DNA from: Natrinema sp. SYSU A 869
Lineage (GTDB): Archaea; Halobacteriota; Halobacteria; Halobacteriales; Natrialbaceae
Direction: 5' to 3'
Assembly: GCF_019879105.1 (NCBI RefSeq)
Contig: NZ_CP082249.1
Location: forward strand, 3,286,001 to 3,350,000
DNA: 64,000 bases
In this document: piece after piece, positions 1 through 64,000 of the stretch
Position numbering within the stretch: position 1 is the first letter of the stretch
Layout: each line of letters opens with the position of its first letter
Notes under the pieces: model-generated
What the model was told of the DNA's origin: nothing
Database searches by the model: none
What the model saw: the letters and a program-made list of their open reading frames with translations, nothing else
Translations under genes and position numbers: made by a program

Positions 1-333
1 CGAGACGAGACCACCGTAGACGACGGTCGCCGCGAACGCGTGGCCGCTAGGAAAGCCGTACCCCTCACGTTCGCCCTCAAGCGCGATCAACATGGCGTCT
101 TCCGGCGGCCGCGGCAGCCTGAAGAGTGCCTTGAGCGACAACAGGAGCGCCAGTCCGGCGACTGCGTAACTGATCACGAGCGCGCTGCGGCGGCGGTCCA
201 CACCCCAGAACAGCACGGCGAGCAGGAACATGAGCGCAGTCGTCCCGCCGAGTTCGGTCACGAAGACGATGAGATCAGCGTACTCGGCCGGGATGGCGTC
301 TCGAACGACCGCGCTCTGTTCCTCGAGTCGCAT
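1..333 (-). CDS. PAP2-family phosphatase, C-terminus cut by window edge
   Basis: This is an integral membrane phosphatase of the PAP2 (type 2 phosphatidic acid phosphatase) superfamily, which acts on lipid phosphates or diphosphates. The 111 visible residues start with MRLEEQSAVVRDAIP. They contain two hydrophobic segments, the family motif 1 (KALFRLPRP, residues about 80-88) and motif 2 (PSGHAF, close to the window edge). The third motif, with the catalytic His, lies outside the window. The ATG at 331-333 begins the first hydrophobic domain. The substrate cannot be told from this fragment. Confidence 0.85.
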   Translation of the reverse strand, partial: MRLEEQSAVVRDAIPAEYADLIVFVTELGGTTALMFLLAVLFWGVDRRRSALVISYAVAGLALLLSLKALFRLPRPPEDAMLIALEGEREGYGFPSGHAFAATVVYGGLVS

Positions 334-421
334 GTCACCGGTCGTTACTCTCGGTGGAAGATAAATGTAGGGAGTAATGTGCAGTCCACGCCGGGTCAGC
401 GACGAGCCGCGTCGCACCGGC

Positions 422-3169
422 TCATTGCCGCGCCCACTCAAGCATCCGCTCGTAAACTGGATCGGACGCTAACGCCGCCGAGTCGCCGACCAGTACCAAC
501 GCGCGCTTGGGCCGGGTTAGGGCGACGTTGATCCGACGGTAGTCCTCGAAGATCGGACCCTCGAGCGAGCCGGTCGCGGTAAATGAGACGATGATGACCT
601 CCTGACTCGAGCCCTGGAAGCGATCGACGGTGTCGACGGCGACGTCATCGGGGACATGCTTTGAAATCTCCGAGACCTGCGCGCGGAAGGGCGCGATGAC
701 GCCGATATCAGTGCGCTCGAGGCCCGCATCCTCGTAGGTCTCAATCAGGTCCGCGATCCGCGCGGCCTCCTCGCCGTCGGTGTACTGGCTCCGGTCACCC
801 TCGACGTCGACGAACGAGACGGGATTTTGCAGGTTCTCGGGCAGCGCGTCCCGGGAGACCCCCTCGAGGTCGTCCAGGTTCCGCGACGCGACCGCGGGCG
901 TTGCGGGTCGAAGCTGGCCGTCGTAGAACTCGGTTGAGGCGAAGACTTGGATACGCTGGTTCATTCGGTACTGCTTGGTCAACATGACGCCGGCATCGGG
1001 GTAGAGCTCGACGAGCCGTTCGAACAGCGACTCGGTGAGGTCGTTTTCGGCGCGAACGACCGGCGGGAGCTGTTCGTGGTCACCGACGAGGACGAACCGC
1101 TCGGCCAGATTGATCGCCGCGCACGTGCCGGGTTCGGTGAGTTGGGCGGCCTCGTCGACCAGCGCGACGTCGAACTGCTGTTCCTTCATGACCCGCGAGC
1201 CGCAGGTCGAGGTCGTCGCCGCCACTACCTGCGCGTTCTGTAGTTTCGCAACGCGGTCCTCGGGCTCTCCCGCTCGCTCGAGGCGGTACGGCTCCATGTC
1301 GTCGCGGATCCCGCTCTCCGAACCGACGCGGACGACGCGATCTTCGTCAATGACATCGTCGAGTTGCTCGAGCAGGGCCTCTAAGGCATTGTCCACTGCT
1401 CGATTCGTGAAGGCCGACAGCAGGACGCGCTCGCCGCGTTCGACCATTGCGCGGATGGCCCGAGCGATGGTGTAGGTCTTCCCAGTGCCCGGCGGCCCGT
1501 GGATCAGCGCGCAGTCCTCCGCACCGACGGTTTTCGTCACGGCCTCGTTCTGTTTCTCGTTATTGCCGATGAATTCCTCGCCGATCGCCGCGAATTCGGG
1601 CTCCGCGCGGCCGAATAGGATGTCCTTGCGCCGCTCGTTGCCTTTCAGGAGCGCGTCGTGCATCGCGACGAGCAGCCGGTCGGTTGTTAGTTCGGAGGGA
1701 TAGACATCCAGCCGCGTGACTTCGACCGGTTCGTCAGCCGTGATCACGACTTCGTCGTCGAGTCGTTCGATTCGCGCCAGCTCCGAATCGCCCCGAACCG
1801 GGTCCCCGTCGCTGGCCAGTACCAGATCTCCCTCACGGAGCTTCGAATTTGCGCCGCCGGGCCGCTCGGCCCGCAGTTCCCAGCGGCCGCCCTCGAGCGG
1901 TCGCTTCTCGAGGAACTCGAGGTTGATCAGCGCGCGGTCGTCGTCGGCCCGCTCCTCGGCCGTCTGTTCCCAGAGCTTGGCGTACTCGCGGTGGACCTCC
2001 CGGCGCTCCTCCTCGATCGCGCGGTAGAAGCGGTCGAAGTACTCGAGTTCCTCGTCTGGCAGCGATTGTCCGATCTGGCCGGCCTTGGATTCCTGATCCA
2101 GCCGGCCGGAGACGACCATGCAGGTGTCTTGCTCGAAGCAGTACTCACACTTCGCCTCGGCCTCGTAGCCGGTCGGGATATCCCCCGACATTTCCTTCGC
2201 CGCGATCTCGTTACGGAGACGAACGACGTACTTCAGGAGGCCCTCGCCCATCGAGAACTCCTTCGCCGGGTTGAGATCGCCGGTCTCCTCGTTGCGATCT
2301 AACACCGAGTTCTTCGTGTAGAGCAAGGTTCCGATGTCGACGTCGCCACCGTGTTCCTCGAGCAAGAGGGCGTAACAGGCGGCCTGCACCTTGTCCTTGA
2401 ACCGCGGTTCTTTCTTGAGGTTCTTGCCGGTCTTGAGTTCGACCGGTGCCCCGCGTCGAACGGCATCGGCCCGGCCGCGGATGCCGAACGTCTCGCTGAT
2501 GAGCAACTGTTCCGAGCGCCATCCGTCTTCCTCCTCGTCTAACCGGCCCTGCTGGAGCCACCCCTCGATCGCCGTCGCGTTCTCTCGGACGTCCTCGGCG
2601 ACGGCGTCAGCCGTCTCGCCCAGCAGCCCTAATTGAAGGCCTCGTTCCTCAACTCGGGCCTCGATCGATTCCTCGAGGTCGCGCCCGCGTAACAGATCGC
2701 CGAAGACCTCGTGGACCAGCGTCCCCTTCACGACGGGGTAGTTCAGCGGCACCCCGGAGAGCTTGTTCAGGTAGTAGAGCCGGGGACACTCGACCCAGTT
2801 GCGGATCGAGGTCACGCTCACGAGGAAGGAGGGCTCGACGACGACGTAGGACTCGCCCGTCGTCGCGTACTGGGTTTCGCCGTCGTACTCCTCTTCTTTG
2901 ACGTTCGTCACGAGCAGTTCCATCCCCGGCTCGAGCAACTCCGCCGACTCGGTCCACTTGTTCCAGAGCGTCACCGTCGTGGTCTCGCGGCCGTCCGCGA
3001 GCGTCGCCGTTCCACCGTCGCCTCGAGCGAGGGACGCGTCGCCGGTCGGCGCGTCGTCGGCCGGCCGAAGCGGCACTTCGGCGAGTTCGCTCTCGCCGTA
3101 GCTCGTCGACACCGACCGCACGTCGACCTCGCCCGCGACGGTTCCGCGTACGTGCACAGCTATCGTCAC
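422..3169 (-). CDS. Dna2-like protein: Cas4-type nuclease fused to SF1 helicase
   Basis: The 915-residue protein joins a RecB/Cas4-type nuclease to a superfamily 1 helicase, the arrangement of Dna2. Residues 1-112 look like an OB-type N-terminal domain. Residues about 115-360 form the nuclease: a first Cys in VECPRLYY (about 128), KGTLVHEVF (about 150), the catalytic ELKTGKN strand (about 245), and a CEYCFEQDTC cluster (about 340) that completes a 4Fe-4S site. The helicase follows with Walker A GPPGTGKT (about 556), DEAAQ (about 671), QYRMNQ (about 733), DRFQGSS (about 848) and INVALTRPK (about 883). A role in end resection, Okazaki flap or fork processing is inferred from the family. It is not a CRISPR Cas4, as no cas genes are nearby. 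Confidence 0.9.
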   Translation of the reverse strand: MTIAVHVRGTVAGEVDVRSVSTSYGESELAEVPLRPADDAPTGDASLARGDGGTATLADGRETTTVTLWNKWTESAELLEPGMELLVTNVKEEEYDGETQYATTGESYVVVEPSFLVSVTSIRNWVECPRLYYLNKLSGVPLNYPVVKGTLVHEVFGDLLRGRDLEESIEARVEERGLQLGLLGETADAVAEDVRENATAIEGWLQQGRLDEEEDGWRSEQLLISETFGIRGRADAVRRGAPVELKTGKNLKKEPRFKDKVQAACYALLLEEHGGDVDIGTLLYTKNSVLDRNEETGDLNPAKEFSMGEGLLKYVVRLRNEIAAKEMSGDIPTGYEAEAKCEYCFEQDTCMVVSGRLDQESKAGQIGQSLPDEELEYFDRFYRAIEEERREVHREYAKLWEQTAEERADDDRALINLEFLEKRPLEGGRWELRAERPGGANSKLREGDLVLASDGDPVRGDSELARIERLDDEVVITADEPVEVTRLDVYPSELTTDRLLVAMHDALLKGNERRKDILFGRAEPEFAAIGEEFIGNNEKQNEAVTKTVGAEDCALIHGPPGTGKTYTIARAIRAMVERGERVLLSAFTNRAVDNALEALLEQLDDVIDEDRVVRVGSESGIRDDMEPYRLERAGEPEDRVAKLQNAQVVAATTSTCGSRVMKEQQFDVALVDEAAQLTEPGTCAAINLAERFVLVGDHEQLPPVVRAENDLTESLFERLVELYPDAGVMLTKQYRMNQRIQVFASTEFYDGQLRPATPAVASRNLDDLEGVSRDALPENLQNPVSFVDVEGDRSQYTDGEEAARIADLIETYEDAGLERTDIGVIAPFRAQVSEISKHVPDDVAVDTVDRFQGSSQEVIIVSFTATGSLEGPIFEDYRRINVALTRPKRALVLVGDSAALASDPVYERMLEWARQ

Positions 3170-3364
3170 GGGCGAGCGATCAAAACGCTATCGGTCGTGG
3201 TGGCACGCACTTTCGCTGCCCGTCGGTCCGAACCGAACGGATCGAATGACCGACGCGCTGGTTCAGTAATACCGTCTTACCGACGGTTTCGGGTCTGCTC
3301 GAGTTACCACAACGATTGGAACGGACGCGATGCTTTTGAGAACGCGAGCCGTACGTTCGATGCC

Positions 3365-3937
3365 ATGAGTGACCCGAACGGCGATGATCGTCGGACGAGC
3401 GACGAGTCCGAAGCCGACGTCGGGACTGGAACGAACGACGGGCCGACTAATCGGCGAGAAGAAGCGGCCGCCGACATCGATTCCGGGACCGGTATCGGAG
3501 ACGGGGAGCGATCCGGCGGCCGCGATCACCGCAACGAGTCGATGCAGGTCGCGAACGAGGAGCGCCGGCGCAAGACACCGGTTATCAGCCTGCTCGTCGC
3601 CGTCCTCGGCGCGTGGGTCGCCCTCTCAGTGTTCGTCTTCCAGACGGATCCGGCACCACTGTGGAACAACGTGCTGGTCGGGCTCGTCGTCCTCGTCGCC
3701 GCCGGCTACAACTACTACCGGGTAACCAACGACGTTCCGCTCAGCACCGGTATCGCGTCGTTGATCGCCGTCCTTGGGGTCTGGCTGATCGTCTCGGCCG
3801 CGCTGCTCGAGATGGCCGGCGGACTGTTCTGGAGCACCCTCGCGACCGGGCTCCTGATCGCCGGGCTGGCGGGGTATAACGCCTACGAGGGTCGCGAGGC
3901 CAGAACCGTTGCGACCGAGACTGGGCCGGGCGCTTAG
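3365..3937 (+). CDS. SPW-repeat membrane protein
   Basis: The protein has 190 residues. The first 70 are hydrophilic and rich in Asp, Gly and Arg. Four hydrophobic segments follow (about 75-170), arranged as two similar pairs: GAWVALSVFVF with a later GYNYYR, and GVWLIVSAALLE with a later GYNAYE. This duplication matches the SPW-repeat family of small membrane proteins, whose function is unknown. The ATG at 3365 is preferred because in-frame codons further upstream run antisense to the Dna2-like gene. The last four bases overlap the end of the convergent gene at 3934-4188. Confidence 0.7.
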   Translation: MSDPNGDDRRTSDESEADVGTGTNDGPTNRREEAAADIDSGTGIGDGERSGGRDHRNESMQVANEERRRKTPVISLLVAVLGAWVALSVFVFQTDPAPLWNNVLVGLVVLVAAGYNYYRVTNDVPLSTGIASLIAVLGVWLIVSAALLEMAGGLFWSTLATGLLIAGLAGYNAYEGREARTVATETGPGA

Positions 3938-4188
3938 GCGTTCTCCGGGCCGTACTCGGTCTCGAGTCGCCGGACGCGGTGTTCGGCGGCGTGGTGGCTC
4001 ATCGCGACGACTGAAAAGCCAATCATGACGAGAGCGAACGTGATCGAAACGGCCGGTGAGACACTGTTAACGTAACTATTGCATAACTGACCGAGCGCCA
4101 GCGCAACCGGGGCGAGCGTCAGCAGCGCACTCTTGGCCGGGGTAGCGCGAAACAGTTCGACGAGCGAGAGTGAGTGGCGGACGGACAT
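3934..4188 (-). CDS. small two-helix membrane protein
   Basis: This 84-residue protein has two predicted membrane helices (residues about 22-38 and 45-63) and a charged, His/Arg-rich C-terminus. I do not recognise the family. The ATG at 4186-4188 directly precedes the hydrophobic part, whereas the reading frame further upstream is low-complexity. It converges on the SPW-repeat gene with a 4-bp overlap. Confidence 0.55.
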   Translation of the reverse strand: MSVRHSLSLVELFRATPAKSALLTLAPVALALGQLCNSYVNSVSPAVSITFALVMIGFSVVAMSHHAAEHRVRRLETEYGPENA

Positions 4189-4333
4189 AGGGAAAGCGTC
4201 GATTACGTTCACTTCGGGGGAACACTGGTATCCCTTTTGGTTCGAATCAGCCGTGTTTTGGTGCGACAGAATCTCTGTGGCGTCTTTCGGTGCAATCGAT
4301 ACGTTCATTCTGCCGGCGTCCCAACTATCGCGT

Positions 4334-4885
4334 ATGCGGATTCGCGAGTGGCAGGACGTACTCGAGGACGTCACCGAACGGAACGTCGATCCGGAGGACT
4401 GGCGCGCGGTCGCCGGTGACCGTGCCGGCGGCGTCGGCGAGGACATGTACCTCGCACATCCCCGGGCCGGCGTCTTCTTCCTGAAAACGTACGCGAAGAA
4501 CCCCTTCGAGGTACGGGGCGTCGGCACGCGGGTCGCCCGTAACCTAGACGACGAGATCGGCTCGTTCATGCCCGAACGGGACTCGGGCGGCCGCTTCGCG
4601 GTCCAGTCCCCGCCCGAGGACGAATCACAGGCCGAGACGGTCGGGAAGCGCCTCGAGACCGTTCTCCAGACCCACGCGGACGCGCCGACGCGGCCCCAGG
4701 ACCTCTTCGACGACGTAATGGAGGCACTGGAAAGCCCTGCCTTCGGGCCCATGGAGTACGATCAGTACGACCGACCCGACGACCTCGAGGACCTCTCCGA
4801 GCAGTTCGAGGAGGCCGATGAACTGTTGAACGCGGAACTCGACGATCTGATCGAGACCGACGAGGTCGACCGCGGGTTTATGTGA
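4334..4885 (+). CDS. conserved haloarchaeal protein, soluble
   Basis: This is a 183-residue acidic, soluble protein with no membrane segment. The N-terminal half contains a conserved-looking core (HPRAGVFFLKTYAKNPF, about residues 42-58). The C-terminal half is helical and Asp/Glu-rich, ending in DDLIETDEVDRGFM. I recognise it as one of the widespread haloarchaeal proteins of unknown function, possibly the DUF5820 type, but I am not sure of the number. The ATG at 4334 is the first in-frame Met of the compact domain. Confidence 0.7.
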   Translation: MRIREWQDVLEDVTERNVDPEDWRAVAGDRAGGVGEDMYLAHPRAGVFFLKTYAKNPFEVRGVGTRVARNLDDEIGSFMPERDSGGRFAVQSPPEDESQAETVGKRLETVLQTHADAPTRPQDLFDDVMEALESPAFGPMEYDQYDRPDDLEDLSEQFEEADELLNAELDDLIETDEVDRGFM

Positions 4886-4989
4886 ACGGGCGTCCGCTTC
4901 GGCAGGTCTGCCAGAGACGCCCGGCCAGCCTCGTCGCCGCCTGCGTCTGCGTCCGGTGACTCTTGGGAGCGGGCTTCGACGGTAGAGCC

Positions 4990-5397
4990 ATGCCACCGAG
5001 CGCGAGCGCCGAGGCCGTCATCCGCGACTACTACGACGCACTCCGCGACGGCGACCCGCTTTCCCCCTACTTTTCGGACACCGAGTCGACCGTCAAGTTC
5101 GGTATCAGCGAGTCCCTGTTCGGCGGTGCCGAGGTCGCCGCGGCCCTCGAGGAACAGACCGAAACGACCGACGAATGGACGGTCAAGAGTGACAATCTCG
5201 TCGTCACCGAACGCGACGGAGTCGCGACGTTCGCCGACGAGGTGACGATGGCCTGGACGGACACGACGACCGGCGAACGCTACCGATTCGACAGCCGCTG
5301 GAGCGCTACGCTGGTGGAGAGGGATGCTGCCGACGACTCGAGCGTGAGTGACTGGCAGTTCGTCGCGATGCATGTCAGCGCACCGCACGTCCTATGA
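4990..5397 (+). CDS. SnoaL/NTF2-like protein
   Basis: The protein has 135 residues and begins with MPPSASAEAVIRDYYDALRDGD, the usual first helix of SnoaL-like/NTF2-fold proteins (a cone-shaped fold found in polyketide cyclases, ketosteroid isomerases and many stress proteins). The rest alternates beta strands (WTVKSDNLVVTERDG, WSATLVERD, WQFVAMHV), which fits the fold. Its substrate is unknown. Its stop codon overlaps the next start as ATGA (5394-5397), so the two genes are probably co-transcribed and translationally coupled. Confidence 0.65.
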   Translation: MPPSASAEAVIRDYYDALRDGDPLSPYFSDTESTVKFGISESLFGGAEVAAALEEQTETTDEWTVKSDNLVVTERDGVATFADEVTMAWTDTTTGERYRFDSRWSATLVERDAADDSSVSDWQFVAMHVSAPHVL

Positions 5398-5615
5398 GCC
5401 GGGGTCGCGGTCCGGGACGCGGCTCCTCGCGCTCGAGCGATGTGACGGGGAGCGGTCAACTCAAGGCAGTCTTCGTCCTGCTTGTCGGACTCTCCGGCGG
5501 CTTGGTCGCCCTCCAGAGCGACGCCTCCCCACTGGTCATCGGCGCGGCGATACTCGGCGGCAGCGTCGCCGGTGGCGTGTTGCTCTGGTACCTGCTCTGG
5601 ATTACAACCGAGTAA
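5394..5615 (+). CDS. small two-helix membrane protein
   Basis: This 73-residue protein has a Gly/Arg/Ser-rich N-terminus and two hydrophobic segments (about residues 24-40 and 46-68), ending in WYLLWITTE. It is coupled to the upstream NTF2-like gene through an ATGA overlap, which argues that it is real despite its size. The family is not recognised. Confidence 0.6.
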   Translation: MSRGRGPGRGSSRSSDVTGSGQLKAVFVLLVGLSGGLVALQSDASPLVIGAAILGGSVAGGVLLWYLLWITTE

Positions 5616-5617
5616 GT

Positions 5618-5645
5618 GACCCCACCCTACTTCGCTCGGGGTCAA
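5618..5645 (+). terminator. stem-loop downstream of the 73-residue gene
   Basis: A perfect 7-bp inverted repeat (TGACCCC at 5618-5624, GGGGTCA at 5639-5645, 14-nt loop) begins two bases after the stop codon. A second smaller one (CCCTC/GAGGG) follows. It could act in termination or 3' processing. No T-run follows, so the call is tentative. Confidence 0.3.
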
Positions 5646-5729
5646 CTGACCCCTCGTTCCGTGAGGGTGGAGCCTCCGCCTCGAACCCGGTGAGCCCGAC
5701 CCGAGACACGACTCTCGAGACGTAGTCAC

Positions 5730-6689
5730 CTATCGGCGGTCGACGCGCTGGATCCACGTCCCCGGCGCGTCGAGTTCGTCGTGGCTTGGGAGGTTCTCGG
5801 GCCCTTCCCAGACCAGACTTGCCGTCTCGAGGTCGCGGACGGCGACGACATGCTCGAAGAAGTTTTTGCCGCGCTCGTACTGGCGCTCTTTGAGCCCGAG
5901 CCCGAGCAAGCGGCGGAAGAGCTTCTGGAGCGGCCCCCGTCCCTGCCGGCGCGCGTCGAGTTTGCGCCGCAGGTCCTCGTACTCGTCGTCGAAGGCGTGG
6001 TCCATCAGGAGTTCAGCGTATCCCTCGACGACGGTCATCGCGGCGTCGAGGTCGCGGAAGGCGTCTCGATCGAACGAGCCCTCCGAGAGAGTCTCGATAC
6101 CGTCTTCCATGCGAGTCTCGAGGTGATCGGAGAGCCACGGCGCGGCCCCGAACTCGGCGGCGTGGGTTACCTCGTGGAAGGCGATCCAGCGGCGGAACCG
6201 GTCCGAATCCACGTTGAGCTTGTCGGCCGCGTTAAGGATATTCGGCCGGACGAAGTACAGCGCGTGATCGTTCGTGGGCGCGTCGGCCAGGAGGAGCGGA
6301 TCGTACTGGCCGAGGACGTTCCGCCCGAGGAAGGAGAGCAGGACGGTCATTGTCCCCGTATTAATCGTCCGGGCGACGCCGGGGAACACACCTGTGTGTG
6401 TCTCGAGCGCACCCATCACGCGCTCGAAGGTGGCGACGTTAGCGTCGATCCAGTGGTGACGGTTCTGGATCTCGACGGTCTCGGGCACGTCGAAGTCGAC
6501 GCCAGAGACCGTTCGAACGGCGGCTCGGGCGTCTCGGACGTCGCGGGCGTAGGCCTCACTCTCTCCGGACTCGAGGTCGAGCGGGCCGGGGTCCGTCGCA
6601 GCTTTGGCGGCGTCGGCGGCTGACCGCCAGTCGATCGCATCGTCACCGGACGCCCCGGCAACTGCCCGGGCGCTACGATAGAGATTCAC
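5730..6689 (-). CDS. zinc-dependent metalloprotease-like protein (DUF2342 type)
   Basis: The protein has 319 residues and starts at a GTG (6687-6689) giving MNLYRSARAVAG, the N-terminus I expect for this family. The central HEVTH (about residue 173), in the context FHEVTHAAEFGA, is the zinc-binding motif of the DUF2342 / coenzyme F420-biosynthesis-associated metalloprotease-like family. The first His, the Glu and the second His are all present. A helical C-terminal domain (GLKERQYERGKNFFEHV) follows. Its biological substrate is unknown. The in-frame extension upstream of the GTG is low-complexity and is not taken as coding. Confidence 0.8.
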   Translation of the reverse strand: MNLYRSARAVAGASGDDAIDWRSAADAAKAATDPGPLDLESGESEAYARDVRDARAAVRTVSGVDFDVPETVEIQNRHHWIDANVATFERVMGALETHTGVFPGVARTINTGTMTVLLSFLGRNVLGQYDPLLLADAPTNDHALYFVRPNILNAADKLNVDSDRFRRWIAFHEVTHAAEFGAAPWLSDHLETRMEDGIETLSEGSFDRDAFRDLDAAMTVVEGYAELLMDHAFDDEYEDLRRKLDARRQGRGPLQKLFRRLLGLGLKERQYERGKNFFEHVVAVRDLETASLVWEGPENLPSHDELDAPGTWIQRVDRR

Positions 6690-6746
6690 GACTGTCCGTA
6701 CGGCGAGGACGCGCAAAAGCGTTCGGCTCGGTCCGCAGATGTGATC

Positions 6747-6764
6747 GATCGCCCGCGGGCGATC
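6747..6764. other. 18-bp perfect palindrome
   Basis: GATCGCCCG followed directly by CGGGCGATC forms an uninterrupted 18-bp palindrome. It overlaps the stop codon of the 102-residue gene on the minus strand and lies upstream of the metalloprotease gene. It could be a terminator hairpin or a protein-binding site. Nothing else supports either. Confidence 0.35.
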
Positions 6765-7071
6765 AGTTGACGATAACGTCGGGTTCCTCCTCGGCCTCGA
6801 GCTCTGGCTCCTCGTCACTGCCGCGGAACTTCTTGGCGGCGGCGGCGATGCCGACGAGAACGACGAGCGCAACCAGTGCGCCGATCGCGCTCTTCCCTTT
6901 GCCGCCCGACTCGTCGTCTGCGGCCGCGCCCTCGTCGCGGTCGGGCTCCGTCTCGAGGTCTGCCTCCGACTCCGTGCTGCCGATCGGCAACGCCTCGCCG
7001 ATCGATCCGAGTCCGAACTGTGCTTCGCCGTCGAAGTGCAACTCTACGAGGGTGAATTTTGTGTCTCCCAT
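6763..7071 (-). CDS. single-pass membrane protein with acidic linker
   Basis: This 102-residue protein has an N-terminal beta-rich segment (MGDTKFTLVELHFDGEAQF), an Asp/Glu-rich linker (about 35-60), one transmembrane helix (about 62-80) followed by AAAKKFRG, and a short acidic tail. The layout suggests a membrane-anchored protein with a small soluble head. The family is not recognised. The gene lies 73 bp upstream of the metalloprotease on the same strand and may share its transcript. Confidence 0.6.
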   Translation of the reverse strand: MGDTKFTLVELHFDGEAQFGLGSIGEALPIGSTESEADLETEPDRDEGAAADDESGGKGKSAIGALVALVVLVGIAAAAKKFRGSDEEPELEAEEEPDVIVN

Positions 7072-7220
7072 GAGCGGGGAGTCAACGAGTGCATACTTAG
7101 CCGTTTGGTTAGGTCTATGTTACTAAGGGGTGTCCGGACCGGAGACGGGCGCCGATAGTGGCTGCAGACTCGTCCAGGTGACTGCCGTCGCGGATGAAAT
7201 CGATTCGCCAATAGGCCACT

Positions 7221-7230
7221 AGATATAATT
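7221..7230 (+). promoter_or_regulatory. TATA box for the 65-residue membrane protein
   Basis: The AT-rich motif AGATATAATT is centred about 27 nt before the ATG at 7252. This is the spacing expected of a haloarchaeal TATA box for a leaderless transcript, and it supports that start codon. Confidence 0.5.
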
Positions 7231-7251
7231 ACATTTTTATCATGTAAGGCG

Positions 7252-7449
7252 ATGTATTTGGGTGTGAATCTCGAAGATCCAACCACCAGATGGGGAATCG
7301 GTCTTGCCAGTGGTGCCCTCATTGCTGCTATCGCCCTGTTGACTCTGGACGGGACGATGCGACTGCTTGTGTTGGGGATCGCCGTCTTCGATGCGATTTC
7401 CACGCCACAGTTCCTGAAATACGCCATGAAGGCCGATCAAACCGAATAG
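7252..7449 (+). CDS. small two-helix membrane protein
   Basis: The protein has 65 residues with two hydrophobic segments (about 15-32 and 36-52) and begins MYLGVNLEDPTTRWG. The well-placed TATA-like box supports both the gene and its start. No family is recognised. Its base composition is a little lower in GC than the neighbouring genes. Confidence 0.55.
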   Translation: MYLGVNLEDPTTRWGIGLASGALIAAIALLTLDGTMRLLVLGIAVFDAISTPQFLKYAMKADQTE

Positions 7450-7525
7450 CTCGGTCGATCGGTCGGTCCTGGAGTGCGGTACTCAGGCACCGCTACCAGA
7501 GAGACCGATCGGAGTCGGGACCGGT

Positions 7526-7535
7526 ACGATTAAGT
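7526..7535 (+). promoter_or_regulatory. TATA-like element for lsm-rpl37e
   Basis: ACGATTAAGT is centred about 27 nt upstream of the lsm ATG, consistent with a leaderless transcript covering lsm and rpl37e. Confidence 0.4.
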
Positions 7536-7558
7536 GTCCGTCACCTGCGCTCTTTCGT

Positions 7559-7786
7559 ATGAGTGGACGACCGCTGGACGTCCTCGAGGCGTCACTCGGC
7601 GAACGCGTTACAGTACGACTCAAGAGTGGCGACGAATACGTCGGCGATCTCGCCGGCTACGATCAACACATGAACCTAGTGCTCGAGGACGTGACGATTC
7701 CCGTCGAGGGCGAAGACGAAGAGGAGCCACCGGCCGAAGACACAACCATTATACGCGGCGATAACGTCGTTTCGATCACTCCATGA
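7559..7786 (+). CDS. lsm: Lsm/Sm-like RNA-binding protein
   Basis: This 75-residue archaeal Sm-like protein shows both Sm motifs: Sm1 ([25 protein letters not shown], split here only by reading, about residues 17-41, with the D-x-H-M-N-L signature) and Sm2 ([10 protein letters not shown], about 64-73). An acidic loop ([12 protein letters not shown]) separates them. Such proteins form ring oligomers that bind U-rich RNA and take part in RNA processing. Its TGA overlaps the ATG of rpl37e (ATGA at 7783-7786), the lsm-rpl37e pair found across haloarchaea. Confidence 0.95.
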
Positions 7787-7959
7787 CTGGTGCAGGAACC
7801 CCGAGCCAAGGAAAGAAGAATAAGACGACCCACACGAAGTGTCGTCGCTGCGGTGAGAAATCATACCATACCAAAAAGAAAGAGTGCTCGTCATGTGGCT
7901 TTGGCAAGTCCGCCAAACGCCGCGGCTACGAGTGGCAGTCGAAATCCGGCGACAACTGA
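7783..7959 (+). CDS. rpl37e: 50S ribosomal protein L37e
   Basis: The 58-residue product starts [18 protein letters not shown] and is the small zinc-ribbon protein of the large ribosomal subunit. The four zinc ligands are visible as [10 protein letters not shown] and CSSCGFG. It is basic (many Lys and Arg), unlike most proteins in this window, as expected for an rRNA-binding protein. It is translationally coupled to lsm by an ATGA overlap. Confidence 0.97.
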
Positions 7960-8107
7960 TCTCTTCGTTCTCCCGTTCGGTTCTGCCGGTTTCTCGAATC
8001 ACGGCGTAGCGACCGCGAGTCCCGATTCTGGGGCCGGTGATTGATACTCCTGCTGGGATCGCGTTGCCGATGGACAGCCCTTAGTTCGACGCCGCGAAGG
8101 GTCGCGT

Positions 8108-9298
8108 ATGGAACCGACAGACGCCTTCGCCGGCCTCGAGTGCGTCGACTGTGGGGCCACCGTTGACGCCACCGCGACCCACCAGTGTCCGGACTGTGGC
8201 GGGTTGCTCGATCCGAGCTATGACTACGACGCGATCGATCTCGACCGCGAGACGCTCGCCGCCCGTCCGTTTGACTCGCAGTGGCGCTACGCGGAACTGC
8301 TGCCCGTTGCCCGCGAGTCGGCGGTGACGACGAACGAGGGGGCAACGGCGCTGGTCGACTGCCCCGATCTGGCCAACGAACTCGGCGTCGAGCGCGTCTT
8401 GATCAAAGACGAGGGCCGGAATCCGACAGGCTCGGTCACGGACCGCGGCGCGTCGGTAGCTGTCACCGCGGCCGCCTCCCACGGCGCGAGCGACGTCGCG
8501 CTCCCGTCGCCGGGCAATGGTGGACAGGCCATCGCGGCCTACGCGGCCCGCGCGGGGCTCCAGTCGCACGCGTATCTCCCCTCTCGGTCCGGCTTTACTA
8601 ACAAGGCCATGGTCAATGTTCACGGCGGAGATATGAACGTCGTCGGTGGCCGCTACGGCGACGCTGTCGGCGCGTTCGAGGAAGGACTTGCGGAACACGA
8701 CGACTGGTACTCACTCCGGGCGTTCGACACGCCGTATCGCCACGAGGGCGCAAAGACGCTGTTCTACGAACTCGCCGAACAACTCGAGTGGACGGTTCCC
8801 GACACGATCTGTTACCCGACGGGTGCCGGCACCGGGCTCGTCGCGCTTGCCAAGGCCGCGCGGGAGTTCCGCGAACTCGGTCTGACTGACGAGTTGCCCA
8901 CCCTCTACGCCGCCCAGGCGGCCGGCTGCGCGCCGATCGTCGAGGCGGTCGACAACGGCCGCGACGAACACGAGCCGGTCGAACACCCTGACACGATCTG
9001 TGGCGAACTCGAGATTCCCGACCCGACGGCGAGCCCGCAGGTCCTCGAGGCGATCCGCGAGACTGACGGCAGCGCGGTTGCGACTGAGGATCCGGATATC
9101 CTCGAGTCTGCTGCGCGGGTGGCCCAAGCGGAAGGGCTCGAACTGATCCCGAGCGCGGCAGCGGCCGCGAGCGGGGCGTGGGAACTCGCGGAGCGCGGTG
9201 CGTTCGACGGCTCGGAGACGGTTGTCATCGTCAATACTGGCGCGGGCAACAAGGAGGCCGACGTATTGCGGAGCCATCTGATGAGCCAGGGCGTGTAG
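8108..9298 (+). CDS. threonine synthase-like protein lacking the PLP lysine
   Basis: The 396-residue protein has the layout of archaeal threonine synthase, a fold type II PLP enzyme that turns O-phosphohomoserine into threonine. It has an N-terminal zinc ribbon (CVDC and CPDC, residues about 14-32), then the catalytic fold. The PLP-binding segment reads NPTGSVTDRG, where true ThrC has NPTGSFKDRG. Residue 111, normally the Schiff-base Lys, is Thr. The phosphate/substrate loop is also altered (SPGNGGQA instead of the usual S-x-GN[TS] pattern). The C-terminal VNTGAGNKEAD loop is kept. Either the protein no longer does PLP chemistry or it uses another residue. A TATA-like CCTTAGTTC sits about 27 nt before the ATG. 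Confidence 0.85.
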   Translation: MEPTDAFAGLECVDCGATVDATATHQCPDCGGLLDPSYDYDAIDLDRETLAARPFDSQWRYAELLPVARESAVTTNEGATALVDCPDLANELGVERVLIKDEGRNPTGSVTDRGASVAVTAAASHGASDVALPSPGNGGQAIAAYAARAGLQSHAYLPSRSGFTNKAMVNVHGGDMNVVGGRYGDAVGAFEEGLAEHDDWYSLRAFDTPYRHEGAKTLFYELAEQLEWTVPDTICYPTGAGTGLVALAKAAREFRELGLTDELPTLYAAQAAGCAPIVEAVDNGRDEHEPVEHPDTICGELEIPDPTASPQVLEAIRETDGSAVATEDPDILESAARVAQAEGLELIPSAAAAASGAWELAERGAFDGSETVVIVNTGAGNKEADVLRSHLMSQGV

Positions 9299-9420
9299 AG
9301 CGAAAACACAGTAGCCGGTGATATATCCGAGTAGAGCCCGTCTAACCGCTAGCAGAGGGCCAGGTCGATCACGGGTACCGACCGCTTCCACCGACAGAGC
9401 CTTGACTCCGAGACGAGTAG

Positions 9421-9609
9421 ATGAACCGAATTCAAATGTGTGAACATTCACCAGAGTGTTCGAACGGGGTCTCCTGCCAGCTCGTCCTCGAGAACGGGGA
9501 GACTGGCCTCGAGACCGCCGAATACTACTGTAAGGCACACCTCGTGCTCCGGATCTGGGAAGTCGAGAACGACAGTTCGATGCGAGCCGTCAGCGCCGAG
9601 CAACTGTAA
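9421..9609 (+). CDS. small Cys-rich protein, putative zinc binder
   Basis: This 62-residue protein has the arrangement C-E-H-(S-P-E)-C, a third Cys at 19 and YYCKAH at about 36-40, which could bind a metal ion. It starts MNRIQMCEHSPECSNG. Haloarchaeal genomes contain many such small CxxC-type proteins, some of which affect biofilm or regulation. No specific role can be assigned. The gene stands alone. Confidence 0.5.
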   Translation: MNRIQMCEHSPECSNGVSCQLVLENGETGLETAEYYCKAHLVLRIWEVENDSSMRAVSAEQL

Positions 9610-9836
9610 GCGCGCCACCGGGCATCGAACGCTCCGGTTCGCTCCAGGAACGGCACCGCACTGTCGTGCGATGACCGGTCGGATCGCCCGTCGACGGGAA
9701 TCGAGAAAGGACATCACTGGCTCCCTACCGGGGTAGAGACCGTCGATAGGCCGAGCCCGTAGACGGACTCGAGCACGGATCCGCGAAACGGGGTCGTTCC
9801 GTAGCGTTTTTGCTGGTTGTCGGGAAACGGAGCGGT

Positions 9837-10537
9837 ATGACTACCCCTGGGACGATTGGAACCACATTCTCAAGATTGATCCAGACAAGGAGCTACCCGA
9901 GGGCGTGACCTACGGCGATCTCTGTGCGACAGGCACCGACGCGATCGAAGTCGGCGGCACCATGGGCATCACCGAGGAGAATATGAGCGCGGTCATCGAG
10001 GCCTGTGCCGAACACGACGTCGCCCTCTATCAGGAGCCCTCGAATCCTGATGTCGTCCTCGAGGACGATGCGCTGGACGGCTATCTCATCCCGACCGTCT
10101 TCAACGCCGGGTCGCCGTTCTGGATCACTGAGGCCCACAAGGAGTGGGTCCGGCTCGAGGGCGAACTCGACTGGGAGCGCACGACGACGGAAGCCTACAT
10201 CGTGATGAACCCCGAGGCCGACGTCGCGGAGCTGACGGAGGCCAACTGCGATCTCGGTGCCGACGACGTCGCCGCCTACGCGACGGTCGCCGAGCATATG
10301 TTCGGACAGGAGATCGTCTACATCGAGTACTCCGGCACCCTTGGCGACGAGGCAGTCGTCGACGCCGCCGCCGAGGCGACTGATGAGTCGACGCTGTTCT
10401 ACGGCGGCGGGATCCACGACTACGACTCCGCGTACGCGATGGCCCAGCATGCCGACGTCATCGTCGTCGGCGATCTCGCACACGATGAGGGTATTGAGGC
10501 GGTTCGGGAGACCGTCGACGCGGCCAACGACGCGTAG
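9837..10537 (+). CDS. geranylgeranylglyceryl phosphate synthase, start out of frame
   Basis: This enzyme makes the first ether bond of archaeal membrane lipids, joining geranylgeranyl diphosphate to sn-glycerol-1-phosphate. It is a TIM-barrel enzyme of the PcrB/GGGPS family. Family features are the N-terminal [11 protein letters not shown] strand, [38 protein letters not shown] and YIEYSG, and the phosphate-binding GGGI and VVGDLAH near the end. The expected ATG (9837) is one base out of frame with [11 protein letters not shown], which begins at 9842. The first in-frame start is a GTG at 9905, and starting there would remove the first barrel strand. A lost base just after the ATG is the simplest explanation. 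Confidence 0.8.
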
Positions 10538-10616
10538 TCCGCGATCCATATCGATCCGGTCGGCACACATGATAGTTTCCTCAACTGTTTTGTCGCTTCG
10601 TGGTGCATGAGCGGGC

Positions 10617-11264
10617 ATGAGTCTCCTCGCCGCGTTCGAGGCGTCGTCGCCGGCGTTGGTACTCGGGCCGACCCTTGAGGCCCTGCCGTCGATCGACGTT
10701 GAACTCGAGCGCCAGTACGCCCTCGATCCCGACCGGCCTATCGCGTTCTGCCGACTTCGGTATCACGACCGCGACGGACTCGACCGAACGCTCGCAGCCG
10801 ACGACACCATCGATGAGTTCGAGCGAATCGGCGGGAGCGACGATGAGAACCTGTACCGACTGCAGCGAAGCGAGACGGACGTCATCGGCGCGTATCGTGA
10901 GTGGGTCGACGCCGGCGGCGAGTTACTCGAGTGTCGCGGCTCGGATGGCAGTTGGGAGGTCGAGATGCGGTTCCCCGATCGCGCCTCGTTCAGCCGCTAT
11001 CACGAGTTCCTCGCGAGCGAAGGCGTCTCGCTCGAGTTACAACGACTCGCCGACGGCGACGGTCGACGCCGCGGGCCCCGACCCGCCCTGACCGACGCCC
11101 AGCGGGAGGCGCTCACGCTGGCCCACGAGCACGGGTTCTTCGAGGTACCCCGTGAGACGGGGCTGTCCGAGATCGCTGCCCAGCTCGAGATTTCGAACCA
11201 GGCCGTCAGCGAGCGACTACGACGCGGCCAGGCGCAGTTGATCGACGACCAGCTCATCGAGTGA
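10617..11264 (+). CDS. HTH-10 family (Bat-like) transcriptional regulator
   Basis: The 215-residue protein has an N-terminal sensor-like domain (about 1-150) and a C-terminal HTH-10 domain of the bacterio-opsin activator type (about 155-215: LTDAQREALTLAHEHGFFEVPR followed by SEIAAQLEISNQAVSERLRRGQ). These DNA-binding regulators are expanded in haloarchaea. The target is unknown. The ATG at 10617 is used because it gives a normal N-terminus, MSLLAAFEA. The convergent sirtuin gene ends 22 bp downstream. Confidence 0.85.
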   Translation: MSLLAAFEASSPALVLGPTLEALPSIDVELERQYALDPDRPIAFCRLRYHDRDGLDRTLAADDTIDEFERIGGSDDENLYRLQRSETDVIGAYREWVDAGGELLECRGSDGSWEVEMRFPDRASFSRYHEFLASEGVSLELQRLADGDGRRRGPRPALTDAQREALTLAHEHGFFEVPRETGLSEIAAQLEISNQAVSERLRRGQAQLIDDQLIE

Positions 11265-11286
11265 CCCCGCGACGCAGAATCGGTCA

Positions 11287-12087
11287 TCACTCGGCGGCCA
11301 AGTCCCGTAGCCGGGGAAGCACCGTTGTCACGTCATCGCGGAGCACCACGTCGGCAATATCGTCACACGGCGTCGACTCGAGGTTCACGATGCCGACCGT
11401 CGCGCCGGTCGATGCGGCGAGTCGCGGGAGCGAGGCGGCCGGTTCGACGACCAGCGAGGAGCCGATCGCGAGGAAAACGTCGCTTTCGCGAGCGAGCGAC
11501 CGGGCCCGCTGGATGACGGCTCCCGGGAGTTGCTCACCGAAGAGGACGACATCGGGTTTGAGGACGCCGCCACACTCGCAGGTCGGCGGTAGTTCGCCGT
11601 CGGCAGCGCGCTCGAAGATCGGGTCGCCGTCCCGGCGGTTTCCACAGTCGGTACAGCGAACCCGCTGGGAGTTGCCGTGAAGCTCGAGGACGGTCGTCCC
11701 GCTGTCGCCCGCAGCGTCAGTTTCGCCGTCGCTCGTCCCCTCACCGACCGCTGCCGCGGCATCGCCGTGTAATCCGTCCGTATTCTGGGTGAGTATTGCC
11801 TCGAGATCACTCTCTTGCCCCATCGCGGCCAGTGCCTCGTGAGCCGCGTTCGGCTCGTACTCCTCATCGAACATCACTCGCTGGAGGTCGACGCGGTCCG
11901 TCCAGAACCCCTCGGGATCGCGCTGGAATCGGCCGTACGTGAACTGTCCCTCGTCGAACTTCTCCCAGACGCCGTCGTCGCCGCGGAAGGTCGGGACACC
12001 GGATGGGGCGGAGATGCCCGCACCGGTGAAGGCGACGCCGGTGTCTGCGCGTCGGATGGCGTCAGCGAGTCGCTCGAGGTCGTCCAT
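11287..12087 (-). CDS. Sir2-family NAD-dependent deacylase
   Basis: This is a sirtuin of 266 residues that removes acyl groups from lysine using NAD. It shows the NAD site GAGISAPSGVPTFRG (about 22-36), TQNTDGLHG (about 102), the catalytic His in LELHGN (about 137), a zinc ribbon (CTDC, then CECGG) and the GSSLVVEPA strand. Between LHG and LELHG lies an acidic stretch of about 25 residues rich in Gly, Asp and Thr, longer than in typical sirtuins and likely a surface loop. Chromatin protein Alba or acetyl-CoA synthetase are typical archaeal targets, but the partner here is not known. Confidence 0.93.
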   Translation of the reverse strand: MDDLERLADAIRRADTGVAFTGAGISAPSGVPTFRGDDGVWEKFDEGQFTYGRFQRDPEGFWTDRVDLQRVMFDEEYEPNAAHEALAAMGQESDLEAILTQNTDGLHGDAAAAVGEGTSDGETDAAGDSGTTVLELHGNSQRVRCTDCGNRRDGDPIFERAADGELPPTCECGGVLKPDVVLFGEQLPGAVIQRARSLARESDVFLAIGSSLVVEPAASLPRLAASTGATVGIVNLESTPCDDIADVVLRDDVTTVLPRLRDLAAE

Positions 12088-12352
12088 ACCGAGTAGTCGT
12101 TCTGCACGCTGAAAACTCGTCGTGGTGCGAATACCGGGAAATCGGCCGTCTCGATCGAGAAACCAGCGTGCGGACGTGTGACGGGCCGAGCCCGCTTCGA
12201 GAGCGAATCGGACTCGGTGCAGCGACCGTCTCGAGAGTGGGAGCAATCGTTCAGCCGAGTTGAAGGTCGATGTCGCGGATCGATTTCGCGAACTCGAGCG
12301 GTCCCACGAGAATCGATACCACTCCTCGAATAGCAGCGACTCCGAACGACTG

Positions 12353-12362
12353 TGCTTAAGTT
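12353..12362 (+). promoter_or_regulatory. TATA-like element for aspS
   Basis: TGCTTAAGTT is centred about 27 nt before the aspS ATG, supporting a leaderless transcript and start codon 12385 rather than the in-frame upstream extension. Confidence 0.45.
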
Positions 12363-12384
12363 CCGCCTGCGTGAATCGGGTGGT

Positions 12385-13689
12385 ATGCAGGACAGAACCT
12401 ACACTGCCGACGCCGAGCCGGGCGACGACGTGACGGTCGCCGGCTGGGTCCACGAGATCCGCGATCTCGGGGGCATCGCATTCCTGATTCTCCGGGATAC
12501 CTCGGGCAAGATCCAGATCAAGTTCGAGAAAGACGAGATGGACGACGACTTAGTCGAGACGGGACTGGACGCCTCCCGCGAGAGCGTCGTCAAAGTCTCC
12601 GGCGCGGTCGAGGAGGAGCCGCGCGCGCCAACGGGCGTCGAGATCACGCCCGACTCCGTCGAGGTCATCGCGCCCGCCGATCCCGAACTGCCGCTCGATC
12701 CCTCGGAGAAGGTCGACGCCGACCTCTCGACGCGACTCGACAACCGGACCCTCGACCTCCGGAAGGACGAGGTCCAGACGATCTTCGAGGTTCGCTCGGA
12801 CGTGCTTCGGGCGGTCCGCGACCAGTTCCGCGACTTTGACTGTACGGAGATCAACACGCCGAAGATCGTCGCCACCGGGACGGAGGGCGGCACCGAACTC
12901 TTCCCGATCACTTACTTCGGCGAGGAGGCCTTCATGAACCAGTCACCGCAGCTGTTCAAGCAGCTGATCGCGGGCTCGAACGTCGAGCGCGTCTTCGAGA
13001 TCGGTCCGATCTTCCGCGCCGAGGAGCACAACACGCCCCGGCACCTGAACGAGGCCACCTCGATCGACTTCGAGGGCGCGTTCTGCGATCACACCGACGC
13101 CATGGACGTCGCCGAAGGCATCGTCAAAGCGTCCTACGAGGCAGTCCAGGAGAACTTCGGCGACGAACTCGAGGCGCTCGACATCGCCGAGGACTTTGAG
13201 GTTCCGGAGGGTGACTTCCCTCGCATCAGCTACGAGGAGGCCCTCGAGCGCATCAACGCGACGGGCGAACTCGACGAGCAACTCGTCTGGGGCGACGACC
13301 TCTCGACGCCGGCCGAGGAAGCCCTCGGCCAGGACGTCGGCGGTCACTACTTCATCACGGACTGGCCCAGCGAGATCAAGCCGTTCTACATCAAGGATCA
13401 CGACGACGATCCGCAGCTCTCGACCGGGTTCGACCTGATGCACCCTCGCATGGAACTGGTCTCGGGCGGCCAGCGCGAACACCGCCACGAGAAGCTCATC
13501 GAGGGCTTCGAACAGCAGGGCCTCGATCCCGACCAGTTCGAGTACTACACCAAGATGTTCAAGTACGGCATGCCGCCCCACGCCGGCTTCGGCCTCGGTG
13601 GCGAGCGCCTGATCATGACGATTCTCGGACTGGACAACATTCGAGAAGCTGTTCTCTTCCCGCGTGATCGCCAGCGTCTGTCGCCCTAG
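12385..13689 (+). CDS. aspS: aspartyl-tRNA synthetase, probably non-discriminating
   Basis: This is a class IIb archaeal aspartyl-tRNA synthetase of 434 residues. It has an N-terminal OB anticodon-binding domain (about 1-100), motif 2 ([14 protein letters not shown], about 211-225) and motif 3 ([11 protein letters not shown], about 402-412). In the OB fold the sequence [12 protein letters not shown] has His (residue 23) where discriminating archaeal enzymes such as that of Thermococcus kodakarensis carry Trp. His there is typical of enzymes that also charge tRNA-Asn, with amidation by GatCAB. This reading is from family knowledge and is not proven here. Confidence 0.96.
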
Positions 13690-13765
13690 GCGACAGACCT
13701 GGGAGCCAGCGAGACGACTGCAGGGAGTTTCGCCGGACCGGCAGCGGCTGAGAGCAAGCAGTTCG

Positions 13766-14230
13766 TTAGAACCAGCCCCAGTCGTCGTCGCTATCCTCGT
13801 CACAGGAGTCGCTTTTGATGGCGTCTGCGAGGTCGCTGACGATTACCTCGGAGACCAACGTGTCGCGGTATCCGTCGATGGGATCGCTGACGTCGATATT
13901 GGTGTAGTTGTCTGCCGGATCACAGTCGACACCCTCGGCACCGACCGCGGTGTCGCCCGTCCCGCCGAAGGCGGCACTGACGGTCCCGTCGTTCTTGGAG
14001 TCGTAGTTTCGCACCTCGCAGGCGTTGTTGAGGCCGTTGTTCACGGGTTGCAACCGGTCTCCGAGCCGTCGGCGGCGGTACCGAGAAGGGCGATGGTCTC
14101 GATTTCGCACCCCCTCGGAGCGTCGCAAGCGCCCACAGGACACAGCGACTCCCAGGGAATGGCCGACCAGCCACACGTTGCCGACACCGTTGGCAAGACG
14201 CTCCTTGATCAATCCAGCTGTCAACCAACC
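13766..14230 (-). pseudogene. decayed paralog of the adjacent Tat-exported hydrolase
   Basis: Fragments in different frames match the downstream half of the hydrolase at 14352-15221 in order: GLIKERLANGVGNVWLVGHSLG, then SRCVLWALATLRGG in a second frame, EIETIALLGTAADGSE in another, then ACEVRNYDSKNDGTVSAAFGG to the Asp-rich end (DDDWGWF). The first half of the gene and the Tat signal are missing. At least two frame changes separate the pieces. This is a tandem duplicate in decay. Confidence 0.75.
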
Positions 14231-14351
14231 GTAACGCGACGCAGCGAATTGGAGCGCAAAAATTGGGTAAGAACCGGGCCTCAGTGAATGCGGGTGGATT
14301 TTAACCACCGCCGATACGGGTCGTGAGACGACGGTGTTCGCTCGCAGGCGT

Positions 14352-15221
14352 TCAGCTCCACCAGCTATCGTCGTCGTCATCGCCGCCGCTATCGTCGCCA
14401 CAGGAACCGCTGTTGATTGCGTCGGCGAGGTCCGATCCAACTGCGGAGTCGCCCAGATACGTCAGGTGACTGCCGACGCTGCCGGTCACGTCGACGTCAG
14501 TGTAGTTCGACGCGGGGCTGCAGCCTGCACCTTCGGTCCCCAGCGCGGTGTCGCCCCAGCCGCCGTAGGCCGAGCCGACCGTCGAGTCGTTCTCGGAGTG
14601 GTAGTTGCGGACCTCGCAGGCGTTGTCGAGGCCGGAATTCCACGGATCGCCACAGATCTCCGAGCCGTCCGCCGCAGTGCCGAGTCCCGCGACGGTCTCG
14701 ATCTCGTAGCCACTACTGAGTTTGGTGGCCGTCCAGTAGACACAGCGGCCGCCGAGCGAGTGCCCGACGAGGCGGACGTTGCCGCCGCCGGCGTCGTAGA
14801 AGTCCTCGATGAGGCCGGCGACGACCTCACCGACGTCCTCGGTATCGGACTCCGCACCGCTGAAGTTGAGATTCGTCGCGGGCCACTCGATCGCGACGGT
14901 CTCGTCGGGCGAGTAGCCGCCGGACTCGAGGGAATCCTGGACGTCCGAGGCCTGACTCGAGACGGTCGTGTCGCCGAACCAGCCGTGGATGAAGATCAGC
15001 AGTTCGTCCGTGACTGGGAGACTGTCGTCAGCGCTCCAGCCGAACAGTCCGTCGTCGACTTCGATCACGTCGGGACCGCCGAACTGTGCGGACGCCGAAC
15101 CGGCTGCAGCGGCCAGCCCTGTGCCGCCGACAATCGTCGTGCCGGCGGTCTTCAGGAGGGTTCGTCGGTCAGTCGTCGATTCGTCCGTCGACCGCTCGTC
15201 TGCATCGTTAGGAGCCACCAT
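14352..15221 (-). CDS. Tat-exported alpha/beta hydrolase
   Basis: The 289-residue protein begins with a twin-arginine signal (TTDRRTLLKTAGTTIVGG, about residues 16-33) ending near ASAQ (about 46). That is the usual route for secreted folded proteins in haloarchaea. The mature part is an alpha/beta hydrolase: LLIFIHGWFGD (oxyanion region, about 75), then the nucleophile elbow LVGHSLGG (Ser about 155). It ends in an acidic, Trp-containing tail (GGDDDDDSWWS). The fold suggests an esterase or lipase, and the substrate is unknown. A degraded copy lies just downstream on the same strand. Confidence 0.85.
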   Translation of the reverse strand: MVAPNDADERSTDESTTDRRTLLKTAGTTIVGGTGLAAAAGSASAQFGGPDVIEVDDGLFGWSADDSLPVTDELLIFIHGWFGDTTVSSQASDVQDSLESGGYSPDETVAIEWPATNLNFSGAESDTEDVGEVVAGLIEDFYDAGGGNVRLVGHSLGGRCVYWTATKLSSGYEIETVAGLGTAADGSEICGDPWNSGLDNACEVRNYHSENDSTVGSAYGGWGDTALGTEGAGCSPASNYTDVDVTGSVGSHLTYLGDSAVGSDLADAINSGSCGDDSGGDDDDDSWWS

Positions 15222-15524
15222 AGTGCGACCTATACTTATGCGTATTGGTGATTGTGTTTTCTTCTTCTATACAGAGTCTGTTTAAGACGCCTCCAATCGA
15301 ATGTTCTCTGCGGGACTGCAGTATCGATGCGCCCAGTAGTCGAATAGGGCTTCGAGCGGTGTGGTCGGATGGATTGTCGTCAGCCGGGGGAGATTCACAC
15401 TCGAGAACGGAGAGCCGTCGGCACGTCCGACGATGGGGGTCGACGGCGGAGCCGGACCGCAGTCGGACAGACACATCGCGGGAACCTGCAAGGTTATACC
15501 GTTCGGGCCGAAAGCGGGGGCGTA
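15222..15524. other. divergent promoter region, hydrolase / pantoate kinase
   Basis: This stretch contains no convincing gene. The part nearest the hydrolase is AT-rich (TATACTTATGCG and a run of T and C), and the part nearest pantoate kinase carries a TATA-like GTTATACC. Confidence 0.5.
15493..15500 (+). promoter_or_regulatory. TATA-like element for pantoate kinase
   Basis: GTTATACC lies 25-32 nt upstream of the ATG at 15525, the spacing expected for a leaderless haloarchaeal transcript. Confidence 0.45.
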
Positions 15525-16352
15525 ATGCGCGAGGAGGCGACGGCGTTCGTCCCCGGACATGTTACGGGATTTTTCAGTGCACACCCGGACGACGACCCGA
15601 CGAAAGCCGGCTCACGGGGAGCGGGACTGACGCTTACAGACGGTGTCAAGGTAACAGTCGAACCGGCGGCAGAGTCAACTATCGTACTCGACGGGACGGA
15701 AGTCGAGATCGATCCGGTGACGACCGTCCTCGAGACGCTCGATGCGAGCGCCCGCGTCGAGGCCGACTCCGATCTTCCGATCGGAGCCGGGTTCGGCGTT
15801 TCGGGAGCGATGGCGCTCGGGACGGCGCTCACGGCGAACCGCGTCTTCGAGCACAAACTCTCCGCGAACGAACTCGTGACGATCGCCCACGGTGCTGAAG
15901 TCCAGGCCGGGACGGGACTCGGTGACGTCGTCGCACAGGCACACGGTGGCGTTCCGATCCGCCTCGAGCCCGGCGGTCCACAGGATAACAAACTCGACGC
16001 GATTCCGTCGCGGGCGCGCGTCGAGTACGTCTCGTTCGGCGAGCTCTCGACAGCCGACGTGCTCTCGGGCGACACCGAGGAGCTGACAGCCGCTGGGAAG
16101 GAGGCACTCGCTCGCGTCGTTGAGGAGCCGACGCTGCTGTCCTTCATGTACGCCTCGCGGCTGTTCGCACGCGACGCTGGCCTGCTCACGGAGCAGGTCA
16201 CCGAGACGATCGCCGAGGTCTCGGAGAACGGCGGGCAGGCGTCGATGGCCATGCTTGGCGAGACCGTCTTCGCGCTCGGAACGGGGCTCTCCGACGCTGG
16301 ATACGAGCCGTCGGTCTGTGCGACGCATCCGGCCGGTGCAGTGTTGAAGTAG
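15525..16352 (+). CDS. pantoate kinase (GHMP family)
   Basis: The 275-residue protein is archaeal pantoate kinase, which makes 4-phosphopantoate on the archaeal route to coenzyme A. It begins MREEATAFVPGHVTGFFSAH, a typical GHMP start. The phosphate-binding loop is LPIGAGFGVSGAMALG (about residues 86-101), followed by AEVQAGTGLGDVVAQAHGG (about 125-143). A C-terminal GHMP motif carries GGQASMAMLGETVFALG. The next enzyme of the path, the phosphopantoate ligase, is encoded at 19631, beyond the 13-repeat gene. Confidence 0.92.
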   Translation: MREEATAFVPGHVTGFFSAHPDDDPTKAGSRGAGLTLTDGVKVTVEPAAESTIVLDGTEVEIDPVTTVLETLDASARVEADSDLPIGAGFGVSGAMALGTALTANRVFEHKLSANELVTIAHGAEVQAGTGLGDVVAQAHGGVPIRLEPGGPQDNKLDAIPSRARVEYVSFGELSTADVLSGDTEELTAAGKEALARVVEEPTLLSFMYASRLFARDAGLLTEQVTETIAEVSENGGQASMAMLGETVFALGTGLSDAGYEPSVCATHPAGAVLK

Positions 16353-16668
16353 GTACGGACGCTGCCAGATAGCAGCCAGTGGCTGACTCTTACCGGCAAA
16401 CCACAGGGAAGCGATACGATATGGCGGTATTCGATACTGTTTTTATAGGTTCACTGCCGTGACTGCCCGGTACCGGTGTCGCCTCGTCAGCAAAGTTCGC
16501 ATAATCGCCTGACAGACGGTTCTTTCCCTCTCGAGACAATATCTCTCCCCTGGCCGACCCTCTATTCTAACTCGATAGCGTAGAAATTACGACATCTATG
16601 TGTGCTTGATTTCGAATACTTATCTAGAGTTTTATTACAGTCCGTTCGTGTTATCTGATCACATTTCC
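16353..16668. other. AT-rich intergenic region upstream of the 13-repeat gene
   Basis: No gene is seen. The last 100 bp are clearly AT-rich (for example AATACTTATCTAGAGTTTTATTACAG), which probably holds the promoter of the gene at 16669. Just after the pantoate kinase stop there is a weak inverted repeat (GCTGC/GCAGC). Confidence 0.4.
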
Positions 16669-19584
16669 ATGACTTCACGCACTGACGTTCACCAGCACTT
16701 ATTTCAGCTGTACGAACATTACGTCGGCGAACCAGATTCCAGCAAGGATGTCTACGGCTACTGGCTGTTTATCTTCGGCTATATTGTCGGGGCTGCCGGT
16801 GTCGCGACGTTCGTCATCGGATACGCAGGCGAGGGGAATCCGTACACACTGATCAGAATTTCCGGGGTTACCGCAGCGACCGGACTGACCTTCTGTCTGT
16901 TCGGTATCGTCCTCATGTTACCGGTACGACGGCGAGGGATTCAGGCGAGCGTCGTCGGACTGCTCGTCGCGCTCGCCGGCGTCGGCTTTTTTGGGTGGGC
17001 GTATCCGAACAACTGGCGCAACCTCGGTGTCGACTACAGCGTTCAGGTCATTTCAGTCTATACGCTCGGAATCGGGATCATCGCAGGCGTGACCGCCCTC
17101 GTTCCCGTGCTCACGGGACAGAAAGGCATGTTCGTCGAGGAGGAAGGCGCGACCGAAGAGCCGCCGATCCTCACTGGCGACGCGATGGAGAGCGCCCAGT
17201 TCGCCGTCTTCCGTGACGAGAACGGCGACTGGACGTGGCACGTCCTCCACCTCGAGGCGCTGGCCCAAAGTACGGAAACCGCCGTGACGCGACCGGACGC
17301 GACCGAGGGTATCGAGCGCGTCAAGTCCCAGATCAGCTCTGCGGGGCTGATGGAACTGACAACGTCGGCGTTCCGGCTCTACGAGGATCGAGACGGCACC
17401 TGGCAGTGGACGCTGGCCCGCGACGACGGCTCCATTGTTGGCACCTGTGCCGGCGAGTTCGACCGGCGCGACGGTGCCGAGGAGTCGGTGAGTTTTCTGA
17501 AAGACCGCGGCCCGGATGCCGACGTCATCGAGATCGAGGGAGCCGCGTTCACCTACGCCGAGAAACGCGATCAGTGGCACTGGCAGTTAGTCGACGAGAA
17601 TCACACGCCGATGGCTTCGGGTGACACCGGCCATCCGTCCCAAGAACGCGCCGAGGAGGCCGCTCGAACGTTCACCGACCGATTCGACCGGGCGCGACTG
17701 CTCGACATCGAACACGTCGGCGTCGAACTCTGCGAGCGGGTCGATGGCTGGACTTGGCGGTTCGTCGACGCTGACGACGACGTCATCGCCACTAGTGTCG
17801 TCGAGTTCGACTCCCGGCGCGACGCCGAGAAGGCCGCCGACGCCTTGCTCCCGGCACTCGAGTCGGCGTCGATCACCATGGCCGGCGAACCGACCTACGA
17901 ACTCTACGAGTCGGGCGAGGAATGGCGCTACCGGCTCGTCGACGAAAATGAGCACGTCGTCGCGCGGAGCCCTGAGGGGGCTGCCGGACAGGACGGGGTC
18001 GAGGAGTGGACCGACCGGTTCCGTGACGACGCACTCAATTCGGACGTCGTCGAGATCGACGATGCGGAATACGAGGTCTATCCCGCGCCGGAGACTGCGA
18101 GTGCTGTGGAATCCGACGGCGCACCGGCCGACGAGGACGACACTCTCCCGACGCCGCTCGAGGAACCCGAGCCGGCCGCGGACGGCGGGACCACGACGGA
18201 CGACGCGACGGCGGACGACACCGGTCCGTGGCACTGGCGGCTCGTCACCGACGACCGCGAGGTCGTCGCCGCGAGCACGGAACCCCACGCCGACGCCGCG
18301 GCAGCGACGACGGCGATCGAGCGGGTTCGCCAGCAGGCCAGCGAGGCCGACCTCATCGAGTTCGAGAACGCCGCCTTTCAGGTCTACGAGGCCGACTCCG
18401 GCGAATGGCGCTGGCGGCTCATCGACGAGGACGGCAACGTCCTCGCTGACAGCGGCGAGGAACACACCTCCCGTCGGGAGGCCGCCGAGGCGATGATGAC
18501 GCTCAAAGAGCAGGCACCCGACGCCGAGTTGCTCGAGATCGAAACCGCCGCGTTCGAGCTGTTCGTCGACGAGGACGACGAGTGGGGCTGGCGGCTGATC
18601 GACGAGGCCGGCAAACTCGTCGCCGAGGACCCGGCGACCCATCCGACCCGCGGTGCGGCGCGCCAGGCGATGAACCGCCTGCTCGAGTATCTCGACGCTG
18701 ACGTGCGGACGATGGACCGTGCCGTCTTCCAGCCGTACGCGACCGAGGACTGGCACTGGCGGTTCGTCATGCCCTCCGGCGAGACGGTCGCCGTCGATGA
18801 CGAGGGCTACCCGACCCGTGACGAACTGATCGACAGTCTCGAGGGCGTGCGCGACGCTGCTGCTTCGGCCCGTCGCTCCGCGATCGGCGACGTATCCGTG
18901 CAACTGTATGGCAACGGCGAGTGGCACTTCCGGCTGCTCGATCGTGATCGAGAGGAGATCGCCGACTCGAACGTCTCCTACGACGACCGCAAGGCAGCGA
19001 TGGCCGGCGTTGAGGAGATTCAGTTACATGCGACCGACGCACCGATCTTTGCGATCGACGAGGCTGCCATCCGCGTCGACGGGTCGGACGGCTGGTCCTG
19101 GGAACTCGTCGACCGCGATCGCGAGGTGATCGCCAACGGGGTCGGTGCTGCCACGAGCAAGGCCGACCTGCTCGACGTGATCGACGACGTCCGCCGGCTC
19201 GCACCGATGGCCGGACGCGTCGACTTCGACGTCGCCTCCTTCGAACTCGTCGCCGATGAGGACGATCACTGGCGCTGGCGGCTCATCGACGAAGGCGGTC
19301 AGACCGTTGCGACCGGCTCCGAAACGTACGACACGACCGAGGCCGCGCGCGCAGCACTCGCGGACGTCCGTGATCTCATCGAATCGGCGAGCATCCTCGA
19401 GATTGACAGCGTCTCGTTCGAGCTACACACCGCAGAGGACGGCTGGGTCTGGCAGCTGATCGACGAGTACGGCACGACGATGGCGGAGAGCACGCAGACC
19501 TACGCGAACCGCACGGATGCCCGCGAGGCGATGAACGACGTGAAGGCGCAGGCACCCGACGGCTGGATCACCTTCACAGAATAG
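16669..19584 (+). CDS. membrane protein with 13 tandem YegP/DUF1508-like repeats
   Basis: The 971-residue protein has four N-terminal membrane helices (about 25-50, 57-83, 90-110, 122-148), then a long soluble part made of 13 repeats of about 58 residues (about 178-971). Each repeat reads roughly F-x-[VL]-Y-x-[DE]-x-x-x-x-W-x-W-R-L-[IV]-D-[ED]-x-[GD]-x-x-[IV]-A-x-S, then a helix, and ends in ADLIEI-like residues. This matches the YegP/DUF1508 domain, which normally occurs once or twice per protein. An acidic Thr/Asp-rich insert interrupts repeat 6. Function is unknown. The repeats probably face the cytoplasm or exterior as a stacked rod. Neighbours are CoA synthesis genes. Confidence 0.85.
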   Translation: MTSRTDVHQHLFQLYEHYVGEPDSSKDVYGYWLFIFGYIVGAAGVATFVIGYAGEGNPYTLIRISGVTAATGLTFCLFGIVLMLPVRRRGIQASVVGLLVALAGVGFFGWAYPNNWRNLGVDYSVQVISVYTLGIGIIAGVTALVPVLTGQKGMFVEEEGATEEPPILTGDAMESAQFAVFRDENGDWTWHVLHLEALAQSTETAVTRPDATEGIERVKSQISSAGLMELTTSAFRLYEDRDGTWQWTLARDDGSIVGTCAGEFDRRDGAEESVSFLKDRGPDADVIEIEGAAFTYAEKRDQWHWQLVDENHTPMASGDTGHPSQERAEEAARTFTDRFDRARLLDIEHVGVELCERVDGWTWRFVDADDDVIATSVVEFDSRRDAEKAADALLPALESASITMAGEPTYELYESGEEWRYRLVDENEHVVARSPEGAAGQDGVEEWTDRFRDDALNSDVVEIDDAEYEVYPAPETASAVESDGAPADEDDTLPTPLEEPEPAADGGTTTDDATADDTGPWHWRLVTDDREVVAASTEPHADAAAATTAIERVRQQASEADLIEFENAAFQVYEADSGEWRWRLIDEDGNVLADSGEEHTSRREAAEAMMTLKEQAPDAELLEIETAAFELFVDEDDEWGWRLIDEAGKLVAEDPATHPTRGAARQAMNRLLEYLDADVRTMDRAVFQPYATEDWHWRFVMPSGETVAVDDEGYPTRDELIDSLEGVRDAAASARRSAIGDVSVQLYGNGEWHFRLLDRDREEIADSNVSYDDRKAAMAGVEEIQLHATDAPIFAIDEAAIRVDGSDGWSWELVDRDREVIANGVGAATSKADLLDVIDDVRRLAPMAGRVDFDVASFELVADEDDHWRWRLIDEGGQTVATGSETYDTTEAARAALADVRDLIESASILEIDSVSFELHTAEDGWVWQLIDEYGTTMAESTQTYANRTDAREAMNDVKAQAPDGWITFTE

Positions 19585-19630
19585 CGCCCTAATCAGTCGA
19601 CTTTTTATTGATCGGCCCGAGTCCCCGCTC

Positions 19631-20410
19631 GTGAGCGACTATGACAGCGTCTCCGCCGACGTTGAGCACGAGGAGGAGATTCCAGAGGACCACCCGAGAT
19701 ACCAGGACCTGCTCACTCGCCACCGAATCGAGCGGGGCGTCGAGAAGGGGATCACGCACCTCCAGGGGATGCACGCCGAGGGACGGGGCAGCGCGTTCGA
19801 CTACCTGCTGGGCGAGGAGACGATTCCGAGCGCCGACGACGCGGAACGGGCCGCCGCGGCACACCTCCTGCTCGCCGATCACCCCGTGCTCTCGATCAAC
19901 GGCAACGTCGCGGCGCTGGTCCCCGGCGAAATGGCCGATCTCGCCGACACTGTCGACGCCGCCCTCGAGGTCAACCTCTTCAATCGAACGCCCGAGCGGA
20001 TTCAGGCTATCGCCGACCACCTCCGAGAACACGGTGCGAACGAGGTCAAGGGACTCGAGGCCGACGCGCACATTCCGAACCTCGACCATGAGCGTTCGAA
20101 GGTCGACGCCGACGGCATCTACGAGGCCGACGTGGTGCTCGTGCCCCTCGAGGACGGCGACCGCGCCGAGGCGCTCGACGAGATGGGCAAGACCGAGATC
20201 GTGATCGACCTCAACCCGCTGTCGCGCTCGCCGCAGGTGGCCGACGTGCCGATCGTCGACAACATTATCCGCGCCGTGCCGACCATCACCGAGCACGCGC
20301 GGGATCTGGCGGATGCCAACGAAGACGAGCTGCGGGCGATTATCGAGACCTTCGACCGGGAGCGGGCGCTCGAGGCGGCCGAAGAGCGGATCCGCTCGGG
20401 CGACCTCTAA
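19631..20410 (+). CDS. 4-phosphopantoate-beta-alanine ligase
   Basis: This 259-residue protein matches archaeal phosphopantothenate synthetase, which joins 4-phosphopantoate and beta-alanine using ATP. Characteristic segments are HPRYQDLLTRHRIERGVEKGI (about 20-40), LGEETIPSAD, LSINGNVAAL (about 88-97), VNLFNRTPERI (about 117) and IDLNPLSRSPQVADVPIVDN (about 197-216). The start is a GTG at 19631, with no nearby in-frame ATG. Together with pantoate kinase it replaces the bacterial PanC-CoaA pair. Confidence 0.93.
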   Translation: MSDYDSVSADVEHEEEIPEDHPRYQDLLTRHRIERGVEKGITHLQGMHAEGRGSAFDYLLGEETIPSADDAERAAAAHLLLADHPVLSINGNVAALVPGEMADLADTVDAALEVNLFNRTPERIQAIADHLREHGANEVKGLEADAHIPNLDHERSKVDADGIYEADVVLVPLEDGDRAEALDEMGKTEIVIDLNPLSRSPQVADVPIVDNIIRAVPTITEHARDLADANEDELRAIIETFDRERALEAAEERIRSGDL

Positions 20411-20706
20411 TCGGTCGCACTGGATTACGTTCGGCGCTTCCACGTACTCGACGGCGAGACGGAATTGCGAGCGCTATCGCGTTCGATGATCTGGGGCCTG
20501 TCGGCCGGGTCGACGAACAGGAGTTTCGATTTGATCGCCGCCACCGTCTCCTCGATGTGGTATCACGATATGTAACTGCTCGTTGGCAACCGACGGTACG
20601 GAATTCGTGAGAGAGCGTCTGCCATGTACAGCCAGCGCGATCAATATGGGCCACGCAATGGCCGGTGCAACTGTTAGGCACCTGCACACCGACAGCTCCG
20701 ATAGCG
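20411..20706. other. intergenic region without a clear gene
   Basis: About 300 bp with no supported gene. The right end holds a possible TATA (CTGTTAGG near 20670) for the HalOD1-like gene. Confidence 0.4.
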
Positions 20707-20994
20707 ATGAGTGAACCGAGCGATTCGGCGGACGAAACCGTCGTGCTGCGGCGGCAGCTGAACACTGAGGAGGGTGATACGACGATTCAACTCGTCGAAA
20801 TCATCGCCGAGCTTGACGACAGGGAGCCGACGGAGCTCTCACCGCTCTATCGCTCCGTCGATAGCCTCATCTCCGACCTCTTCGGTTCCCCGCCGCCAAC
20901 CCATGTCGATGCGAACCTCGTATTCTCCTATCATGGATACCGGGTCCACGTCCAGCAGGACGGGATGACGACGTTCCGCGAACTGTCGGGATAG
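20707..20994 (+). CDS. HalOD1-type small protein
   Basis: This 95-residue acidic protein has the pattern of the haloarchaeal HalOD1 output domain: ELSPLYRSVDSLISDLFG (about 48-65), then VFSYHGYRVHVQQDGMTTF (about 75-93). HalOD1 domains are thought to act as output modules of signalling systems. No sensor lies next to this one. The ATG at 20707 gives a short acidic leader before the domain. Confidence 0.75.
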   Translation: MSEPSDSADETVVLRRQLNTEEGDTTIQLVEIIAELDDREPTELSPLYRSVDSLISDLFGSPPPTHVDANLVFSYHGYRVHVQQDGMTTFRELSG

Positions 20995-21150
20995 CGTCAC
21001 CGAACGATCACACCGTTTCTCGAGACACCCGACGGAGAGGGAGTGGGATTGGGTTTCAGCGCACTCGTTCCACCTCGTTCGAGGCTCGGGTCGTTGCTCG
21101 GGTAGTACGAGCGGGGATACGAATTCGCTTCGAGGCATTGCGAGACCAAT

Positions 21151-21159
21151 GCTTATATG
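21151..21159 (+). promoter_or_regulatory. TATA box for the glycine-zipper gene
   Basis: GCTTATATG is centred about 28 nt before the ATG at 21183, as for leaderless genes elsewhere in the window. Confidence 0.45.
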
Positions 21160-21182
21160 TCATTAGTCCGAACTGACGGCCG

Positions 21183-21380
21183 ATGCCATCGCTCGAACCA
21201 CCATGTCTACGATCGGAACACGCCTCCCGCGGCGCGGCCGAGGGAGCGAAACTCGGCGGGAAGGTCGGCGGCGTGGCGGGCCCGGCTGGCGGTGCCGTCG
21301 GGGCTGGCGTCGGCGCGGCGACGGGCTACCTCGCCGGCACGGCGCGCGATCGGGTCGAGTCGGTCCTGAAGCCGTTCTAA
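21183..21380 (+). CDS. small glycine-zipper protein
   Basis: The 65-residue product carries a dense Gly/Ala segment (GGKVGGVAGPAGGAVGAG, about residues 25-42) typical of glycine-zipper membrane-associated peptides, followed by RDRVESVLKPF. The promoter-like element favours this start. The first 15 residues look unusual, so a shorter start or a small frame error at the 5' end is possible. Confidence 0.45.
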   Translation: MPSLEPPCLRSEHASRGAAEGAKLGGKVGGVAGPAGGAVGAGVGAATGYLAGTARDRVESVLKPF

Positions 21381-21415
21381 ATCGGGCGTTCGACTCGGAC
21401 GAGCGCCTTTCAGGA

Positions 21416-21425
21416 AGTATAAATT
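21416..21425 (+). promoter_or_regulatory. TATA box for tyrS
   Basis: AGTATAAATT is centred about 27 nt before the tyrS ATG, a near-ideal archaeal TATA element for a leaderless transcript. Confidence 0.6.
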
Positions 21426-21447
21426 CCTCCTCCGGTTCCTGCCACAC

Positions 21448-22428
21448 ATGGACGCCTACGAGTTACTCACGCGAAATGCCGAGGAGGTCGTCACCGACGA
21501 GGAAGTCCGCGACCTCGTAGAGGACCCCGAGGGCAAGCGGGCCTACGTCGGCTACGAGCCCTCCGGCGTGCTCCACTTGGGCCATCTCCTGACCGCGAAC
21601 AAGCTCATCGACCTGCAGGACGCAGGCATGGAGGTCGTCGTCCTGCTGGCGGACGTCCACGCCTACCTCAACGAGAAGGGCTCCTTCGAGGAGATCCGGG
21701 AGACCGCCGAACAGATGAAGGCCCAGTTCCTCGCCTACGGCCTTGACGAGGAGCAGGCGGAGTTCGTCTACGGCTCGGAGTTCCAGCTCGAGGACGACTA
21801 CACTCTCGATCTCCACCACCTCGAGCGCGAGACGACGATGAACCGCGCCCAGCGCGCGATGGCCGAGATTCAGGGCGACGAGACGGCGAAGGTGAGCCAC
21901 TTAGTCTACCCGCTGATGCAGACGCTGGACATCGAGTACCTCGACCTCGATCTGGCGGTCGGCGGCCTCGATCAGCGGAAGGTCCACATGCTCGCCCGCG
22001 AGAAGCTGCCCGAACTCGACTACGAGGTCCGGCCAGCGATCCACACCCCCATCGTCGCCAATCTCACCGACGGGAAGGGGAAGATGTCCTCGAGCCAGGG
22101 CATCACCATCTCGATGGAGGACTCGACCGAAGAGCTCGAGGAGAAGGTCAACTCCGCCTTTTGTCCGCCAACGCGGGATCCCGAGGACGACCTCGAAAAC
22201 CCCGTCCTCGAACTCTTCGAGTACCACGTCTTCCCGCGCTTCGACGAAATCGTCGTCGAACGCCCCGAGAAGTACGGCGGCGACCTGACTTACACGGACT
22301 ACGAGGAACTGGCCGAGGACCTCGAGTCGGGCGAGCTCCACCCCGCCGACGCGAAGGGAACGCTCGCGGCCTCCCTCGACGAACTGATCGCGCCGGGCCG
22401 TGAGAAGCTGCGCGAGATTCGGGGCTAA
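21448..22428 (+). CDS. tyrS: tyrosyl-tRNA synthetase
   Basis: This is a class I archaeal/eukaryotic-type TyrRS of 326 residues. The HIGH motif reads HLGH (about residues 46-49) in PSGVLHLGHLLTANK. The second catalytic motif is KMSSS (about 212-216). Substrate-binding segments VLLADVHAYLN and VGGLDQRKVHM are intact. No C-terminal S4 domain is present, as usual for archaeal TyrRS. Leaderless expression is suggested by the adjacent TATA box. Confidence 0.97.
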   Translation: MDAYELLTRNAEEVVTDEEVRDLVEDPEGKRAYVGYEPSGVLHLGHLLTANKLIDLQDAGMEVVVLLADVHAYLNEKGSFEEIRETAEQMKAQFLAYGLDEEQAEFVYGSEFQLEDDYTLDLHHLERETTMNRAQRAMAEIQGDETAKVSHLVYPLMQTLDIEYLDLDLAVGGLDQRKVHMLAREKLPELDYEVRPAIHTPIVANLTDGKGKMSSSQGITISMEDSTEELEEKVNSAFCPPTRDPEDDLENPVLELFEYHVFPRFDEIVVERPEKYGGDLTYTDYEELAEDLESGELHPADAKGTLAASLDELIAPGREKLREIRG

Positions 22429-22449
22429 TCGAGCCCGAACCTTTCGAGT

Positions 22450-23160
22450 TCACTCAACGAAGACGCACTCGTCGTTGGTGTCGAGGAGGATACTGAATAT
22501 TTTTCCTTCGACGGCCCGGAGATGCTGTGAGAAGGTCGCTGGCGTGATATCCAGTTCGTCGGCGAGTTCTGCGGCCTCGTGTTTCCGCGGCCAGTCGTAG
22601 TAGCCGTTCATATAGGCCGTCAGAAACACTTCTCGCTGCCTGTCGGTGAGCGCATCGATAACGGTCTGTTTGAAATCATGATGCGTAAAGAGCGATGTCG
22701 TTTGCTCCCGATCGCGATAGTCATCGACGGTCACCGTCGGGTGGTCCCGTTCGAAGCGATCGACGAGTTCGACGGCCTCGTCCCGTGAGGACACTTCCGC
22801 GACGACGCGGCCGGCACCGTCATCCGCCTCGACGACTCGCGGAATCGCCCCGAAATCGACGACGGTAATCGCCACACAGCGGTCGCGGATGTGGAACTGC
22901 AATCGACCGCCATTGTCGTGTCGTGCGACGAGTTCCGCGTCAACGCCGTCGGTCCGTTGGATCGTGTCTAGGATCCGCTCTGGTGGCGCACCGTCGAGGG
23001 TAAAGTACTCGACGAACCCGTCGTCCGAATGCGGAAAGATCACCTCGAGCTCGAGTCGACAGTTCGCAGCCTGCGATGCGTCGACGAACGGGTACGCCGA
23101 ATTGCAAACGTGAAACTCGACTTCCACAGTGTTTTTCGCCCGACGGTCTCCGCTTTCCAT
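22450..23160 (-). CDS. HTH-10 family (Bat-like) transcriptional regulator
   Basis: The 236-residue protein has an N-terminal sensory domain with the pattern of bacterio-opsin activator-like regulators (about 1-170) and a C-terminal HTH-10 domain (about 178-230: LTDRQREVFLTAYMNGYYDW, then AAELADELDITPATFSQHLR). It is divergent from birA across a 319-bp region, so control of birA is possible but not shown. Confidence 0.85.
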   Translation of the reverse strand: MESGDRRAKNTVEVEFHVCNSAYPFVDASQAANCRLELEVIFPHSDDGFVEYFTLDGAPPERILDTIQRTDGVDAELVARHDNGGRLQFHIRDRCVAITVVDFGAIPRVVEADDGAGRVVAEVSSRDEAVELVDRFERDHPTVTVDDYRDREQTTSLFTHHDFKQTVIDALTDRQREVFLTAYMNGYYDWPRKHEAAELADELDITPATFSQHLRAVEGKIFSILLDTNDECVFVE

Positions 23161-23479
23161 GTGTTATTGTCTCGTTCGTAGCACTGGTCCGTTTCCCCTT
23201 CCATGGCAAGCGCTACGTTTGTTTTCTTCGGGTTTCGTTGTGGGCCTTGATACGGTATTCCTGTTCAGTTCGAAACGACGTTTCGGCCGCGACGCCCGGG
23301 TCACCGAGATCCAAGAGAGACGAGCGAGATCCAGACGGACATCATCGAAATGCAGCAGTCCGAGATCATCGAGATGTCTACATGGTACCTCGAGTGGGCA
23401 TCGCACGAGCCACCAGTGTGATGATTGCAACGGGCGGTGATCCAGCCGATTGAAGTGCGAGCGGCCCCCGTGCGGAGTC
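23161..23479. other. divergent promoter region, HTH-10 regulator / birA
   Basis: No gene is supported here. The region separates two divergently transcribed genes and includes stretches of relatively low GC near 23161-23270. No clear operator was found. Confidence 0.4.
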
Positions 23480-24418
23480 ATGAACGAAACGCGACGAGCG
23501 ATCCTCGCGGCGCTCGCGGACGGGCCGGTGTCGGGACCGGAGCTGGCTGAGTCCCTCGAGGTCTCGCGGGCGGCCGTCTGGAAGCACATCGAAGGCCTGC
23601 GCGAGGCCGACTTCGAGATCGAGAGCGGGGCGACCGGCTACGAACTCGCCGCCGTCGATGCATACAACGCCCCGGCGGTCGAGTTCGAACTCGAGGCTCC
23701 GTTCTCGGTCGAGTACCACGACTCCGTGGGGAGCACGAACGATCGAGCGCGCGAACTGGCGGGCGAGGGCGCAACAGACGTTATCGTTCTCGCAGACGAA
23801 CAGACGGGCGGTCGGGGTCGCCTCGAGCGCGAGTGGTCCGCGCCCGCGGGCGGCGTCTGGGTGAGCATCGTGACGCGGCCGGCGATCACGCCCGCGCAGG
23901 CACCGCTGTACACGCTCGCGGCGTCGGTCGCGACGGCGAATGTCGTCCGTGAGGCGGGCGTCGACGCTCGAATCAAGTGGCCCAACGACGTGGTCGTCCC
24001 GGTTGGCGAGGATGGCGACTACCGGAAGCTCGCGGGGATTCTCACGGAGATGGAGGGCCAGACGGATCGGGTGGACTGGCTCGTTGCTGGTATCGGCGTC
24101 AACGCGAACCTCGACGCCAACGGACTCCCAGAAGGTGCTACCAGCATCCGCGATGAGGCCGGCGACGTCGACCGTCGGCGCTTCGTCCAGCGCCTGCTCG
24201 AGGAGTTCGATCACTATCGGAATGATCTCGAGGCGGTCGTGCCGGCATGGCGTGATCTGGCGCTGACGATCGGCCAGCGCGTACGGGTCGATCGTCCCGC
24301 GGGCGAGATCGTCGGCGAGGCGATCGACGTCACGGAATCAGGTGCGCTCGTGGTCGAGACCGATGACGGGCGAGTAACGGTGTCGGCCGGCGACTGTGAG
24401 CACCTCCGCCCCGTCTGA
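23480..24418 (+). CDS. birA: biotin-protein ligase / biotin operon repressor
   Basis: The 312-residue protein attaches biotin to acetyl/propionyl-CoA carboxylase and may sense biotin level. It is the two-domain class II form: an N-terminal winged helix (residues 1-60, VSGPELAESLEVSRAAVWKH), then the ligase core with GGRGRLEREW (about 110-119), the catalytic Lys in KWPNDVVV (about 165-172) and a C-terminal SH3-like domain. Because a DNA-binding domain is present, it may regulate the biotin transporter genes at 33.3-35.4 kb. That regulation is inferred. Confidence 0.93.
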   Translation: MNETRRAILAALADGPVSGPELAESLEVSRAAVWKHIEGLREADFEIESGATGYELAAVDAYNAPAVEFELEAPFSVEYHDSVGSTNDRARELAGEGATDVIVLADEQTGGRGRLEREWSAPAGGVWVSIVTRPAITPAQAPLYTLAASVATANVVREAGVDARIKWPNDVVVPVGEDGDYRKLAGILTEMEGQTDRVDWLVAGIGVNANLDANGLPEGATSIRDEAGDVDRRRFVQRLLEEFDHYRNDLEAVVPAWRDLALTIGQRVRVDRPAGEIVGEAIDVTESGALVVETDDGRVTVSAGDCEHLRPV

Positions 24419-24455
24419 GCGGTACTGTCTTTCGACGGTGTGGAGCGCTCCGCCC

Positions 24456-24836
24456 TCAGACGCCGAGAAGGATCGAGCTGCTGGCCGCGGCGATGACCCA
24501 GCCCGCGCCCGTCCACGACACGACGAAAAACGCTTCGCGAGCACTGGCTTCCGTCCACCCGGAGCTCACGTCGAGGTGGTCTTGCATCCCCTCGATGGTT
24601 CGCCCGAGACCGACCGCCGTCGACCACGCGGTGACACCGAACCCGAGGACGAGCGCGCCGAGCGCGAACGCCGTATCGGTCGCGGCTCGCGGCGTCCAGA
24701 CCACCAGCAGCCCCAGCGAGATGACCGCCCCGAGCACGGCACCGACGGCCACCCAGCGAGTGGCGGCGACTACGAGTCGGCGGGTACGCTCGACGTGGGC
24801 CCTCGAGACGGGGACGCTGGAATCAGTCGACGGCAT
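24456..24836 (-). CDS. small membrane protein with three to four helices
   Basis: This 126-residue hydrophobic protein has segments at about 20-45, 50-72 and 105-125. The ATG at 24834-24836 is chosen; it overlaps the 3' end of the ABC permease remnant by 14 bp. The family is not recognised with certainty. Its stop lies 37 bp from that of birA, which converges on it. Confidence 0.55.
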   Translation of the reverse strand: MPSTDSSVPVSRAHVERTRRLVVAATRWVAVGAVLGAVISLGLLVVWTPRAATDTAFALGALVLGFGVTAWSTAVGLGRTIEGMQDHLDVSSGWTEASAREAFFVVSWTGAGWVIAAASSSILLGV

Positions 24837-25580
24837 CTCGCATGCGGGGGTCGAGGGCGTCTCGCATCCCGTCACCGAGGAGGTTGAACCCGAGCACCGT
24901 GAGTGCGAGGAACAGGCCGGGGAAGAACGACCACCACCACGCGTCCGAGAACAGGCCCTTGTCGACGCCCTCGGCGAGCATCATCCCCCACGACGGGTCG
25001 CCGGGGCTCGCGCCGAACCCGAGGAACGACAGCGCAGCGATGTCGATGATGGCCAGCCCATAGTTCAGCGTCGACTGAACGGTGATGGGTGCCAGGCAGT
25101 TCGGAAGGACATGGCGGATCAACAGCCGTGGATCGGTCGCACCGAGCGCACGGGTCGCCTCGATGTACTCGTCCTCGAGGACTTTCAGCGCTGCCCCGCG
25201 GACGACGCGGGCGAACCGCGGCGTGTACACGAGCGTGAGCGCGATGACCGCCCGCCACAGCCCCAGCGACTCGGGGAAGATGGTGACGAGTGCGAGCGCC
25301 AGCAGTAGCGACGGGAACGACAGGAGCACGTCCATCGTCCGCATGATGACATTGTCCGTGAGGTCGCCGTAGTACGCCGCGACGATGCCGGCGGTGATGC
25401 CGAGGACCGTGGACGCGAGGACGGTCGCGGTCCCGAACTTCAGCGCGTACCACGCGCCGTACAGCACGCGCGGAAAGATGTCGCGAGCCTGTCCGTCGGT
25501 CCCGAACCAGAACTCGATGCTCGGTCCCGTCTTCGTCGGGTTCGTTCCGAAGGTCGTGGCGACGATGGTGCGAGACGTCC
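24823..25580 (-). pseudogene. truncated Dpp/Opp-type ABC transporter permease
   Basis: The C-terminal 250 residues of a DppC/OppC permease are intact: FWFGTDGQARDIFPRVLYGAW, several membrane helices, the EAA loop (YIEATRALGATDPRLLIRHVLPN, about 90 residues from the end of homology) and the final FNLLGDGMRDALDPRMRD. The N-terminus with the first membrane helix is missing. Upstream of about 25580 the reading frame continues into unrelated, Arg-rich sequence, and no partner permease, ATPase or binding protein is present. This looks like the remnant of a peptide/nickel transporter operon after a deletion. Confidence 0.75.
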
Positions 25581-25581
25581 G

Positions 25582-25739
25582 TACTTGTTCCCGCGTACTA
25601 CGACCCTGGTTCCGGCCAGTCAAAACTCGAGAGTATCCAGTCGGACGGCGAACTCCGATTGTTCTGTAGGCGGTTAAACAATGACTACGTCGAGTTCGTC
25701 CACGACGACGTGACACCGTTCCTCCCCGAAGCGCTGTGA
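25582..25739 (+). pseudogene. possible C-terminal remnant of an unidentified gene
   Basis: On the plus strand an open frame without a start reads VLVPAYYDPGSGQSK, LRLFCRRLNNDY, VEFVHDDVTPFLPEAL and stops at 25739. It looks like the tail of a real soluble protein, cut off at the same place where the ABC permease loses its N-terminus. The family was not recognised. The rest of the region up to 25921 has no gene that I can see. Confidence 0.3.
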
Positions 25740-25921
25740 GGCGACGAGTCCGCATCGACACTCCGGTCGACTCCCGTATCGTGCTGGTCGAAACCGATGC
25801 AGGCCACTCTGGCACGTCGGTTCAGGAAGACGGTTTTTGCTACGAATTACACGGAAAACGCAACGGGTCAACCGTTACTCGTCTCTGAATACCGGCCAGT
25901 GAACGATCCGAAGCGATTCGG

Positions 25922-26398
25922 TTATTCAGCGGTGAGTCGCGGCTCTTCGGAGCGGTCGTCGACGTCGTCGGGATCGACCTGAATCGTCAGCACCGGTACC
26001 GATGCCCGTCGGACGACGCGTTCCGTGACGCTGCCGAGCAACAGTCGATCGATCCCGCCGCGGCCGTGGGTCCCCATCACGACCAGATCACACTCGGCGG
26101 GGTCGGCCTCCTCGACGATGACCTGACTCGGTGCACCCTCGAGTACCGCCGTTTCGACGGAGACGTCCGCCGGTGCGAGCTCCTCAACCCGACTGACCGC
26201 CGCCCGGCCCTCGTTGCGAAGCGCGTCGCTGACACCCTCGAGTGCCGTCTCCATGGGTAACCCGCCGTAGCCGACCGCGTTGACGACGTAGAGAGAGCGG
26301 ATCGTCGCGTCGTGCGTGCGAGCGAGGTCGAAAGCGTACTCGAGTGCGTGTTCGACCTCACGTGAGCCGTCGGTCGGGACGAGGATACAGTCGTACAT
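25922..26398 (-). CDS. universal stress protein (UspA family)
   Basis: The 158-residue protein is a UspA-fold nucleotide-binding protein: it starts MYDCILVPTDGSREVEHAL and carries the ATP-binding signature VMGTHGRGGIDRLLLGSVTERVVRRASVPVL (about 108-138), with G-x2-G-x9-G(S/T). UspA proteins are abundant in haloarchaea and are linked to stress survival. The acidic tail (DPDDVDDRSEEP) is typical of halophiles. Confidence 0.92.
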   Translation of the reverse strand: MYDCILVPTDGSREVEHALEYAFDLARTHDATIRSLYVVNAVGYGGLPMETALEGVSDALRNEGRAAVSRVEELAPADVSVETAVLEGAPSQVIVEEADPAECDLVVMGTHGRGGIDRLLLGSVTERVVRRASVPVLTIQVDPDDVDDRSEEPRLTAE

Positions 26399-26425
26399 TG
26401 GTACACGATATCATACAACACAGGA

Positions 26426-26433
26426 CTATATAA
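26426..26433 (-). promoter_or_regulatory. TATA box for the UspA gene
   Basis: On the minus strand TTATATAG lies about 30 nt upstream of the ATG at 26398, giving an almost leaderless transcript. Confidence 0.5.
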
Positions 26434-26570
26434 CGTTATCCTGACACGAGAGAGCGTCAACCGAGATGATAGCTTTCGTAGACACCGATTCGGAGTCCTC
26501 ACCGTCGAGTGCGCCGTGGAACGCGGCAAGAGGGGAAACGCTGATACAGCCGCCGGTCCAACCGGGGGCC

Positions 26571-27040
26571 ATGAGTGACAATCCGTGGACGGACCGGATC
26601 GTCGGCGAGCGAATGGCCGTCGATCAGGAGTTCTCGACGCAGATCGAGGCGTCACAGTTTTCCAACCAGCAGTGGAGCCTAATCATGACCGCCACGGAGT
26701 TCGAGATCGAACACCCCGACGACCCGGATCGGGCGCAGCTCGTCGCCAATACGGACAAAATCGACGGGATCATCCCCGAACTCGACAACGTCCAGTCCGG
26801 GATGGGCGCGATGGCCGGTGGGGGTGGCGGAGCCGACAGGGGTTCAAGTTCCTCGAGCGGCGGCGTCTTCGACTCGATCATGGGGCACTCGGTATCGGGG
26901 GCAACAGCGGTTCCTCGGAGGACAAACAACGGGAGGCGGCCGAACAACTCACGCAGGAGTACGCCGAGGAACTCCAGTCACACCTCGAGTCGAAGGGGAA
27001 GTGGGAAACGATTCGGCGGCAGGCTACCGACAGCCAGTGA
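26571..27040 (+). CDS. DUF5799-like haloarchaeal protein, frameshifted in a G run
   Basis: Residues 1-104 read MSDNPWTDRIVGERMAVDQEF, FSNQQWSLIMTATEFEIEHP and a Gly/Ser-rich linker ending in FDSIMG. The remainder (ALGIGGNSGSSEDKQREAAE to LESKGKWETIRRQATDSQ) is in another frame. The junction is a run of four G at about 26882-26885. One more G would restore a single protein of about 156 residues with the layout I associate with the DUF5799 family. Function is unknown. It may be a sequencing error or a real mutation. Confidence 0.65.
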
Positions 27041-27094
27041 TACCCGTCGCCTGTCGCACTGCCGAATATCGAGCACGACGCATCGGCCTCGCCG

Positions 27095-27238
27095 TCAGTC
27101 GCCAGCGTGAAAGAGCGTGTACTCGCTGGTTTCGTAGATATTGATGAGCTCGTTGATGAGCTCGTCGTCGGACTCGTCGTCGACGCGCAGTGCATCCAGT
27201 CGGTCGATCGTCTCCTCCTCAAGTTCGACGGATGGCAT
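27095..27238 (-). CDS. small acidic protein of the DUF7557/antitoxin-like type
   Basis: This 47-residue protein reads MPSVELEEETIDRLDALR, then DDELINELINIYETSEYTLF. It resembles a short haloarchaeal family with a ribbon-helix-like start, sometimes called antitoxin-like. No toxin gene is seen next to it. The ATG at 27236-27238 is the obvious start. Confidence 0.65.
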   Translation of the reverse strand: MPSVELEEETIDRLDALRVDDESDDELINELINIYETSEYTLFHAGD

Positions 27239-27363
27239 ATTCGGAGTTCCGACGCCGAGACGCAAAAAGACCAGGGCGAGTCGCGGCCCGACGCGTTTCG
27301 GCCTCGATCGCGTCCCGGGTGCAAGCCACAGCATCTTTACGGACGGTTCCCGACCGTAGGCAT

Positions 27364-27654
27364 ATGAGCGACGAAGTCCAGACAACGACGTTCTCGATCA
27401 GTTCCGAAGACGGCGCGACCGACGAAATCACGATCCCGTCCGGTCTCGTCGACCTCGTTGCCGAGGGCGACCAGAGTGACGCTGAAACCATCGGTGACGT
27501 CATGCTGCTTTCCTTCGCCAGCCGCGCCCACCACATCGTCCACCACGACGAGGACGCCGGCGCGGAACTCGAGGCCCAGGAGGCCCGCGTGATGGATCTC
27601 TTCGAGGAGCGGTTCGGCGTCACGTTCGGCGAGGCGACCGGTCACCAGCACTGA
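27364..27654 (+). CDS. conserved haloarchaeal small acidic protein
   Basis: This 96-residue soluble protein starts MSDEVQTTTFSISSEDG and ends VMDLFEERFGVTFGEATGHQH. It matches a widespread haloarchaeal family of unknown function (DUF7545-like, number uncertain). A TATA-like CATCTTTACGG lies about 27 nt upstream of the ATG. Confidence 0.7.
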   Translation: MSDEVQTTTFSISSEDGATDEITIPSGLVDLVAEGDQSDAETIGDVMLLSFASRAHHIVHHDEDAGAELEAQEARVMDLFEERFGVTFGEATGHQH

Positions 27655-27771
27655 CGACCGCGACGCACTGATCAGCGCAGTCTCCGCACTGTCTTTTTCG
27701 CATCCAACGTTACCGAGAAAGCGAGCGATTCCACGCGAGAGTGATGACAGAAGCGAGGCGTCGTGCACCGC

Positions 27772-30700
27772 TTAGTCGGCGGCTTCTTCGCTTCCAGCAG
27801 TTTCCTCTATGGCTCCCGCAGCTGGGTCGCCCAGCGTCTCGACCGGTTCGGTATCTGGGTCGTCATCCGGTTCTGCATCGTCAGGCGGTCCCGCATCATC
27901 GGGCGGTCCCGCGTCGTCAGGCGGTCCCGCATCGTCAGGTGGTCCTGCATCGTCAGGCGGCCCCGCATCATCAGGAGGACCAGGGTCCTCAGGTGGGGTC
28001 TCCGATCCACCGTCCGGTCCCGCATCACCGTTCGCTCCCCCGGATCCCGCTGTGGCCGCCTCGATCGTCACCGACACCTGATCGTCGTCGGTCGTGATCG
28101 TATGCGTCGACGTTCCCTCCGGCAACGCCGACGAGAACGGAATCTCGGCCGTTTGCCCGCCCGCGAGCGTCACGGTCGACTCGGCGACGGGTTGGTCGTC
28201 AACGCTGTAGGTCACCGTCTGCGTTCCCTCGAGATCACCCTGGTTCTCGACCGTCGCCGCTACCGTCACTTCTTCGCCGGGGTCTCCGCTGGCGGGCGCG
28301 GAAACGTCGACCACGGCGAACGCGGCTGGCTCACCGCTCTCCTCGACTGTCACTGTCGTCTCGGCGGTCTCGTTGTCAGTCGATACCTCGAGAGGGTACT
28401 CGCCGGGCTCGAGATTCGACGTGGGGTAGGTCAGCGTGCCCGTCTGGGTCTCACCGGGCTCGAGCGTAACCGACAACGGGTCACTGGCGATACCGCCGAC
28501 GGCGATTTCGATGTCTTGCGTCCCCGCTTCGTCGCCGACGTTCTCGAGTTCGGCCTCGACCGTGATGGGATCGCCCTGTTCGACCGGGCTGTTGGTCTCT
28601 ACGATCGAGACGCCGAATGTCGCGGGCTCGCCGCTCTCCTCGACTATCACCGTCGTCTCGGCGGTCTCATTCTCGGTCGATACCTCGAGGGGGTACTCGC
28701 CGGGCTCGAGGTCGTCCGTCTCGGCGGTAAACGAGACGGTCTGGCTTTCGTCGGACTCGAGGGTGACGGACTCCGAGTCGATCGTGGCATCGCCGATCGC
28801 GAGCGTGACGTTCTGCGTGCCCGCTTCGCCGCCGACGTTCTGGACTTCGGCCTCGATCTCGAGTTGGTCACCCCGCTCGACCGGACTGGTGAGGTTCGTG
28901 ATCGAGACGCCGAATTCAGCAGGATCGGAGGGCTCGATCTCGCCGGCGGGCGGCGTCGCCGCGGTCACGGGGTCGTCGTACCCGTAGTTCGCGAAGTCGA
29001 TCGCCCAGACGAGTCGTTCGTCGTCGCTCTCGGGCGTCCACTCGATGGTGAACGTTCCCTCGCCAGGCTCCAGTTCGGACGGCGGGTCGTCGGTCGCGGT
29101 CCCCTCGACGAACTGGCTGTTCCCGGCGATCGTCGCGTTGTTCGGGTTCTCGTAACCGAAAGTCACGTCGATGGCGTTCCCGTCCTCGGTGGGCGTCGTC
29201 TCTTCGACCGAAAGCGCCGGGAGTTCCGGTCGAGCCTCCTCGTCGCACTCCCTCGCCGAGGGATTCGCGTAGTCGATCGACGCAAAGGGCACCGCTTCCG
29301 GCGAACTGATACCGGAGATGTAGGTTCCGAAGGTGCCGTAGTCGGGAACCTCGACGATCACCTCGTCGTCATCGGTCGTTACGTCGCGTTCGTCGCCGAC
29401 CTCGAAGACGATCGTACCAGTAAACGGTGCCTCGATCTCGTCACCGGCAGTGACTGCGTCCTCGATGATCGTATTCCCGAAGCCGGCGGAATCATAGAAT
29501 CCCGTGCTCGCCGCGACCTGATCGCCCTCCTCGAGCGACGCGGTGACCACCGCACGCGAGCAACTCGTGAACTCGACATCGAACTCCGGGAGTTCGCCGT
29601 CGACCGTGTACTCGACGGAATCCGACTCGATGGGCGTCCCATCCGCTGCCGCGACGACCGCGACCTCGAGCGTCGCGTTCTCCTCGAGGGGCGGCTCCAG
29701 GTCGAACTCGGTCGGGCCGATCGTTTCGTTGGCAGCGAACGTGTCGCTCTCGGCGAGTTGCGTCCCGTTCTCGTCGGTGACGGTGATCGCGTACTCGACT
29801 GACGCGTTGGCCGCGGTGAGGGTGAGCGTCTCGCCGTCACCCGTCTGATCGGTCACCGAGAGGTTCGCCGTCGGCTCTGTCGGATCGGGTTCTACGACCG
29901 CGTACTCGATGGAGTCGTTCGCCAGCACTGCGTCGTCCGTCGCGGCGCGAACCGAGACGTTGACAGTCGTGTTCGCCTCAAGTGGCGGCTCCAGTTCGAG
30001 GGTTTGCTCCGCGACCGTCTCGTTGGCCTCGAAGGAATCGCTGTCGACCCGTTGGCCGTCGTACTCCGCTGTAATGACGTATGGCACGGACGCGCTCGCT
30101 GCGCCGATATCGAGGGTCTCGCCGTCGCCTTCTTGATCGTCGACCGACAGCGTCGCGTTCGGCTCGTCGGGCTCGTCCGCGATGGTATACTCGATCGTCT
30201 CGTTCGTGAGCGGTTCGTCGTCGTCCGTCCCGAGGACTGCTACGTCGAGCGTCGCGTTCTCCTCGAGGGGCGGCTCCAAGTCGACGGTCTCGTTCGTGAC
30301 CGTTTCGTTCGCCTCGAATGACTCGGTCTCTGCAAGTCGGGTGCCGTTCTCATCGGTGACGGCGAGCGCGTAGTCGACGGTCGCACTCGCCTCGTCGATC
30401 GTCAGCGTAGACCCGTTGCCCGTCTGGTCGTCCACGGACAGCGTCGCATCGGGTTGCTCGTCCGGCTCGTCCGCAATGGTGTACTCAACGGATTCGTTCG
30501 CGAGCGCTGCTCCGTCCTCGCCAACGATCGAGACATCGACGGACGTGTTCTCCGCGATCGGCGGCTCGAGGTCGAGCGTGAGATTCGTGACCTCCTCGCC
30601 GGCCGCGAACGTGTCGCTCTCGATGGTTTCGCCGTCGTACGACGCGGTCACGGTGTAGGGGACAGATGCGTTTGCCGCCGCGACCTCGAGGGTTTCACCA

Positions 30701-32787
30701 TCGCCCGTCTGGTCGTTGACCGACAGCATCACATTCGGTTCGTCGAGTTCGTCAGCGACCGTCACGAACGCGCCGTCGAGCACCGGTGCGCCGCCCTCGG
30801 TGACGTACGGCACGTCTTCTTCGCCGTCGGACTCGGCGTACTGGAACGTCCCGTCGTCGTTCGTATCGTGGTGGACGACCGCCACGAGCACGTCGCTTTC
30901 CGCGAGTGGCTCGTCGAGTTCGACCGTGACGTTCTCGTGCTCGCCGGCCTCGAGCTCGCTCGAGACGCCGACGATATCGTCTGGATCGGCGTCGACGGCG
31001 ACGCCCTCGTAGATCGCCACGAAGCCGCCTTCAGAGAGCGAGACGTCTTCGATCCTGACCTGCTCACCCTCGGACTCCTGATCGGGGAAGTCGATCGAGG
31101 CCGTCCCCTCGATCCGATCGATCGTCTCGATGCGCTGGACGACTTCGACCTCGACGTGCTGGGAGATCACCGTCACGTCGTCGGTATCCTCTTGGATCGC
31201 GTACGCGACGGCGTCGGCTGCAGTCTCCTGAGTCAGCGTCTGGAGTTGCGTAATGCTGATCTGCTGGGACTGGACGACCTGCGCCGTCTCCTCGCAGGCA
31301 CTTCGCGCCGCGGTCTGGATCTGCGTGACCGACGCCTCCTGTGACTGGACGAGCGCGCCGCTCGCACCGCCACGTGCGAGCTGCTGGACCTGCGTCACGT
31401 CGACGACCTGTGTCTGGGTCACCGATCCCTGGCCGGCACCGAACGCGGCGGCCTGTACCTGCTCGACCGAAACCTCTTGCCGCTGGATCGCGCTGGTCAC
31501 CGCACCCTCCGCGGCACCGGTCGCGGCCGACTGAATCTGCGTGACCGACACCTCCTGTCGCTGGACGAGCACGCCGCCCGCGCTCCCGTCAGCGGCCGCC
31601 TGAATCTGTTCGACGGTCGCCGCTTGGCTCTGGGAAATCGCCCCCTTCGCCGCACCGAACGACGACTCCTGAACTTGCGTGATCGAGGCGCGTTGGCGCT
31701 GCTCGAGACGTGTGGATTGCACCTGTTTCAGCGACCCCCGACTCGCACCGCGGGCCGCCGCCTGCGTCTGCTCGACCGAAACCGCCTGTTTCTGGACGAG
31801 CGCACCTTTCGCCGCCCCGGCAGCGGCCTTCTGTATCTGCTTGATTGTTACCTGCTGGCGCTGCTCGGCATCGACGCGTTGTTCCTGTGTGAGCGCAGCT
31901 CGCGTACTCCCCTCGAGCGAGCCGGCAGCCCCGCCGACCGCCGCGTGCTGGACGTGCTCGAGCGTCACTCGCTGGCGCTGCTCGGCCGATATCGACTGGT
32001 ACTGCGTCAGCACGCCGTAGGCCGCTCCCTGTGCGGCTTCCTGAATCTTCGACACTTCGCCAACGTCTTTCGCGCCCGCCTCACTCGCGGCACCCGCGGC
32101 CGCACCGCTAGTCGCGACCTGAATCTGCTCGACGCTCACACGCTGGCTCTGGGCGACCGCACCGTGTGCTGCACCCCAGGTTGCGCTCTGTAACTGGGTG
32201 GCGTTCACCGACTGGGACTGGGAGAGCCCGCCGGCAGTTGCGCCGCCGACCGCGTACTGAATCTGGGTCGCGTTCACCGACTGTTCCTGAATCAGCGCGC
32301 CGTGGACCGCGCCCTTCGTCGCCGCCTGAACCTGCTCAGCCTCGACGGTCTGATACTGGGAAACTGCCCCTCGAGCGCCCTCGAGCGCCGCCGCTCGCTG
32401 TTCCTGAGTCACCTCGACGCCCTGGGACTGGACGAGTGCGATCCCCTCGCTGATGCCCGACTCGACAGCGTCCTCGTGCTCCTGCTGGACCGATGCCTGC
32501 GCGTTCGCTCCGCCGTCCGCGGCAGTCGGGTCTCCGTCGGTTGCGGACGGTTCCATCGTCACCGGCTCGAACTCGAAGCCGGTCGCCGACCGTGCGCTCG
32601 CCTGCCCGCTCTCGTTCTGAACCACTGCCCGTCTCTGGTCTCCGGTCGGCGATTCGGCGGTCGCGTCGGGATCGTCGTCAGGCGCGACCCGCTCGAGGCC
32701 GCCTCCGAGTACCGGCAACGCGACGACGCTGCCGACCATCGCGGCCACAACCAGAACAACGGCGATGGTGGTTTGCGTTCGTCTCAT
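27772..32787 (-). CDS. giant secreted repeat protein: Gln/Gly-Ala repeats, DUF7282, CARDB
   Basis: The 1671-residue protein begins with a signal peptide (MRRTQTTIAVVLVVAAMVG). Domains in order: about 15 repeats of some 23 residues (about 125-530) with consensus VSVEQIQ-xAAxGAAxGA-[LV]xQxQ; a DUF7282-like domain (about 575-680); four Ig-like repeats of about 95 residues, each opening with LSV-[DN]-DQTGDGETL (about 680-1075); a further beta-rich region with three Cys (about 1075-1290); three CARDB-type domains (about 1296-1570); and an acidic Pro tail with six GPPDDA units. No PGF-CTERM or C-terminal membrane anchor is seen. It is probably a released or cell-wall-associated surface protein. The 23-residue repeat is unfamiliar to me. 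Confidence 0.88.
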   Translation of the reverse strand: MRRTQTTIAVVLVVAAMVGSVVALPVLGGGLERVAPDDDPDATAESPTGDQRRAVVQNESGQASARSATGFEFEPVTMEPSATDGDPTAADGGANAQASVQQEHEDAVESGISEGIALVQSQGVEVTQEQRAAALEGARGAVSQYQTVEAEQVQAATKGAVHGALIQEQSVNATQIQYAVGGATAGGLSQSQSVNATQLQSATWGAAHGAVAQSQRVSVEQIQVATSGAAAGAASEAGAKDVGEVSKIQEAAQGAAYGVLTQYQSISAEQRQRVTLEHVQHAAVGGAAGSLEGSTRAALTQEQRVDAEQRQQVTIKQIQKAAAGAAKGALVQKQAVSVEQTQAAARGASRGSLKQVQSTRLEQRQRASITQVQESSFGAAKGAISQSQAATVEQIQAAADGSAGGVLVQRQEVSVTQIQSAATGAAEGAVTSAIQRQEVSVEQVQAAAFGAGQGSVTQTQVVDVTQVQQLARGGASGALVQSQEASVTQIQTAARSACEETAQVVQSQQISITQLQTLTQETAADAVAYAIQEDTDDVTVISQHVEVEVVQRIETIDRIEGTASIDFPDQESEGEQVRIEDVSLSEGGFVAIYEGVAVDADPDDIVGVSSELEAGEHENVTVELDEPLAESDVLVAVVHHDTNDDGTFQYAESDGEEDVPYVTEGGAPVLDGAFVTVADELDEPNVMLSVNDQTGDGETLEVAAANASVPYTVTASYDGETIESDTFAAGEEVTNLTLDLEPPIAENTSVDVSIVGEDGAALANESVEYTIADEPDEQPDATLSVDDQTGNGSTLTIDEASATVDYALAVTDENGTRLAETESFEANETVTNETVDLEPPLEENATLDVAVLGTDDDEPLTNETIEYTIADEPDEPNATLSVDDQEGDGETLDIGAASASVPYVITAEYDGQRVDSDSFEANETVAEQTLELEPPLEANTTVNVSVRAATDDAVLANDSIEYAVVEPDPTEPTANLSVTDQTGDGETLTLTAANASVEYAITVTDENGTQLAESDTFAANETIGPTEFDLEPPLEENATLEVAVVAAADGTPIESDSVEYTVDGELPEFDVEFTSCSRAVVTASLEEGDQVAASTGFYDSAGFGNTIIEDAVTAGDEIEAPFTGTIVFEVGDERDVTTDDDEVIVEVPDYGTFGTYISGISSPEAVPFASIDYANPSARECDEEARPELPALSVEETTPTEDGNAIDVTFGYENPNNATIAGNSQFVEGTATDDPPSELEPGEGTFTIEWTPESDDERLVWAIDFANYGYDDPVTAATPPAGEIEPSDPAEFGVSITNLTSPVERGDQLEIEAEVQNVGGEAGTQNVTLAIGDATIDSESVTLESDESQTVSFTAETDDLEPGEYPLEVSTENETAETTVIVEESGEPATFGVSIVETNSPVEQGDPITVEAELENVGDEAGTQDIEIAVGGIASDPLSVTLEPGETQTGTLTYPTSNLEPGEYPLEVSTDNETAETTVTVEESGEPAAFAVVDVSAPASGDPGEEVTVAATVENQGDLEGTQTVTYSVDDQPVAESTVTLAGGQTAEIPFSSALPEGTSTHTITTDDDQVSVTIEAATAGSGGANGDAGPDGGSETPPEDPGPPDDAGPPDDAGPPDDAGPPDDAGPPDDAGPPDDAEPDDDPDTEPVETLGDPAAGAIEETAGSEEAAD
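27875..27982 (-). repeat. six 18-bp tandem repeats encoding GPPDDA
   Basis: Six consecutive 18-bp units (plus-strand form GCATCGTCAGGCGGTCCC with a few changes) encode (GPPDDA)6 in the acidic tail of the giant surface protein. The copies are nearly identical, so copy number may vary between strains by slippage. Confidence 0.9.
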
Positions 32788-33286
32788 CGAACGGACCCTC
32801 CTGTCGCGTCGCTCGTCTCCGTCGTCTCGATCCCGCCGTTCCGCCCGCGACTCGCGTGATCATGGATACGGCGTCCGCTCCGATACCGGAATTTCGCTCC
32901 GTCGTCGGCTCGTCTGACACCCACTTTCGCGACGTAATTCCCCCGATCGCCAGCCCTCGTACTACCGGTTCGCATTTTTCCACCACGGGGCGGAACGAAC
33001 GCATAAGACCGCCGGTCGTTCCGGTTAGCGAGACGAGACAATACGTTATTACCCGCTCCGCTCGAGCGTGCAGCAAGCACGAACGGCCGAGTGACGGCTG
33101 CTTACTCGAACTTCCGGTAATCGAACAGTGATGGCAACTGTCACCGTCGCTGTGTGGAAGCCCACTGTTTCGTCCCAGTCTCGAGTCGCCGTCCGCCACG
33201 AAATTGGCTCGAGAAGACCTGTCAATCCGCTCTCCGATAGGCTCGGAAACCGAAGTCTTGATCCGGGTTTACGAGAGAGCGAGCGT
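32788..33286. other. divergent promoter region, surface protein / bioY
   Basis: About 500 bp with no supported gene, lying between the giant secreted protein (minus) and bioY (plus). A small nested inverted repeat (ACAGT-7 nt-ACTGT, about 33128-33144) is present, but nothing shows it is an operator. Confidence 0.4.
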
Positions 33287-33874
33287 ATGGCAACGGAACG
33301 GAACTCGGTCGATCCAGTCGACGACGCCGTCATCCGGCAGTTCGCTCGGGCAGCGATGCTCGCAGCGCTGATGGGGGCGTCAGTACTGGTGTCAATCCCG
33401 ATCCCTCTCTCGCCGGCTCCGATCACGCTGCAGGTGTTGTTTGTCTTCCTCGCCGGACTCATTCTGGGGCCGGTCTGGGGGGCGATCTCGGTCCTACTGT
33501 ACCTCACGTCGGGTGCCGCCGGCGCTCCGGTCTTCGCCGGCCTGAACAGCGGACTCGGAATCCTGATTGGGCAGACGGCCGGCTACCTGTGGTCGTATCC
33601 GATCGCCGCGGCGCTGATCGGATTCATCGTCCACCGTGGAACGACGCTTCGCGACCTGCAGAGCGTTCGATTCCCGATTCTCGCCGGCACACTCGTCATG
33701 GCGACGATCGTCATCTACGGCATGGGGACGGCCTACATGGCTTGGCTCCTCGGGATGGGGGCTTGGGAGGCCGTCACGGCCGGTGCGCTCCCGTTCATTC
33801 CCGGTGAATTACTCAAGATCGCCGCAGCGATCGCCATCGTCAGATCCGGCCGGATCACGCCGGTTCGCTCGTGA
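33287..33874 (+). CDS. bioY: biotin transporter BioY (ECF S component)
   Basis: This 195-residue membrane protein with six hydrophobic segments is the biotin-binding S component of an ECF transporter. Typical BioY features are PLSPAPITLQVLFVFLAG (about 42-60), YLTSGAAGAPVFAG (about 77-90) and LGILIGQTAGYLW. It is the first gene of a bioY-ecfA-ecfT group, 4 bp ahead of the ATPase gene. With BirA at 23.5 kb it gives the cell biotin uptake and use. No biotin synthesis genes lie in the window. Confidence 0.93.
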   Translation: MATERNSVDPVDDAVIRQFARAAMLAALMGASVLVSIPIPLSPAPITLQVLFVFLAGLILGPVWGAISVLLYLTSGAAGAPVFAGLNSGLGILIGQTAGYLWSYPIAAALIGFIVHRGTTLRDLQSVRFPILAGTLVMATIVIYGMGTAYMAWLLGMGAWEAVTAGALPFIPGELLKIAAAIAIVRSGRITPVRS

Positions 33875-33878
33875 CGAT

Positions 33879-34586
33879 ATGATGATCGAGTTTCAGTCGG
33901 TCTCCTACGCGTTCGACGATATCCCCGTCCTCAAGGACGTGTCGCTGTCGATCGACGACGGCGAGTTCGTCCTGCTGGCGGGGGCCAACGGCAGCGGGAA
34001 GACGACGCTGTTGCGCCACTGCAACGGCCTGCTAACCCCCGATTCCGGCGCGGTTCGCGTCAACGGCACGCCCGTCGAAGACAACCTGATCGCCGCCCGC
34101 TCGAGCGTCGGGATGGTCTTCCAGCACCCACGTGACCAGTTCGTCGCCGCGACCGTGGGTGCAGACGTCGCCTTCGGCCCCGAAAACCTCGGCCTCGAGC
34201 GCGAAGAGATCGATCGCCGCGTCGCGGCCGCACTCGAGGCGGTGAACATGACCGACCGAGACGACAACCGAATTGACGCCCTCTCGGGCGGCGAACAGTC
34301 CCGCGTGGCGATCGCGGGCGCGCTCGCTATGGAACCGACCCACCTCGTCCTCGACGAACCCTTTACCGGGCTCGACGAACCGGCCCGCCGGTCGGTCCTC
34401 GAGCGACTCGAATCGCTGGCGGCCGACGGCACCGGCGTCTTGCTCGCGACGCACGACCTCAGAGACGTCTGCGGGCTCGCCGATCGCGTGATCGCCATGC
34501 ACGACGGCCGCGTCGCCGTTGACGGATCACCCGAAGACGCGCTCGGGGAGCTGGCGGGCCTCGAGGTCCGCGTTCCGGACCGATGA
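33879..34586 (+). CDS. ECF transporter ATPase (BioM/EcfA type)
   Basis: This 235-residue ABC ATPase powers the biotin ECF transporter. Walker A is GANGSGKTT (about 35-43), the Q-loop VFQHPRDQF (about 83), the signature LSGGEQSRVAIAG (about 134), Walker B HLVLDEPF (about 154) and the switch His in LLATHD (about 190). Two ATGs (33879 and 33882) are possible. The HPRDQF after the Gln is typical of ECF ATPases. It lies between bioY and the EcfT gene. Confidence 0.93.
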   Translation: MMIEFQSVSYAFDDIPVLKDVSLSIDDGEFVLLAGANGSGKTTLLRHCNGLLTPDSGAVRVNGTPVEDNLIAARSSVGMVFQHPRDQFVAATVGADVAFGPENLGLEREEIDRRVAAALEAVNMTDRDDNRIDALSGGEQSRVAIAGALAMEPTHLVLDEPFTGLDEPARRSVLERLESLAADGTGVLLATHDLRDVCGLADRVIAMHDGRVAVDGSPEDALGELAGLEVRVPDR

Positions 34587-34653
34587 CGGCGCATTCCATG
34601 GACGATCGAAGCGGGCGAACCGAACTATCGGCACGACAGGTGAGCGAGAACAG

Positions 34654-35358
34654 ATGGTAACCTACGATCCCGACGATACGTTTGCACACCGGCTCGACCC
34701 CCGGACGAAGCTGGCAGTGCAGATCGGGTTCGCCGCCACTGCCCTGGCGCATCCAACGCCGCGAGCGTTGCTCGTCCTCTCAGCGGTGACGGCAATCGCG
34801 CTGGTCTCGGCGCACGTCCCGCTCGGCCGAGCGCTCGCGGCCTACCGGTTCGCGCTGTTCATCCTCGCGCTCGCACCGGTGCTCTCGGGGGTGACGTTCG
34901 GTGCGCCCTGGTTCGATCGATCGGCCGCGATGACATCGGCGCTGGCGAGCTACCGGGTCCTGCTGATCCTGCTCGTCAGTGCGGCCTACGTTCGCTCGAC
35001 CCCGGTTCGAGACTCTCGAGCGGCGATTCAGCGAACGATTCCCGGGAAACCGGGGCAAATACTCGGCATCGGCGTCGGGCTCGTCTTCCGGTTCCTCCCC
35101 GTACTTCGGGGTGACCTCCGAACGATCCGCGAGGCGATGGCAGCCAGACTGGGAACCGAACGCGGAGTGGTCGACCGCGCCAGCACGATCGGCATACTCG
35201 GACTGACGCGGGCCTTCGACCGCGCCGATCGACTCTCGCTCGCACTGCAAGCGAGATGTTTCGCCTGGAACCCCACCCTCTCGCCACTGGCCTTCTCGCG
35301 GGCCGACTATCCCGTGCTCGTCCTCGCGGTCATCCTCGCGTGCTCCGCGTTCGTCTGA
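34654..35358 (+). CDS. ECF transporter T component (BioN/EcfT type)
   Basis: The 234-residue membrane protein begins MVTYDPDDTFAHRLDPRTKL, the usual EcfT start, followed by several membrane helices. The coupling helices carry the two Ala-Arg motifs that contact the ATPases: EAMAARLGTERG (about 160) and ALQARCF (about 204). It follows the ATPase gene by 67 bp; upstream in-frame codons are not conserved-looking. It completes a three-part biotin ECF transporter. Confidence 0.9.
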   Translation: MVTYDPDDTFAHRLDPRTKLAVQIGFAATALAHPTPRALLVLSAVTAIALVSAHVPLGRALAAYRFALFILALAPVLSGVTFGAPWFDRSAAMTSALASYRVLLILLVSAAYVRSTPVRDSRAAIQRTIPGKPGQILGIGVGLVFRFLPVLRGDLRTIREAMAARLGTERGVVDRASTIGILGLTRAFDRADRLSLALQARCFAWNPTLSPLAFSRADYPVLVLAVILACSAFV

Positions 35359-35970
35359 CGGTCACCGTCACCTCCCTACTCGTCAGAGGATTGGTTCGAA
35401 CACCACAATAGCTGGCACTACTCCTCCGGAGACTGTCTCCATCGACGGGCCAAATCTGTTTGGAGAGGCTACTATACCGTTCGAGTGTATACGTGAGAGT
35501 ACGGCAGGAAGTCACATCATCACCTTCACCAGACATTCACGTCCTGCCGTCGTATCCCCTTTTCTGTGACGCTCACCGCCTCCAGCCCATGCTATCGTTG
35601 ATTTCGACGTTGGTCGGCCGTCCTCAAGGTCCACACCGGCTACGATACCTGCTTACCGCCGGATTTCCGCAATCGATTGTGATTCATCAATAGGCCTGTC
35701 CCGCGATGTTTGATATCGTCATATTCAGTTTATTATCGGGACGGACGAACATCGCTGCACCTCCTACGAATCTGGCTGTGAATGCTCTGCTGTGCCGAAA
35801 CTGCCGGTTAGATGGTCTGAAAAGCGGCTTCACTTCATGAATCGGAGAAGCTTCGACATCGATCCGATCAAGTCGCTCACGGCTATCTGCTATGATTACA
35901 ACCGATTACACAGCAAGCCCACCGAAAACGAGATCTCCACTCTCGAACGATACCCTCCTCATTCGAGAAA
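35359..35970. other. gene-poor, AT-richer region next to tRNA-Thr
   Basis: No convincing gene is seen in about 610 bp. GC content is lower than around it, and short open frames (for example one containing SFDIDPIKSLTAICYDYNRL near 35840-35930) do not resemble known proteins. The region lies at the 3' end of the tRNA-Thr gene, a usual place for integration of mobile elements, so it may be remnant element DNA. No integrase or direct repeat of the tRNA end was found. Confidence 0.45.
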
Positions 35971-36044
35971 AGCCGGTGGAGGGATTTGAACCCTCGACCT
36001 AATCCTTACGAAGGATTCGCTCTGCCAGTCTGAGCTACACCGGC
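35971..36044 (-). tRNA. tRNA-Thr (anticodon CGU)
   Basis: On the minus strand a complete 74-nt cloverleaf is present: a 7-bp acceptor stem GCCGGTG/CACCGGC, D-arm with TAGCTCAG, anticodon stem AATCC/GGATT around loop TTCGTAA (anticodon CGT, reading ACG), T-arm GAGGGTTTGAATCCCTC and discriminator T. No intron and no encoded CCA. Confidence 0.95.
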
Positions 36045-36144
36045 GCGCATTCATTTGTACGATCGATATCGTGCATAAGGGTTGCGAATCGATCCGGTCG
36101 TGTGAGGAAGTTACGTGTCCGGATGCTCGGGAACTACAGTCCCG

Positions 36145-37134
36145 TTATCGCTCGAGTCGGACGTCGAGACAGACGTTCAGCTCGTGTGGGGCGTACGACC
36201 GAACGGTATGGCGGGTTTCGACGGTGACCTCGTACTCCGGTTCCGCGGCCGCGCGGATCGCATGTTCGCCCGGCCCGAAGGGGTCGTCCTCGTGTTGAAT
36301 GTCGTAATAGTGGATCGTACAGTCCTCGCCCGCCAGGGTCACGGCCGACTCGAGGAACTCGTCGGCGCTGTGAGGGAGGTTCATCATGATCCGATCGGCC
36401 CAGCCATCGTACTCGGCGGCGACCTCGCGGACATCGTCGTTGATTGCGGTCACCCGATCTTCGACGCCGTTCCGGCGCGCGTTCTCGCGGAGGTAGTCGA
36501 TCGCGTCCGCGTTGATATCGACCCCAACACACTCCGCGCCGCGTTTCGCGAACGGGATCACGAACGGACCGACGCCGGCGAACATATCGAAGGCATGCTC
36601 GCCCGCATCGACTTGCTCGGCCACGCGGTGTCGTTCGGTCGCGAGCCGCGGCGAGAAGTAGACCTCTGCCAGGTCCAGTAGGAACTCACAGCCGTACTCG
36701 CGGTGGACGACTTCGGTGTTTTCGCCAGCGAGCAACTCCCAATCACGGACTCGCGTCTCGCCTTTGACCTTCGAGGCCTTGTTCAGCACCGTCTCCACGG
36801 GGAGATCCGACTCGAGAATGGCATCGGCGATCGCCCGCGCGCGTTCGGGATCGTCTTCGTCGATGAGCGCGGCCTTGCCGAGGCGCTCGTAGGTCGGATC
36901 GAACGCGAGGAGATCGGCCGGCGTCGTCTGACTCTCGCGCTCGGCAACCGTACGCGAGACGATGTCGCCGTCCTCGAGTATGTCCCGAACGACATCGGGG
37001 TCGATGACCGGAATGTAGAGCCAGCCGTCCTCGACGGCGATTTCGTAGTCGTCGTCGATCAGGTCCGCGTCGGCGAGCGCCGTGCGCGTGGCTTCTCCGC
37101 TTTCTGGCGCGACGCGAACGCACGGAACGTCCAT
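36145..37134 (-). CDS. trm5: tRNA (guanine37-N1)-methyltransferase Trm5 type
   Basis: The 329-residue SAM-dependent methyltransferase modifies G37 of tRNAs read with CNN codons and so protects the reading frame. It starts MDVPCVRVAPESGEATR. Features are EYGCEFLLDLAEVYFSPRLATER (about 165-187), the SAM site DMFAGVGPFVIPFAKRGAECVGVDIN (about 203-228) and the NLPHSADEF motif (about 268). The adjacent tRNA-Thr gene lies 100 bp downstream on the same strand. The ATG at 37132-37134 is chosen as the conserved N-terminus. Confidence 0.9.
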   Translation of the reverse strand: MDVPCVRVAPESGEATRTALADADLIDDDYEIAVEDGWLYIPVIDPDVVRDILEDGDIVSRTVAERESQTTPADLLAFDPTYERLGKAALIDEDDPERARAIADAILESDLPVETVLNKASKVKGETRVRDWELLAGENTEVVHREYGCEFLLDLAEVYFSPRLATERHRVAEQVDAGEHAFDMFAGVGPFVIPFAKRGAECVGVDINADAIDYLRENARRNGVEDRVTAINDDVREVAAEYDGWADRIMMNLPHSADEFLESAVTLAGEDCTIHYYDIQHEDDPFGPGEHAIRAAAEPEYEVTVETRHTVRSYAPHELNVCLDVRLER

Positions 37135-37462
37135 ACGCGAACTGACCGTCCGCCCGCCGTAACGCTGACGTTTTCGACGGCGCTGCTCGAGAACGATCAT
37201 CCCCGATAAATCAATATATGCTATAGCAAGTTTCTGGTTCGGCCTGAAAAAGACGAGAGATACCGAAACTGTGACGAGGAGAGCCGCGCTGTGGGTCGTG
37301 ACGATACCTATCTCAACGGCTGGCCGACAGCGCACAACGGTCGGAACCTATCGGAATATGAGAGTTAGTACTGGCTGGAGCCTCGTCTTCCGTCCCGTTT
37401 ACTACAGAAAACATCAGAATTTCAGCATCTTATGGTCCTTCGACGCTTCGTCCGAATGCAGA
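37135..37462. other. divergent promoter region, trm5 / metal-binding peptide
   Basis: No gene is supported. The region is AT-rich (AATCAATATATGCTATAGC near 37208-37226, and CATCTTATGG at 37427-37436, the latter about 30 nt before the HMA gene start). Confidence 0.4.
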
Positions 37463-37666
37463 ATGGACGAATACACGCTCAAAGTCCCAGATATGACGTG
37501 TGAAGGGTGTGAGATAGTTATCACCGGCACAGTGACGGTACTCCCCGGAGTGGGCCATGTTGACGCTGACGCCGCTGCCGGTCGTGTGATGATCCACGGG
37601 GATTCGTCGGCGAAACGCCGAGCTCGAGAGGCGATCGAGAAAGCCGGCTACGATGTACTCGAGTAG
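37463..37666 (+). CDS. heavy-metal-associated (HMA) domain protein
   Basis: This 67-residue single HMA domain starts MDEYTLKVPDMTCEGCEIVI, with the metal ligand motif MTCEGC (residues 11-16). It is a copper or other soft-metal chaperone candidate, usually working with a P1B ATPase such as CopA. No such pump is in this window. Confidence 0.85.
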   Translation: MDEYTLKVPDMTCEGCEIVITGTVTVLPGVGHVDADAAAGRVMIHGDSSAKRRAREAIEKAGYDVLE

Positions 37667-37905
37667 CAGCGTAGTCGCGCTGATAGGGGTGGTCACGATA
37701 GAGCGGCTCTCGTCCTGGGGAAGAAGATCGCCGTCGGTACCGGTCTCGTCTCGGGTGTGATCGTGCTGGTGGTCCAGCCGAATCTCCCGATCGCGTTCGA
37801 CTGCTGAGATGTGACCGGGCGTCGCGGACGACGTGAGCCGACGAGAACGCGCTCGAGAGTGGCCGTCGGAAGCGTTTTTCCCTTCGGCGCGCGTATCCGC
37901 TCGAG

Positions 37906-38451
37906 ATGAGCATGCGAACACGACTCACGACCGTCGAGACGGTCCACGAGAATCGGTCGTGGCTGTTTACGATTCGAGATCAGTACGGCGAACCCGACGA
38001 GGTGATTCTCGTTCCCTGTGAGGACAGTGTCGAGCACGGCTCGACAAGCAGTCAGCCTGCGGCCGACAACACCGGAAGACGCGGAGCGCCTTCCGAGCCC
38101 TCGGTCGCTGACGCTCCCGACGACGGCGTCGAAGCGTGGATCAATCGGTGTACCCACGAAGCGCAGCGGTTCGATACGGGCCGCGGAGTCGCGATGCGTG
38201 ACAACCAGATCATCTGTCCGAAACATGGCTCGATGTTCGACTCTTGTTCGGGCTACTGCGATAACGGCGAAGCAGCCAACACGACGCTGCCGTCCGTCGA
38301 TATCACCGTCGACGACGGGACCGTCTACCTGACCGACGACGACGTGACCTTCGCTCACGAGGGTGGTATCGACGACAGAGACGACGAGGACGACGGAGAC
38401 GACGGAGACGATGACGACGATCCCACATCGACCTCGCACATCGGGTTCTGA
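37906..38451 (+). CDS. Rieske 2Fe-2S protein with acidic C-terminal tail
   Basis: The 181-residue protein carries a Rieske fold. The ligand pairs are C-T-H (in NRCTHEAQRF, about 82-88) and C-P-K-H (in IICPKHGSMFD, about 104-114). An acidic insert rich in Ala, Ser and Pro splits the first part of the domain, and the end is a run of Asp with Glu and Gly (about 160-172). It could pass electrons in an oxygenase or nitrite-reductase-like context, but no partner gene is adjacent. No membrane segment is visible. Confidence 0.85.
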   Translation: MSMRTRLTTVETVHENRSWLFTIRDQYGEPDEVILVPCEDSVEHGSTSSQPAADNTGRRGAPSEPSVADAPDDGVEAWINRCTHEAQRFDTGRGVAMRDNQIICPKHGSMFDSCSGYCDNGEAANTTLPSVDITVDDGTVYLTDDDVTFAHEGGIDDRDDEDDGDDGDDDDDPTSTSHIGF

Positions 38452-38530
38452 CCGCGTCGGTACCGACGGCTCAAGCTGGACCGTTCATTGTCTGACAGGG
38501 ACAGTTCACTTGCCGCGCGCTGGTCAGCGT

Positions 38531-38700
38531 ATGGACAGACGGACCGTCTCAAGCGGCATCGAGTGGAAACCGCAGGTCGGCTATTCCCGGGTCGTCCGCG
38601 CCGGCTCGCAGGGCCACGTTTCGGGGACGATGGCGACCGACGAGAACGGGCCGTCGTTGCACGGCGATCCGTCCGCTCAGACAGCCCGGAGCACTGAGGC
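38531..38700 (+). pseudogene. truncated RidA-family gene, N-terminal part
   Basis: Reading from the ATG at 38531 gives MDRRTVSSGIEWKPQVGYSR, VRAGSQGHVSGTMATDENG and GDPSAQT, the first half of a RidA/YjgF (imine deaminase) protein. After about residue 52 the similarity stops, and the frame runs on into unrelated sequence and then in frame into DphB. The catalytic C-terminal half is missing, so no activity is expected. Confidence 0.7.
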
Positions 38701-38776
38701 GGCCAGTCGTTACCGGTCGCCGCGACGCATGAACCATCTCGAAAACGTATTCCGATCACTCCTACTACACCGGGTC

Positions 38777-39550
38777 ATGCTCACCTTCATCGGTCTCGGT
38801 CTCTACGACGAGCGCTCGATCACCGTCGAGGGACAGGAGGCACTCCGAGCAGCCGACCGCGTCTACGCCGAGTTCTACACCAGCCGGCTGATCGGGACGA
38901 CGATCGAGGACCTCGAGTCCGCCCACGACGTCGAGATCGAGGTCCGAGACCGCGCGGGCGTCGAACAGCACCCGGAAGATATGCTCGAGGCGGCCGAAAG
39001 CGAGGACGTCGCGTTCCTGACGGCGGGCGACACGATGATCTCGACGACCCACGTCGACCTCCGCCTCCGAGCCCACGATCGTGGGATCGAGACGCGAGTG
39101 ATCCACGGCGTCACCGCACAGACGGCTACCAGCGCGCTCACCGGGTTGCAGAACTACCGGTTTGGGAAGGCGACGACGCTGCCGTTTCCCTACGCCCACG
39201 GGGCCGAGGGCCTCCCCGCGAGCGTGACGGAAACGATCGACGATAATCGGGCCGATGGGCTTCACACGGTCGTCTATCTGGACATCAAAACGGAGCGAGA
39301 GGAGTACATGACCGCCGACGTGGGTGCAGCACTGCTCGCTGAGGAGTATCCCGATCTCGTGGGCGTCGTCGTCGCTCGCGCGGGCAGCCCCGACCCGCTC
39401 GTCGAGGCCGGGACGATGACCGAACTGGCCGATCGGGAATTCGGCGACCCGCTCCACCTGCTCGTCGTTCCCGGGGAATGTCACCTGCTCGAGGCCGACG
39501 CGCTGGTCGAACTGGCGGGGGCCGACCGGGACACCCTCGAAATCGCCTGA
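38777..39550 (+). CDS. dphB: diphthine synthase
   Basis: The 257-residue methyltransferase makes the intermediate of diphthamide on elongation factor 2. It starts MLTFIGLGLYDERSIT (the conserved DphB opening) and continues with AADRVYAEFYTSRL (about 28-41), VAFLTAGDTMISTTHVDLRLRA (about 78-99) and VIHGVTAQTATSALTGLQNYRFGK (about 107-130). A RidA remnant lies upstream in the same frame, so the start is set at the conserved Met. TATA-like bases (AACGTATTCC) lie about 27 nt before it. Confidence 0.94.
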   Translation: MLTFIGLGLYDERSITVEGQEALRAADRVYAEFYTSRLIGTTIEDLESAHDVEIEVRDRAGVEQHPEDMLEAAESEDVAFLTAGDTMISTTHVDLRLRAHDRGIETRVIHGVTAQTATSALTGLQNYRFGKATTLPFPYAHGAEGLPASVTETIDDNRADGLHTVVYLDIKTEREEYMTADVGAALLAEEYPDLVGVVVARAGSPDPLVEAGTMTELADREFGDPLHLLVVPGECHLLEADALVELAGADRDTLEIA

Positions 39551-39716
39551 TGTCGGCTCGGATCGGGAGTCGGTCGCGATCCCGGTGATCAGCGGGGACG
39601 CACTCGTGGAAGAGCAGAGACCGAGTACCGATCACTGATTGCATGTTCGGTTCCAAGGCAGTGGTTCGATCGGGACCGGAGGCCGGCATATTTTGATCGG
39701 GTGGAACAGGTGACCT

Positions 39717-39917
39717 ATGAGTAGTCAGGAGGTCACGTTCGACGGCGTCAGAATCCCGAAAAGGGTGACCCGAAAGCACGGACTGTCGACGTTGAGATCG
39801 ATGCGTAGTGAGGTGCGACCAACGAAACAGAGGAGGAGCGAGAAGCGGACGCGCCCCCAGCGCGAAACGCGAGGCCGTAACGGACTCCCGGACTGCGGCG
39901 GCCACACCACGGACCCC
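39717..39917 (+). pseudogene. orphan 5' gene fragment with promoter
   Basis: A TATA-like CATATTTTG (39687-39695) lies about 27 nt ahead of an ATG that opens MSSQEVTFDGVRIPKRVT. The frame then becomes Arg-rich and runs on antisense through the neighbouring hydrolase gene without a proper end. It looks like the first part of a lost gene. No family was recognised. The rest of the interval 39551-39917 has nothing else. Confidence 0.3.
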
Positions 39918-41003
39918 TCAGCCGCGCAGGACGGCCTCGAGCCGGTCCTGAAAGTCGCCGGGCATCTCGAGATGTGGTGTATGTCCCGTGTTGCCGAAAA
40001 CGACTTCCTCGAACTCACTGCCGCGGTCAGCATAGGTCTCGAGGACGGCGCGAGTCTGATCGACCATCGGTTGGGGCGGGAAGACGTCCTCGCCGGGCCA
40101 GTCTGGGAGTTCGCCCATCCGGCCGAGCGTCCCCAGATCGAAGAGCGAGGCGTTCGAGACGATCTGGTCGGAATCGCCGCGGATCCACAGCACCGGCGGT
40201 TTCTCGTCGGGATCGATCTCGGTGATCCCCTCGAGGTCGCAGTACTTCGGCGAGATGGCGTTGTTCACGCCTGTTTCGCCCGGGGCGACGCCAGGCCAGT
40301 TGTCGCTCCGTTTTGAGGAGCCCGGATAGTTCTCGTCGCCGGTCGCCGTGTCGAGCATTCCCGTTAGATACGATTCCTCGCGGTCGTCGTCGAACTCGTG
40401 GGTCGGATCGACGTAGTAGGTTCGCAACACCTTTCGCGGGGAGGTCTGGCCCTCTTCGCTCCGGTCGCGGTTCTCGAGGCCCGCCACGAACCCGTCGTTG
40501 CCGATCCCGCCGCCGGAGCCGGCGTAGTCATCGAAACAGGGTGTTCCGTCCGTATCCTTCGTCCCGCCGAAGCCATACGGCGAGAGCGGGTTGACGAGCA
40601 CGAGGTCGGCGACGTCTTGGGGGTGGTCAATCGCGTACCGCATCGCGACCCCGCCGCCGTTCGACCAGCCGACGAGGACGAACGGCCGCTCGAGATCGAG
40701 TTCGCCGACCAGCGCGCGAAGATCGCCCTCGAAGTCACCGAGCCCGTTCGTCGCGTTGATCGGTTTCGTCTCCGAATCGCCGTACCCCCGCAGATCGGGC
40801 GCGATCGCACGGTGACGGGCTGGCAGCGCCGCCATCACGTCCTCGAAAAACCGCGAGGACGAGACGTTTCCGTGGAGGAAGATAACGGTCTCGCCCTCGT
40901 CACTGGCTCGATTGTTGCCGCCCGACTCGAGATAGTGGATCTCGAGGCGGTCAGTGTTGACGGTTCGCGAGTCGACCCCGGCGAGGGTGTCGTCTCGAAT
41001 CAT
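39918..41003 (-). CDS. alpha/beta hydrolase
   Basis: This is a soluble alpha/beta hydrolase of 361 residues: VIFLHGNVSSSRFFED (oxyanion region, about 41-56), DLRGYGDSE (about 74), the nucleophile elbow LVGWSNGGGVAMRY (Ser about 115), an Asp in LWIRGDSDQIVSN (about 278) and a C-terminal His in FGNTGHTPHLE (about 342). A long insert between about 145 and 250 is a lid domain. It probably acts on small ester or epoxide-type compounds, with the exact substrate unknown. A TATA-like GAGTTATCAAG about 27 nt upstream supports the ATG at 41003. Confidence 0.88.
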   Translation of the reverse strand: MIRDDTLAGVDSRTVNTDRLEIHYLESGGNNRASDEGETVIFLHGNVSSSRFFEDVMAALPARHRAIAPDLRGYGDSETKPINATNGLGDFEGDLRALVGELDLERPFVLVGWSNGGGVAMRYAIDHPQDVADLVLVNPLSPYGFGGTKDTDGTPCFDDYAGSGGGIGNDGFVAGLENRDRSEEGQTSPRKVLRTYYVDPTHEFDDDREESYLTGMLDTATGDENYPGSSKRSDNWPGVAPGETGVNNAISPKYCDLEGITEIDPDEKPPVLWIRGDSDQIVSNASLFDLGTLGRMGELPDWPGEDVFPPQPMVDQTRAVLETYADRGSEFEEVVFGNTGHTPHLEMPGDFQDRLEAVLRG

Positions 41004-41061
41004 GACCGCCGGTACTACGGCCCCCTTGATAACTCTCGGGCCGAGACCCGATCGCTGAGTC

Positions 41062-41172
41062 CCCCGCCTCGAGCCAGCTGACGACGAAGATCGGAAAGAT
41101 CAGCTCGTAGGTGTGAAACATAGCGTGGCTGAGCATAACGAACGCCATCACAACCCTGTCGTTCCGATCCAT
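41062..41172 (-). pseudogene. N-terminal fragment of an MFS transporter
   Basis: MDRNDRVVMAFVMLSHAMFH followed by TYELIFPIFVVSWLEAG is the first cytoplasmic stretch and first membrane helix of a major facilitator family transporter. After about 37 residues the frame enters the 5' region of the neighbouring hydrolase gene. The rest of the transporter is gone. Confidence 0.6.
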
Positions 41173-41221
41173 GATCAGTTCGGCGACCGCACGCTCCTAA
41201 AAACGGCGAGCGCTCCGTCGT

Positions 41222-42205
41222 TTACAGTCGGTCGATGATCGCTGCGGTCACGTCCTCGGTCGAGGCATCACCGCCCAGATCCGGCGTCCGCGGCCCGTCC
41301 TCGAGCGTGGCCTCGACGGCCTCGTGGACAGCCTCGCTCTCCTCGTCGTAGCCGAGGTACTCGAGCAGCATCGCGGCGGAGATGATCGTCGCAGCGGGGT
41401 TCGCGATCCCCTGACCGGCGATGTCGGGTGCGGTGCCGTGGACGGGTTCGAATAGGGCGCGGTCGGGGCCGACGTTGGCGCTGGGCAGGAGGCCGAGGCC
41501 ACCGACGAGCCCGGCGGCGAGGTCTGAGAGCACGTCGCCCGCGAGGTTCGGGCAGACAACGACATCGAACTGTTCGGGGTCGAGACAGACCCGCGTCGCG
41601 AAAGCGTCCATCAGGACCTGATCGGTCTCGATGCCATGCTCGTCGGCGACCGATTTGACGGTATCGCGGAAGAGCCCGTCCGTCTCGCGCATGACGTTTG
41701 CCTTGTGGACGATACTGAAGCCGTCGTGTGCCTCGTCCTCGGAGACGTAGTCGCAGGCGAATTCGGCGAGTTGTTCAGAAGCTGATTCCGTGACGACGCG
41801 GGTGAGCGTCGAGACGTCTTGGGTCAGCCGGTCCTCGTGGCCCGCATAGACGCCTTCGGTGTTCTCGCGGAGGAAGACGAGATCCGTCTCGGGTCGGACG
41901 GCGTCGATCCCCGGATACGCCTTGGCGGGTCGGATGTTGACGAACGAGTCGACCGCCGTCCGGAGCGGCAGGATGACGTCCGCCGCCGTGTCGCCAGCCG
42001 CACCGAACAGCGTCGCGTCCGCCGACGCCGCGAGGTCGTAGGTCTTCTGGGGCAGCGCCTCGCCCGTCTCCTCCTTTACCGCGTCGCCCGCGTCGGCCTC
42101 GACGAACTCGAAGTCGATTTCGAGGGCCTCGAGCACCTCGACCGCTGCTGGCGTCACTTCCTGTCCGATTCCGTCGCCCGGGATGACGGCGATCTCGTGA
42201 GTCAT
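41222..42205 (-). CDS. leuB: 3-isopropylmalate dehydrogenase
   Basis: The 327-residue NAD-dependent enzyme catalyses the third step of leucine synthesis. It starts [20 protein letters not shown], and shows [12 protein letters not shown] (substrate Arg, about 88-99), [28 protein letters not shown] (about 166, catalytic Lys) and the NAD loop [19 protein letters not shown] (about 260-278). In most haloarchaea leuB follows leuD directly. Here about 4.9 kb of unrelated genes separate them. Confidence 0.94.
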
Positions 42206-42307
42206 ACCCAATCTTCTCTGCGGGGGCGAAAAGAGGGTATCGATACCACGGTCGCGGCTCGAATCGGCGGTGTCGCCGCCGTCGGGCGATCGCGTCGCTC
42301 GAACCGA

Positions 42308-43111
42308 TCATGGTCCTGGTTCCAGCCCGAGAGACGCGGACGCGAACCGAACCGCCAGTACGCCGAGTCCCGTCAGCAGCGTCCCGGCGACAGCGAGCGC
42401 GAACAGGCCCTCGAGGGCTCGCTTCGCGCTGTCGCGCCAGGCCATATCGCGTGCGTCGAGTGCGTCGCCGGCCGGGACGACGTCGACGACGAACCCCGTC
42501 GATTCGCTCGCGTCGATGCGACCGTCGTAGACCGAATCGACGGTCACCCGACCGTAGACGTACACCTCTTGTCCGCGCTCGAGGACAGCCTCCTCGTATC
42601 GGTCGGGGTCGATCGCCGTCTCGTCGTCAATGGACACCGCCAGCGTCGGATCTCTCGCGTCCTCGGTCCTGGGTCGGCAGCCCTCGTCGTCGATCGTCGC
42701 CGCATTGTAGCCCCGCCAGTCCTCGAGTTCCGTCGGCGCGGTCTCACCGGGGTCGACGAGTATCCGCTGGGTCGGTCCCTCGAGCAGGAACCGCCGCGTG
42801 CGACCGCCCTCGGTAATCGTCTACTGGCCGACGTACGCGCTCTCCTCGCGAACACGATACTGATACCCGATCACGTCGCGTTTCGAGCCGGGAGCGGTCA
42901 GGAGCCCGTCGGGCCCGTCGAACGCGCGCCCGACGACCAGTGCGTATCTCGAATCGGGTGCGTCGCGCGGATCGACCGGTTCGGTCATCACCAAGAGGAA
43001 CGCGACGAACAACCCGACGGGAACGGCCACGAGAGCAACACCCATCGAGACGACGCCTTCGGCGACCTCGAGCGGCGTACCGCCGCCGGAGATCATTCTA
43101 TCCGTTGACAC
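42308..43111 (-). pseudogene. GIDE-like membrane protein gene with in-frame TAG
   Basis: A two-helix membrane protein of about 267 residues is interrupted by one in-frame TAG at 42821-42823. The first part has a membrane helix (about 18-42) and DVIGYQYRVREESAYVGQ. After the stop the same frame continues TITEGGRTRRFLLEG, DRYEEAVLERGQEVYVYGRV and a second membrane helix before the end. The layout fits the GIDE/E3-like membrane family of haloarchaea. TAG would be a one-base change from the TGG (Trp) expected after VGQ. It is either a nonsense mutation or a sequence error. Confidence 0.65.
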
Positions 43112-43177
43112 TCGAGTACAGCGTCAAAAACGTATCGAGGCTCGATCCGGTTCGCGACCGGTCGGTGGGACCGCGAG

Positions 43178-44092
43178 TCACGGCGTGCCGACGCCGGTCG
43201 AGAACCCCACCGCGTCGGCAATCGTGCGCCGCTTGAGCAGGGCGAAGCCGATGGCGACCAGCACGAAGCCGACGACCGTCAGCACGCCGATCTTCTCGCC
43301 GAGCAGGAAGACGCTCGCAACCGTCGCGACGATCGGGACCAGGTAGCCGATCAGCGCCGCCTCGAACGCGCCGTGTTCCTCGAGCACCCTGAAGTAGATC
43401 AGGAAGGCGATCGCGGTCGCGAAGACGCCGAGGTAGAGCAGCGCTCCCACCGAGACGGCGCTGATCATCTCGGCGCTAGGCAGCTCGTCGGTACCGAGGC
43501 TGACCGTGTGCAAGACGAGTCCACCGATGAGCATCGACCAACCGACCAGCGGCAGCCGATCGATGGTCGGGCCGGCCCGCTGAATCAGGACGCCGCCGAG
43601 CGCGACGCTGCAGACCTGCCCGACGATGAGCAGTCGCGGGGCGGTGTTGCCCGCCAGCAGGTTTCCGGGATCGGGCTGGATGACCAGCCCGACGCCCAGA
43701 AAGCCGATAGCTGCGCCGACGGCCCCGAGCGCCGAGAGCCGCTCACCCAGCAACGGGATCGCCCATAGCGCAGTGATAATCGGGACCAGCCCCTGCAAGA
43801 TCGCGGCAACGCCGCTCGGAACCGTCTGCTGGCCGATAAAGAGGAGGCCGTTGCCGGCGATGAGGAAGACGCCGCCGCCCGCGACGGCCATGAGATCGTT
43901 CCGCGCGGTCGGTCGCCACTCCTCGACCCGGATAACGGCCGCGATCAGCAACAGGACCGCCGCGATGTCGTACCTGGCGGCCGCGAACAGCAGCGGTGGC
44001 AGATACTCGAGGCCGATCGAAATCGCCGGAAAGGAGAATCCCCAGAGGACGGCGAGCAACAGGAAAAGCGATGCGTCGAGGGACCGAGACAT
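43178..44092 (-). CDS. EamA/DMT-family membrane transporter
   Basis: This 304-residue protein with ten predicted membrane helices is built from two EamA repeats (for example FLLLAVLWGFSFPAISIGLEY at about 8-28 and the second repeat starting near 150). Members export metabolites such as amino acids or take up small polar compounds. The substrate is unknown. The ATG at 44090-44092 is the start of the first helix region. The gene sits in the interval that separates leuD from leuB. Confidence 0.88.
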   Translation of the reverse strand: MSRSLDASLFLLLAVLWGFSFPAISIGLEYLPPLLFAAARYDIAAVLLLIAAVIRVEEWRPTARNDLMAVAGGGVFLIAGNGLLFIGQQTVPSGVAAILQGLVPIITALWAIPLLGERLSALGAVGAAIGFLGVGLVIQPDPGNLLAGNTAPRLLIVGQVCSVALGGVLIQRAGPTIDRLPLVGWSMLIGGLVLHTVSLGTDELPSAEMISAVSVGALLYLGVFATAIAFLIYFRVLEEHGAFEAALIGYLVPIVATVASVFLLGEKIGVLTVVGFVLVAIGFALLKRRTIADAVGFSTGVGTP

Positions 44093-44292
44093 ACGGTGTG
44101 AGTCGGGGACAGTCCCCGAAATCGCTGGCGGTTCCGGTATGGGTCTGCCGCTATCGCGGAGCGGCTCGAGGGGTGCCAGTCGAGTCGCGACCCTGCTCAA
44201 GCCACACATTCAACGCGACGCTGCACAACGGCGAACGGACTCGGTCGTACAGCCGTCCCGACCTTTATGCGGTGTCCGTTCGTGGGTCGGCC

Positions 44293-44682
44293 ATGAGTCA
44301 CTGGACGAGCGTCGTCTTCGAACCCGGCGACCGCGACCCGGACGACGTGGAAGCGGACCTCCGGGCGTCGATCCGATCGGCGGACGAGACCGTCTGTCGG
44401 GAACGGGAGGATCCGAAGACGTGGCAGGAAGACGACGGCCGTGTCGGCTGGTACCTCCACGGATTCGCGTACGACGAGACGTTCGCCGCGCTGACGGTGC
44501 CCTGTCGTCGCGCGCTCGCGATGGACATCACCGACACCGAGGAGGCGGCGACCGGCTACCTCTACGAGTGGGTCGACGGTGTGTTCCTGCGGACCGATGT
44601 CTACACCGACACCGAGTACGGCCGCAAGAGTCTCGATTACTTCCTGCTCGAACACGGGCTACAGGGGGAGCGTCGTGTCTGA
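44293..44682 (+). CDS. conserved haloarchaeal protein
   Basis: The 129-residue soluble acidic protein starts MSHWTSVVFEPGDRDPDDVE and ends YGRKSLDYFLLEHGLQGERRV. It has no membrane segment and no motif that I recognise. Its end overlaps the GTG that is the probable start of the downstream HEAT-repeat gene, suggesting the two are co-transcribed. Confidence 0.65.
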   Translation: MSHWTSVVFEPGDRDPDDVEADLRASIRSADETVCREREDPKTWQEDDGRVGWYLHGFAYDETFAALTVPCRRALAMDITDTEEAATGYLYEWVDGVFLRTDVYTDTEYGRKSLDYFLLEHGLQGERRV

Positions 44683-47091
44683 GTCGCTGCCCCCGCCGCG
44701 TTATGGGCACTCCGCGCGTTCGCCGACCGCCTCGTCGAGCGCGGGACGCCGCGAGGCGACGATACCGAGACGACGGTGACGGCGGCCTGCGAACGCGAGC
44801 CCGACGCCGTCCGGGGTGAACTTGCGGCGCTCGCGGACACGGTTCGAGGCGAGTGCGCACCCGAGTTCGACGGCGACCGAGAGGAGGCAGCTCGGACCGT
44901 TTTCGCCGCGTTCGCGGTCGCCGGTGGTCGGCTCTTCGCGACCGTGCCCGAGGCCGCGTGGGACGCGGTCGACGCCGCGGTGACCGCCCGCGAATCCGAC
45001 GGCCCCGTCGGTAGCTACGCCCGTGCGATCGTCCGTACCGTGCCGTTTCCGACCGAATCTGGAACGATGAACGGACCACAGCTCGCCGTCAGCGACGTCA
45101 GAGAGCGCCTCGAGGACTCCGACTGGCGCTCCACTGCCGTCCATCTGTGTACCCGACACGGCGCTCCCGAGGAGTGCCTCGAGCCGCTCGCGGCGTGTCT
45201 GGACGCCGATCCGGCGACCCGCCGGCAGGCAGCGAGGGCGATCGATTGGAGTGATCGCCGGCCGGACGGCGTCGCCGACCGCCTGCTCGAGGCGACCGAC
45301 GACGACGATCCGACGGTCCGGGCGGGGGCAGTCGGCGCGCTCTGCCATCAGTGCTGGATGCGCGACGGTGTTCCCGAGTGGGGCGACGAGGCGATGGCGG
45401 CGCTGGCCGACGCGCTCGTCGACGACGCGCGGGTCGTTCGCGTCCGTGCTGCGGGCGTGCTCGATTGTTACCCGTCGTATCTCCCCGAATCGGCGCTGTG
45501 GAGTGCGCTCGAGCCCGAGACACGCGGTCGACTGGCGCTCGGCGCGCTCCGGGCCGATCTCGACGAGACGGCGATCGACGAGTGCTACTGGCAGGTCGAT
45601 TCGACGCTCGTCGGGGCACTCGACGCGACCGCGACGCGGGCTGTCCGCGAGGAGTTTCGGGCCCTCGGATGGCCCGTGGAGGATGGCAGCGAAGATCTCG
45701 ACTCGTCTCCCCTCGCTCGGTCGGCGATCGCCGCCGCTGCGGAAACTGACCCGGGCGGGATCGACGATCCGGTGGCGTACGTCGAGGCGGTCCGCGACCG
45801 GATCGGGACTGACGGCGTCGATCAGTACGAATCTCGACTCCTCCGGGCGCTGTTCGCGACCGATCCGGACGTCGTTACTGACGCCGTTCCGGCGCTCGTT
45901 ACGGCGCTCGAGACCGAGTCACCGGATGCAGACAGCCGCGAAGCGGCGCGGACGCTCGCAACCGTTCGGGAGGACACTCCCGACGCAGTGTCGGTCGTCC
46001 AGGAGACGCTCGTGGCCGCCGTCGGCGATCCGAGCGAGCGAGGGATACTCCGGGAAAAGCGATTAGTCGCGCTCGCGGCGATCGATCCCGACGCGGCTGC
46101 CTCGGAGCTGCGAGCCGCCTGCGAGTCCGTCGACAGGTACGGCTCAAGCGTCGGCAGGACCGTGGAGACGGTCGCGGCGACGACTCCTGCTGTGGTCGCG
46201 GCGGTGTCCGATGCCGCCGTCGCCGCGCTCGAGGAATCGGACGACAAACGGAACGAGCGCCTGCTCCGGGGACTGGCGACCGTCGCGGACCACGATCCCG
46301 ATGCGCTCGTCTCGTCCGCAGACGCATTCGTCGACCGGCTCATCGCCGTGCATCCGGAAACGCGAACCGCTGCCGGTCGCGTCCTGCGGACGCTCCGGGG
46401 GTCACACCCCAAGGCGGTACCCGACGTGGCCGCGCCGCTCGTCGAGACCGACCCCGACGATCCGGCATGGCCGCTCGGTCCCGCCGCGAGCGAATCGTCC
46501 GAACTGGGTGGCCGTGCGGTGCGAGAGGCGATGTCGATGCTCGACTATCGCGGCGACCTGTGGGCACGTCGGTGTGGCGGATCGATCGCCGCGGTCGCGG
46601 TCGGCGACCCAGAGCAGGGACGAGCGGGCGCTCGAGAACTGGTCTCAAGGCTTTCCGATGACGATACCGGTCGATACGGGGCCTACGCATTCGTCGAGCT
46701 CGCGGAGCGGGAGCCAACGGTCGCGGCCGTCGCCGTCGACGACCTCGTTCGTCACCTGCGGGCCGGCTACCCAGACGACTACACGGCCGCCGACTGGCTT
46801 GGTAACGCGCTGCTCCCGATCGCGGACGCAGCACCCGACGCGGTCCGGGACGCGATTACGGCACACTACGGGGGGCCGACCGCGTTCGTCGACGCGGACA
46901 TCGACCGACGATCACACCGCGAACGGATCGTCTCAGCGGCCGCGTTCAGCGACGACGGATCCGAAACGGTGACGGGCGGGGTCGACGAATCGGACGGCTC
47001 GACTCCGGAAAACGCGGACGAGGGCGGGGGCGACCTACTGCAATCGCTGTTGGATCGAGTTCTCGGAGAAAACGAAACGGATGACCGCTGA
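44675..47091 (+). CDS. HEAT-repeat-like protein, 5' frame break in a C run
   Basis: This large helical-repeat protein (about 800 residues) consists of many Ala/Asp-rich helix pairs of the HEAT type, for example PTVRAGAVGALCHQC and VRVRAAGVLDCYPSYLPE. Such proteins are scaffolds that bind other proteins. The coding frame first shows a usable start at GTG 44776, but coding-like residues ALWALRAFADRLVERG lie upstream in that frame. A GTG at 44675 (MSESLPP) overlapping the preceding stop would join them if the run of five C at about 44690 had one more C. Frame break or sequence error is likely. It ends 3 bp before leuD, facing it. Confidence 0.7.
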
Positions 47092-47094
47092 GGC

Positions 47095-47736
47095 TTACTC
47101 GGCCTCGGGAATCGCCGCGTCGTCGACGTACGGCAGTTCTCGAGCCTTCTCGCGGACCGCGCCGGCGTTGGACTTCATCAGCGCCGTCGTGTCCCAGACA
47201 CCCTCGACGAGAGCCTTGCGCTGGGCGTCGTCGACGGTGACGTCGATCGTCTCGTCGCCGTAGGTAACCGTCTCAGCTTCGATGTCGATATCGATCTCGC
47301 CGTCGGGGTTCGTGTCGACCCAGTCCTGCAGATCCTGAATCGTCTCGCTATCGGCCGTCACGGTCGGAATTCCGAGGGCCAGACAGTTGCCCGCGAAAAT
47401 CTCGGCGAAGCTCTCGCCGATGAGCGCGTCAATCCCCCAGCGCATCAGTGCCTGGGGTGCGTGCTCTCTCGAGGAGCCACAGCCGAAGTTGCTGTTGACG
47501 ACCATCACCGAGGAATCCTGATAGCGGTCCTCGTTGAAGGGGTGCTCCTTCTGATTGTCGTCGTCGTCGAACCGCAGATCGAAGAACGCGAACTCGCCCA
47601 GTCCGTCGAAGGTGACGACCTTCATGAAGCGGGCGGGGATGATCTGGTCCGTGTCGATATCGTTGCCCTGAATCGGGATGCCCGAGCCGGAGACGTAGTT
47701 GACTTCGGGAATGTCGACCGCACCATCTCCGCTCAT
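47095..47736 (-). CDS. leuD: 3-isopropylmalate dehydratase small subunit
   Basis: The 213-residue protein is the swivelling-domain partner of LeuC in isomerising 2- to 3-isopropylmalate. Features are [15 protein letters not shown] (about 25-39), [22 protein letters not shown] (about 80-101) and [13 protein letters not shown] (about 112-124). Its start overlaps the leuC stop by 4 bp, indicating translational coupling. Confidence 0.94.
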
Positions 47737-49154
47737 GCCAGATTCACCTCCTTCAATTCGCGCACGTCAGAGACCTCCCCGGTGATCGCCGCCGCGGCGA
47801 CCATTCGCGGGCTCATCAGGACGGTCCGCCCGTCCTTCGATCCCTGGCGGCCGACGAAGTTCCGGTTCGAGGAGGAGGCACAGGCCTCGTCGCCCTCGAG
47901 CTGGTCTTCGTTCATGCCCAGACACATCGAACAACCGGCGTTGCGCCACTCGAAGCCGGCTTCCTCGAAGGTGTCCTTGAGGCCTTCTTCCTCGGCGGTC
48001 TTCTGTACGCGCTGGCTGCCGGGGACGACCATCGCGCGGACGTCATCGGCGACTTCGCGGCCCTCGACGATCCGGGCGGCGCGTCGCAGGTCCGGCAGGC
48101 GAGCGTTCGTACAGGAGCCAAGGAAGGCGACGTCGATGTTGTAGCCTTCCATCGTGTCGCCTGGTTCGACGCGCATGTGCTCTTGGGCGCGTCGGGCCGT
48201 GTCTTGTTTCTCTTCGGGAAGTTCTTCCGCCTCTGGAATCGGGTCGTTGATGCCGATCCCCTGACCTGGGGTGGTCCCCCAGGTGACGACCGGTTCGAGT
48301 TCGTTCGCGTCGATGTGGATGACGTCGTCGTATTCGGCATCCTCGTCGGAGCGGATCGATTCCCAGTAGGGTTTGAGGTCGTCAAACTTCTCCGGGTTTT
48401 CCTGAAAGTAATCGGTCTGCTCGAGCCACTCGTAGGTGGTCTCGTCGGGGTTGACGTAGCCCGCGCGAGCGCCGCCCTCGATGGACATGTTACAGATCGA
48501 CATGCGACCTTCCATGCCGAGGCTTTCGATGGCCTCGCCGGCGTACTCGTAGACGTAGCCGACGCCGCCCTCGGTGCCGAGACGGCGGATGATCTCGAGG
48601 ATGATGTCTTTCGCTTCGACACCCTCGCCGAGTTCGCCGTCGACCTGGATCTTGCGGACCTTCTGTTTCTCCATGGCGACGGTGCCCGTCGCGAGCACAT
48701 CGCGGATCTGGGAGGTGCCGATGCCGAAGGCGAGCGCGCCGAAGGCACCGTGAGTCGAGGTGTGGGAGTCCCCACAGACGATCGTCTTGCCGGGCTGGGT
48801 GATGCCCTGCTCCGGTCCAATGACGTGGACGATCCCCTGATCGCCCGTCGTCGGGTCCGAGAACTCGATGCCCGCGTCGCGGACGTTCTCCTCGAGTTCG
48901 GCCATCATCTCCTCGGCCGCGTCCTCCTTGTACGGACGGGACTGGTCGGCCGTCGGGACGATGTGGTCGACCGTCGCGTGGGTCAGTTCCGGAAAGGCGA
49001 CCTCGAGGTCGCGCTCGCGGAGCATCCCGAACGCTTGCGGGCTGGTCACCTCGTGAATGAGGTGGAGGCCGATGAACAGCTGATCCTGTCCGGTCGGCAG
49101 CGTGGTGACTTTGTGTCGATCCCAGACCTTGTCGTACAGTGTGCCTTCGCTCAT
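47733..49154 (-). CDS. leuC: 3-isopropylmalate dehydratase large subunit
   Basis: The 473-residue aconitase-family subunit holds the 4Fe-4S cluster. The Cys ligands are in [11 protein letters not shown] (about 350) and [11 protein letters not shown] (about 408-418), and substrate residues lie in [22 protein letters not shown] (about 128-149). It begins [19 protein letters not shown]. The length is normal. It overlaps both neighbours by 4 bp in the leu/ilv operon. Confidence 0.95.
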
Positions 49155-49462
49155 TCCTCGTCCTCTACTACGGTGTCTCGGTTAGTACGCTGTCCGTGCT
49201 CGGTTCCGCGTTCGAAGACGCGGTTCGCATCGTCGGCCTGTTTCGGCGGCGTGTGGTCGACGTCGCGCATTGTCTCGCCTGCGTCGGTCTGTCCGTCGGT
49301 CTCGTCATCCTCGGTGGCTCCGGTCGCAGCCGGTTCGGGTTCGCCCCCGTCAGCTGCGACGGTCGGTCCGCGACTGAACAGCCGGCCAGCCGTCTCCCCA
49401 GTAGAGGGGTTGGTGTGGCTGACAGCAGCCATCGTGTCTGTCGTGTCGTCAGTTTCGTTCAT
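49151..49462 (-). CDS. small disordered acidic protein in the leu/ilv operon
   Basis: The 103-residue protein is rich in Thr, Asp, Glu and Gly, with little hydrophobic content, and is probably disordered. It starts [20 protein letters not shown]. It lies between ilvC and leuC, and its stop overlaps the leuC ATG. Haloarchaeal leu/ilv operons often carry a short gene here. A regulatory or stabilising role is only a guess. Confidence 0.55.
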
Positions 49463-49477
49463 GGTCGCTCGGTCTCG

Positions 49478-50533
49478 TTAGTCGTCCGCCTGCACTTCGA
49501 CGGACTCGGTTTCGTCTTCGCTCTCGTCTTCCTCGGCCCAGGCGAACAGGTCGCGTAGTCGCTCGCCGACCGCCTCGATCTCGTGGTTCTTCTCGGCCTC
49601 TCGAAGCTGGTTGTAGCTTGGGCGATCGGCTTGGTTCTCGAGGATCCATTCGCGCGTGAACTCGCCGTTCTGGATCTCCTCGAGGACCTCGTCCATGTTC
49701 TCACGGACGGATTCGTCGACGATGCGGTCGCCGCGGGTGAGACCGCCGTACTCGGCGGTATCAGAGACGGAGTTCCACATCTCCATGTTTCCGCCTTCGT
49801 ACATCAGGTCGACGATCAGCTTGAGCTCGTTGAGACACTCGAAGTAGGCGATCTCCGGCGAGTAGCCGGCGTCGACGAGTGCCTCGTAGCCGTGTTTGAC
49901 TAGCGAGGTGACACCGCCACAGAGGACGGCCTGCTCGCCGAAGAGATCGGACTCGACCTCCTCCTGGAACGTCGTCTCGATGACGCCCGCGCGGGTACAG
50001 CCGATCCCCTTCGCGTACGCCAGCGCGCGTTCCTTGGCGTCGCCCGTTGTGTCCTGATAGATCGCCAGCAGGCCGGGTGTCCCCTCGTCGTTCTCGAAGT
50101 TCCGGCGGACGAGGTGGCCCGGGCTCTTGGGCGCGACCATCGTCACGTCGACGTCTTCCGGCGGCTCGATCTGGTTGTAGTGGATGTTCAGCCCGTGGGC
50201 GAACTGTAGCGTGTCCCCCGCCTCGAGGTTCGGCTTGATGGCGTTCTCGTAGACCGCCGACTGGACGGTGTCGGGCACGAGCACGGAGATGTAGGAGGCC
50301 TTCGCGGCCGCGTCGGCGGGCGTCGCGACAGTCAGCCCGTCCGCTTCGGCGGCCGATCGCGAGGACGACCCCTCGCGCAGGCCGACGACCACGTCGACCC
50401 CGCTATCGTGGAGGCTCAGTGCGTGGGCGTGTCCCTGGCTCCCGTAGCCGAGGACGGCCGCGGTGTCATCATCGAGGGTTGATACGTCTGCGTCGTCGTC
50501 GTAGTAGATGTCGGTGGTGAATTCGTCAGTCAT
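49478..50533 (-). CDS. ilvC: ketol-acid reductoisomerase
   Basis: The 351-residue class I enzyme performs the second step of valine and isoleucine synthesis. The NADP site is [18 protein letters not shown] (about 28-45) with [12 protein letters not shown] downstream, and the acid-rich knotted domain contains [12 protein letters not shown] and the [17 protein letters not shown] segment (about 230-246). The C-terminus carries an acidic extension typical of halophiles. It overlaps ilvN by 8 bp. Confidence 0.95.
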
Positions 50534-51188
50534 CGTCTGCTCTTTGGTATTGGTCGTCGCGGTTCGCCTCGTCGGCGGGCTGTGCTGTCGAACCGGCTGT
50601 GGCCGTTTGGTCGGTACCGCGGGCCAACGCTGTCGTCCCCGTTCGGGAGATTTCCCGGATACCGAACTGGCTGAACGTCTCGACTGCGGCCTCGATCTTC
50701 TGGCGCGCTCCGGTCACTTCGACCGTCGCCGTCTCCGGACTCGAGTCGACGGTCTTGGCGTCGTACATGTCCGCAACGGCTGCGACCTGATCGGGTCGCT
50801 CGGCGTTGACCTTGATGAGTGCGAGCTCCCGGCGCATCGCGTCGGGCTCGAGTTCGCGCACGGAGATGACCGGCACGAGCTTGCGCAGTTGCTTCTCGAC
50901 CTGGTCGATGCCCGGATCGGGTTCCTCGACGACGATTGTGATCCGTGCACGATCCTCGTCTTCCGTCGGGCCGACGGTCAGGCTCTCGATGTTGAACTGC
51001 CGCCTCGAGAACAGTCCCGAGACGTCGGAAAGCACGCCGGGTTCGTGTTCGACTAGCGCCGAGATGACGGTACGGCGGGGCTCGTGAGTCGCTTCGACCT
51101 CGGGGTCGATGCGAATGCCCTGTTTGTTGCGCCGCCCCGCGGGGGTCGGTCGCTCGTCGGGTTCGGGTCCGTCGAGTCCGCGTTTCAT
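50526..51188 (-). CDS. ilvN: acetolactate synthase small (regulatory) subunit
   Basis: The 220-residue protein has an N-terminal ACT domain ([19 protein letters not shown], about 40-58, then [23 protein letters not shown]) and a C-terminal ALS-type domain. It gives valine feedback control to IlvB. The start at the ATG 51186-51188 lies 100 bp from ilvB. That gap holds three stem-loops. Confidence 0.92.
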
Positions 51189-51202
51189 GCGAAACACCCC
51201 GT

Positions 51203-51229
51203 GATTCGCTGAACGAAGTGAAGCGAATC
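51203..51229. promoter_or_regulatory. stem-loop 1 of three between ilvB and ilvN
   Basis: Perfect inverted repeat GATTCGCT (51203-51210) and AGCGAATC (51222-51229) with an 11-nt loop. It lies 15 bp upstream of the ilvN start and could affect ilvN expression or RNA processing. Confidence 0.4.
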
Positions 51230-51230
51230 T

Positions 51231-51251
51231 CGAGACGGCAGAGCCGTCTCG
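51231..51251. promoter_or_regulatory. stem-loop 2 of three between ilvB and ilvN
   Basis: Perfect 9-bp inverted repeat CGAGACGGC (51231-51239) and GCCGTCTCG (51243-51251) with a 3-nt loop, the strongest hairpin found in the window. Confidence 0.45.
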
Positions 51252-51265
51252 GTGTTTCGGTTGCA

Positions 51266-51286
51266 GTCGGACGCGGTTTGTCCGAC
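51266..51286. promoter_or_regulatory. stem-loop 3 of three between ilvB and ilvN
   Basis: Perfect 7-bp inverted repeat GTCGGAC (51266-51272) and GTCCGAC (51280-51286) with a 7-nt loop, immediately after the ilvB stop codon (51289-51291). Confidence 0.4.
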
Positions 51287-51288
51287 GG

Positions 51289-53097
51289 TCATAGCTGATC
51301 CTCCGCCAGTGCGAACTGGCCATTGTCGCCGCCGCTTGGCACCATCGGATAGACGTTGGCGTCGGGATCGATGTGAACATCGATCACCGAGGGGCCGTCG
51401 TACGCAATCGCGTCCTCGATCGTGTCAGCGACGTCGTCGTAGTCGTCAATCCGGAAGCCCTCAGCACCGAACGCCTCGGCGAGCTTGTCGAACTCGGGCA
51501 TCCAGCTGTAGTCCGACGCGGAGTGACGACCATCGAAGAAGGCGTCCTGCCACTGTCGGACCATGCCGATGTACTCGTTGTTGAGCACGGCGACGGTTAT
51601 GTCGAGCTCCTCGCGGACGGCGACTGATAGGCCCTGTAAGGTCATCAGGAACGAGCCATCACCGTCGATACAGACGACCTCTTGGTCGTCGTCGGCCGCG
51701 ATTCGTGCACCGATCGCGGACGGCAGCCCGTACCCCATCGTTCCGAGTCCGTGACTCGAGACCCAGGTACGGGGCTCGGTGTAGGTCCAGTACTGGCAGG
51801 CCCACATCTGGTGTTGGCCGACACCGGTCGTGACGATGGCTCGATCGCTCGTCGCCTCGTCTAAGGCCTCGATGACGAACTCCGGCTGGACCGGTTTGTC
51901 CTTCGGCGCGTCGTAGGCCATGGAGTAGTCGGATTTCCACTGCTGGCACTGGGCGCGCCACTTCGTCGCTTCCGGCGACTTGTCGACCGCGTCGACAAGC
52001 TGCTCGACGACGGTTTCGGCGTCACCGACTAGCGGGTAGTCCGCGTGGATGTTCTTCGAGATCTCCGCGGGATCGATGTCGACGTGGATGAGATCCGCGT
52101 CGGGCGCGAAGGTCTCGATCCCGCCGGTCAGCCGGTCGTCGAACCGGGTGCCAATTCCGATCAGGGTGTCGCAGTGGGTGATCGCCATGTTGGCGTAGCC
52201 GGTGCCGTGCATTCCCGCCATCTCGAGGGAGAGTTCGTGATCTTCGGGGAACGAACCGATACCGGGCATCGTGGTGATGACTGGAATATCGTGTTCGATG
52301 GCGAACTCCCGACAGGCCTCGCTGGCCTCGCTCTTGATGACGCCGCCGCCGAGCAGCATGACCGGACGAGCGGCGTTCTCGATCCGCTCGGCCGCAGCCT
52401 TAACGATCTCTTCGTCGGCTCGCTCCTGGACCTCGTAGGTCTCGGGCACTGCCGGCGCGTCGGGCTCGCGGTCGGTCTCGCCGTTGGTGATGTCCTTGGG
52501 CAGGTCGACCAGCGTCGGGCCCGGTCGGCCTTCGCCGGCGAGGGCGAACGCCTCGCTAACGTCGCTGCCGACGCGATCCGAGTCGCTCGCGAAGGTGTTG
52601 TTCTTCGTGACCGGCGTCGTGACGCCCGTCGTATCGGTCTCCTGGAAGGCATCGTTGCCGACGAGTTCCGTCGGAACCTGCCCCGTTAGGGCCACGAGCG
52701 GATCCGAGTCCATGTCAGCGTCTGCCAGCCCCGTGACGAGGTTGGTCGCGCCCGGCCCGGATGTCGCCAGGCAGATCCCCGGCTTGCCGGAGACGATGCC
52801 GTAGGCGTCGGCCGCGTGGGCCGCGCCCTGCTCGTGGGCCATCGTCACGTGGCGAATGTCCGAATCGTAAAGGGCGTCGTAGACGGGCATGATCGCCCCG
52901 CCCTGCACGCCGAAGGCGTGCTCAACGCCCGCGTTCTCGAGCGCGCGAACGACGGATTCGGCACCCGTCGTGACGGGCTCGGTCGTCTCGGACTTGACGT
53001 CGTCCTCGGTGGCCGCGTCTGGTGTGGCGCTGTCGGTGATCTGGTCGTCGTCCTGTTCGTCGTCCGCTGGCGAAACTTTTGCTGCGCGTTCGCTCAT
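51289..53097 (-). CDS. ilvB: acetolactate synthase large (catalytic) subunit
   Basis: The 602-residue ThDP- and FAD-dependent enzyme begins branched-chain amino acid synthesis. It has an acidic N-terminal extension (about 1-40), then VEHAFGVQGGAIMPVYDAL (about 57-75), the catalytic Glu region AHEQGAAHAADAYG (about 87), and the ThDP/Mg motif GDGSFLMTLQGL to AVLNNEYIGMVRQW (about 478-520). It lies upstream of ilvN and downstream of leuA in the same direction. Confidence 0.95.
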   Translation of the reverse strand: MSERAAKVSPADDEQDDDQITDSATPDAATEDDVKSETTEPVTTGAESVVRALENAGVEHAFGVQGGAIMPVYDALYDSDIRHVTMAHEQGAAHAADAYGIVSGKPGICLATSGPGATNLVTGLADADMDSDPLVALTGQVPTELVGNDAFQETDTTGVTTPVTKNNTFASDSDRVGSDVSEAFALAGEGRPGPTLVDLPKDITNGETDREPDAPAVPETYEVQERADEEIVKAAAERIENAARPVMLLGGGVIKSEASEACREFAIEHDIPVITTMPGIGSFPEDHELSLEMAGMHGTGYANMAITHCDTLIGIGTRFDDRLTGGIETFAPDADLIHVDIDPAEISKNIHADYPLVGDAETVVEQLVDAVDKSPEATKWRAQCQQWKSDYSMAYDAPKDKPVQPEFVIEALDEATSDRAIVTTGVGQHQMWACQYWTYTEPRTWVSSHGLGTMGYGLPSAIGARIAADDDQEVVCIDGDGSFLMTLQGLSVAVREELDITVAVLNNEYIGMVRQWQDAFFDGRHSASDYSWMPEFDKLAEAFGAEGFRIDDYDDVADTIEDAIAYDGPSVIDVHIDPDANVYPMVPSGGDNGQFALAEDQL

Positions 53098-53423
53098 CGG
53101 TTATCTCCCGCCGTTGTCTGGCGATCGGGTGGTGTACGGTAGTGTGTCATCTGCTGGATCAGTGATCGCTCTGAGAACGATACCGCGAATTCGGGTCCGA
53201 AGCGACGAAGTACTGGGATCGGGGCTAGGACGCCCCTACAATACGAATCGGAGCGAACGCGCTGTTGCCGACCGTGCGAACGCGAGCCGACAGGGGAGCG
53301 CGAACTGTCATTACTGTCTACATAGCTCCCTCGAGGGTCATAATCCTTACGAGTCACTTGGGGACGGTCGCTCGAATGCGACAGCCAGTGCTCGCGGACG
53401 GTGGCAAACGGGACGGACATCCC
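53098..53423. other. intergenic region between leuA and ilvB
   Basis: The 326-bp gap has no supported gene. It separates the end of leuA from the ilvB start, and is larger than other gaps in the operon, so ilvB may have its own promoter. No TATA element of good quality was seen at the expected distance. Confidence 0.4.
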
Positions 53424-54654
53424 TCAGACGCGCACCTCCTCCTCGGACTGGCGCTCGATGCCAGCCTCTTCGGCGAAGCGCTCGAGGTCGTCGACCGTGA
53501 CCCGGCGCTTCTCGGCCCCGTAGTCCTTGACACGGCGGGTGACCGCGCGGACCTGATCATCGGTGGGCTCGAAGCCACACTCGACGAGCCGCTCGCGGAC
53601 CGAGTGAGTCCCGGTGTGTTTCCCCATGACCAGTCGACGTTCGGCACCGACCATCTCAGGGGTCATGACGCCGGGTTCGAAGGTGTCGGAGTTCTCGATG
53701 ACGCCGGCGGCGTGGATGCCGCTCTCGTGAGAGAAGGCGTTGTCGCCGACGATCGGCTTGTTGCCGGGCGTGTCCATGCCACTTTTCTCCTCGACGATCT
53801 CCGAGAGTTCGGTGATGCGCGTCGTGTCGATCCCGGTATCGCACTGGTAGAGCGACTCGATGGCCATCACGTACTCCTCGTAGGCGGCGTTGCCGGCCCG
53901 CTCGCCGATCGAGTTGACTGACACCTGCGCCTGTGCCGCGCCCGCTTCGATGCCGGCCAAGGCGTTCGCAGTGGCCAGCCCGAAGTCGTCGTGGGCGTGA
54001 ACATCGACCTGTGCGTCGGTGTGGGCACAGACCTTCTCGATCATGGCCCGGAATCGGGTCGGCGTGGCGACGCCGCAGGTGTCGGGAATGTTGATCCAGT
54101 CGGTTCCCGCCTCAGTGACCGCTTCGATCACCTCGATCAGGAACTCCTCGTCAGTCCGAGTTGCATCCATCGGCGAGAACATGCAGGTCGCGCCCGCCTC
54201 GGTGATGCGTTCGACCGACTCGACTGCGCGCTGTACGACTTCCTCCCGGGTGGCGTGCATCGAATCCTCGATCTGGACATCGCTGGTGCTGACGAACGTG
54301 TGCACCATCTCGACGCCAGAATCGAGTGCCGCTTCGATGTCACCGTCGACGACGCGGGCTAAGCCGCAGGTCGTCGAACTGGTTGCCGAAGCGATATCAC
54401 GAACGGCTTCGAACTCCGCGTCGGAGTTGACGGGGAACCCGGCCTCGATGACGTGGGTTCCCATCTCGTCCAGGATGGACGCGATCTGCCGTTTGTCGTC
54501 GTAGGAGAACGAAGTGCCGGGCGACTGTTCGCCGTCCCGGAGGGTCGTATCGAAGACACGTGCTGACTCTATTTCGTCAGTGGAATCTAACGTGCCCTGG
54601 AAGAACTCGACCCCCCTGACTGTTGTCAGAGGATGGGCTGTCTTGTGAAGACAT
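53424..54654 (-). CDS. leuA: 2-isopropylmalate synthase, 5' frame break in a G run
   Basis: LeuA condenses acetyl-CoA with 2-oxoisovalerate, the first step of leucine synthesis. The catalytic barrel is intact from VEFFQGTLDSTDEIESARVF and FDTTLRDGEQSPGTSFSYDD onward, with HVIEAGFPVNSD, VHAHDDFGLATANALAG and a shortened C-terminal region without the regulatory domain. A TATA box sits about 30 nt before the ATG at 54654 (MSSQDSPSSDNSQG), but that start is one base out of frame. A run of six G (54611-54616, C on the plus strand) would need five. As given, the ATG frame stops after 26 residues. Confidence 0.85.
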
Positions 54655-54680
54655 TGTATCTGAACCCGAGGTGCGACGAT

Positions 54681-54690
54681 CTATATAAAC
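54681..54690 (-). promoter_or_regulatory. TATA box for leuA
   Basis: On the minus strand GTTTATATAG is centred about 31 nt before the ATG at 54654, giving a leaderless or nearly leaderless transcript and supporting that ATG as the intended leuA start. Confidence 0.55.
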
Positions 54691-55122
54691 CTATCGCTGT
54701 GGCCGACGATGTTCGGCGACTAATATCTCCACTATCGATAGTGTTGGTTAGGAAATCGCACGACTGCGGCGACCTATTATCAGAATGTATCTCCTAGTAC
54801 TGTTTAGATAATTTCGAGCACTCGACTCGATTCTCGAGCAGTACCCTCGAATTATCGCCCGTTCGGTCCCGATCAACCCGCTCGAACGCTGGCGCGCGGC
54901 CGTCGATAGACGTTCGGTCATCTGATTCGTTCTCGAGCCAGTCAAATAGGACTCACAGCTAATCGTAGCGTATAGACTGAACATTCGTCCATCCTTGGCT
55001 CTCGGCTCGGACGCCGGAATCGGGCAGGAAACGACTATCAGCGATCGCTTCACCACGAGTTACAGCGGGTCCCGTGAATGAAACCGAATCACGGAATGAA
55101 CGGAGCAAACGCGCGTGTGGGT

Positions 55123-55132
55123 GTTTTATGCT
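55123..55132 (+). promoter_or_regulatory. TATA-like element for the ferritin-like gene
   Basis: GTTTTATGCT is centred about 27 nt before the ATG at 55155, consistent with leaderless expression. Confidence 0.45.
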
Positions 55133-55154
55133 CGGTCGTGGTAGGACGGCGCGC

Positions 55155-55610
55155 ATGACGACTGACGAGATCACCGGCATCCTGACGGAGGCCTATATCG
55201 ACGAACTCGAGACCGTGATGAACTACCAGACCAACGCGATCGTCCTCGACGGCATCCACGCCGAGGAGGTCAAGACGAGTCTCGAGGAAGACATTCAGGA
55301 GGAACTCGACCATGCACGGATACTCGGCGAGCGGCTGAAACAGCTCGATGAATCGCCGCCCGGTTCGGAGTCGTTCGAGGCCAACCAGCACAGCCTCCAG
55401 CCGCCCGAAGACACGACCGACGTTCAGTCGGTCATTGAAGGCGTCCTCGAAGCTGAGGAGTCCGCCATCGAGACCTATCGGTCGCTGGTCGAGGCCGCGG
55501 CCGAGGCGAACGACCCCATCACCGAGGACGTGGCGGTGACGATCCTCGCCGACGAGGAAGCCCACCGCACCGAGTTCCGCGGCTTCCAGAAGGAGTTTCC
55601 CATGAACTGA
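55155..55610 (+). CDS. ferritin-like domain protein
   Basis: The 151-residue four-helix protein carries paired carboxylate/His motifs: YIDELETVMNY (helix 1, about 13-23), EEDIQEELDHARILGERL (about 44-61, E..H), VLEAEESAIETYRSL (about 99-113) and ILADEEAHRTEF (about 134-145, E..H). These fit a di-iron ferritin/bacterioferritin-like fold that stores or oxidises iron. The precise subfamily is not clear. Confidence 0.85.
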   Translation: MTTDEITGILTEAYIDELETVMNYQTNAIVLDGIHAEEVKTSLEEDIQEELDHARILGERLKQLDESPPGSESFEANQHSLQPPEDTTDVQSVIEGVLEAEESAIETYRSLVEAAAEANDPITEDVAVTILADEEAHRTEFRGFQKEFPMN

Positions 55611-55671
55611 CATCTGGGCAACAATTCGGCGGAGGCGAACGTTTTTCTCGTCCCGGTTCGACCCACCCGGT

Positions 55672-55962
55672 ATGAGCGATTTCGACCTCGACCTTCGGGC
55701 CGTCGAGGAGCATATCGACGACGAACTCGATCTCGAGGGCAGTCTCGTCCTCGGCGTCCTCGACGGAGAGACATCGGCCGACGAGTGGCTCGAGGCGATC
55801 TCGAAAGGGAACGTCCTCATCCTGAGCGTCGAGGGTAACGTCAACGAACTGGCTGCCGGATTCGCACGGGACGTCAAGGAATCGGGCGGCGAACTCGTCC
55901 ACTTTCGGGGCTTTCTGCTCGTGCTGCCGCCGGGCGTCGACGTGAATACGGAGCGACTGTAG
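55672..55962 (+). CDS. DUF5779-type haloarchaeal protein
   Basis: The 96-residue protein starts MSDFDLDLRAVEEHIDDELD and has SLVLGVLDGETSADEW, VLILSVEGNVNELAAGFARD and a C-terminal HFRGFLLVLPPGVDV. I recognise it as a widespread haloarchaeal family of unknown function (DUF5779). It is soluble and acidic. Confidence 0.8.
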   Translation: MSDFDLDLRAVEEHIDDELDLEGSLVLGVLDGETSADEWLEAISKGNVLILSVEGNVNELAAGFARDVKESGGELVHFRGFLLVLPPGVDVNTERL

Positions 55963-55998
55963 TCGCGTTCCGAGACCGCTTCGACAGACCGATGGTAC

Positions 55999-56415
55999 CT
56001 ACTTGGACTGTATCGGTTTCCGCCGAACGTCGCCGGGTCCGTTCGTCGAGTGTCCGGCGAGGAGTCCTCCGAAAATGGCGGCAGTAACAATTCCGAGTGC
56101 AACGAGAACAGCGATGCCGATCTCCTGCCACAGTACGAACGTTTCGGGCGCGACCGGCGTGAGACCAATCTGGAGCCACTCGTTGTGATACCCGATCCGG
56201 CCGATCAGACCGGCACTCGCCGCGTATACCACGACCGCCCACGGGATCGCGACGAGTACGCCAGTCATCCCGCCCGCAATTGCACCCGTCCTCGGACGAC
56301 CCGTCTGACGAGCAGCGATCCAACCACCGACGGCGGCTCCGATACCGGTAGGTGCAGTGAGCAGGGCAACGATACTGCCGGACACGACATTCGCACGCCG
56401 AACGGGGAATGACAT
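55999..56415 (-). CDS. DUF5518-like membrane protein
   Basis: The 138-residue protein has three to four membrane helices (about 10-33, 40-66, 85-115) rich in Gly and Ala, with GGWIAARQTGRPRTGAIAGG between helices. It resembles the small haloarchaeal DUF5518 membrane family. Its role is unknown. The ATG at 56413-56415 is preferred over an upstream GTG at 56424. Confidence 0.65.
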   Translation of the reverse strand: MSFPVRRANVVSGSIVALLTAPTGIGAAVGGWIAARQTGRPRTGAIAGGMTGVLVAIPWAVVVYAASAGLIGRIGYHNEWLQIGLTPVAPETFVLWQEIGIAVLVALGIVTAAIFGGLLAGHSTNGPGDVRRKPIQSK

Positions 56416-56531
56416 ATTCGTCACAAGGAGACGTTGGTTTAAATCCCCACTCTGAAAGTTTCAGGGTGTGAAATCGTGCCTAGGTCGGAACCTATTCACG
56501 CGGGTCGATCGTCCACTCGAGTTCCCGCAGA

Positions 56532-57218
56532 TTACGTTGACGTGAACGTCAGGAAGTGGCCGTCTGGATCGCGAGCGATGACCTCGTCGTCGGTCGATCG
56601 CTCGACCGATCGGACGCGATCGGCCACTGACTCGAGTACCGCTCCGGGATCGTCCGTCTCGAATCCGAGATCGACGTGGACGCCACCGCGGGCGTCGGCA
56701 ATGCCGAGGTGGGGTTCCCAAAGCTCGAGCGCCATCGGGCCGTGCAGCCGCACGCGCTTGCGGGCGTCGCCCTCGTCGACCGTCTCGAAGCCCAGGTCCT
56801 CATAGAAGTCTTGCGCGCGGTCGAGGCTCTCGACCTCGAGGACGACTTCGAAGATCCCATCGATGCCCGGACCGGCCACGTCCTGCTGGCCGAGTTCGAC
56901 GCAGTTCCCGTCGGGATCGTACAAATACAGCGACCGTGTGGAGCCGAACTGGGCCTCCTCGAGGTCGTACTCCGCGGCCAGTCGCTCCCACCAGTCATCG
57001 TACTCGCTTGCAGGAATCGAGAACGCGTAGTGGGTGTGCAATCCGCCCCGCGGGAGCGCATCGAGGCGGCGACACACGAGGTCGGTCCCCCCGGCCGCGA
57101 AGACGAGTTCGTCCGGTCCGCGCTCGCGGACGGTCAGTCCCAACCGCTCCTCGTAGAACTCCCTCGCCGGCTCGAGGTACTTCGCCTCGAGTGCCAGCCA
57201 GGCCAGCCCGGTTAGCAT
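56532..57218 (-). CDS. VOC/glyoxalase-family protein
   Basis: The 228-residue protein contains two vicinal oxygen chelate modules: MLTGLAWLALEAKYLEPARE to DPDGNCVELGQ, and IFEVVLEVESLDRAQDFYED to DPDGHFLTFTS. Family members bind a metal ion and include glyoxalase and extradiol dioxygenases. Likely ligands are in the HYAF (His) and NCVEL (Glu) strands of module 1 and HVDL in module 2. The substrate is unknown. The start is set at ATG 57216-57218, but one further upstream (57245) is also possible. Confidence 0.85.
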   Translation of the reverse strand: MLTGLAWLALEAKYLEPAREFYEERLGLTVRERGPDELVFAAGGTDLVCRRLDALPRGGLHTHYAFSIPASEYDDWWERLAAEYDLEEAQFGSTRSLYLYDPDGNCVELGQQDVAGPGIDGIFEVVLEVESLDRAQDFYEDLGFETVDEGDARKRVRLHGPMALELWEPHLGIADARGGVHVDLGFETDDPGAVLESVADRVRSVERSTDDEVIARDPDGHFLTFTST

Positions 57219-57355
57219 GGGTGACTGTATGCGGGGCGCGTGCATAGAAGCGTCGCCGGGGTGTCCGATGGGAACGGACCGCGGGCGGCTATCGACGGGA
57301 CGTTACGAGACACGAACGAGGACAACGGCAACTGCGCGACGCACCGTTTACCTAT

Positions 57356-57363
57356 GTTTATGG
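57356..57363 (+). promoter_or_regulatory. TATA box for the MBL-like gene
   Basis: GTTTATGG is centred about 27 nt before the ATG at 57387, consistent with leaderless expression. Confidence 0.5.
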
Positions 57364-57386
57364 GATGAGCGAACGTACCATACCAC

Positions 57387-58070
57387 ATGAGCTTTCGCGT
57401 CGACGAGCGCGCGGCCGACTTTCGCGAGATCGATCGCTTCGACGGCGGCGTCGGCTGGATCGCCCATCCCGACGAGCGGATGCAACGTGCCAGCCACGCC
57501 CTTGAGGTGGACGGCGAGGTCTGGGTCATCGATCCCGTCGACGCTGAGGGGATCGACGAGCTATTCGCGGAGTTCGGCGACGTGGCCGGCGTCGTCGTCG
57601 GACTCGACCGGCACAAACGCGACGCCGCCGCGATCGCGGACCGCCACGACGTCCCCGTCTATCTCCCCGAATGGTTCACGGGCGTCACCGAGGAGATCGA
57701 CGCCGCAGTCGCTCGCTTCGACGACGAACTCTCGGATACCGGGATTCGAGCGATCACGGTCATCGACAGCCGCTTCTGGCAGGAGGTTGCACTGTACAAT
57801 CCGGCCGACGGAACCCTCGTCGTCCCCGAGACGGTCGGGACCGCTAACTTCTTCCTGGCTGGTGACGAGCGACTCGGCGTCCATCCGATGTTGCGGCTGA
57901 AACCGCCCCGGACAGCCCTCCGCGGCGTCGCACCCGAACGCGTACTCGTCGGTCACGGTACCGGTGTGATGGCCGATGCCGCGCGCGTCCTCGAGGATGC
58001 ACTCTCACGGTCCCGCAAACGAGCGCCCCGGCTGTACGCGGAAACGGCGTGGGAGATGCTTCCCGTCTGA
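57387..58070 (+). CDS. metallo-beta-lactamase-fold-like protein without the HxHxDH motif
   Basis: The 227-residue protein follows the strand order of metallo-beta-lactamase-type folds: ALEVDGEVWVIDPVDAEGID (about 40-59), VAGVVVGLDRHKRDAAAIA (about 68-86), VPVYLPEWF, then GTLVVPETVGTANFF and VLVGHGTGV near the end. In place of the metal motif TxHxHxDH it has GLDRHKRDA, so most ligands are absent. It may bind substrate without metal or act only as a binding protein. Widely seen in haloarchaea. Confidence 0.65.
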   Translation: MSFRVDERAADFREIDRFDGGVGWIAHPDERMQRASHALEVDGEVWVIDPVDAEGIDELFAEFGDVAGVVVGLDRHKRDAAAIADRHDVPVYLPEWFTGVTEEIDAAVARFDDELSDTGIRAITVIDSRFWQEVALYNPADGTLVVPETVGTANFFLAGDERLGVHPMLRLKPPRTALRGVAPERVLVGHGTGVMADAARVLEDALSRSRKRAPRLYAETAWEMLPV

Positions 58071-58114
58071 GGGCAGCCGAATCACCTCCACACCACACTG
58101 CCCTTGGCCATACA

Positions 58115-58124
58115 TCTAATTACC
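58115..58124 (+). promoter_or_regulatory. TATA-like element for the gene at 58144
   Basis: TCTAATTACC is centred about 25 nt before the GTG at 58144 and supports that start. Confidence 0.45.
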
Positions 58125-58143
58125 ACCTACCCATAGTACACCT

Positions 58144-58566
58144 GTGGTCTACGTAACCCGCGGGCTCGTCGACATCCTGCTCGATCTGGCCAGCGACGCC
58201 GATCCCGACGGCGTGACGACCGGCGTCTCGGTCATCCCCGCGAGCGAGCTCGAGGGCGCGGACGGACTACCGCCCGAAACGCCCGTCTTTACCGATTTCT
58301 TCCTCCCCGATCCCGGCAATCCGGTTAATGCCGTCTTCGGGGTCGATCTCTCAACGCCCGCTCGACAGGCACAGGGACGGTTCGTGTCCCACCCCGTCCG
58401 CGAACTCGAGGTGACGCAGCGGGACGATCTGGCACAGGTTATCTTCGTGGCCGTTCCGCCGTGGGAAGTCGACGACCAGTCCTTCGGCGCGTTCGACCGA
58501 AGCGGCGAGCGCCAGCCCCTCGAGATCATCAACGCCTCGCCACCGGGGCAATCGCTGACCGACTGA
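58144..58566 (+). CDS. conserved haloarchaeal protein, possible degenerate JAMM fold
   Basis: The 140-residue protein starts at a GTG (MVYVTRGLVDILLDLASDAD). The opening helix and following strands resemble the start of JAB/MPN (JAMM) domains, but the metal motif (E, HxH...D) is not seen, so the resemblance may be superficial. No membrane segments. Function is unknown. Confidence 0.6.
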   Translation: MVYVTRGLVDILLDLASDADPDGVTTGVSVIPASELEGADGLPPETPVFTDFFLPDPGNPVNAVFGVDLSTPARQAQGRFVSHPVRELEVTQRDDLAQVIFVAVPPWEVDDQSFGAFDRSGERQPLEIINASPPGQSLTD

Positions 58567-58651
58567 GACGCCGGTTGCCACTCGAGGCGGCGAGGAACGG
58601 TCGGCGATCGATAGCTCCGTTGATGACGAAAAATACGAGAGGGGTCGGGAG

Positions 58652-58783
58652 TCAGACCCCGGCGGTCACCGGCAACTCACCGTTACCGATGATGCGGTCG
58701 ATGATACTATCGGGAGTTCGTTCGCCTCGGTCGTCGTCGGACTCGTCGGAGCCCTGTGACGGGAAGTCCGGAATATGGGGCAT
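58652..58783 (-). CDS. 43-residue acidic peptide
   Basis: An ATG at 58781-58783 opens a 43-residue frame with MPHIPDFPSQGSDESDDDRG and SIIDRIIGNGELPVTAGV, preceded by GGAGGT five to six bases upstream, a plausible ribosome-binding site. The peptide has an amphipathic C-terminal part. I do not recognise it. It lies in an otherwise gene-free 327-bp interval (58567-58893). Confidence 0.4.
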   Translation of the reverse strand: MPHIPDFPSQGSDESDDDRGERTPDSIIDRIIGNGELPVTAGV

Positions 58784-58893
58784 CTGTTTGGACCTCCATT
58801 CGGTACTACTCGCCTCGACTCTGAAAAGCGCTGTCCCGGTGGACGGCCCGCGGTGGGTAGCCGTTGTCCATCAGCGATCGACCGCGAGCGCGA

Positions 58894-59103
58894 CTACTCG
58901 AGATAGCCCAGCCCGCGGAGCTGTTCGGTGATCTCTTCGAACTCCGCTTCGGTGAGTTCGCCTTCCTTCTGGTGTTGGATGACGATACTGCGGAGCAGGA
59001 ACCGGACGAGATCGCTCGTGCTCTGGAAGCTCGTCCCCTCGATAGTCTCCTCAACTCGGTCCGCGAGATCCTTTGGGATCGATACCGTGGTGTACTCGGT
59101 CAT
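58894..59103 (-). CDS. ribbon-helix-helix DNA-binding protein
   Basis: The 69-residue protein is an RHH/CopG-type regulator: MTEYTTVSIPKDLADRVEET (beta strand and first helix), then STSDLVRFLLRSIVIQHQKE. Such proteins act as dimers on DNA, often as antitoxins or autorepressors. No toxin is adjacent. The acidic C-terminal helix is common in haloarchaea. Confidence 0.85.
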   Translation of the reverse strand: MTEYTTVSIPKDLADRVEETIEGTSFQSTSDLVRFLLRSIVIQHQKEGELTEAEFEEITEQLRGLGYLE

Positions 59104-59232
59104 ATGCCATACTCCGGCGCGGTCCCCAAAGGAGTGTCGGCAGAGCGATGGCAGATCGGCGATTGGAGACATCGTTTCGAACGAATGGAGTCCTTCCCCA
59201 GTGTCAGCGATCTCCGATCGTCTCCGCAGCCA

Positions 59233-59241
59233 TTTTTATAG
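59233..59241 (+). promoter_or_regulatory. TATA box for the DUF5789-like gene
   Basis: TTTTTATAG is centred about 31 nt before the ATG at 59268, fitting an archaeal TATA box with a very short leader. Confidence 0.5.
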
Positions 59242-59267
59242 TCGACTCCGTAGCGAGGCATACAAGT

Positions 59268-59597
59268 ATGGGAGTCCGGCCACCATCGAGCGGAGACGAC
59301 GAGGAACCCGACAGTATCGAGTTCGGCATCGCTGCCGTCGACGCTCATCTCAGGGACGCCGATCTGTCCTTTCCGGCTACGAAAGACGATATCGAGGCCG
59401 AAATCGGCCACGAGCGAATCCCCTATGACGTTCACGGAAACGACGTGCCGCTGAGCGAGATGCTCGCCGAAGTGCCGACAGAACAGTTCGACTCTCGTCA
59501 GGAGCTGTTGAACCAACTACACAAACCGTTCGAGGCGTACCGCCACGACAACTCGGGCGGCGTCGTCGCGCAGGTCCGCTCGCTTTTGCCCTTCTGA
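59268..59597 (+). CDS. DUF5789-like haloarchaeal protein
   Basis: The 109-residue acidic protein starts MGVRPPSSGDDEEPDSIEFG and has a C-terminal half with IPYDVHGNDVPLSEMLAEVP and FDSRQELLNQLHKPFEAYR, features I link to the DUF5789 family (helical, DUF2795-like). Function is unknown. Confidence 0.75.
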   Translation: MGVRPPSSGDDEEPDSIEFGIAAVDAHLRDADLSFPATKDDIEAEIGHERIPYDVHGNDVPLSEMLAEVPTEQFDSRQELLNQLHKPFEAYRHDNSGGVVAQVRSLLPF

Positions 59598-59660
59598 GGA
59601 CGATTTCACGCAGCAGCTCGGTCGGTTACGTCGTCGGCCCGTTCACCGCCGCACTCACAG

Positions 59661-60668
59661 TTACTCGTCGCGCTCGTCTCGAGCGATTCGCTCGAGCCGC
59701 CGGCGCTGTTCGCGGTGTAAGGTCACGAGCATGTCCGAGAGGACGCCGAACATGAGCAGTTGGACGCCGAGCAGGATGGCGGCGGCCGAGACGAGCGCCA
59801 TGACTTCGTGGCTCTGGTGGTACTGAACCCACTCCCAGAGGACGTAGGTCGCGATGATCGCGCCGGAGAGAATGCCACTGATTCCGAGACTCCCGAAGTA
59901 GAACAGGGGATTGTTGGTCTTAGCGAGCGAGTACAGCGCCAGCATGATCGTCCCGCCGTCTTTGACCGGGTGCAGGTTGGTCTCGGACTCGTCGGGCCGG
60001 GCGCTGTAACTGATCGGCACGACCGTCGTCTCGACGCCGTGTTTGACACACTCGACGGCGAGTTCGGTTTCGATCGTGAACCCATCCGAATCGAGCGAGA
60101 GCCGTCTGAACGAGTCGACAGTAAACGCTCGATAGCCCGAGAGGATGTCCTCGTAATTGGCTCCGTGGACGAACCCGAACGCGCGATTTATCATCTGATT
60201 CCCGAAGCCGTTCAACGCACGCATCGCGTCGTCGTCCATATCGGCGAACCGGTTCCCGATAACGTGCTCGTACCCTCGAGAGAGCGGATCGACCATCTTG
60301 TCGGCGTCGGCCGGATCGTACGTTCCGTCGCCATCGAGCATCAACACGTACGGCACCGTGATGTATTCGATGGCCTCGCGGACGGCCTGGCCCTTTCCGT
60401 CGCCGGACTGAACCAGCACCTCCGCGCCGTGCTCGCGAGCGATCTCACGGGTATCGTCGGTTGAGTCGCCGTCGACGACGACGACGTTCGTGTACCCCTG
60501 CTCGTAGAAGCCCTCGATCACGTCCGCGATCGTGGCAGCCTCATTGAGTGTCGGAATGAGAATGCAAACCTCGTCGGGTGAAATCTCGGTTGCCTCCTCC
60601 GTAGCGGTGACCGTCTCACCGCCATCCGAGAGGACGCTCGAGCCCGTGTGGACCGCATCGTCTTCCAT
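59661..60668 (-). CDS. aglJ: AglJ-type family 2 glycosyltransferase
   Basis: The 335-residue GT-A protein transfers the first hexose to dolichol phosphate in S-layer N-glycosylation. Catalytic signals are ILIPTLNEAATIADVI (about 36-51), VVDGDSTDDTRE (about 63-74), LMLDGDGTYDPADADKM (DxD motif, about 109-125) and SGYRAF. Two C-terminal membrane helices (about 255-312) anchor it to the membrane. The other agl genes follow upstream on the same strand, in the order AglM, AglF, flippase. Confidence 0.88.
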   Translation of the reverse strand: MEDDAVHTGSSVLSDGGETVTATEEATEISPDEVCILIPTLNEAATIADVIEGFYEQGYTNVVVVDGDSTDDTREIAREHGAEVLVQSGDGKGQAVREAIEYITVPYVLMLDGDGTYDPADADKMVDPLSRGYEHVIGNRFADMDDDAMRALNGFGNQMINRAFGFVHGANYEDILSGYRAFTVDSFRRLSLDSDGFTIETELAVECVKHGVETTVVPISYSARPDESETNLHPVKDGGTIMLALYSLAKTNNPLFYFGSLGISGILSGAIIATYVLWEWVQYHQSHEVMALVSAAAILLGVQLLMFGVLSDMLVTLHREQRRRLERIARDERDE

Positions 60669-60762
60669 CGGGCAGTACTCCCCTACCGAACTGCAAAAGG
60701 CTACTGATTGACCAGTGTCGTGTTTTCAGGCTCGCGGTCGGTCCGCCGCTGGAACCCGAACG

Positions 60763-62103
60763 CTACCAGGTCAATCCCTCGTAAACGTGGAGGGCGTCCT
60801 TGTCGACGTCGATTCGCCGCCCGTCGACTACGACCGAGCAGGTCATATCCTCGAACGAAACGTCGTCGAACTCCGGCCAGTCGGTCGCGACGACGGCACC
60901 ATCCGCGCCAGCGAGCGCGCTCTCGACCGAGTCGGCGTACTCGATATCGGGATAGTCGGGTCGGACGTTCTCGATCGCGACCGGATCGTAGGCGACGACG
61001 TCTGCACCGCGCTCCGTCAGGTACTCGATCACGTCGAGCGCGCGCGACTTACGGATGTCGTCGGTTCCGGGCTTGAACGACAGGCCCAGTACCGCGATTC
61101 GGGCCCCATCGAGGGAGACGTGGTCAGCGAGCAGGTCAACGAGCCGCCGCGGTTGCTCGTCGTTGACTGCGACCACTGCATCGAGGAGGTCAGGGTCGTA
61201 CCCCTGCTCGCGAGCGCCGGCCCGCAGAGCGTTGACGTCCTTGGGGAAACAGGAGCCGCCCCAGCCCAGCCCCGACCGCATGAACCGCTCCGAGATCCGA
61301 TCGTCGAGCCCGACCGCCTCGAGCACCTCGTAGGCGTCCGCGTCGTACTCCCTGGCAATGTTGCCCAGTTCGTTAACCAGCGAGACCTTCGACGCGAGGA
61401 AGGCATTGTTCGCGTACTTGATGAGCTCGGCCTCGCGAATATCGGTCTCAACAAGGTCCGTCTCCTCGCGCGCTCGCGGTTCGCCACCGCTCGTGTTATT
61501 CGAGGCCCGTTGCGCCTCGCGATCGAGGATCGGCGCATAGAGCTCGCGCAACGTCGTGGCGGCTCCGTCGCTGGCTGTGCCGAAGACGACCTTGTCCGGC
61601 TCGAGGAAGTCCTGAACCGCGGTTCCCATCCGGAGGAACTCCGGATTCATCGCGAGCTCGAGCCCGTCGCCGATCTCGGTTCCGGACTCCGCCTCGAGAA
61701 TCGGACCGACGACGTCTTCGGTCGTGCCGGGGAGGACCGTGCTCTTGACGACGACGAGGTGATCGCCGTCTTTCTCTGCGAGGGCGCGACCAAGCGACTC
61801 CGAGCCGGCCTCCATGATCGCGAGATCCAGACCGCCGTCGTCCGTCTGCGGCGTGGGCAGACAGAGGAACGTGACGTCCGTCTCGCGGACCGCGTCGTAC
61901 TCGGTCGTCGCACGGAGTCTAGTCCCCGCGTGGTCGGCGATCCGTTCTGCGAGTCCCGACTCGTGGATCGGGGCTTCGCCGGCGTTTATCGTCTCGACGA
62001 TCTCCTCGTCGATCTCGACGTTGACGACGTCGTGACCGAGGTCTGCGAGGCAGGCGGCGACGGTGGTGCCGACGTAGCCGCTTCCGATGATGGAAACGTT
62101 CAT
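60763..62103 (-). CDS. aglM: UDP-glucose 6-dehydrogenase (AglM type)
   Basis: The 446-residue enzyme oxidises UDP-glucose to UDP-glucuronic acid, which supplies hexuronic acids for the N-glycan. It has the NAD site VSIIGSGYVGTTVAACLADLGH (about 3-24), the catalytic Cys in GLGWGGSCFPKDV (about 280-292), and a C-terminal UDP-binding domain. An acidic insert of about 20 residues (ASNNTSGGEPRAREETD, about 200-220) is longer than in bacterial relatives. The ATG at 62101-62103 begins MNVSIIGSGYVG. Confidence 0.92.
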   Translation of the reverse strand: MNVSIIGSGYVGTTVAACLADLGHDVVNVEIDEEIVETINAGEAPIHESGLAERIADHAGTRLRATTEYDAVRETDVTFLCLPTPQTDDGGLDLAIMEAGSESLGRALAEKDGDHLVVVKSTVLPGTTEDVVGPILEAESGTEIGDGLELAMNPEFLRMGTAVQDFLEPDKVVFGTASDGAATTLRELYAPILDREAQRASNNTSGGEPRAREETDLVETDIREAELIKYANNAFLASKVSLVNELGNIAREYDADAYEVLEAVGLDDRISERFMRSGLGWGGSCFPKDVNALRAGAREQGYDPDLLDAVVAVNDEQPRRLVDLLADHVSLDGARIAVLGLSFKPGTDDIRKSRALDVIEYLTERGADVVAYDPVAIENVRPDYPDIEYADSVESALAGADGAVVATDWPEFDDVSFEDMTCSVVVDGRRIDVDKDALHVYEGLTW

Positions 62104-62198
62104 GACATCTGCAAGGGAGGGCGGTGATTAGTCGCTTTTGGGTCGCCCTCGAGTCGGCAACCGACTCGAGAACGGACTCGTCGATCGAGAGGCAGCCA

Positions 62199-62933
62199 CT
62201 ACTGTTCGATCGGTTCGGCTTCCCGCTCCGTGATCCGTTCTTCGGCGCGGTCTCGGTCGTCGGGGTAGCCAACGTCGATGCGCCAGCCGTCCATCCGGAT
62301 CGCATCGATGGTCCGACCGGACTGGATGAGCAGGTCGATCGCGTCCGGCAGTTCGTACTCGCCGCGGTCCGAGGGCTGGACGAGGTGACATGCATGGAAG
62401 ATCTCCGGCGTGAACGTGTAGAATCCGGTCATAACAAGGTTTGACGGCGGATCTTCTGGTTTCTCCGTCACTTCGATGATCTCCCCGTACTCGTTGGTGT
62501 CGAGGACGCCGTATCTCGAGGCCTCCTCGTAGGGGACTTCCTCGACCAGGAACGCGGCGTCAGCGCGTTCCTCCTGCTGGCGGTTGATCACGTCGCCGAG
62601 GTTCGCCCGGAAGACGTTGTCGCCCAGCATGAGCATGAAGTCGTCGTCGATGTGTGGTTCCGCCTGCAGGATGGCGTGAGCGAGCCCGAGCTGTTCGCGC
62701 TGATGGGCGTAGGTGATCGGGACGCCCTCGTACTCATCGCCATAGCGCTCGATGATCTTCTCTTTCATGTAGCCGACGACGAGGACGAATTCGGTCGCGC
62801 CGACCTCGATGAGGTTGTCCATGACGTCCTCGACGAGGGGTTTGTCGTCAACTTCGACGAGGACCTTCGGTTTGTCTTCAGTGAGCGGCCGGAGGCGGGT
62901 TCCTTTGCCAGCTGCTAAAACAACTGCTTGCAT
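62199..62933 (-). CDS. aglF: sugar-nucleotide (NTP) transferase, AglF type
   Basis: The 244-residue nucleotidyltransferase makes UDP-/dTDP-sugar from sugar-1-phosphate. It shows the classic LAAGKGTRLRPLTEDKPKVL (about 6-25) and FMLMLGDNVF (about 98-107) motifs. In Haloferax, AglF is a glucose-1-phosphate uridylyltransferase in the S-layer glycan path. It is followed by the aglM gene in the same direction after 95 bp, and a TATA box lies at its start. Confidence 0.9.
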   Translation of the reverse strand: MQAVVLAAGKGTRLRPLTEDKPKVLVEVDDKPLVEDVMDNLIEVGATEFVLVVGYMKEKIIERYGDEYEGVPITYAHQREQLGLAHAILQAEPHIDDDFMLMLGDNVFRANLGDVINRQQEERADAAFLVEEVPYEEASRYGVLDTNEYGEIIEVTEKPEDPPSNLVMTGFYTFTPEIFHACHLVQPSDRGEYELPDAIDLLIQSGRTIDAIRMDGWRIDVGYPDDRDRAEERITEREAEPIEQ

Positions 62934-62954
62934 ATGCCAACCGATTACACTTGA

Positions 62955-62963
62955 GTATTATAT
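62955..62963 (-). promoter_or_regulatory. TATA box for aglF
   Basis: On the minus strand ATATAATAC is centred about 26 nt before the ATG at 62933, suggesting a leaderless transcript for aglF-aglM. Confidence 0.5.
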
Positions 62964-63010
62964 GTCTTCGGGGATAGTCGGTCTCGAAATACCGACGAAA
63001 ATCCGATATC

Positions 63011-63054
63011 AATGGGCCTCAAAATAGTGTCAGAACCGGTAATTGAGGCCCATT
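63011..63054. repeat. perfect 12-bp inverted repeat between aglF and the flippase
   Basis: AATGGGCCTCAA (63011-63022) and TTGAGGCCCATT (63043-63054) are exact reverse complements around a 20-nt loop. It may end the flippase transcript (the flippase stop is at 63100, reading toward it) or be a protein-binding site. Confidence 0.6.
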
Positions 63055-63099
63055 TATTTCATAGACGTTGGACCAGAATAGTGTTTATTGTCCTTTCTA

Positions 63100-64000
63100 T
63101 CAGGCTTTAAGGAGCGGGATATTATAAGGTAGGTTTTGATTAACAGTAGTCCGAAAGTGCGTCGATATGAGGAGTAACGTACCGAAATAAACGACTGTAC
63201 CGAAGAAGACGAGTACTAGTACTAGAACGATATTCCGGACGTCACCGTATGTCGATTCGAGTTGAAGCCCGGCGTAAATGGTTGCTCCCATCACACCAGC
63301 TGCAACCCACTGTCTTCCGATTTCTCCGATTGGGATAGAGAATTCGATCAACGCCGAGAGTGACCCGTAGGCGACCAGAAGGCTAACCAGAACGGAAGAG
63401 GCAGTAGCCACAGCTGCGCCTCGAATCCCAAAATAGGGTATTAGAATGATGTTGAAAATCACGTTTATGATGATAAACACAGCATTAACCCGAAACGACA
63501 TATCGGGCCTGTCGATAGCATTGAGCGTTGTCGTGAACTGTCGCTGATATCCTTGAATCAATGTCGCAACGATGAGAACTGTGAGAACGACTGATCCCTG
63601 CGTGAATTCTTCACCATATACTCGAAGTAGGCGTTCCCCAAGTAGTACGCCACCAACTAGCCCTGGGATAAGTACTAATCCGCCATAGGAGAGTGCAGTT
63701 TCGAACAGATCCGCTACCGATTGTGGGTCTTCGTCAGCCGAAAGTGAACTCATCTCGGGGAATAGCGTCTGGCTCAATGATCCACCGAACAGTATCAAGA
63801 ACACGGAGATATTCCAAGCTGCCGTATAGATTCCAACGAGAGACGACGACACGAAGAACCCGAGGACAGCTACGTCAACCCAATTGAACGCACGCGTACG
63901 GATTTCACTGAGCCAAGAATACTCCGCATAGGAGATAATTTTCCGATAGTGCGATACTTTCGGTGTAGTAATAGCATCGAACTGACGGACGACTATCCAG
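63100..64000 (-). CDS. polysaccharide flippase, 5' end outside window
   Basis: At least 300 residues of a multi-pass membrane protein of the polysaccharide transporter / MATE-like flippase family are present (for example WVDVAVLGFFVSSSLVGIYT, GGSLSQTLFPEMSSL, FFGTVVYFGTLLLISTHF). About nine helices are visible. It would flip lipid-linked glycan across the membrane in the agl pathway (as AglR does in Haloferax). Codon use is AT-rich compared with the rest of the window, suggesting different origin. The start lies beyond position 64000. Confidence 0.85.
   Translation of the reverse strand, partial: WIVVRQFDAITTPKVSHYRKIISYAEYSWLSEIRTRAFNWVDVAVLGFFVSSSLVGIYTAAWNISVFLILFGGSLSQTLFPEMSSLSADEDPQSVADLFETALSYGGLVLIPGLVGGVLLGERLLRVYGEEFTQGSVVLTVLIVATLIQGYQRQFTTTLNAIDRPDMSFRVNAVFIIINVIFNIILIPYFGIRGAAVATASSVLVSLLVAYGSLSALIEFSIPIGEIGRQWVAAGVMGATIYAGLQLESTYGDVRNIVLVLVLVFFGTVVYFGTLLLISTHFRTTVNQNLPYNIPLLKA

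Follow-up and report, generated by a model that had tools for sequence, protein, structure and literature searches.

A threonine synthase-like protein of Natrinema without the PLP lysine is probably a pseudoenzyme of a nearly universal haloarchaeal family

The vitamin B6 cofactor (PLP) of threonine synthase is essential and is held by a lysine residue. Serine acetyltransferase contacts cysteine synthase, and this contact is the comparison that is taken up below for the docking of a C-terminal tail. The solved threonine synthases, which are fold type II enzymes (EC 4.2.3.1) and include those of Thermus thermophilus (1UIM/1V7C), Mycobacterium tuberculosis (2D1F), and Arabidopsis (2C2B), have their fold in common with the protein described here, with Z scores of 42-49 and identities of 23-34%. 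They are alike also in the NPTG..DRG frame, in EGxKT, and in the position of the asparagine loop but, unlike in these enzymes, in our protein the Schiff-base lysine is missing, the PLP phosphate loop is degraded, and there is a C-terminal tail that is unique to it. The bacterial relatives of the PRK08197 type differ from it as well, as they have the lysine (for example, PTGSFKARG) and do not have the tail. In the partners of CysK, CdiA-CT and others, a C-terminal Ile is usually conserved (PMC4961446). These partners and the Lys-less family both end exactly in a hydrophobic residue, here mostly as Gly-Ile or Gly-Val, but unlike in the CysK partners the protein that bears the candidate docking tail is itself of fold type II. 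Homologs of PLP enzymes that are without that activity, antizyme inhibitors among them, have also been described (PMC2748086). Antizyme inhibitors are kept in a regulatory role and the Lys-less proteins are likewise apparently activity-less homologs of a PLP enzyme; however, the antizyme inhibitors have a different fold, whereas among the Lys-less proteins the loss recurs inside a single family of orthologs across an order of archaea. In Haloferax volcanii, which has more than one gene named thrC, insertion in thrC3 (HVO_2969) resulted in an auxotroph that was rescued by Gly, Ser, and Thr (PMC4300041). The literature was searched for fold type II proteins without the lysine and for Haloferax thrC1, and nothing relevant was returned.

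The window, that is, the whole stretch of 64,000 nucleotides that was analysed, is from Natrinema sp. SYSU A 869 (NZ_CP082249.1, positions 3,286,001 to 3,350,000) and its relevant features are listed in Table 1. In the window translation residues N105 to G114 read AATCCGACAGGCTCGGTCACGGACCGCGGC and the codon of Thr111 is ACG. By phmmer, Thr111 is in register with the lysine of ThrC and the solved ThrC chains align over residues 60-387. This register and the intact open reading frame bear out the first-pass annotation in its claim that Thr111 occupies the position of the PLP lysine, and its description of a full-length, uninterrupted pseudoenzyme with a zinc ribbon is supported by the open frame of 396 residues in which Cys12, Cys15, Cys27, and Cys30 are kept. 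The closest relatives, 94-88% identical, are also non-Lys (SVT, SVA), and the named relatives with 82-90% identity are nearly all Natrinema. Since non-Lys residues occur at position 111 in independent genomes, the nearest relatives among them, a read error at Thr111 was ruled out. N105, T107, D112, and R113 are near-invariant in the Lys-less proteins and positions 110 and 111 are free. All four zinc ribbon cysteines were found in 53/53 Lys-bearing sequences of the wide sample described below, and in its Lys-less sequences Cys12 was found in 99/105 and Cys15, Cys27, and Cys30 in 86/105 each.

Table 1. Features of the locus, in coordinates of the window
Feature	Coordinates	Strand	Remarks
Zincin_2 (PF10103) gene	5730..6872	-	Upstream syntenic marker in Natrialbaceae
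Lys-less threonine synthase-like CDS	8108..9298	+	396 aa (8108-9295) and stop; ATG start; no internal stops
Zinc ribbon, N-terminal, Cys12/15/27/30	8141..8197	+	All four Cys present in window protein
Schiff-base segment NPTGSVTDRG, residues 105-114	8420..8449	+	Thr111 codon 8438-8440 where Lys is expected
Asparagine loop SPGNGGQ, residues 134-140	8507..8527	+	A135 in all Lys-bearing; T58/P36/A10 in Lys-less
Conserved non-catalytic stretch LPSRSGFTNKAMVNVHGGDMNVVGGR, residues 157-182	8576..8653	+	R160, H172, R182 in 105/105 and K166, N170 in 104/105 Lys-less
PLP phosphate loop PTGAGTG, residues 237-243, degraded	8816..8836	+	G240 replaced by A in window protein
Conserved stretch PDTICGELEIPDP, residues 294-306	8987..9025	+	D295, G299, E302 in 105/105 Lys-less
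C-terminal tail DVLRSHLMSQGV-COOH, residues 385-396	9260..9295	+	Motif RSHLMxxG[I/V]-COOH
PcrB-family gene (PF01884, GGGP synthase-like)	9905..10537	+	Downstream syntenic marker

The window protein scored 213 bits with the PALP Pfam profile and 338 bits with NCBIfam PRK08197 (NF006050), named 'threonine synthase', which has a curated cut-off of 303; a Lys-less Halarchaeum protein was also above this cut-off (325). With the thrC equivalog model TIGR00260 the window protein was below the cut-off (145.6 bits vs 167.1), and one Lys-bearing ortholog was just under it too (166.2). The separate canonical ThrC of the same genome, with the motif NPTGSFKDRG, scored 285.3 bits with TIGR00260. Because the PRK08197 model is blind to the lysine, the name 'threonine synthase' is probably wrong for the Lys-less members, and proteins so annotated are marked as probably not that enzyme. 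The AlphaFold2 models of the Lys-less protein and of a Lys-bearing ortholog had pLDDT values of 93.6 and 93.7, respectively, and the best solved structural matches of both were threonine synthases with Z up to 49-50. Given the pLDDT of 93.6 and best matches to threonine synthases with Z up to 49, the fold is, as modelled, intact after the loss of the lysine. A check for a canonical thrC in each genome, as proposed in the first-pass annotation, found a separate ThrC in every good genome tested, in 111/111 of Natrialbaceae and in 50/50 from other families, and threonine synthesis is therefore unlikely to depend on the Lys-less protein. The genome of the window also has three further threonine synthase-like paralogs (L003, L004, and L005) with SPTGSFKDRG or FPTGSFKDRG, two of which are very similar and are on different contigs.

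A homolog was found in 124/125 Natrialbaceae genomes, including 111/111 good ones (E below 1e-80), and among the good Halobacteriales genomes 342/345 had a member of the family (E below 1e-70). This suggests that a haloarchaeal protein with a conserved C-terminal tail, present in nearly every genome, has gone unrecognised. Among 165 distinct orthologs, 60 had a residue other than Lys at position 111. In a wide, order-wide haloarchaeal sample, to which families f4, f5, f10, and f12 were added, position 111 was non-Lys in 105/160 sequences, which is not a prevalence figure because the sample was drawn partly by way of the Lys-less motif. A DNA pattern search, which omits A-initial codons and includes chance matches, gave 174 genomes that were not used as a census. 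Thirteen kinds of residue (L, A, T, V, Y, R, D, H, and others) replace the lysine in the 105 Lys-less homologs and position 111 is therefore unconstrained; within Natrinema alone the triplets at 109-111 are SVT, SST, SVA, SRT, and SVR, and the set from the four added families is mostly Lys-less, with L, V, Y, H, A, T, and others. The Lys-less form is spread over the f5 genomes, at least 12 of which have two copies, a Lys-bearing one (TFK, PTGGGVG) and a second, Lys-less one, and its role should thus be open to experiment in a haloarchaeon that is amenable to genetics, provided that the strain chosen has the Lys-less gene.

The loss of the lysine is accompanied by changes elsewhere in the cofactor pocket. 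The first-pass annotation had reported that the phosphate loop, given as SPGNGGQA, was changed; that this segment is altered is correct, but we take residues 134-141 to be the asparagine, or substrate-carboxylate, loop of fold type II enzymes and, from what is known of this fold and from the alignment with ThrC, we take PTGAGTG (237-243) to be the PLP phosphate loop. GGG at 239-241 is present in 53/53 Lys-bearing sequences and position 240 is replaced in 98/105 Lys-less ones, and of the two altered loops PTGAGTG is, as judged from the alignment, the stronger sign of cofactor loss. In 23 columns conservation is 95% or more among the Lys-bearing and below 50% among the Lys-less proteins, and these include F110, K111, A135, K215, M218, G240, V242, G243, and G300. 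N137 (67/105) and T377 (62/105) are relaxed too in the Lys-less proteins. The ligand-site residues that last are G136 (105/105), Q140 (99/105), and R211 (103/105), and as these and N137 persist, the site could still accommodate a ligand or a reaction that does not depend on PLP. When the 105 Lys-less proteins were compared with the Lys-bearing alignment, no lysine column specific to the Lys-less proteins had been gained, and the takeover of the Schiff-base role by another lysine was rejected on this ground.

The dN/dS of the window gene compared with other Natrinema was 0.11-0.2 (Nei-Gojobori), and at equal dS the Lys-less pairs resembled the Lys-bearing pairs in dN/dS. By this measure purifying selection continues to act on the gene despite the loss of the catalytic residue. 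Conservation is 95% or more at 55 positions across the 105 Lys-less proteins, and R160, H172, R182, D295, G299, E302, R388, and L391 are at 100%; D112, R113, and G136 are also among the invariant residues. In the Lys-bearing paralogs of f5, N170 and R182 are absent, G299 is replaced by N, and E302 is replaced by A. N170, R182, G299, E302, M392, and G395 travel with the C-terminal tail and are other residues in these paralogs.

This tail, which is kept almost universally, had been missed in the first-pass annotation. RSxLMxxG[IVLMF] forms the exact C-terminus of all Lys-bearing orthologs (42/42) and of most Lys-less proteins (97/105), but of none of the Lys-bearing f5 paralogs (0/13) or outgroup rows (0/8). 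In the tail subfamily 139/147 members have this motif at the exact C-terminus, with Ile or Val mostly as the last residue. The conservation of the last twelve residues was 0.83 vs a protein mean of 0.63, and it is at the tail that AlphaFold2 was least sure, with pLDDT values of 81 and 73 for the last blocks. A tail that is conserved yet modelled as less well-ordered suggests a docking segment, and it could instead be a structural cap. The f5 Lys-bearing paralogs (L357-L368, L436), in which the tail is absent and the end is acidic and variable, do not belong to the tail subfamily and occur alongside a Lys-less copy. In the homolog of Natrinema hispanicum DSM 18328 (L051, L034) a frame change near residue 371 replaces the conserved tail, and in Natrinema hispanicum CDM_6 (L043/L022) the tail is intact; the frame change may be a sequencing error.

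The gene product is probably a PLP-free pseudoenzyme that derives from a fold type II (PRK08197-type) PLP enzyme and has been retained for binding or for regulation. The loss of the cofactor is well supported by the alignments, and the binding or regulatory role is what we infer. The common ancestor would have had enzyme activity as well as a second role, binding or regulatory; the activity, which would be dispensable because a canonical ThrC is always present, would then have been lost repeatedly and the binding role retained. Both the Lys-bearing and the Lys-less orthologs keep the same three regions, residues 157-182, residues 294-306, and the exact C-terminus. It is unlikely that the protein is instead a PLP-independent enzyme whose old pocket has been rebuilt with the conserved R160, K166, H172, R211, Cys274, and Glu302. 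These residues are near or fully invariant in the 105 Lys-less proteins and G136, Q140, and R211 remain on the ligand side of the pocket, as such an enzyme would require, but the same six residues are invariant in the Lys-bearing orthologs too and therefore nothing new arose with the loss of the lysine, and the altered pocket positions vary by lineage and never settle on one new set. The new chemistry that the first-pass annotation had offered as its other option finds nothing in its support, and the PLP-independent enzyme stays as a rival reading. Even less probable is that PLP is still bound, non-covalently or through another lysine. Almost all members have K100, K166, and K216, and crystal structures with ligands exist for Lys-to-Thr mutants of the tryptophan synthase beta chain (2tys, 6duc, 7lt4). 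However, these three lysines are equally conserved where the catalytic lysine is present and none was gained, the phosphate loop has decayed (GGG changed to T, H, S, E, or D at 240, with G243 often lost), and N137 and T377 vary. That this is a decaying enzyme, a non-functional gene heading to a pseudogene, is scarcely credible: the frame change near the C-terminus in Natrinema hispanicum DSM 18328 and the long branches of some Lys-less lineages would fit decay, but the low dN/dS, the frames that are open throughout, the 55 positions conserved over deep divergence, and the presence of the family in nearly all good genomes would not.

If the protein is a pseudoenzyme kept for binding, the tail is where a partner might be contacted. 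By analogy with the C-terminal Ile of CysK partners, which tail docking would resemble, we offer as a tentative idea, more apt to be wrong than right, that the Gly-Ile/Val tail, with its free carboxylate, docks either in the protein's own vacated site or in a pocket on a partner, which could be the active site of a different PLP enzyme of fold type II. More doubtful still is the fuller proposal that this near-universal haloarchaeal pseudoenzyme works as a subunit or as a regulator and that its RSHLMxxG[I/V]-COOH tail docks into some PLP enzyme in amino acid metabolism, such as the canonical ThrC, a cysteine synthase, or another, much as serine acetyltransferase contacts cysteine synthase; the protein's own catalysis would then have been discarded repeatedly because docking alone matters. 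What makes the family valuable in any event is that the cofactor and the lysine were shed repeatedly in one orthologous family while the remainder stays under selection, and catalytic and non-catalytic constraint can be separated residue by residue in its Lys-less members.

The history of the loss is more complex than the V-T change fixed in a clade that the first-pass annotation had envisaged; this was too narrow, as position 111 drifts and there was more than one loss, order-wide. A single Lys-less clade across the order was rejected in AU tests run with Lys-correlated columns removed (p 4.9e-7; wider set, p 7.5e-4), and parsimony of the presence or absence of the lysine on the wide tree gave 7-8 changes, at least 7 of which are forced by well-supported branches. 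The Zincin_2 and PcrB-family genes flank the locus in much of Natrialbaceae, in Lys-bearing and Lys-less forms alike, and outside Natrialbaceae the flanks differ (LysE transporter, HD domain, metallophosphatase). Since the flanking genes vary between families, no operon gives a pointer to function. Because Lys-bearing and Lys-less forms occupy one locus between the Zincin_2 and PcrB-family genes, the simplest account is exchange of alleles by recombination together with more than one independent loss. A related reading, which concerns the history and not the function and is compatible with the pseudoenzyme explanation, is that one ancient Lys-less allele spread among genera by homologous recombination, as opposed to many separate losses, and we rate it a real possibility although somewhat short of even. 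Within Natrialbaceae only, a single Lys-less clade was not rejected (p 0.515 with protein; p 0.054, borderline, with codon data), the changes number 11-13 on the canonical ThrC tree, used as a species proxy, vs 6-9 on the gene's own trees, the Lys-bearing members of g1, g10, and g23 are placed outside their own genus, with g10 as a single clade rejected on the gene tree (p 0.02), and both forms are found at the one locus. On the other hand, a single origin was rejected order-wide and holding L194/L195 with the main clade gave p 0.03, and therefore more than one loss is needed regardless.

A few sequences depart from these patterns. Five Natrinema orthologs (L016, L017, L028, L032, and L035) have NPTGTSKDRG or NSTGTSKDRG, in which the lysine is present and Phe110 is lost; they carry the remaining Lys-less traits and are nested among Lys-less relatives. 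The lysine in these orthologs is possibly a back mutation from ACG to AAG, and from their sequences they may be partly functional intermediates. The metagenome-assembled genome QS_9_68_17 (L071) has TCN at 109-111 with the phosphate loop PTGGGGG, and its near neighbour L214 is ordinary; the TCN may be a recent loss or an assembly error. Finally, a further paralog with NPTNTFKDRG, 41-49% identical, was found in a few Natrialbaceae genomes (L207-L212, L213; genomes G050, G049, G111, G055, G114, and G038), often on a secondary contig, and G050 has two copies of it about 17 kb apart.

Follow-up and report, generated by a model that had tools for sequence, protein, structure and literature searches.

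The locus examined here raises the question of what a membrane protein carrying thirteen YegP-like repeats does in a haloarchaeon, and why its gene stands between two genes of coenzyme A (CoA) synthesis. YegP/DUF1508 proteins are widespread; several structures of the family have been solved, and its function is not known. The gene occupies positions 16669-19584 on the plus strand of the window (the whole stretch of 64,000 nucleotides that was analysed), and its 971-residue translation constitutes the whole repeat protein, which bears out the coordinates and strand given in a first-pass annotation of this DNA. A methionine is found at the same start in 16 of 17 aligned relatives (drawn from 18 loci, with the frameshifted L049 omitted), and the exception, L045, is cut off by the end of its contig and starts within the gene. 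The features, in window coordinates, are:

15519..16352, plus strand: pantoate kinase (PoK), upstream neighbour (GHMP kinase Pfam match; NCBIfam pantoate kinase, E 8.3e-55, below the model cut-off)
16669..19584, plus strand: whole repeat protein, 971 aa (translation; alignment of relatives)
16696..17127, plus strand: DUF7139 four-helix membrane anchor, residues 10-153 (PF23600 match; hydropathy; loop charges)
17188..17349, plus strand: unit 1 (unit profile)
17362..17529, plus strand: unit 2 (unit profile)
17536..17700, plus strand: unit 3 (unit profile)
17710..17874, plus strand: unit 4 (unit profile)
17884..18048, plus strand: unit 5 (unit profile)
18091..18219, plus strand: insertion into the first hairpin of unit 6, acidic and of low complexity, residues about 475-517 (alignment; core spacing; high dN/dS)
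18211..18357, plus strand: unit 6, part after the insertion (unit profile)
18364..18534, plus strand: unit 7, central and most conserved (identity between families; D-S-G; dN/dS)
18448..18456, plus strand: D594-S595-G596, canonical loop, only in unit 7 (loop comparison across units)
18541..18696, plus strand: unit 8 (unit profile)
18715..18876, plus strand: unit 9 (unit profile)
18886..19050, plus strand: unit 10 (unit profile)
19057..19221, plus strand: unit 11 (unit profile)
19228..19398, plus strand: unit 12 (unit profile)
19405..19569, plus strand: unit 13 (unit profile)
19631..20410, plus strand: 4-phosphopantoate--beta-alanine ligase (PPS), downstream neighbour (PF02006, E 3.1e-75; NF041123, E 6.6e-93)

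The architecture of the repeat array is well supported. Residues 10-153 match DUF7139 (PF23600; E 9.6e-42, 142.6 bits against a Pfam cut-off of 30), a region in which hydropathy places four hydrophobic segments at residues of about 28-54, 60-88, 89-113 and 121-151, and the rest of the protein matches the YegP-like DUF1508 (PF07411; E 2.1e-84, 277.7 bits against a Pfam cut-off of 22), the profile with which the first-pass annotation had proposed to compare the units. The NCBIfam model for HVO_2922 (NF041908) matches in 13 stretches, with E 4.2e-94 and 308.5 bits, summed over the 13 stretches, against a cut-off of 90. Since that family comprises small free-standing single-unit proteins and the present one has 971 residues and a membrane domain, it is not filed as HVO_2922 itself. 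A unit profile built in this analysis likewise detects 13 units in the array at i-E<0.1 and none in 200 shuffles of it. The description of DUF1508/YegP units in unusual copy number, following a four-helix segment on a membrane anchor, was accordingly upheld, and only the claim that most units carry a W-x-W-R-L-I/V-D core has to be narrowed: W-x-[W/Y/F] is present in all 13 units and an arginine directly follows it in 8, but the complete string occurs in 3 only. The acidic insertion of about 43 residues in unit 6 lies between the first strand and the W-x-W core and is missing from some other families.

A YegP-type fold is predicted for the units. The full-length AlphaFold2 model (pLDDT 54, pTM 0.22) contains helices followed by beta-beta-beta-alpha units and has no usable overall shape; a model of units 9-13 (pLDDT 67, pTM 0.35) again consists of beta-beta-beta-alpha units. 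Within the latter model, with a pTM of only 0.35, units 11-12 superpose onto the DUF1508 proteins YegP and SO3888 (2k8e, 2k49) with Z of 10.7 and 10.9 (the latter over 103 residues, rmsd 2.9), respectively, and unit 13 onto HVO_2922 with Z 8.4. In the SCOP classification, the YegP fold is a strand-swapped two-unit sheet. By profile the units belong to the same family as HVO_2922, for which an NMR structure of two chains is available (6q2z), matched by unit 7 with E 4e-10. The known proteins are nevertheless much simpler, as HVO_2922 is one free unit of 60 residues and in E. coli YegP 51 residues separate the cores of its two units, whereas the repeat protein carries, besides a membrane domain, 13 units about 58 residues apart, of which 12 lack the canonical D-S-G loop.

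The number of units appears to be strictly maintained. All 69 intact long ORFs counted among the matches listed have 13 units, a set which includes duplicates (its 63 main-type proteins reduce to 46 representatives at a 90% identity filter) and for which loci were picked by frame length among those matches, such that rarer unit numbers may also occur. Other counts belong to a diverged paralog (L136), with 12 units found, two frameshifted loci (L049 and L121), with 5+9 units, and one remnant (L144). A second class of DUF7139-linked proteins is shorter, with five units in 23 ORFs and in 8 more that were fetched as a check; in two loci of one genus (L152 and L181) these are divided into 3+2 units with a stop between, and in L102 the five units lie in an ORF adjoining a separate DUF7139 ORF. 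Proteins without DUF7139, the paralog excepted, have one, two or, in one case, four units. DUF7139 itself was found in 60 of 61 genomes searched (the window's own and 60 relatives), in one to four copies per genome, only some of which carry units. Another DUF7139 protein of the same genome ends in DUF7140, a Cys-rich domain that by eye resembles a metal site.

The long form is present in 37 of 145 sampled genomes of the class according to a whole-protein search, where it was called when coverage was nearly full and the open frame ran to about 930-1050 aa, or when two pieces adjoined each other; one of the two-piece forms (G007) is frameshifted. Within the window's own family it occurs in 26 of the 37 genomes sampled, and it is also found in families f4, f7 and f10 and, in a separate set of relatives, in f3, f8 and f16. 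A tree of 47 arrays groups them mostly by family, with two changes each needed for f4 and f7 and with some long branches. The repeat gene is neither strain-specific nor a random expansion. Both domains are already named families, and the plasmid relatives are annotated as 'DUF1508 domain-containing protein'.

Not only the number but also the order of the units is conserved. When the 221 units of 17 proteins from other families were compared with position profiles based on 36 proteins from the window's family, 196 had their own position as the best match, as did 64 of 65 units in the five 13-unit rows of the diverged paralog. The correspondence of each unit with the same position in other families suggests that the array is old and fixed, and the different units of the 13-unit form share a mean identity of 0.14-0.42. 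At 11 of the 12 junctions of the 13-unit proteins the median core-to-core distance is 56-59 residues; the exception is junction 5 to 6 (median 94), where the insertion is present in 48 of 68 proteins. The five-unit proteins share the anchor and the unit family with the repeat protein but are organised differently. Their units are mostly near-canonical and resemble position 7, the canonical type, in 100 of 115 best matches, and in 22 of 22 proteins (of 23, L096 with a sixth weak unit being omitted) the 2 to 3 and 4 to 5 junctions are exactly 59 residues, in contrast to variable distances at 1 to 2 (65-98) and 3 to 4 (50-82). The short form therefore reads as 1+(2,3)+(4,5), whereas a two-unit periodicity in similarity is absent from the 13-unit array (permutation p 0.94).

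Unit 7, in the middle of the array, stands out in several respects. Among the 46 representatives its mean identity between families is 0.66, compared to 0.32-0.51 in the other units, and 64 of 68 proteins (L140, with 14 weakly scored units, being omitted) have a D-S-G following the third strand of unit 7, a motif found in none at the other 12 positions. The four proteins without it are all paralogs, four of the five paralogs scored having lost the motif. D-S-G is also found in 25 of 25 single-unit ORFs examined, which were sampled as the top-scoring hits of the HVO_2922 model and are hence biased towards it, and most units of the five-unit relatives keep the canonical loop residues. Ratios of dN/dS against four relatives, 0.13-0.23 for the whole gene, show purifying selection on the repeat gene. 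Unit 2 gives 0.02-0.08, unit 7 0.03-0.13, unit 8 0.03-0.05 and unit 13 0.03-0.11, and as strong conservation extends to units 2, 8 and 13, others besides unit 7 may be important. An array in which twelve units have no canonical loop and a central one keeps it would set apart what the fold does structurally from where it works, with D594-S595-G596 as the candidate residues for testing.

The array is predicted to face the cytoplasm. By the positive-inside rule, the positively charged ends and loops of a membrane protein face the cytoplasm. In the 13-unit class (63 proteins) the mean number of positive charges is 2.60 in the N-tail, 0.03 in loop 1, 2.70 in loop 2, 0.83 in loop 3 and 1.62 in the C-tail, and the five-unit and no-unit DUF7139 classes (25 and 36 proteins) have the same pattern, with positive charges on the N-tail and the TM2-TM3 loop and few on the other two loops. 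Such a distribution would put the N- and C-terminal ends, and hence the array, inside the cell. The particular anchor appears to be replaceable, as the paralog (L132-L137) has no recognisable DUF7139 and a different hydrophobic N-terminal segment yet has kept 13 units (12 found in L136), which suggests that tethering and unit number seem to matter more than which anchor provides the former.

For the function of the repeat protein we infer, with somewhat less than even confidence, a membrane-tethered cytoplasmic scaffold arm of set length with one canonical docking unit. The DUF7139 four-helix anchor would tether the old thirteen-unit array of constant number and order, and adjacent units, if they pack as YegP-like modules, would form a regular arm reaching into the cytoplasm. 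The twelve divergent units would be structural and unit 7 would be the one working site, a putative dock for a cytoplasmic partner at a set distance from the membrane, with another chain, a free HVO_2922-type protein or another protein as candidate partners. A stricter version, in which the 6+1+6 units are counted and serve as a ruler, holding a single canonical YegP-type docking site at a defined reach into the cytoplasm, is possible but doubtful. A precedent for a membrane-tethered arm would be the nearest longer array with a solved structure, the extension of Cis12 (All3315, 7b5h) from the thylakoid-anchored contractile injection system of Anabaena, which links a cytoplasmic machine to the membrane (available text of PMC8894136). 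In the scaffold-arm reading the protein would stand outside CoA synthesis despite the place of its gene between two CoA genes.

That place, given correctly in the first-pass annotation, is the main argument for an improbable alternative in which the protein is a scaffold or regulator of CoA synthesis holding PoK and PPS at the membrane. Both neighbours, on the plus strand like the repeat gene, are matched by profile, PoK best by the methanogen pantoate-kinase model, and PPS begins 46 bp downstream of the repeat gene. Among the 37 genomes with the long form, with neighbours counted within 12 kb on the same strand, the order PoK-repeat gene-PPS is found in 29, across several families, so that gene and order are conserved outside the strain, in support of the first-pass annotation; one more has PoK only, three have PPS only and four, all of f4, have neither. 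The long gene is, however, missing from 108 of the 145 genomes, even though PoK was found in 145 and PPS in 142 of them, which is not what an obligate partner or enzyme of CoA synthesis would display. Of these 108, 60, including four of the same genus (G001, G009, G014 and G020), have PoK and PPS within 400 bp of each other, which makes a role in CoA synthesis unlikely; in the remaining 48 the two lie further apart or at separate places, or PPS gave no match. The gap between PoK and PPS can also hold other sequence: an MFS-type transporter in G101 (named from sequence, not by profile), a broken remnant of a DUF7139 piece and two units in G163, and in G011 a regulator and a methyltransferase which resemble (named by eye) the genes after the repeat gene of L050, so that G011 looks like a clean loss. 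Neither PoK nor PPS lies beside the five-unit genes in the five loci checked (L094, L096, L098, L099 and L102).

The two functions originally suggested for the protein fare no better. A surface or pseudo-periplasmic rod would be in keeping with a long acidic array placed after four hydrophobic segments, but is highly unlikely given the predicted cytoplasmic position of both ends in all three DUF7139 classes, and the DUF7140 ending noted above would also suit the cytoplasm. A multivalent array binding the same ligand in each unit, for which thirteen units of one family and the retained loops of the five-unit relatives might speak, is quite improbable because the D-S-G loop of the 13-unit form is confined to unit 7 and gone from the other twelve, which moreover differ strongly from one another while being conserved by position. 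More serious, if still unlikely, is a signalling receptor in which DUF7139 senses the membrane and the array relays its state to unit 7, perhaps via dimerisation of an unpaired unit. Both DUF7139-linked classes are odd in unit number, the short form has its 1+(2,3)+(4,5) spacing and is split between units 3 and 4 in the two genomes of one genus, and the 6q2z entry holds two chains; against this, the 13-unit array has no parity signal and Pfam and NCBIfam searches of the protein found no signalling domain. Extremely unlikely is a docking adaptor for a contractile injection system resembling the Cis12 extension. All3315 ranks at the top in Foldseek (E 1.7e-5) and is the only other solved match above background, aligning with the model of units 9-13 as a multi-unit match at Z 6.0 (rmsd 15.6) against 4.1 for the next row, matches from Z 4.1 downwards, among them propellers and HIV RT, being taken as background. 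Its sequence matches are weak (E 0.59, 0.0036 and 0.061 with three queries) and the full-length profile gave none. According to the available text of PMC8894136, residues 610-1,100 of All3315, which is Cis12, are an extension missing from AFP, and an extra domain of Cis12 forms the wide connector that contacts the thylakoid membrane. Unlike the repeat protein, the extension belongs to a baseplate protein in which no transmembrane domain is predicted. The repeat gene is present in 13 of 26 genomes with a sheath gene and 24 of 119 others (145 genomes, Fisher p 0.003), but the association disappears when only the family to which the window belongs is counted (12 of 18 against 14 of 19, p 0.73), which speaks against an injection-system component, and no sheath match was obtained in 24 of the 37 genomes that carry the gene. 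A known anti-phage defence protein was rejected, with no PADLOC family matched at E<=0.01; a search of PHROGs gave matches only to families of unknown function.

HVO_2922 is listed as induced alongside DNA-repair genes under perchlorate in the available text of PMC12175516, and yegP-like genes follow capK-capS in 57 cases in that of PMC13373217. No report of a multi-unit DUF1508 membrane protein was found in open-licence PubMed Central, judged by titles and the starts of abstracts, nor was the invariant 13, the 6+1+6 pattern, the paired five-unit form or the anchor replacement found there. Tandem repeats do not usually keep their unit number constant, as is done here with exactly 13 units, and with 5 in the sister class, across much of an archaeal class; this points to a task at the archaeal membrane that depends on length. 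If the ruler reading is true, the protein would represent a novel type of membrane scaffold in haloarchaea, and YegP-type units may more generally build membrane-contacting arms, including the Cis12 extension of the cyanobacterial injection machines.

In PDB 7b5h chain AD, approximately residues 680-1226 of All3315 (Cis12), a baseplate protein of the Anabaena contractile injection system, make up a membrane-contacting extension that resembles several YegP-type units in succession; a text search of PMC8894136 returned no occurrence of the term "YegP".

The long-form gene, which encodes the DUF7139 membrane anchor followed by 13 units, is frameshifted in two loci:

L049:4914-7992, frameshifted long-form gene, Natrinema thermotolerans DSM 11552
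L121:1498-4576, frameshifted long-form gene, genome G007

In both, the frameshift splits the gene close to the unit 5/6 insertion and may be either a true break or a sequencing error. The 5-unit protein, a shorter DUF7139-linked relative, is cut by a stop into three and two units in two genomes of one genus (L152:1111-2931 and L181:1521-3398), and the stop falls at junction 3/4, the flexible one. Genome G070 shows an additional architecture (L186:915-3227), in which an open frame of 770 aa carries four units but lacks DUF7139. The window's own genome also carries two DUF7139 paralogs without units, L004:907-1911 (minus strand) and L002:1486-2397 (plus strand), one ending C-terminally in the Cys-rich DUF7140 and the other in an unnamed tail.

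Elsewhere in the window, a small ORF (20713-20994) between the phosphopantoate-beta-alanine ligase and tyrosyl-tRNA synthetase genes scores 40.7 bits against the disk-determining factor DdfA, below the cut-off of 70. On the minus strand, two similar ORFs next to each other (13766-15221) resemble, when read by eye, a secreted protein of the lipase type and its shortened copy.

Between the pantoate kinase and ligase genes, genome G163 holds a broken repeat-gene remnant consisting of a DUF7139 piece and two units (L144:1404-2066). The same gap in G101 is occupied by a gene for an MFS-type transporter (L148:1600-3021) and thus tolerates different genes.

Follow-up and report, generated by a model that had tools for sequence, protein, structure and literature searches.

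A conserved and uncatalogued 23-residue repeat, predicted to be helical, in multidomain proteins of haloarchaea

The N-terminal third of a 1671-residue protein of Natrinema sp. SYSU A 869 (P0001, gene REP) carries a 23-residue repeat that is conserved unit by unit among its relatives and matched no known repeat family. Its sequence, conservation, synteny, distribution and modular context were established directly from the genomes. We lean towards reading this region as an alpha-solenoid with one helix per unit, a stiff and nearly uncharged rod that would serve as an exported surface or matrix scaffold and bind a partner or itself.

Gene layout and modular context

The window, the whole 64,000-nucleotide stretch of DNA that was analyzed, contains REP on the minus strand at 27772-32787 with an ATG start, confirming the 1671-residue open reading frame of the original prediction; all features described here lie on that strand. 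A hydrophobic N-terminus (residues ~1-27, 32707..32787) found by a hydropathy heuristic is compatible with either a signal peptide or a signal anchor. The repeat domain begins with a conserved cap (residues 103-146, 32350..32481), which is modeled by AlphaFold2 as two helices. The cap is followed by 14 clear 23-residue units with inserts of +3, +8 and +16 (residues 147-506, 31270..32349) and, from the alignment, by a degenerate unit that may act as a C-terminal cap (residues 507-530, 31198..31269).

Downstream, the modules listed in the original prediction were all recovered. A DUF7282 domain (PF23951) spans residues 563-676 (30760..31101; E 1.9e-35, 121.9 bits against a cut-off of 27). Four Ig-like copies of ~105 residues (residues ~690-1110, 29458..30720) are visible by eye, with the motif LSVxDQxGxGxTL occurring four times, and have no Pfam match. 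CARDB domains (PF07705) match in three stretches at residues ~1331-1575 (28063..28797; E 3.8e-13, 49.9 bits against a cut-off of 22.7), a region that contains a 297-bp DNA duplication. The (GPPDDA)6 tail (27859..27996) consists of 6.4 DNA copies of 18 bp according to the tandem repeat finder. GC-rich codon usage most likely accounts for a 679-residue open frame antisense to the gene (27763-29802, plus strand). Elsewhere in the genome, the DUF7282 part has matches in three further proteins that do not carry the repeat (C3:2352316-2352657, C3:391023-391316 and C2:579204-579599; L003, L005 and L008).

The repeat unit, its conservation and its distribution

Identity at a lag of 23 within residues 96-560 was 0.265 (z 10.8 against shuffles), with further signals at lags 46 and 72 (z 6.3) and 31 (z 5.2). 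Some 15 units at about 125-530 had originally been proposed; the repeat is real, and a profile scan revised the count to 14 clear units between residues 147 and 506, with degenerate units flanking them at ~103-146 and ~507-530. The consensus is x-V-x-V-x-Q-[IV]-Q-x-A-A-x-G-A-A-x-G-A-L-x-Q-x-Q, in which Ala10, Gly13, Ala14 and Gly17 are near-invariant and positions 5, 9, 12, 16 and 20 are variable, a spacing of 4,3,4,4. An S, T, N or D occupies position 3 in 81% of units, and positions 2 and 7 are hydrophobic, as is typical of a helix N-cap with its hydrophobic staple. Variable and conserved residues alternate strictly from position 19 to 6 (p 0.0014). Gln makes up 16.6% of the repeat region and charge is low, with D+E at 8% versus 26% elsewhere in the same proteins.

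The 8-residue inserts already noticed (xVxVxQxQ) follow residues 264 and 357 (+8 each) and 295 (+16), and additional +3 inserts follow residues 238 and 434. Across relatives a unit spacing of 23 dominates, and outside the window's family inserts, where they occur, are most often +3 and lie at the helix end. One relative (L084, a 1807-residue frame starting near 6147) has several tandem xVxVxQxQ blocks (+32) between two units. The tandem-repeat finder detected no array for the 23-residue repeat in the DNA, which indicates that the repeat is old.

Each of the 28 further genomes of the genus that were searched has the 466-residue repeat region, within an orthologue of REP. Identity is 77-89% within the genus for one-piece recoveries and 54-69% for the family's other genera, the named relatives being species of Natrinema, Haloterrigena and Natronorubrum. 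The family varies hardly at all in how many units there are or in their order. In a comparison of 72 orthologues with 14 units, units of the same index were 72.5% identical between orthologues, versus 41.4% when units were compared within a protein, and the best match of a window unit was the unit of the same index in 945 of 994 cases. Unit 5 (31996-32064, residues 242-264; KIQEAAQGAAYG) is near-invariant across the class, above the other units. Values of dN/dS were 0.15-0.30 over residues 111-530 (coverage 1.00), while sequence or length is more variable in the N-terminal linker and the C-terminal modules. Given the fixed unit order, the same-index matches and the low dN/dS, the repeat is, on this sequence evidence, not low-complexity drift, and REP has been inherited under constraint in the window's family. 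The order DUF7545 gene - REP - bioYMN holds, with few exceptions, across the ~55 loci checked in the family, where REP stands alone with no operon partner between a convergent DUF7545 gene and the divergent bioYMN (bioY with the genes for its ATPase and permease).

The search for homologs by profile that was originally suggested, made here with diverse units (A5), detected it in 109 of the 391 halobacterial genomes sampled, from five families: 83 genomes that make up most of the window's family, and 26 in four others (f4, f5, f7 and f17). In a 294-genome sample of the phylum, only genomes of the window's order matched. Viral contigs yielded no relative, and among plasmids there were two haloarchaeal records only. 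A repeat protein annotated as hypothetical lies on a 327-kb Halobaculum marinum plasmid (NZ_CP119991.1, 14647-15468). Distant relatives keep the cap and the first units, with GAAHG in units 1 and 3 and QEAAQG in unit 5, and have other modules after the repeat, including three DUF7282 domains, a NosD-type beta-helix, TSP3 calcium-type repeats with a CAP domain, and Thr-rich stretches. Genome G032 encodes a second, 556-residue copy (L093, 6562-8229) in which the repeat is accompanied by a Tat-like RR signal and by a tail rich in Asn, Gly and Asp, with neither Ig-like nor CARDB modules.

The unit had no match among Pfam, NCBIfam, PHROG or PDB sequence families, and it is not described in the open-access literature searched; the impression that it was unfamiliar has held, and the repeat is uncatalogued. 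The Pfam repeats TPR, HEAT, ARM, Sel1 and LRV gave no match at E<=10 (26 and 14 members). Neither the protein nor the profile retrieved any meaningful sequence match from the PDB. PADLOC and PHROGs also had no match, so there is no sign of a defense or phage origin.

Predicted fold and competing explanations

AlphaFold2 was run on residues 103-264 (cap plus units 1-5) with an alignment of orthologues and in-register units 366-506 (A3). The resulting model is all-helical with a pLDDT of 91.1 and a pTM of 0.89, although only one of the five networks was confident (pLDDT 91, 67, 55, 43 and 31). A run on 595 residues with 8 rows reached a pLDDT of 39.5 and was discarded. The confident model places one ~16-residue helix in each unit, starting at position 4, with no strand in the repeats and the QxQ segment in the linker and helix start. 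Couplings at i,i+3 and i,i+4 within positions 4-17 have helical spacing, so that tandem helical units are supported by that network together with the co-variation, and one helix per unit is predicted. The GxxxG/Ala segment had been taken for a helix from the start, and the model agrees; the idea that QxQ is a strand is not borne out. The repeat is conserved and predicted to be ordered, and it matched no known family, so that neither outcome named as speaking against the original prediction was observed.

Co-variation between adjacent units modestly favors antiparallel neighboring helices. The antiparallel band scored 0.62 versus 0.32 +/- 0.09 (maximum 0.67) in 60 re-pairings of non-adjacent units within proteins, and the parallel band scored 0.08. 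This re-pairing was the control relied on, being fairer than a first permutation test that looked stronger. For units two apart the bands (antiparallel 0.66, parallel 0.46) do not discriminate. The orientation rests on fold matches and coevolution, not on model coordinates.

As for known folds, a Foldseek search of the model against the PDB and viral models, the check proposed originally, found no match at E<=1e-3. The best fold matches were designed helical repeats (8ugc FD15, DHR5 and DHR10), which are man-made and imply no homology. The best structural alignment, to the flat designed repeat 8ugc FD15, covered 156 of 162 residues at an rmsd of 5.8 with a Z of 9.3, a value within the noise, which the tool puts at about 13 for helical repeats. 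TPR, HEAT, ARM, Sel1 and PPR proteins are alpha-solenoid repeat proteins (PMC11514114). Like these, the haloarchaeal repeat has tandem short helices, predicted here, that would stack into a rod with fixed unit order, but TPR-type units have two helices in roughly 31-40 residues whereas this unit has one in 23. It also differs in its Gln/Ala/Gly core, its lack of a Pfam repeat match and the extracellular-type modules downstream. The best reading of the model is a new family within the alpha-solenoids, with a new unit of one helix and 23 residues. Glycine-zipper proteins (PF13441) share the GxxxG/Ala helix packing, but their profile lacks the 23-residue QxQ unit; it gave no match to P0001 at E<=1 and weak matches to single relatives (2 of 26, best E 1.9e-4).

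The strict alternation at positions 19-6 and the i,i+2 couplings along positions 19-8, which we read as an extended linker, could instead mark a strand. In such a beta-alpha solenoid, a strand from 19 to 6 (LxQxQxVxVxQ) would stack inward V and Q into a parallel Gln ladder with an outer helix at 7-18, and each 8-residue insert, being exactly of that length and repeating the alternating pattern, would add a strand. The +8 and +16 inserts and the alternation do resemble a strand and make the strongest case for one; the helix model offers no explanation for them. Nevertheless, AlphaFold2 starts the helix at position 4 and shows no strand, and adjacent units couple in antiparallel rather than parallel register, making this arrangement unlikely. 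Gln-rich segments might also stack between molecules as in a functional amyloid. Curli (CsgA) repeats are 22-23 residues long, Gln-rich and secreted, much like the haloarchaeal repeat, and the 16.6% Gln and low charge of the latter would suit a fiber of this kind. We nonetheless consider a curli-like fiber highly improbable, since the repeat is predicted to be helical, its units are individually fixed over genera, and no curlin or other repeat family matched the relatives (26 and 14 members) in Pfam at E<=10. The amyloid-type QxQ ladder suggested originally is set aside on the same grounds of helical model and fixed unit order. The protein may still have an adhesive or fiber function.

A third explanation accepts the rod and denies it a partner, so that it would merely hold the other modules off the cell. 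The differing C-terminal modules that follow the same repeat domain and the nearly constant unit number in the window's family would suit such a passive spacer, but a mere spacer would not require every unit to stay distinct, unit 5 with its near-invariant QEAAQG among them, and we judge this explanation rather improbable.

Under the one-helix alpha-solenoid, each 23-residue unit would form a helix at positions 4-19/20, the remaining xQxQxVx being a short extended linker. Antiparallel neighboring helices would pack closely through Ala10, Gly13, Ala14 and Gly17, burying a core of Ala, Gly and Gln, and hydrogen bonds from Gln 21, 23, 6 and 8 may tie linkers and helix starts together. Positions 5, 9, 12, 16 and 20, with 22, 1 and 3, would form an exposed face free to vary.

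Probable export, possible surface placement and meaning

A hydrophobic N-terminal stretch, found by the hydropathy heuristic, is present in 107 of 107 relatives and would direct export. The earlier view of P0001 as a large secreted protein holds in so far as P0001 is probably an exported multidomain protein. Eight relatives have hydrophobic C-terminal tails with basic ends, which suggests that these proteins are anchored at the surface; the PGF-CTERM model did not match the relatives' tails, and P0001 has no such tail. An acidic content of 8% is odd for the outer surface of a halophile and hints that much of the repeat may be covered or assembled. Beside the acidic Ig-like and CARDB modules and the Pro/Asp tail, the solenoid would form a stiff, nearly uncharged rod or platform, most likely serving as a scaffold, at the cell surface or in a matrix, for binding a partner or for self-association. 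Much more tentatively, and we regard it as doubtful, it may represent an undescribed class of extracellular alpha-solenoid with one Gln-locked, nearly uncharged helix per unit, stable in brine without the usual acidic surface of halophiles and self-assembling into a matrix or surface lattice.

The interest of the repeat lies in its conservation and unusual chemistry. As an uncatalogued family it would add to the few archaeal surface folds known, its simple one-helix unit is a possible design template, and with only 8% acidic residues it would be a test case for extracellular folding at high salt.
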